Assembly (NCBI GenBank): GCA_003157595.1
Contig: PMKB01000015.1
Span: 1-15,320, forward strand
Source of the DNA: Solirubrobacterales bacterium
GTDB lineage: Bacteria; Actinomycetota; Thermoleophilia; Solirubrobacterales; Solirubrobacteraceae
DNA: 15,320 bases
Direction of reading: 5' to 3'
Under the pieces are notes generated by a model. That model did not search any database. It saw nothing but the letters and a program-made list of their open reading frames with translations, and was not told the DNA's origin. Made by a program: the position numbers and the translations under genes. Positions 1 to 15,320 of this stretch are shown one piece after another; within the stretch, counting starts at the first letter, position 1, and the number at the start of each line of letters is the position of its first letter.

Positions 1-1
1 C

Positions 2-700
2 CGCGCCGTGGCGCTCGAACCCGGGTCCGATCGCCACATCGTGCGTTTGGAGGACGACCACGAGATCGCGGCACGGGCTGTCGTGCTGGCGACGGGCGCC
101 GACTATCGCCGTCCACCGGTCGCCAACATTGCGGACTACGAGGGCGTCAGCGTCTTCTACGCCGCGGGCCCGCCCGAGGCACAGCGCTGCGGTGCCGCCC
201 GGGTGGGCGTGATCGGCGGCGGCAACTCGGCGGCACAGGCGGCTGTCTGGCTGGCGCGCGGCGGTGCGCTCGTGACGCTGCTGCATCGCCGCTCCGACGT
301 GCGCGAGACGATGTCCGACTACCTGGTGCTCGAACTCGAGCGCTACGGCGTCGCGGTACGCGACCGCAGCGAGGTCGCAGAGTTGCACGGCAGCAACGGG
401 GAGCTCGAGGCGGTCACTTTGCGCGACGGCGAGCGGCTGGGGTTCTCCTTCCTCTTTCTCTTCCTTGGTGCGGCTCCCTGCACCGACTGGCTGGGCGACG
501 TCGTGGCGCGCGACGACAACGGCTTCGTGCTAACCGGCGCCAACGCTGGCGCCGCCAACCTGCTCGAGACCAGCGTGCCCGGGATCTACGCCGCTGGCGA
601 CGTGCGATCAGGATCGGTAAAGCGCTGCGCCACCGCGGTCGGCGAGGGAGCGATGGTCGTGCGCCTTATCCACGAACGCCTCTCCGGCGTACCCGCATAG
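2..700 (+). CDS. Thioredoxin-reductase-like FAD/NAD(P)H oxidoreductase, C-terminal part (5' end outside window)
   Basis: The frame is open to the left edge, so the start and N-terminal FAD-binding half lie outside the window; about 233 residues remain. An ATG-type FAD segment (LATGADYRRP) is followed by a second nucleotide-binding fold (GVIGGGNSAAQAAVWLARGG, about bases 206-270), a HRR stretch that would suit the NADPH 2'-phosphate, and the closing FAD motif GIYAAGDVRSGSVKRCATAV (about 581-640). True thioredoxin reductases carry CxxC just before the NADPH glycine motif. Here that stretch reads FYAAGPPEAQRC and has one cysteine, so disulfide reduction of thioredoxin is unlikely. A similar YAA..EAQ pattern is known to me from actinobacterial reductase-like proteins fused to an N-terminal cyclic-nucleotide-binding domain. 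Whether that domain exists here cannot be seen. The family call is firm; the substrate is unknown. Confidence 0.88.
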   Translation, partial: RAVALEPGSDRHIVRLEDDHEIAARAVVLATGADYRRPPVANIADYEGVSVFYAAGPPEAQRCGAARVGVIGGGNSAAQAAVWLARGGALVTLLHRRSDVRETMSDYLVLELERYGVAVRDRSEVAELHGSNGELEAVTLRDGERLGFSFLFLFLGAAPCTDWLGDVVARDDNGFVLTGANAGAANLLETSVPGIYAAGDVRSGSVKRCATAVGEGAMVVRLIHERLSGVPA

Positions 701-804
701 CCGCGGGTCTAACGCGAGCACACCAAGCGGCGCAGTCGAGTGGCCCGGCAGATGTCGCCGCGGGCGACTGCTGACGGGCGGATCCGGGCGTCGGAAGTGG
801 CACC

Positions 805-846
805 CACCGCGAGAACCTGCGACTCGATCGGGAAGGAAACGCGGTG
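805..846 (+). promoter_or_regulatory. Inverted repeat in the leader of the beta-propeller gene
   Basis: CACCGCG (805-811) pairs perfectly with CGCGGTG (840-846) around a 28-base loop rich in A and G. It lies 57 bases upstream of the GTG start at 904. It may be an RNA leader element or chance pairing in GC-rich DNA. It does not match a riboswitch class I could recognise. Confidence 0.25.
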
Positions 847-889
847 CGCGGAGTCTCCTAGTCCGTACACCTCTGCCATCAAGACTGAC

Positions 890-894
890 AGGAG
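890..894 (+). promoter_or_regulatory. Ribosome binding site that sets the GTG start at 904
   Basis: AGGAG ends 9 bases before the GTG at 904. It supports that start, which is followed directly by a signal-peptide-like sequence. Confidence 0.7.
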
Positions 895-903
895 ATCCCT
901 CCA

Positions 904-2046
904 GTGTCGAAGCCCTCTCTTCTCGCCTTGGCCGGCGCCGGCCTTGCCGTCGCTGCGCTCGCTGCGTCAAGCCGCGGCGCCGCCTCCGGCGCCACACCGC
1001 CCAGGGCGCACGCGAGCGCCACATCCAGCGCCTTCCTCTCCTCGCTGCACACCGTCAGCACGATCGGTTCAACCGTCCCGTCGAACGGCGACATAAACCC
1101 CTACGGGCTTGCGGTCGTGCCAACCAGCGCCGGTTCGCTCAAGGCCGGCGACTTCCTCATCAGCAACTTCAACGCCAAGTCAAACAACCAGGGAACTGGA
1201 ACGACCATCGTTCAGCTGACGCCGAGCGGAAGCTTGTCGGTGTTCGCAACCATCAATGCGAAGACGCTGCCCGGAGCGTGCCCCGGAGGCGTTGGCTTGA
1301 CCACGGCACTGAGCGTCCTGCAGGGCGGCTACGTCGTCGTCGGCAGTCTGCCAACGACCAACGGCATGTCGGCCACCGCACAGTACGGCTGCTTGATCGT
1401 GCTCAACAGCAAGGGCACAGCGGTCGAAACGATCGCCGGCAACAACATCCAGGGCCCATGGGACATGGCCTCTGTGACACAAGGCTCGACCACGACGCTG
1501 TTCGTGAGCAACGTGCTCAACGGCGGCGCCCGCGAAGGGTTGACGACGATCGATAACTCGACTGTCCTGCGGATTCGCCTCAGCTCGGCAGCCGGGCACG
1601 CTCCGAAGGTCCAAAGCGAGCAGGTCGTCGCGAACGACATCCCGTGGCGCGACGATAAGGCGGCGCTCGTGATCGGACCGACCGGCGTCGCGCTGGCCAA
1701 GAACGGGACGCTCTACGTCGCCGACACGCTCGAAAACAGGATCATCGCGATTCCGAACGCGATGACGCGCACCACACCGCTCGCCGACAAGGACATCACG
1801 CTCTCCTCGGGCGGACATCTCAAACAGCCGCTCGGGCTGATCCTGGCAGACAACGGGGACATCCTGACAACCAACGCGAGTGACGGGAACATCGTCGAGA
1901 CGACGCCCGCCGGACATCAGATCGCAACCGTCGCCGGCGACGCGAAGAGCGGCGCCGGGTCGCTGTTCGGCCTCGCAATCGCCCCCGGCGGAAAGGGCTT
2001 GCTGTACGTCGACGACGGGCTCAACACGCTGCGCCTGCTGCACTGA
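904..2046 (+). CDS. Secreted NHL-type beta-propeller protein
   Basis: This 380-residue protein starts at GTG behind AGGAG. Residues 1-37 look like a Sec signal peptide: MSKP, then a hydrophobic Ala/Leu/Gly core, then an AHA-type cleavage site. The rest is built of repeated blades with the NHL/SMP-30 flavour: NPYGLAVVP near residue 65, GPTGVALAKNGTLYVAD near 258, QPLGLILADNGDILTTNASD near 305, and a closing GLAIAPGGKGLLYVDDGLN near 355. Such propellers act outside the cell in binding or as lactonase-like enzymes. No catalytic residue set could be assigned, so its role is open. It has its own leader and a strong hairpin 18 bases after the stop, so it is probably monocistronic. The fold assignment is confident; the function is not known. 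Confidence 0.85.
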   Translation: MSKPSLLALAGAGLAVAALAASSRGAASGATPPRAHASATSSAFLSSLHTVSTIGSTVPSNGDINPYGLAVVPTSAGSLKAGDFLISNFNAKSNNQGTGTTIVQLTPSGSLSVFATINAKTLPGACPGGVGLTTALSVLQGGYVVVGSLPTTNGMSATAQYGCLIVLNSKGTAVETIAGNNIQGPWDMASVTQGSTTTLFVSNVLNGGAREGLTTIDNSTVLRIRLSSAAGHAPKVQSEQVVANDIPWRDDKAALVIGPTGVALAKNGTLYVADTLENRIIAIPNAMTRTTPLADKDITLSSGGHLKQPLGLILADNGDILTTNASDGNIVETTPAGHQIATVAGDAKSGAGSLFGLAIAPGGKGLLYVDDGLNTLRLLH

Positions 2047-2064
2047 CAACTCACACTTCGTGAT

Positions 2065-2097
2065 GCACGCGCGACCCCAACTGTGGGTCGCGCGTGC
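2065..2097 (+). terminator. Intrinsic-type terminator hairpin after the beta-propeller gene
   Basis: GCACGCGCGACCC (2065-2077) and GGGTCGCGCGTGC (2085-2097) form a perfect 13-bp stem with a 7-base loop, starting 18 bases after the stop codon. There is no T-tract, as is common in high-GC actinobacteria. Confidence 0.75.
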
Positions 2098-2151
2098 GCG
2101 TCCGTGTCGGCCGAAACCCGCAGGCCCGTGCGCCACCCAGCGACCGTCTGA

Positions 2152-2376
2152 GTGACCGAAATCCTCGCGAGGTGCATCCGACCGCGTCGCGACCTGTTCG
2201 TCCGGCGTCGCCCTGAACCCGAGGTACCTCCGCACGTCACGCCCACGCCACGCTCGGAGCCGATCAGCTGCGATCGCGAACGGCGCGACCCTGACGGTCC
2301 TGGCGTCATCGTCGATCAGGCACGCGTGCGCGTCACCTACTACCTGACCGCGCTCACCACCGCTGGGGAGGCGTGA
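2152..2376 (+). CDS. Doubtful small ORF, continued in frame past a TGA
   Basis: A 74-codon frame starts at GTG directly after a TGA and lacks a clear ribosome binding site. The product is Arg/Pro-rich and ends VTYYLTALTTAGEA. After the TGA at 2374-2376 the same frame stays open for another 23 codons (LAVFDAEHDTEIASWATTIA and beyond) to a second TGA at 2446-2448. I recognise no family. It could be a decayed gene broken by a nonsense change, a short real gene, or chance in GC-rich DNA. Chance is the most likely. Confidence 0.2.
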   Translation: MTEILARCIRPRRDLFVRRRPEPEVPPHVTPTPRSEPISCDRERRDPDGPGVIVDQARVRVTYYLTALTTAGEA

Positions 2377-2529
2377 CTAGCCGTGTTCGATGCCGAGCAC
2401 GACACCGAGATTGCGTCGTGGGCAACCACTATTGCAGCGGCATGGTGAGTCAGCCGAGCCCCGTATGCGCACAAGCTGAGGCCGCGCACCGCCTCAGCCT
2501 CGCCCATCTGCGAGCGCCACGGCCCGCCT

Positions 2530-2543
2530 CGCTCTCGCGAGCG
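2530..2543 (-). terminator. Weak hairpin downstream of the signalling operon
   Basis: CGCTC (2530-2534) pairs with GAGCG (2539-2543) around TCGC, with partial GC-rich extension outside. It lies 22 bases beyond the HD-GYP stop on the minus strand. It could help end the kinase/HD-GYP transcript, but the stem is short and has no T-tract. Confidence 0.25.
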
Positions 2544-2565
2544 CCAGGGCCCGATGAGATGACCG

Positions 2566-3681
2566 TCATGGCGATCCGCGATGAGCGCCTGCCGGCTGTG
2601 CGGAGACCTGGTCCGCGGCCACAAGGGCGTGATGGTCGAGGGTTGCGAATACTTCGACGACGGCCGGGTCGAAGTGTCGGCTGCTCTGGCCCAAGATTTC
2701 AGCGGCGGCTTCGTCAACTGGCCACGGCTGCTTGTAGGGTCGGCGATGGACCAGTGCGTCGAATACGTCAGCCACCGCGACCAGGCGACCAGCCAAGGGG
2801 ATCGCATCTCCTGCCAGTCCGCTGGGGTAACCGCCCCCGTCCCAGCGCTCGTGGTGTGTAAGCGCGATCTCCGCGGCGGTGCGCAGTAGCTGGGAGCGGC
2901 TGTCGCCCAGGATTCGTGCTCCGATCAACGTGTGAGACTTGATGATCTCGAACTCTTCCGCGGTGAGTTTTCCCGGTTTGAGAAGGATGGAGTCGGGGAT
3001 CGCGATCTTGCCGATGTCGTGCAGCGGAGCCGCGAGGCGAATGCGCTCGACCGTGCCACTCGGTAGTCCCTGGCCAGCGGCCAGCAGCGCTGCGGCGTGG
3101 CCGATCCGCTGTGCGTGCTGGTGGGTGTCGTCGTCGCGGTACTCGGCGGCCAACGCGAGACGATGGACGAGCTCGAGGCGAGCCAGCTCGAGCTGATGGG
3201 TGCGTTCACGTACTCGGGTTTCGAGATCGTCACCGTGGGCTTTCAGCTGGACCTGAAGCAGCCTCATCTCCAGCAGGTTCGAAACGCGCAGCCTGACCTC
3301 CTCAGGATCAAACGGCTTCGTGAGGAAGTCGCGCGCGCCGAGCCTCAAGGCCTGGTGCTTGGTCTCGTCAGTGGCATCGGCGGTGAGCACCAGAACCGGG
3401 ACTTGCGTGCTGCCGTGGGTCCAGCGGTCGAGCAGGCGCATCACGTCAAAGCCGTTGAGTACCGGCATGTTGATGTCGAGCATGAGGAGGTCGGGGACGA
3501 GATCTTCGAACGCATCCACAACTCTGGTGGGGTCTGTGATGGCGACGACGCTGGTGAAGTGCCAGCGCTTCAGCAATCCCGTAAGCAGGGCTGTGTTGGC
3601 CTGCTCGTCATCCACGACGACGATCCGCATGCCACGTAGAGCGCTCTGCGTGGGATCCGGGGTGTCAAGTTCGTGGTTCAC
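2566..3681 (-). CDS. Response regulator with HD-GYP (c-di-GMP phosphodiesterase-type) output
   Basis: This 371-residue protein starts at a GTG that overlaps the kinase stop (GTGA), so the two are probably translationally coupled. The N-terminal receiver domain (about 18-140) has the acidic pair D24/D25, phospho-acceptor D69 (LMLDINMP), T100 and K122 (LTKPFD). A short coiled linker (about 140-170) follows. The HD-GYP domain (about 172-350) is complete: HDIGK at 221-225, H250, HH at 276-277, the GYP motif in DGGGYPSG (281-288), and D305. HD-GYP proteins hydrolyse cyclic di-GMP; the full metal-ligand set suggests activity. The kinase encoded just upstream is the likely phosphodonor. No GGDEF cyclase gene is present in the window. 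Confidence 0.93.
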
Positions 3682-6179
3682 TTGGGCACCAGAGCGCCGG
3701 CTGGGATAACCGCGTCAAGCGCGGCGAGGAAGCTGGGAACGTCCAGTGGGTGTGTCAGGAAGAAGGAGGCGCCGAGTTCGAGCAGTCGCGGTCCTTGGTC
3801 GGCGCCGAGGTCGGCGGTGAGGATGATCACCGGTATCCGTTCGGTACGCGCGTCTTGCTTGAGAGCGTCCAGGACCTGCTCGCCAGTCATGTCGGGCAGG
3901 TGCACGTCGAGCACGATGACGTCGGGCGGATGGTGGCGCGCCAGCTCAATGCCGAGCCGTCCCTGCATGGTCGCTTCGACCGTGATTTCCGGTCTGCGCT
4001 CGAGTACATGCTCGATCAACTTGATGTTGACCACGTTGTCCTCCATATACAGGACCCGAACTGAGGGGGCGCCGTCAAGCTGATCGCTCGCGGGGCTCTC
4101 GAGCGTGCGCTTGACGGCGTCCGACGCCTCCGTCGCCTCGGCGAGCTCGATCTCCGCTGTGAACGTAGACCCGATCCCGGGCTCACTCTCGACGGTGAGT
4201 GTTCCCCCCATCAGCTCCATCAGATGCTTGGAGAGAGCCAGGCCAAGCCCTGACCCTTCAATATCCTCATGCTCTGCGACGATCCTTTCGAAGGGCGCAA
4301 AGACCTCCGAGAGCCGCCCGGCTGGGATGCCGAGGCCCGTGTCGCGAACACGGATCCGCAGTTTCGGGCCGGCCTGCTCGCAGACGATCCCCACTTCGCC
4401 CCCTTCGCGGTTGTACTTGATTGCGTTTGAGAGCAGATTCAGCAGCACCTGCTTCACGCGCTGGCGGTCGGCGCGGATGTAACACCCGAGCTCACCCGAA
4501 GCAATCTCAACATGGATGTTTCGCTCAGCTGCCATCGGAGAGACCACCGCGACCACGTCCGCCAGCAGCGCCTCCACGGCGACCGGCTCGGGGAAGATCG
4601 TCACCTTACCCGCCTCGATGCGCGCAATGTCGAGCACCTCGTTGATCAACTCCAGCAGGTGCCGTCCCGATTCGACGATGTAATGGACCGGCTCGAGTTG
4701 GTCCTCGGACAAGCCATCCATCTCCAGTAGATGACCAAAGCCGAGAATCGAGTTCAGGGGAGTGCGCAGTTCGTGGCTCATTCGCGAGAGGAACTCGCTC
4801 TTGGCGCGGTTGGCCCGCTCAGCCTGCTCCTTCGCATCGCGGAGCAGCTCGTCGCCGCGCTTTCGGTCCGTGATGTCTTCAGAGATAGCAAGCAGATACT
4901 GAGCCTTGCCGTGCTCGTCGACAACGGGGATCTTCGTGGTGTGGAGGTAGCGCACCCCGTCGTTCCGCGTTTGGACCGCCTCCTCGGCAATTTCGAGCGG
5001 CACGCCGCTCGCGAGTGTCGCTCGATCCTCGGCCGTCGACGACTCTGCCAGGTCTGCCGCGAAGACGTCGTGGGCGTTCTTCCCGAGCAGCTCTTCTCTG
5101 GAGTAGCCGAGCAGCTTCTCCCCCGCCCGGTTGAAGCGAACGAACTTCAGATCACGCGCGTCCCTGACCAGCAGCATGTTGGGGATGTGCTCCACCACGG
5201 AGTCGAGGAACACCTCGGAGCGTCGAAACTCGGCGGCCTGATCCTCCAGGCGGCCGTGACCGTCCTGCAGCGCGTCGGCCATCGCGTTGAACGAGCTTGC
5301 CAGACGCGATAACTCCGTTGCTGACGCAGGCTCGACACGGACCGAGAGATCTCCCGCTGCCAAATCGTCCGCAGCGTTCCCGACCTTCCGGATCGGCCGC
5401 AAGACCGCGCGCCGCAGATAGAGCGCCGAAGCCGCGAGCAAGACGAGCGCACCAACCAACCCCCCCAACTCGTAGGCCGACGCCCGGCTGGCGGCCGCCT
5501 GGGCCTGTAGCTCGGCAGGGGCAGCCGGCTGCTGGTTGCGCTTGATCAGCTCGGCGAATATGAGCCGCAGCGCGTCCACGCGCCGCTTGCCTCGCAGAGC
5601 TGCAGCTACGTTCACGGCGCCCGTGGGGTTCCTCTGGACCGTGAGGATCTGAGGGACCGCGAAATCGCGGATGTAAGACTCGCCTTCGCTCGCGATCCTC
5701 CTCGCCAGCCCCAAGTCGACGCTTCCATTCTGGGCTTCGAGAGCCACCAACGTCGAGCTACGCGCGGGAAACGCCGTGCGCGCTGACTGCCAAGGCTCGA
5801 GGAAGCGGCGGTCGTGCGTGAGCAGGAACCCGCGCACACCGGTCTCCAGATCCAACAGCAGCGTCTCCGACTGGTAGGCGAGCGAAACCTCCTGCTCAGC
5901 CCTCGCCTGCACTCGGACGTTCCGACTCAGCGTGGAGGTGGCGTCGCGCTGCGCAAAGAACACCGCAAGCAGTAGGACCGCGAGGGCAACACCAGGCAGC
6001 AGCAGCCGCACAGCCACCGAGTCCGCCGACCGCGGTCGGGATCGCCCGACACCTGCGCCGGCGCGCTTGAAAGGGTTCGGCCACAAGCTCCAACCGCGCG
6101 CACGCACGTAACCCCTATCGACCGCAAGCGAAGATTCCATAACTTTGCCGACACGCAAACGCCGCAATGCCATGATCAC
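3678..6179 (-). CDS. Membrane hybrid sensor histidine kinase (CHASE3-HAMP-PAS-HisKA-HATPase-receiver)
   Basis: This 833-residue protein has two membrane segments (about 55-77 and 236-256) flanking a CHASE3-like sensor ([19 protein letters not shown], 112-130). A HAMP linker (about 257-310) and a PAS domain (about 322-440, ending ISEDITDRK) come next. HisKA has H469 in SHELRTPLN. The ATPase domain has the N box [10 protein letters not shown] and the G boxes DTGLGIP and [11 protein letters not shown]. The C-terminal receiver has E713/D714 and acceptor D758, but the usually invariant Lys is replaced by His810 (LTHPLD). It is the first gene of a leftward operon with the HD-GYP regulator. The start is GTG at 6179; ATG at 6173 is possible and neither has a good ribosome binding site. 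The receiver could act as an internal phosphate sink or relay. Confidence 0.93.
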
Positions 6180-6248
6180 GAGACGAGCGACCGGCTCCCG
6201 CCATAACGATCAGCGCGGGATCTGTGCGCAGGGTGCGGTATTGAAGAC

Positions 6249-6315
6249 CGTCACGCCCCGCAGTTCGGCCAGCGTTTGCAGGCCAAAATGACGCCAAGTT
6301 AGTGTCGGGGTGACG
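6249..6315. repeat. Nested inverted repeats in the divergent region between the kinase and Tat-protein genes
   Basis: The outer arms are CGTCACGCCCCG (6249-6260) and CGGGGTGACG (6306-6315), 10 bp with one bulged G. Inside lies a second hairpin, GGCCAGC-GTTT-GCAGGCC (6267-6284), with one mismatch. It lies upstream of the Tat gene promoter and within reach of the kinase start, so it could be an operator or leader structure. No specific regulator could be matched. Confidence 0.4.
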
Positions 6316-6357
6316 AAATCCTCGCGTCGTGCAGCCGGTCGCCGTCGCCACCCGCTC

Positions 6358-6388
6358 GTGCCAGATTGCGCTGCCCGCGCCGTACAAT
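6358..6388 (+). promoter_or_regulatory. Probable promoter of the Tat-signal Thr/Pro protein
   Basis: A good -10 hexamer, TACAAT (6383-6388), is preceded at 19 bases by a 4-of-6 match to the -35 box, GTGCCA (6358-6363). Transcription would begin near 6395, about 10 bases before the ATG at 6406. There is no ribosome binding site in that gap, so the message may be near-leaderless. Confidence 0.5.
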
Positions 6389-6405
6389 CGTGGTAGCTTT
6401 CCGCG

Positions 6406-6954
6406 ATGGTCACGGGCGGCCCGAGCAACCAGCCTGACGAGCCGGCACCGGATCAGCAGACTGGCGCGGGCGCGCACGACCGTCGCGGGTTCCTCAAGCG
6501 GATGGCGGCAATCGGTTTCGCCGCACCCGTCGTCACGGTGTTGGATCCCTTCACCACCGCTTCTGCGCTGGCGTGCGCGACGACGACGGTCGTGAGCACA
6601 ACCCAGCCCGCGACCTCCTCGCCTCCGTTCACGACCCAGCCGCCGCTCACGACGCCGGTTCCCTCGACGACGTCGGCATCGACCACGCCCGCACCGTCGA
6701 CTACGAAGACCCCCGCCACCACGACGACGACGCCTGCGCCGACCACCTCACCGGCGGCCACCACACCACCGCCCGCGACGTCGCCCGCGGCGACGACACC
6801 ACCCCCGTCGACGACACCACCTCCGTCGACGACAGCGGTCCCGTCGACGACACCACCTCCGTCGACGACAGCGGTCCCGTCGACGACGGCGAAGCCGAGG
6901 CACCATCACCACCATCACGATCACCGTCGTGACCACCGCCGCGGCGGCACCTGA
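6406..6954 (+). CDS. Tat-exported Thr/Pro-rich mucin-like protein with natural hexahistidine tail
   Basis: The protein has 182 residues. Residues 1-25 are polar; a twin-arginine signal RRGFLKRM (26-33) precedes a hydrophobic stretch ending ASALA at 56. Cys57, the only cysteine, follows directly, so a non-canonical lipoprotein site is conceivable. Residues 58-161 are low-complexity Thr/Pro/Ser/Ala with about 39 Thr and blocks such as PPPSTT and AVPSTT. The tail holds six consecutive His (166-171) and then HDHRRDHRRGG. There is no enzymatic domain. The composition resembles heavily O-glycosylated wall linkers or mucin-type stalks, and the His/Arg end could bind metal or an anionic polymer. It is convergent with the multidomain glycosyltransferase gene 136 bases away, a possible modifying enzyme. 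Function is inferred; the Tat signal and composition are directly visible. Confidence 0.8.
   Translation: MVTGGPSNQPDEPAPDQQTGAGAHDRRGFLKRMAAIGFAAPVVTVLDPFTTASALACATTTVVSTTQPATSSPPFTTQPPLTTPVPSTTSASTTPAPSTTKTPATTTTTPAPTTSPAATTPPPATSPAATTPPPSTTPPPSTTAVPSTTPPPSTTAVPSTTAKPRHHHHHHDHRRDHRRGGT
6805..6888 (+). repeat. 36-bp tandem repeat inside the Thr/Pro-rich coding region
   Basis: Bases 6805-6840 and 6841-6876 are identical 36-bp units encoding PSTTPPPSTTAV, and the start of a third unit follows from 6877. The repeat keeps the reading frame, so copy-number change by slippage would lengthen or shorten the protein in 12-residue steps. Confidence 0.9.
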
Positions 6955-7077
6955 GCGCAGCCGTTCGCTCGCGTCGTGGGACCGCGGAGACTGACCGGTC
7001 GCGCTCCCGGCCCGAAGCGGAAGCGCCCACATAGACCGGCCGTGACATCAACAAGCGCGCTCGCTGGCCGCTGTCGG

Positions 7078-7100
7078 GCCGGCAGCTAGCTCAGGCCGGC
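7078..7100. terminator. Possible short hairpin between the convergent Tat-protein and glycosyltransferase genes
   Basis: GCCGGC (7078-7083) and GCCGGC (7095-7100) can pair around an 11-base loop and straddle the glycosyltransferase stop codon. The stem is short and lacks a T-tract, so the terminator role is weakly supported. Confidence 0.25.
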
Positions 7101-9601
7101 GCGTCTGCCGCAGCGACCGCGGCCGGCGCCAGCAGGAGCCCCACACGCCGAAGCCGCTCCACGCACTCCGACACCTCGGCCAACGGGTCGCCGGGCAGGT
7201 CGAACAGCTCGGCGACGGTGTGCGCGACCTCGACGACCGATCGGCTGCCGTCGGACAGTTCGAGCACAATCGCCGCGGTGTTGTTGAGCTGGTGCTCGCG
7301 CGTCGAATTGGGGCGGCGGACGCGAAGCCCCTGATCGACCTCAGACATCTCCAGCGCGCCGACGGCCCGCGGACGGTCTGTCTCGGGTTCCACCCGCCGA
7401 ACGCGCAGTGCCGACAGCGAACCGTCGGCGAGCGCTCGCAGAAGGTAGCCCTCGAGCCCACCGTGCCGCGCCAGGAAGGCCGACTGGTCGGCCTCGTCGA
7501 TCGGGATCTCAGCGAGGATCCGTGCGTAGGCGCGGCGGTGCACGGCGGCGGTCATCGGGCCGTGAGGTTCGGCTGCGCGTGCCTCGCCAGGCTGCTCGAG
7601 CCGGCTGGGCGACGCGAGAATGAAGACGTCCCATTCACTCGCGAGCTCGGCGGGTGCGATCGTGATCGCAACCGCGTCGGGGCCGCCCGGATCCTCGGTC
7701 ACGAGCACGTGCTCATACCCACGCCGCGAAGCCTCGCTCAGCGCCTCGCGCCAGCAAGCCAGCCGCCGCCGCGCGAGCCCGGCATCCTGCTGCGGGTCCA
7801 GATGTTCGATGCGCCACGCCAGCTCGGCCGGATGAGTGTGCTCGCCGGCGTTCTCAGCGACGCAGAGCACCGCGTCGAAGACGCTCAGCGGGTGCTCGAT
7901 TTGCATCCGCGCCTGCTCGAAGAGTCCTGCAGCCGCGTCCGCCAAGAGCTCCCGGAAGTGCTCCTCCATCGGTGCGGGATCCCAGCCGATCTCCGACCAG
8001 CCGAGGTAGTAGTTGCGGATCCGGTCTTCCCAGCTGTTCGTGTATCCGACGCCGCGCGGCCGGCCGAAGCGGTGTACCCATCCCAGCCCGGGGTGGCAGA
8101 TCGTGCGCCCGCCGCGCTGGCGGAACTTCTCTTGAAGGTATCCCTCCTCGCCGCCGAAGCCCCGCATCCGCGGGTTCAGCCCCGGCCACGCGTCGCGGCG
8201 GCAGGCGAACACGCCGAGACCCTGCATCGCGATCTCGAACGGCTTGCAGCCAGGGTCTTCGATGCGCGGATCTACGCTCCACTGCCCGAACATGCCCTCG
8301 CCCCACGTCGGCTCGAGGTGAGTCGCCGCGAAGCTTCCGAGGTCGTCGTGGAGCAGCGGGCCCTGCAGCAGGTCACGGCTGTCGGGGTGCTCGACGAACC
8401 ACGCGCGCAGCGCCGCAAGCGCCCCGGGCGCCAGCAGCACGTGCGAGTCGACGCAGCAGACGATCTCTGCGTCGGCCTCACGGAACACCAGGTCGCGCAC
8501 GGCGGTGCCGTTGTAGCCGCTGAACGGCACGTAGCGGTAGTCGGCGATCCAGCTTCCGAGCTCCCGGAGTGGCTTCGCGGCGATGCCGTCCGGATGGTTG
8601 TCGATCACGAGCAGCGAAAGGTCGGCCAGGACTTCGGTCTGGTACATGCGGATCGCCTGCACGGTGAACCACACGCCGTCGAAGTCGTCGTAGGTGGACA
8701 TGCCGACGCACAGACGCGGCGCTGCGCCCGGTTCTGCGCGATCAACCGCCTCGTGCTGTGGTGTGTCACGGGGGCCGGCGGCCCCACGACCGCGGGCCGG
8801 GCGAAACGCCCGCGCAGCCGCCGCGGCATCCGGTATCACGCCGATCTGGGTCCCTACCGCCAGGGCCTTCGGATCTGCCTCGAGCACGCCGACGGCCCAC
8901 CGACGCTGCCCATCGCTGTAGAGCGACGGATGCTTGAGCACGATACGAGCCCTGATCTCCTGGTCCTCGTCGAGGAGCCGCGAATACAAGCCCTCATGCA
9001 CGCGGTAGTGCCACAGCGCCCCCGCAGCCCTGACGCCGAGCCAGCCGTGCGCGATGCAGCCGATCCAGAAATCCCAGTCGGCGTGTCCGATCTCCGTGTC
9101 GTAGCCCCCAACCTGCTCCCATGCCACGCGGCGAAACAGTGAGGCGCTGCCAACAAGGTTGACGGTGAGCTCCTGTCGTGTATCCCACTCCCGAAGCTGC
9201 TGGACGGCGCCGTCATCATCGAAGCCGAGGATGTCTCCATAGGCGATCGCAGCCAACGGGTGTAGGTCGAGCGCCGCTACACACGTCTGCAGAAAACGGG
9301 CTTCGAGGCGATCATCCGCGTCGAGGCATAGCACGTACTCAGCGCCCGTCGCCTCGACACCGACGTTGCGACTCGCTCCGGCCGAGCCGCCGTGTGGCGT
9401 GGATATGAGGCGAATCGAGATCTCCGCGTGGGCGGCGATAAGCCGCTGTGCTACGTCGCGAGAGTCATCGGTGCTGCCGTCGTCGACGATGATTATCTCG
9501 TCCGGGCGAAGCGTTTGTGCGATGACGCTTTCGACCGCCGCGGCCAGGTAGCGGCCGTAGTTGAAACAGGGTATGACGACCGCGGCACCCATCGCGCTCA
9601 C
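7091..9601 (-). CDS. Multidomain glycosyltransferase (GT2 + DxH-type GT + GT25-like segment) with C-terminal PqqD-like domain
   Basis: The protein has 836 residues and no signal or membrane segment, so it is cytoplasmic. Domain 1 (about 5-230) is classical GT2: VVIPCFNYGRYL, VDDGS at 39-43 and the metal motif DAD at 94-96. A Pro/Ala-rich linker follows. Domain 2 (about 295-545) has VIDN in place of DDGS, D385-S-H387, GFGGEEGYLQEKFRQRGG (481-498) and H510 in WVHRFGRP. The DxH plus late His arrangement resembles polypeptide GalNAc/GlcNAc transferases. Residues 570-725 weakly resemble GT25 (GYEHVLVTEDPG near 628, EWDVFIL near 656). Residues about 750-826 look PqqD-like (LNNTAAIVLELSDGSRSVVE, then RLRRVGLLL), a fold that binds peptides in RiPP pathways. 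The start is GTG 9601 or ATG 9592; no clear ribosome binding site decides. Substrate inference: a peptide or protein, perhaps the neighbouring Thr/Pro-rich one. Confidence 0.85.
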   Translation of the reverse strand: MSAMGAAVVIPCFNYGRYLAAAVESVIAQTLRPDEIIIVDDGSTDDSRDVAQRLIAAHAEISIRLISTPHGGSAGASRNVGVEATGAEYVLCLDADDRLEARFLQTCVAALDLHPLAAIAYGDILGFDDDGAVQQLREWDTRQELTVNLVGSASLFRRVAWEQVGGYDTEIGHADWDFWIGCIAHGWLGVRAAGALWHYRVHEGLYSRLLDEDQEIRARIVLKHPSLYSDGQRRWAVGVLEADPKALAVGTQIGVIPDAAAAARAFRPARGRGAAGPRDTPQHEAVDRAEPGAAPRLCVGMSTYDDFDGVWFTVQAIRMYQTEVLADLSLLVIDNHPDGIAAKPLRELGSWIADYRYVPFSGYNGTAVRDLVFREADAEIVCCVDSHVLLAPGALAALRAWFVEHPDSRDLLQGPLLHDDLGSFAATHLEPTWGEGMFGQWSVDPRIEDPGCKPFEIAMQGLGVFACRRDAWPGLNPRMRGFGGEEGYLQEKFRQRGGRTICHPGLGWVHRFGRPRGVGYTNSWEDRIRNYYLGWSEIGWDPAPMEEHFRELLADAAAGLFEQARMQIEHPLSVFDAVLCVAENAGEHTHPAELAWRIEHLDPQQDAGLARRRLACWREALSEASRRGYEHVLVTEDPGGPDAVAITIAPAELASEWDVFILASPSRLEQPGEARAAEPHGPMTAAVHRRAYARILAEIPIDEADQSAFLARHGGLEGYLLRALADGSLSALRVRRVEPETDRPRAVGALEMSEVDQGLRVRRPNSTREHQLNNTAAIVLELSDGSRSVVEVAHTVAELFDLPGDPLAEVSECVERLRRVGLLLAPAAVAAADAPA

Positions 9602-10029
9602 AGCGTGTCAAGTCCGGGGTCCGGGTGTGCCGAGACCATCGCCGGCGGGCCGAATGCAGCCATGACGCTTCGCCTGCGTGACGCGCCGAGCCTCGGCTCA
9701 CACCTTCGGCTCGCGCGCGGACGAGAGCGCTCGCTTTCCGAGCAGCGACGACTGTGGCTCGCCGACCCGGGACACGAATGCACCGACTCGGCCCAGCTTT
9801 GCGCTGGAGGCCCGGCGACGATGTCCAACATCGCAGCCTGTCCCGGGCGCTTCGCCGAGGGCGCAGAGCGCTTCACGGGGCATGTCGCGTAGAGGGCCGC
9901 TGCTCAGGCGCCGCCCGCTCCGCGACTAACGAGGTTCGACGCGCGGGACGGTCATCTCGAGGCCCTAGTGGGTGCGCAGGCGGTCACCGATGCGGACCGC
10001 CGTGGCGTGAATCCCCGTCGAGTCGGCGC
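9602..10029. other. Intergenic stretch without a supported gene
   Basis: This 428-base gap lies upstream of the glycosyltransferase gene and downstream of the peroxidase gene. Short frames exist on both strands (for example 9662-9892 + and 9598-9876 -), but their products are Arg/Ser/Ala-rich, match nothing I recognise and lack ribosome binding sites. One hairpin (9979-10001) is listed separately. A promoter for the glycosyltransferase should lie here but none is obvious. Confidence 0.6.
9979..10001 (-). terminator. Possible terminator of the glutathione peroxidase gene
   Basis: GGCGGTC (9979-9985) pairs perfectly with GACCGCC (9995-10001) around a 9-base loop, 28 bases past the peroxidase stop on the minus strand. 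There is no T-tract. Confidence 0.35.
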
Positions 10030-10512
10030 TCACAACAGCGCGTGCTCGATCGCCTCGATGACGCGGCCGTCCTCCGGCTCGACCGCGGGCCGAAACCGCG
10101 CGAGGACCTGGTCGGACGGGGAGACGAGGAACTTCTCGAAGTTCCACTCGACCTCACCCGCGCGGCCGTCCACGTCGGGGGTTGAGGTGAGCCAGGCGTA
10201 GAGCGAGTGCCGGCTGCGCCCGTTGACGTCGAACTTCGCGGTCAACGGAAACGTCGTCCCGTAGGTCGTGGAACAGAACGCCTGGATCTCCTCAGGCGTG
10301 CCCGGCTCTTGCCCCGCGAATTGGTCGCACGGAACGCCAAGAACCGTGAACCGGTCCCCGCCATAGCGACGCTGGAGCCGCTCGAGGCCCTCGTACTGCG
10401 GCGTCAGTCCACACTGCGACGCGACGTTCACAACCAGCACCGTCCTACCCGCCAGCATCGCCGTATCAAGCGGCTCGCCCGAAAGCCCCGTCAGCTCGTC
10501 TCTCCACGCCAT
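10030..10512 (-). CDS. Cysteine-type glutathione peroxidase (probably thioredoxin-dependent)
   Basis: The 160-residue length is normal for bacterial Gpx. The peroxidatic cysteine is C34 in NVASQCGLTP. GVPCDQFAGQEPG (59-71) supplies the conserved Gln, and EWNFEKFLV (122-130) gives the Trp-Asn of the active site. C62 and C80 (QAFC) lie at the spacing seen in yeast Gpx3, where the later Cys resolves the sulfenic acid. This favours thioredoxin rather than glutathione as reductant, in line with actinobacteria generally lacking glutathione. The usual PCNQF is PCDQF here, a mild change. The protein is soluble and would reduce H2O2 and organic or lipid hydroperoxides. No ribosome binding site precedes the ATG; a TAGACT box 9-14 bases upstream suggests a leaderless transcript. 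It is divergent from the GMC operon. Confidence 0.93.
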   Translation of the reverse strand: MAWRDELTGLSGEPLDTAMLAGRTVLVVNVASQCGLTPQYEGLERLQRRYGGDRFTVLGVPCDQFAGQEPGTPEEIQAFCSTTYGTTFPLTAKFDVNGRSRHSLYAWLTSTPDVDGRAGEVEWNFEKFLVSPSDQVLARFRPAVEPEDGRVIEAIEHALL

Positions 10513-10520
10513 CCGCTACC

Positions 10521-10526
10521 AGTCTA
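10521..10526 (-). promoter_or_regulatory. Possible -10 box for a leaderless peroxidase transcript
   Basis: TAGACT on the minus strand fits TANNNT and lies 8 bases before the peroxidase ATG at 10512, which has no Shine-Dalgarno sequence. The -35 position would fall in the palindrome at 10533-10560; no clear -35 hexamer is visible. Confidence 0.3.
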
Positions 10527-10532
10527 TTCCAG

Positions 10533-10560
10533 TCGGTTCGTCGCGCAGGCGCGAAGCCGA
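10533..10560. promoter_or_regulatory. Palindrome, candidate operator between divergent peroxidase and GMC operons
   Basis: TCGCGC-AG-GCGCGA (10541-10554) is a perfect dyad. With a 2-base bulge on the left it extends to TCGGTT (10533-10538) and AGCCGA (10555-10560), 12 paired positions including one G-T. It lies 21 bases upstream of the peroxidase start. The 2-base centre favours a DNA-protein site over an RNA hairpin. Confidence 0.4.
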
Positions 10561-10664
10561 CGCTGGGATCTGCGGGGGGGCCGCCCGAAACGGCGGTCAC
10601 TACCGCGCTGCTCGCGGCTGACGACTCAGACGACGCCACCTGGATTCGTGCGCAGAACCGTCTC

Positions 10665-10694
10665 TTGACAATGCTGTGCGACGGCCCCTAAGCT
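10665..10694 (+). promoter_or_regulatory. Promoter of the small-subunit/GMC oxidoreductase operon
   Basis: A perfect -35 box, TTGACA (10665-10670), is followed after 18 bases by TAAGCT (10689-10694), a TANNNT -10 box. Initiation near 10701 would leave a short leader containing GAGGGA (10705-10710) and the TTG start at 10718. Confidence 0.65.
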
Positions 10695-10717
10695 CGCGAC
10701 GACTGAGGGAGACTGGC

Positions 10718-11113
10718 TTGACTCACGACTACACTCGGCTTCGAACGCTCGATGCTGGACAGGCGGACAAGCTCGAGCGTCTGTGCGAGCTGATCGTCCC
10801 CGGCTCGGCGCGCATCGGCTCCGTTGTCTACGTAGACGCGCAACTCGCGCAGATGCCGCAGGCGCAGCGCGACGCGGTGATCGCGTCGATCGAGAGTATC
10901 GGCGAGGCCGCACGGGGCGGCGTGGACGCGCTCGCCGCTCAAGCGGCAACACCGGCGTTCCTCCAACTGCGCGCGCTCGCGATCGAGGCCTACTACAGCG
11001 ACTTCGTGGCGCCGGGCGTGAACGGGCCGGGAGCGTGGGATGAGATCGACTTTCACCCGCCGGCGGCGGCTCTGCTCCGCAAGGACTGGTCATACATGGG
11101 TATCCAGGCATGA
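10718..11113 (+). CDS. Gluconate 2-dehydrogenase subunit 3-like small subunit
   Basis: The 131-residue product starts at TTG 10718, with GAGGGA 7 bases before it. An in-frame GTG at 10676 would give 14 extra residues but lies between the -35 and -10 boxes of the apparent promoter, so it is unlikely. The protein matches the gluconate-dehydrogenase subunit 3 family: an N-terminal helix with KLERLCELIVPGS, and the C-terminal signature YYSDFVAPGVNGPGAWDEID then RKDWSYMGI. Known members partner FAD-dependent GMC dehydrogenases, often as Tat hitchhiker subunits that carry the catalytic subunit across the membrane. No hydrophobic signal is visible here. Its last codons overlap the GMC start (ATGA), so a 1:1 complex is likely. 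Confidence 0.85.
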   Translation: MTHDYTRLRTLDAGQADKLERLCELIVPGSARIGSVVYVDAQLAQMPQAQRDAVIASIESIGEAARGGVDALAAQAATPAFLQLRALAIEAYYSDFVAPGVNGPGAWDEIDFHPPAAALLRKDWSYMGIQA

Positions 11114-12588
11114 ACGAACGCTTCGACGTTGTCGTCGTCGGCTCGGGAGCGGGCGGCGGCGTGGTCGCCGGAGAGTTGGCACAGCGTGGCCGGTCCGTGC
11201 TGCTCCTGGAGCTCGGCCCCTACCGGACGGCCGTCGACTTCGCCCGCTGGGAGGCCAAGGCGACCCACGAGTTGTGGTGGCCGATCCGCTTCGCGATGCC
11301 AGTCGGAGAGTGGGGTCCGGGCGCGGTCGCGCTCGTGGCCGGTCGCTGCGTCGGCGGATCGACGACGATCAACACGAAGGTTGCGATGCGCGCCGACGCA
11401 GCGGACCTCGAGAAATGGCACGCGGCGAGTGGACTGGTGAACGAGCACGGCGAGCCGTTCGGCGTCGCCGACATGGCGCCCTTCTACGAGCGCGTGGAGC
11501 GCTACCTCGGCGTCCGCACCCGCGACGACTGGTCTGACAGCGTGCGCACCGTCGAGCGCGGCTTCAACGCGCTCGACGCGCGGCTGGACGCAGTGGAGTC
11601 CTATACCGACGAGAACTGCATGCGCCTCGGGTCCTGCCTCCAGGGCTGCCCCACCAACGCCGGCAAGTCGACCCAGAACACCTACATTCAGGAGGCGTGG
11701 GTGCGTGGCTCACTCGACGTGCGTCCAGATTCCCGCGTCGAGCGTGTGCTGATCGAGGATCGCGGCGACGGCGTCGAGGCGACGGGCGTCGAGTACGTCG
11801 ATGAGGCCGGCAGGCGCCACAGCGTGGCGGCGGGCGCGGTGGTCGTGGCCGCCGGCACGCTGAACACTCCGGGTCTGCTGGTGCGCTCGGGATTGGATGA
11901 TCCGCTGATCGGACGCAACGTCGGCTTTCACCCGGCGCGCCTGGTGTTCGGCCGCTACGACGAGCCCCAGGACGCCCACGTCGTGTATCCGATCACCTCG
12001 CACTGCGCCGACTTCCGCCACGACGTGGATGGGGGCTTCGTGGTGGAGGCGGTCACGATGCAGGACCCGATTAGCTTCGCGATCAACCTCCAGGACGAGC
12101 AGGGGCCGATGTGGGGTAAGGCGCTCGTCGAAGCGCTGCGGCGCTTTCGCCACTGGACGGGGCTGCTCGTCATGGTCAACGACGACAACAACGGCGCGGT
12201 CGTCGCTGACCCCGATCCGGGCGCAGCCGCCGATGCCTTCACGTGCGATTTCCAGCCGCCCGAGCTGGCGCGCCTCGATCGTGCGCTCACATTCGGTCGA
12301 GCAGTGCACGACGCCGCCGGCGCCCGCGAGATCCTCTGGACCGGCCTGCTCACGACGCATATGCAGGGAAGCTGCCGGATGGGCAGCGACCCGGCACGCT
12401 CGGTCGTCGACGCACACGGTGAGACGCACAGCGTCAAACGACTGTTCGTCGGTGATGGCTCGGTGGTACCAAGAACGCTCTCCGCCAACCCGTCGCTGAC
12501 CATCATGGCTCTCGCCACCCGCCTCGCCGACCATCTGCACGCGGACCGCAACGGCTACCTCTCAGACCTCCAGGCCGCCGTCGGATGA
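11110..12588 (+). CDS. GMC-family FAD oxidoreductase with predicted 3Fe-4S cysteine motif
   Basis: The 492-residue length is typical. The FAD Rossmann motif is VVVVGSGAGGGVVAGELA (7-24). The GMC signature GRCVGGSTTINTKV covers 78-91. Cysteines 170, 176 and 180 form C-x5-C-x3-C, the spacing of the 3Fe-4S ligands in Burkholderia-type FAD glucose dehydrogenase. AAGTLNTPGLLVRSG lies at 247-261. The C-terminal catalytic pair would be H417 (THMQGSCRMG) and N460 (SANPSL). It is expressed from the promoter at 10665-10694 and translationally coupled to the subunit-3-like gene. The Fe-S motif and small subunit suggest a dehydrogenase passing electrons to a carrier rather than an oxidase. The substrate (sugar, alcohol or sterol) cannot be read from sequence. 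No signal peptide is seen. Confidence 0.92.
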   Translation: MNERFDVVVVGSGAGGGVVAGELAQRGRSVLLLELGPYRTAVDFARWEAKATHELWWPIRFAMPVGEWGPGAVALVAGRCVGGSTTINTKVAMRADAADLEKWHAASGLVNEHGEPFGVADMAPFYERVERYLGVRTRDDWSDSVRTVERGFNALDARLDAVESYTDENCMRLGSCLQGCPTNAGKSTQNTYIQEAWVRGSLDVRPDSRVERVLIEDRGDGVEATGVEYVDEAGRRHSVAAGAVVVAAGTLNTPGLLVRSGLDDPLIGRNVGFHPARLVFGRYDEPQDAHVVYPITSHCADFRHDVDGGFVVEAVTMQDPISFAINLQDEQGPMWGKALVEALRRFRHWTGLLVMVNDDNNGAVVADPDPGAAADAFTCDFQPPELARLDRALTFGRAVHDAAGAREILWTGLLTTHMQGSCRMGSDPARSVVDAHGETHSVKRLFVGDGSVVPRTLSANPSLTIMALATRLADHLHADRNGYLSDLQAAVG

Positions 12589-12592
12589 GGCT

Positions 12593-13708
12593 TCAGGAGA
12601 CCACCCTGAGTTTCACGAACCCGTAGCCTTCGAGGGCCTTCAACAGTTCGACGTGTCCGAATGCCTCTCCGGGTGAAGCGAACCCGACCTTGCGCGGCGG
12701 CTGGAAGGTGAGGTGGTGCGCCGCAAAGGCCTGGATCAAGCCGGTCTGCAGGTAAGCGCCGGTGCCGTGGACAACGACGTGGGCGGTTTCCAGGTTCCCG
12801 CGGCCCATGACGACGTCCACGGTGCGGTTCTCGCGCCGGTTCTCGCGGGGTGGTGTGGCGCTCTGGGCGGCGGCGGCGAGCTCGGAGAGGATGCGCTCCT
12901 GCTCCTCGAGGGGCAGTGGCTTGAGCTTCTCCACGTAGTCGCGCTCGCCGGCGATCACGCCCTGCATGACGATGGGGTCGAGGATGCCGCCGAACGCGCG
13001 GACGTTGGCAATCTGGGGGTGGTCCTTGAACCAGACCGGGTGCGGGAACCCACCCCAGGGCAGGGCGGAATGGGTCGTGATCGAGCCCGGGATCGTGACG
13101 TCGAGGACGGTGAGCGGGGGCCACGTGCGGTACTCGTTGTCCTCGAGGTAGATCGACTCGAACACGAGCTGTCCATACACCGTCTGCGTGGAGCCGTACG
13201 AGGGGTTGCCCTTGAACATCGAGAGGATCTCCAGCGTGTCGATCCCGGGCGCGTTCTCGATCGCGATGCGCGCGGCGATCTCGGCGGTCGCGGACATGTA
13301 GGCGGTGGCCGGCGCGAGCAGCAGGCCGCGCTCGGCGAAGCGCTCCCCCCAATCATGCTTGGCGGTCCGCACCCAGGGCGTCTCACCCCCTGTGTCCAGG
13401 TAGTGGCAGCCGGCGAGCAGCGCAGCCTCCACGACCGTGGCGCCGTAGCGGAAGCAGGGGCCGACGGTGTTGCAAACCACCCGGGCGCCGGCGAACAGCT
13501 CCGCTAGCTCGTCCACCGAGTGCCCGACCTCGACGACCTCGTAATCCGCGGTGCTGATCCCCGGAACGTGCTCGAGCACATCCTCGATCTTGGCGCGGTC
13601 GCGTCCGGCCGCTACGAACGGAAGCTTGTACTCCCGCAGGAATTCCGCGACCAGCCGGCCCGAGAACCCGCTCGCGCCATAGAGCACAACAGGCCTCTTC
13701 TCCGTCAC
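12593..13708 (-). CDS. Saccharopine-dehydrogenase-like / trans-acting enoyl reductase family oxidoreductase
   Basis: The 371-residue product uses GTG at 13708, with AAGGAG 6 bases upstream; an earlier start at 13744 would bypass that site. The N-terminal Rossmann fold reads VVLYGASGFSGRLVAEFL (about 7-24), then AAGRDRAKIEDVL, VVCNTVGPCFRYG and ALLAGCHYLDTGGE, the pattern of the saccharopine-dehydrogenase NAD(P) domain shared with mycobacterial trans-acting enoyl reductases. It lacks the fused lysine-ketoglutarate reductase region. The C-terminal half is family-specific. It probably reduces an unsaturated lipid or acyl intermediate with NAD(P)H, but the substrate is unknown. It converges with the GMC gene, only 4 bases between stops, and shares strand with the hydrolase and acyl-CoA synthetase genes. 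Confidence 0.85.
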   Translation of the reverse strand: MTEKRPVVLYGASGFSGRLVAEFLREYKLPFVAAGRDRAKIEDVLEHVPGISTADYEVVEVGHSVDELAELFAGARVVCNTVGPCFRYGATVVEAALLAGCHYLDTGGETPWVRTAKHDWGERFAERGLLLAPATAYMSATAEIAARIAIENAPGIDTLEILSMFKGNPSYGSTQTVYGQLVFESIYLEDNEYRTWPPLTVLDVTIPGSITTHSALPWGGFPHPVWFKDHPQIANVRAFGGILDPIVMQGVIAGERDYVEKLKPLPLEEQERILSELAAAAQSATPPRENRRENRTVDVVMGRGNLETAHVVVHGTGAYLQTGLIQAFAAHHLTFQPPRKVGFASPGEAFGHVELLKALEGYGFVKLRVVS

Positions 13709-13714
13709 TTCGTT

Positions 13715-13720
13715 CTCCTT
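13715..13720 (-). promoter_or_regulatory. Ribosome binding site deciding the GTG start at 13708
   Basis: AAGGAG on the minus strand lies 6 bases upstream of GTG 13708. The frame stays open to 13744, but only this start has a good site. Confidence 0.75.
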
Positions 13721-13735
13721 CGTCTGAATATCCGA

Positions 13736-13756
13736 GCAGCGCAAAGCGTGCGCAGC
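13736..13756. promoter_or_regulatory. Candidate operator dyad upstream of the enoyl-reductase-like gene
   Basis: GCGCA-AAGCG-TGCGC (13739-13753) is a perfect dyad, extended by GC on each side after one mismatch. It lies between the possible promoter and the ribosome binding site, a typical repressor position. No regulator gene is nearby to match it. Confidence 0.35.
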
Positions 13757-13762
13757 ATGCGA

Positions 13763-13789
13763 AACCTATCGCGATTGCCTGGTCGTCAA
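13763..13789 (-). promoter_or_regulatory. Possible promoter of the enoyl-reductase-like gene
   Basis: On the minus strand TTGACG (13789-13784) is followed by TAGGTT (13768-13763), which fits TANNNT. The 15-base spacer is shorter than ideal. Confidence 0.35.
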
Positions 13790-13865
13790 GCACATTCCTG
13801 TCCGCGCGCTCATGCCTTCGAGCAGCGGTGGACTGGCCGCAAGAATGCCATCTGTTCGATCGGCT

Positions 13866-14594
13866 TCAGGCGAGTGCCGCAAACCGGTCGAGGGCCGCGA
13901 CCAGCTCGTCGGTCGCCGAGAAGGAAGGTGAGTGGTCGGTCGCGATCTCCACGACATCGACGCACGGGTGCTCGCGGATCATGCGAAGCTGCAGCAGCGG
14001 CGGGATGGCCCGGTCCTGCGTGCAGTGAACGTAGGCGCGACGCAGCTCGTCAAGTGCGCCGGCGGGGATCGTGACGGGCGTGGCGAACGGGGCGACCGGC
14101 TGTGGTCGCGAGCGCGCGAGCGCGAATGAGACCTGCTCCTCGCTGCAGCTTGCCATGAGCGCCGCGCGTGCCGAGGCGGGCATCGTCGCCACAGGCGGCT
14201 CGCCGTCGATCACTATGTTCGACTGCACCTGGTCGCCGGCACCTTCCGGCAGAAGGCTGAGGTCGAGCAGGCTCTGGCCATCGCTGGGCATGAAGGCGGC
14301 GACGTAGACAAGCAACGCAATCCGCTCCGGGCAGCGTGCGGCAGCCTGCGTGATCGCCACGCCCCCCATGCTGTGACCGACGAGGATCGCCGGCTCAGCC
14401 TGCTCGCCCAGTGTGTCGCAGATCCTCGCGGCGTAGGAGTCGAGGGTGACCTCAGCGATCGGGGTCCTGTCATCGCCCGAGCCGGGCAGGTCGATTGCGG
14501 TCACCGTGTGTCCAACGCGTTCGAGTGGACCGATGACCGGCTCCCACGACCACGCACCGCTGAAGGCGCCGTGAACCAACACGATTCGGGCCAT
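13866..14594 (-). CDS. Alpha/beta hydrolase (methylesterase/hydroxynitrile-lyase-like)
   Basis: The 242-residue protein opens with the oxyanion motif LVHGAFSGAWSWEPV (6-20). The nucleophile elbow is GHSMGG with S75. The acid is probably D194 (CTQDRAIPP) and the base H221 (ATDHSPSFS), so the triad is complete. The short cap and the overall pattern match the plant salicylate-methylesterase / hydroxynitrile-lyase type hydrolases common in bacteria. It is likely a cytoplasmic esterase or C-C/C-O hydrolase; the substrate is unknown. A purine-rich site (GGGGAGAGGAAG) precedes the ATG. It sits 127 bases after the acetoacetyl-CoA synthetase stop and 157 bases before the enoyl-reductase-like start on the same strand, so co-expression is possible but not tight. 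Confidence 0.88.
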   Translation of the reverse strand: MARIVLVHGAFSGAWSWEPVIGPLERVGHTVTAIDLPGSGDDRTPIAEVTLDSYAARICDTLGEQAEPAILVGHSMGGVAITQAAARCPERIALLVYVAAFMPSDGQSLLDLSLLPEGAGDQVQSNIVIDGEPPVATMPASARAALMASCSEEQVSFALARSRPQPVAPFATPVTIPAGALDELRRAYVHCTQDRAIPPLLQLRMIREHPCVDVVEIATDHSPSFSATDELVAALDRFAALA

Positions 14595-14721
14595 CGCTTC
14601 CTCTCCCCTCGGCTTCGACCTTGGCTATCGCTTGTGTTGGACGCGAGCCGGCGCGGTCGTGGAGTCCCGGTCGCCCATGCGCTGGTCGATGCGCTCATGG
14701 CAGTGGTCCGCTGGTCGTGCG

Positions 14722-15320
14722 TCATGACGGCCGGCTCGGAAATCCGCGGCGTCGGGCAAACTCGACGAAGGCGTCGAGCGCGTGCGGGTCGGCGAGCGCG
14801 TCGCGATTTGCAACCTCCGACGCCGGCGCGCCGAGCAGGATCCGCTTGACCGGCAGTTCGAGCTTCTTCGCGGTCAGCGTGCGGGGGATCGCGGGCACGG
14901 CCTCGAGCGTGTCAGGGACATGCCGGGGGGACAGCGCCGCCCGCAGCGCCGCAGCCACCCGGGCGCGCAACTCATCGTCGAGGACCACGCCCTCCGCCGG
15001 AACGATGAACAGGATCAGCTCACCCGGACCGCCCTCACTATCCTCCAGGTGCACGACGAGACTATCGACGATCTCGTCGAACCCCTCGATCACCGGGTAG
15101 AACTCGCCGGTGCCCAGTCTTACGCCGCCGCGGTTGAGCGTCGCGTCCGATCGACCGCTGATCATGCAGCTGCCGCGCTCGGTGAACGTGATCCAGTCGC
15201 CGAAACGCCAGACGCCGGGGAAGTCCTCGAAGTAGGCCGCGCGGTAGCGCGCATCGCCCGGGTCGTTCCAGAAGCGCACCGGCATCGACGGCATCGGCGC
15301 GCGGATCACCAGCTCGCCCA
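14722..15320 (-). CDS. Acetoacetyl-CoA synthetase, C-terminal part (5' end outside window)
   Basis: The frame is open to the right edge, so about 199 C-terminal residues of a protein usually near 650 are present. The hallmark segments are clear: AAYFEDFPGVWRFGDWI, SGRSDATLNRGGVRLGTGEF, VDSLVVHLED, and LSPRHVPDTLEAVPAIPRTL followed by TAKKLELPVKRIL. The last contains the catalytic Lys loop of the ANL adenylating superfamily; most relatives read TGKKLE. The enzyme activates acetoacetate, or a related 3-keto acid, to its CoA thioester with ATP in the cytoplasm. It would be the first of three leftward genes. Its placement with an esterase and a reductase suggests ketone-body or lipid-derived acid use, which is an inference. 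Confidence 0.92.
   Translation of the reverse strand, partial: GELVIRAPMPSMPVRFWNDPGDARYRAAYFEDFPGVWRFGDWITFTERGSCMISGRSDATLNRGGVRLGTGEFYPVIEGFDEIVDSLVVHLEDSEGGPGELILFIVPAEGVVLDDELRARVAAALRAALSPRHVPDTLEAVPAIPRTLTAKKLELPVKRILLGAPASEVANRDALADPHALDAFVEFARRRGFPSRPS

Follow-up and report, generated by a model that had tools for sequence, protein, structure and literature searches.

A Thr/Pro-rich Tat-type protein beside a multidomain glycosyltransferase

The window, that is, the whole stretch of 15,320 nucleotides that was analysed, holds two convergent genes separated by a gap of 136 bp (Table 1). One encodes a protein of 182 aa whose translated leader carries the twin-arginine segment DRRGFLKRM and then a mild hydrophobic stretch, as in Tat substrates with RRxFLK. 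Signal cleavage sites commonly follow an AxA-type rule, and a candidate for such a site here is ASALA, with no clear counterpart in the three Frankia proteins described below. Residues 57-164 of the same protein (108 aa) contain 39 Thr, 29 Pro and 14 Ser. An earlier note on this DNA had described a Tat-exported protein with a mucin-like region of about 104 residues and 39 Thr, lying 136 bases from a convergent gene for a cytoplasmic glycosyltransferase with several domains and a PqqD-like end; the composition, the twin-arginine leader, the spacing and the orientation were all borne out by our counts.

The glycosyltransferase (836 aa; Glycos_transf_2 with E 7.9e-31 in Pfam) contains two GT-A-type domains. 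The N-terminal GT2 domain was found, among 28 aligned proteins, only in the window enzyme and in P0009-P0011. It is the second domain (residues 291-575), which the earlier note had not singled out, that is relevant for protein glycosylation.

Table 1. Positions of the two genes and their features in the window
Feature	Position	Strand	Basis
Tat-type mucin-like protein, proposed substrate, 182 aa	6406..6954	+	Translation; leader match in Frankia
Leader: RRGFLK twin-arginine motif, hydrophobic stretch, ASALA ahead of Cys57	6406..6573	+	Translation, leader alignment
RRxFLK codons	6481-6498	+	DNA pattern search
FAAPVV, candidate RRE-docking motif [F/Y]xxPx[V/I/L]	6517..6534	+	Leader alignment; lasso motif in excerpts of PMC13381572
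Mucin-like region rich in Thr, Pro and Ser; 39 Thr in 108 aa	6574..6897	+	Composition count
His-rich C-terminal tail (RHHHHHHDHRRDHRRGGT)	6898..6951	+	Translation
Multidomain glycosyltransferase with C-terminal PqqD/RRE, proposed modifying enzyme, 836 aa	7091..9601	-	Pfam, alignments
N-terminal GT2 domain, residues 7-240	8882..9583	-	Pfam; chondroitin synthase as top match among solved structures
GT-A domain, residues 291-575, predicted polypeptide GalNAc-transferase-like fold	7877..8731	-	Structure prediction
DSH (DxH) motif, residues 385-387	8441..8449	-	Alignment with homologs
FGGEEGY (482-488) to H510	8072..8158	-	GGE-to-His spacing 25, as in GALNT1
Middle domain, residues 576-740, perhaps degenerate GT25-like (weak)	7382..7876	-	PF01755, Foldseek
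PqqD/RiPP recognition element-like domain, residues 745-825	7127..7369	-	Pfam, profile search, predicted fold

A predicted GalNAc-transferase-like fold

Structure prediction placed the second GT-A domain closest to the polypeptide GalNAc-transferases, over about 255 residues, and as modelled it has the catalytic GT-A fold of GT27. With this fold predicted for the domain, the functional link to the Tat-type protein that the earlier note proposed is more than a matter of proximity. A DxH motif and a His at the conserved GT27 spacing are present in the window enzyme, and in GalNAc-transferases these residues serve as metal ligands. Homologs number 1593 in all; D[SACT]H occurs in 119 of the 120 homologs listed and in 140 of 142 relatives from viral contigs. 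A GGE-to-His spacing of 25 is kept in 114 of the 115 bacterial proteins that carry the motif, and in all 142 viral-contig enzymes. The likeness to GalNAc-transferases (CAZy GT27) thus covers predicted fold, DxH, GGE-25-His geometry and a Thr/Pro-rich partner, whereas sequence and profile searches detected no homology to them (hhalign probabilities 6.5 and 0.1), and comparison with GALNT1 puts FGGEE where GT27 has WGGEN. The enzyme is not filed under GT27 because sequence homology went undetected and WGGEN is replaced; on present evidence, it would nonetheless function like a GalNAc-transferase.

Two further differences concern architecture. Polypeptide GalNAc-transferases carry a C-terminal ricin-type lectin domain, whereas the window enzyme gave no Pfam lectin match at E 0.1 and has PqqD there instead. 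Nor is a membrane segment evident in it by Kyte-Doolittle analysis; because the highest 19-residue mean is just 1.84, at residue 380 inside the second GT-A domain, the cytoplasmic location given in the earlier note seems reasonable. The middle domain has a precomputed PF01755 match on homolog P0108 and one below cut-off on P0106 (E 0.027). The collagen galactosyltransferase COLGALT1, which is built of a GT2-like and a GT25 domain, resembles the window enzyme in its two tandem glycosyltransferase domains and is among the Foldseek rows, but its overall superposition is poor (TM 0.29, rmsd 23), and what resembles GT25 in the window enzyme is degenerate at best.

A C-terminal PqqD/RRE domain

Pfam, profile matches to RREs of known structure and the predicted fold all support a PqqD-like C-terminal domain, as stated in the earlier note. 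The Pfam score is borderline to just over the cut-off of 23.4 bits depending on the scan, residues 770-823 having scored 22.9, 23.4 and 27.3 bits in three scans. A profile of 64 family sequences matches the solved RREs of TfuB1 (6jx3, E 4.2e-4) and PqqD (5sxy, E 5.2e-4), and residues 751-819 are modelled as three strands followed by three helices (block pLDDT 88-97), the winged-helix call being made from the secondary structure of this model.

Recurrence of the gene pair in Frankia

A scan of genome contigs for GT-PqqD, in which a single sequence rather than an alignment served as query, found one locus, in the 9.8-Mb genome of Frankia sp. AgB1.9. When the window leader (first 61 residues) was searched against that genome, 18 matches were obtained, and the top one (E 0.0014) fell on the contig of GT-PqqD, immediately downstream of that gene. 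Because the leader's best match in this genome adjoins the GT-PqqD gene, the pairing in the window is more than chance. The AgB1.9 partner is a protein of 169 aa with GRRSFLKQM and a Thr/Pro tail, encoded 49 bp past the glycosyltransferase stop on the same strand. GT-PqqD occurs in 3 of 35 Frankia-family genomes, each time with a Tat-type Thr/Pro-rich gene directly downstream (the third reads RRAFIK), and the tails of these partners are 40-45% Thr. Two of the three loci are 90-95% identical throughout and therefore not independent. The third aligns with the other two in blastn over about 2.0-2.2 kb only, namely the glycosyltransferase and the Tat gene, which indicates that the pair is kept together while its surroundings change. 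In BLASTP the window Tat protein could not be aligned with that of Frankia, and the window Tat gene gave no match in the Frankia loci by tblastn with masking; the other window genes showed weak matches of 27-33% there, from two signalling genes.

The pair named in the earlier note thus recurs in these three loci, and its glycosyltransferase domain recurs beside Thr-rich genes on viral contigs (below), whereas samples of the window's own kin contain GT-PqqD in its own genome only (E 1e-30; samples of 146 genomes for the family, 399 for the class and 396 for the phylum, with at most 10, 3 and 3 candidates scored per genome, respectively). Given this absence from sampled kin, the window copy may have been acquired, or its contig may be misplaced in the assembly. 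In the Frankia phylum sample, GT-PqqD was found in 1 of 296 genomes, which is the Frankia genome itself, and in the class sample in 3 of 393, the same three Frankia; a search at order level yielded the 35 genomes of the family search again. Plasmids gave a single match, of PqqD length and 39% identity, in Embleya.

A different reading of the locus is that the enzyme makes a surface polysaccharide or a lipid-linked glycan, and that the Thr/Pro-rich Tat protein, its neighbour by chance, serves as a stalk spanning the wall. GT2 enzymes often act on polysaccharides, the N-terminal domain resembles chondroitin synthase and the window genes converge. We consider this quite unlikely, as none of the other 10 window ORFs scanned (ORF 14722-15309 left out) is a polysaccharide gene, nothing but the two-gene unit aligns when two of the Frankia loci are compared, and the RRE domain, the predicted fold and the association on viral contigs all speak against it.

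A general rule that PqqD genes sit beside Tat proteins was rejected: of 32 PqqD loci examined from a longer list of matches, 2 had a strict Tat motif within about 1.5 kb, both in the window's own genome (GT2 controls, 0 of 29). An 850-aa frame with a weak PqqD match in genome G004 was also set aside, since it belongs to another family, its end reading ThiF-like by eye.

A shared motif in the leaders

Five leaders could be aligned, from the window, the three Frankia loci and a further contig of the window's own genome, C317. RR, F, M, F and P do not vary among them, and all five have FxxPx[V/I] inside the hydrophobic stretch. According to the parts of PMC13381572 available to us, lasso-peptide RREs recognise [Y/W]xxPx[L/V/I/F/A], and excerpts of PMC12710340 describe hydrophobic replacements in the leader motif, e.g. 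YxxP to LxxP; the window and Frankia motif has F at the position where the published one has Y or W. Bacterial loci totalling 505 kb contained 51 RRx[FL][LIVM][KRQ] peptides; [FYW]xxPx[VIL] is found in five of them, exactly the five leaders, and in shuffles of four leaders it arises at 0.018-0.036 each. Ten of the 51 have a looser form, [FYWL]xxPx[VILFA] (shuffle values 0.043-0.157). Because many of the other 46 peptides come from frames open by chance, and because the motif was picked post hoc, after the leader alignment had been viewed, these figures are suggestive only of a role for FxxPx[V/I] in docking to the RRE. Searches of a large protein collection with the leader gave no match. As a DNA pattern, RRxFLK had a single match each in genomes G000 (at the window gene) and G797 (at the Frankia partner) and none in G828, compared with 0, 2 and 3 matches for its reversed control; these counts are at chance level, and it is the match positions that are notable.

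Contig C317 carries, in order, a group-1 glycosyltransferase gene, a PqqD gene (38% identity to the window PqqD), a gene that looks kinase-like by eye and that we take to be HprK-like, the Tat protein and a GT2 gene.

The closest parallel to such docking is offered by RRE-guided RiPP enzymes such as the lasso protein B1 (TfuB1/FusB1, with YxxPx[L/V/I] leaders), which share the PqqD-fold domain, the TfuB1 profile match and an FxxPx[VI]-like leader; here, in contrast, the putative substrate is a Tat-type mucin-like protein of 169-182 aa, not a short precursor, and the window enzyme is a glycosyltransferase with a predicted GalNAc-transferase-like domain. Fusions of an RRE to a glycosyltransferase are already in print (RRE-Finder, PMC7470986; PMC12710340) and likewise combine a GT2 Pfam domain with an RRE; their lists may include members of the window family, whereas the portions of these two papers that we could consult name neither a mucin-like Tat partner nor a GalNAc-transferase-like domain. 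They are listed there as putative RiPP enzymes, so that GT-PqqD might instead modify another, unannotated RiPP-like peptide under guidance of the RRE, the Thr/Pro protein not being its substrate. As for features of a RiPP cluster, the partner of 169-182 aa has an FxxP leader, and no protease family was found among 11 window ORFs scanned. We regard this possibility as very unlikely, given that the Frankia neighbour is again a Thr/Pro protein and that relatives on viral contigs pair with Thr-rich proteins even though they have no RRE.

Relatives beside Thr-rich genes on viral contigs

The GT-A domain alone was found in IMG/VR contigs. A bacterial profile yielded 431 confirmed relatives, the best 80 at 42-56% identity, and a viral profile at least 477, of which the best 80 were taken; 71 of these carried new locus ids, many of them on the same contigs as the first set. 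Of 151 viral loci examined, the glycosyltransferase frame was located in 142 and nine were dropped. Loci were selected by the glycosyltransferase only, genes were called by a simple longest-frame rule, and a protein was scored as Thr-rich with at least 12 Thr in 40 residues. These enzymes are about 265-335 aa long and have no RRE domain. When clustered at 70% identity, 17 of 30 clusters had a Thr-rich gene on the same strand immediately upstream of the glycosyltransferase, compared with 10 of 380 among the remaining genes of these loci; the other 13 clusters had no upstream gene that reached the Thr threshold. At 90% the values were 37 of 58 against a background of 21 of 801, and the first viral set alone gave 52 of 80 loci, or 10 of 17 clusters, against 7 of 201. 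Control viral GT2 loci, few in number (n = 11), had 2 Thr-rich genes in 229.

Many of the upstream proteins share a C-terminus. An ORF ending in C[NK]xLx[FY] by the glycosyltransferase start was present in 35 of the 58 cluster representatives, and 32 of these 35 had at least 12 Thr in 40. Ten further ORFs of the same loci end in this way, nine at or above the Thr threshold and one with 10; the ORFs counted numbered 4037, and control viral loci had 0 in 1028. The tag may mark clients of the enzyme, or it may reflect only common descent.

One contig, L057, has the gene order head-tail adaptor, major head, tail, and a Bbp16-family protein that ends in a short Thr tail lies just upstream of its glycosyltransferase; it was counted as not Thr-rich. 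PHROGs matched 4 of 10 neighbour proteins from five viral loci, three strongly, all on L057, and one weakly, on L077, and the viral nature of the remaining contigs rests on IMG/VR's own classing. PHROGs gave no family for three glycosyltransferase queries and two Thr-rich proteins, and 50,697 records of cultured phages gave no match to a viral-contig enzyme or the window glycosyltransferase domain.

A proposed module for protein O-glycosylation

We propose that the two genes form a dedicated, RRE-guided protein O-glycosylation module with Tat export, a reading to which we assign a probability of about 0.7. The PqqD/RRE domain would bind the Tat-type leader of the mucin-like protein, probably at FxxPx[VI], and the GalNAc-transferase-like domain would then, still in the cytoplasm, add sugars to many Thr of the Thr/Pro region. 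The extra N-terminal GT2 domain of the window enzyme may lengthen the glycan, and Tat would then export the glycosylated protein. The Thr-rich mucin-like protein is probably the target of the enzyme, as argued for by the recurrence of the gene pair in another lineage, the predicted fold, the geometry of the motifs and the position of the domain beside viral Thr-rich proteins; enzymatic catalysis on Thr, the sugar and its donor, binding of the leader by the RRE, the order of events and Tat export are what we infer. Against the module we count the convergence of the window genes, the missing GalNAc-transferase sequence match, the absence of GT-PqqD from sampled kin, Frankia leaders with no clear AxA, partly non-independent Frankia loci, the 13 viral clusters with no Thr-rich upstream gene, Tat proteins that remain unaligned by BLASTP and masked tblastn, empty leader searches, a loose FxxP form that is common, and PqqD genes of the family that generally lie far from a strict Tat motif.

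A variant keeps this main claim and differs on docking only: the RRE may dock elsewhere, e.g. on the Thr/Pro tail, or be vestigial, while the enzyme still glycosylates the Thr/Pro protein. It gains from the viral-contig enzymes, which pair with Thr-rich proteins in the absence of an RRE, and from some homologs listed with no precomputed PqqD. It is possible but somewhat unlikely, since residues of the PqqD domain, including the N and A of LNNTA as well as CD, are invariant in a 20-member alignment and FxxPx[VI] is common to the leaders.

If the RRE-guided module is real, leader docking of the kind used in RiPP chemistry serves to glycosylate a protein while it is still in the cytoplasm, ahead of Tat export, and mucin-like O-glycosylation is carried out by a family of enzymes from prokaryotes and viral contigs. 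Where the consulted parts of PMC7470986 and PMC12710340 list RRE-glycosyltransferase fusions with no substrate, a Tat-type mucin-like protein and a docking motif can now be proposed, and leader-addressed glycosylation of Thr at multiple sites would make a useful tool. More tentatively, and at slightly less than even odds in our estimate, prokaryotes and phages may have a mucin-type system of their own, in which a family with the GalNAc-transferase fold acts on Thr-rich proteins, addressed through RRE and Tat leader in bacteria and perhaps through a C-terminal C[NK]xLx[FY] tag on virion proteins in phages; it could relate to the ancestor of the animal GalNAc-transferases. A search of the open-licence literature, whose silence is weak evidence, found nothing on the pairing of an RRE-glycosyltransferase with a mucin-like Tat protein or on the viral-contig family. 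It likewise found nothing on glycosylated mycobacteriophage virions, on which work reportedly exists. For uncultivated phages, the viral side of these data suggests sugar-coated virions.

Further features of the window, its genome and related loci

The genome from which the window derives (G000) may hold a second RRE-Tat-GT module besides the window pair: on contig C317 genes for a PqqD, a kinase-like, a Tat-type and a GT2 protein stand in a row. The Tat protein of this row (P0126) has FATPVV in its leader and is not Thr-rich. Among relatives, P0028 has a GT2 domain C-terminal to PqqD rather than at the N-terminus, as does P0013 by alignment; such extension domains may be swapped.

In the viral GT loci, a C-terminal C[NK]xLx[FY] tag is common to Thr-rich proteins upstream of the GT, in L077 and other loci. 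ORFs with this ending adjoin the GT in 35 cases and lie elsewhere in these loci in 10, nine of which have at least 12 Thr in 40 residues. The tag may mark GT clients. In another viral locus, L057, the gene of a virion protein with a short Thr tail lies between head and tail genes and directly precedes the GT; the virion surface may be glycosylated.

The His-rich tail of the window Tat-type protein, absent from the three Frankia Tat-type proteins, could possibly bind metal. The window signalling genes adjoin the Tat gene.

Coordinates of features in the window and related loci
Location	Feature	Remark
L056:12149-14791	PqqD gene, kinase-like gene, Tat protein P0126, GT2 gene	G000 contig C317
L077:7474-7968	Tagged Thr-rich protein	Upstream of GT
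L057:7458-7916	Bbp16-family virion protein, short Thr tail	Directly upstream of GT
Window 6898-6951	His-rich tail, RHHHHHHDHRRDHRRGGT	Part of mucin-like Tat-type protein
Window 2566-6179	Signalling genes: hybrid histidine kinase with CHASE3, HAMP, PAS and receiver domains, then response regulator with HD domain	
Window 10676-12588	Gluconate-2-dehydrogenase-subunit-3-like protein and GMC oxidoreductase	Tandem genes
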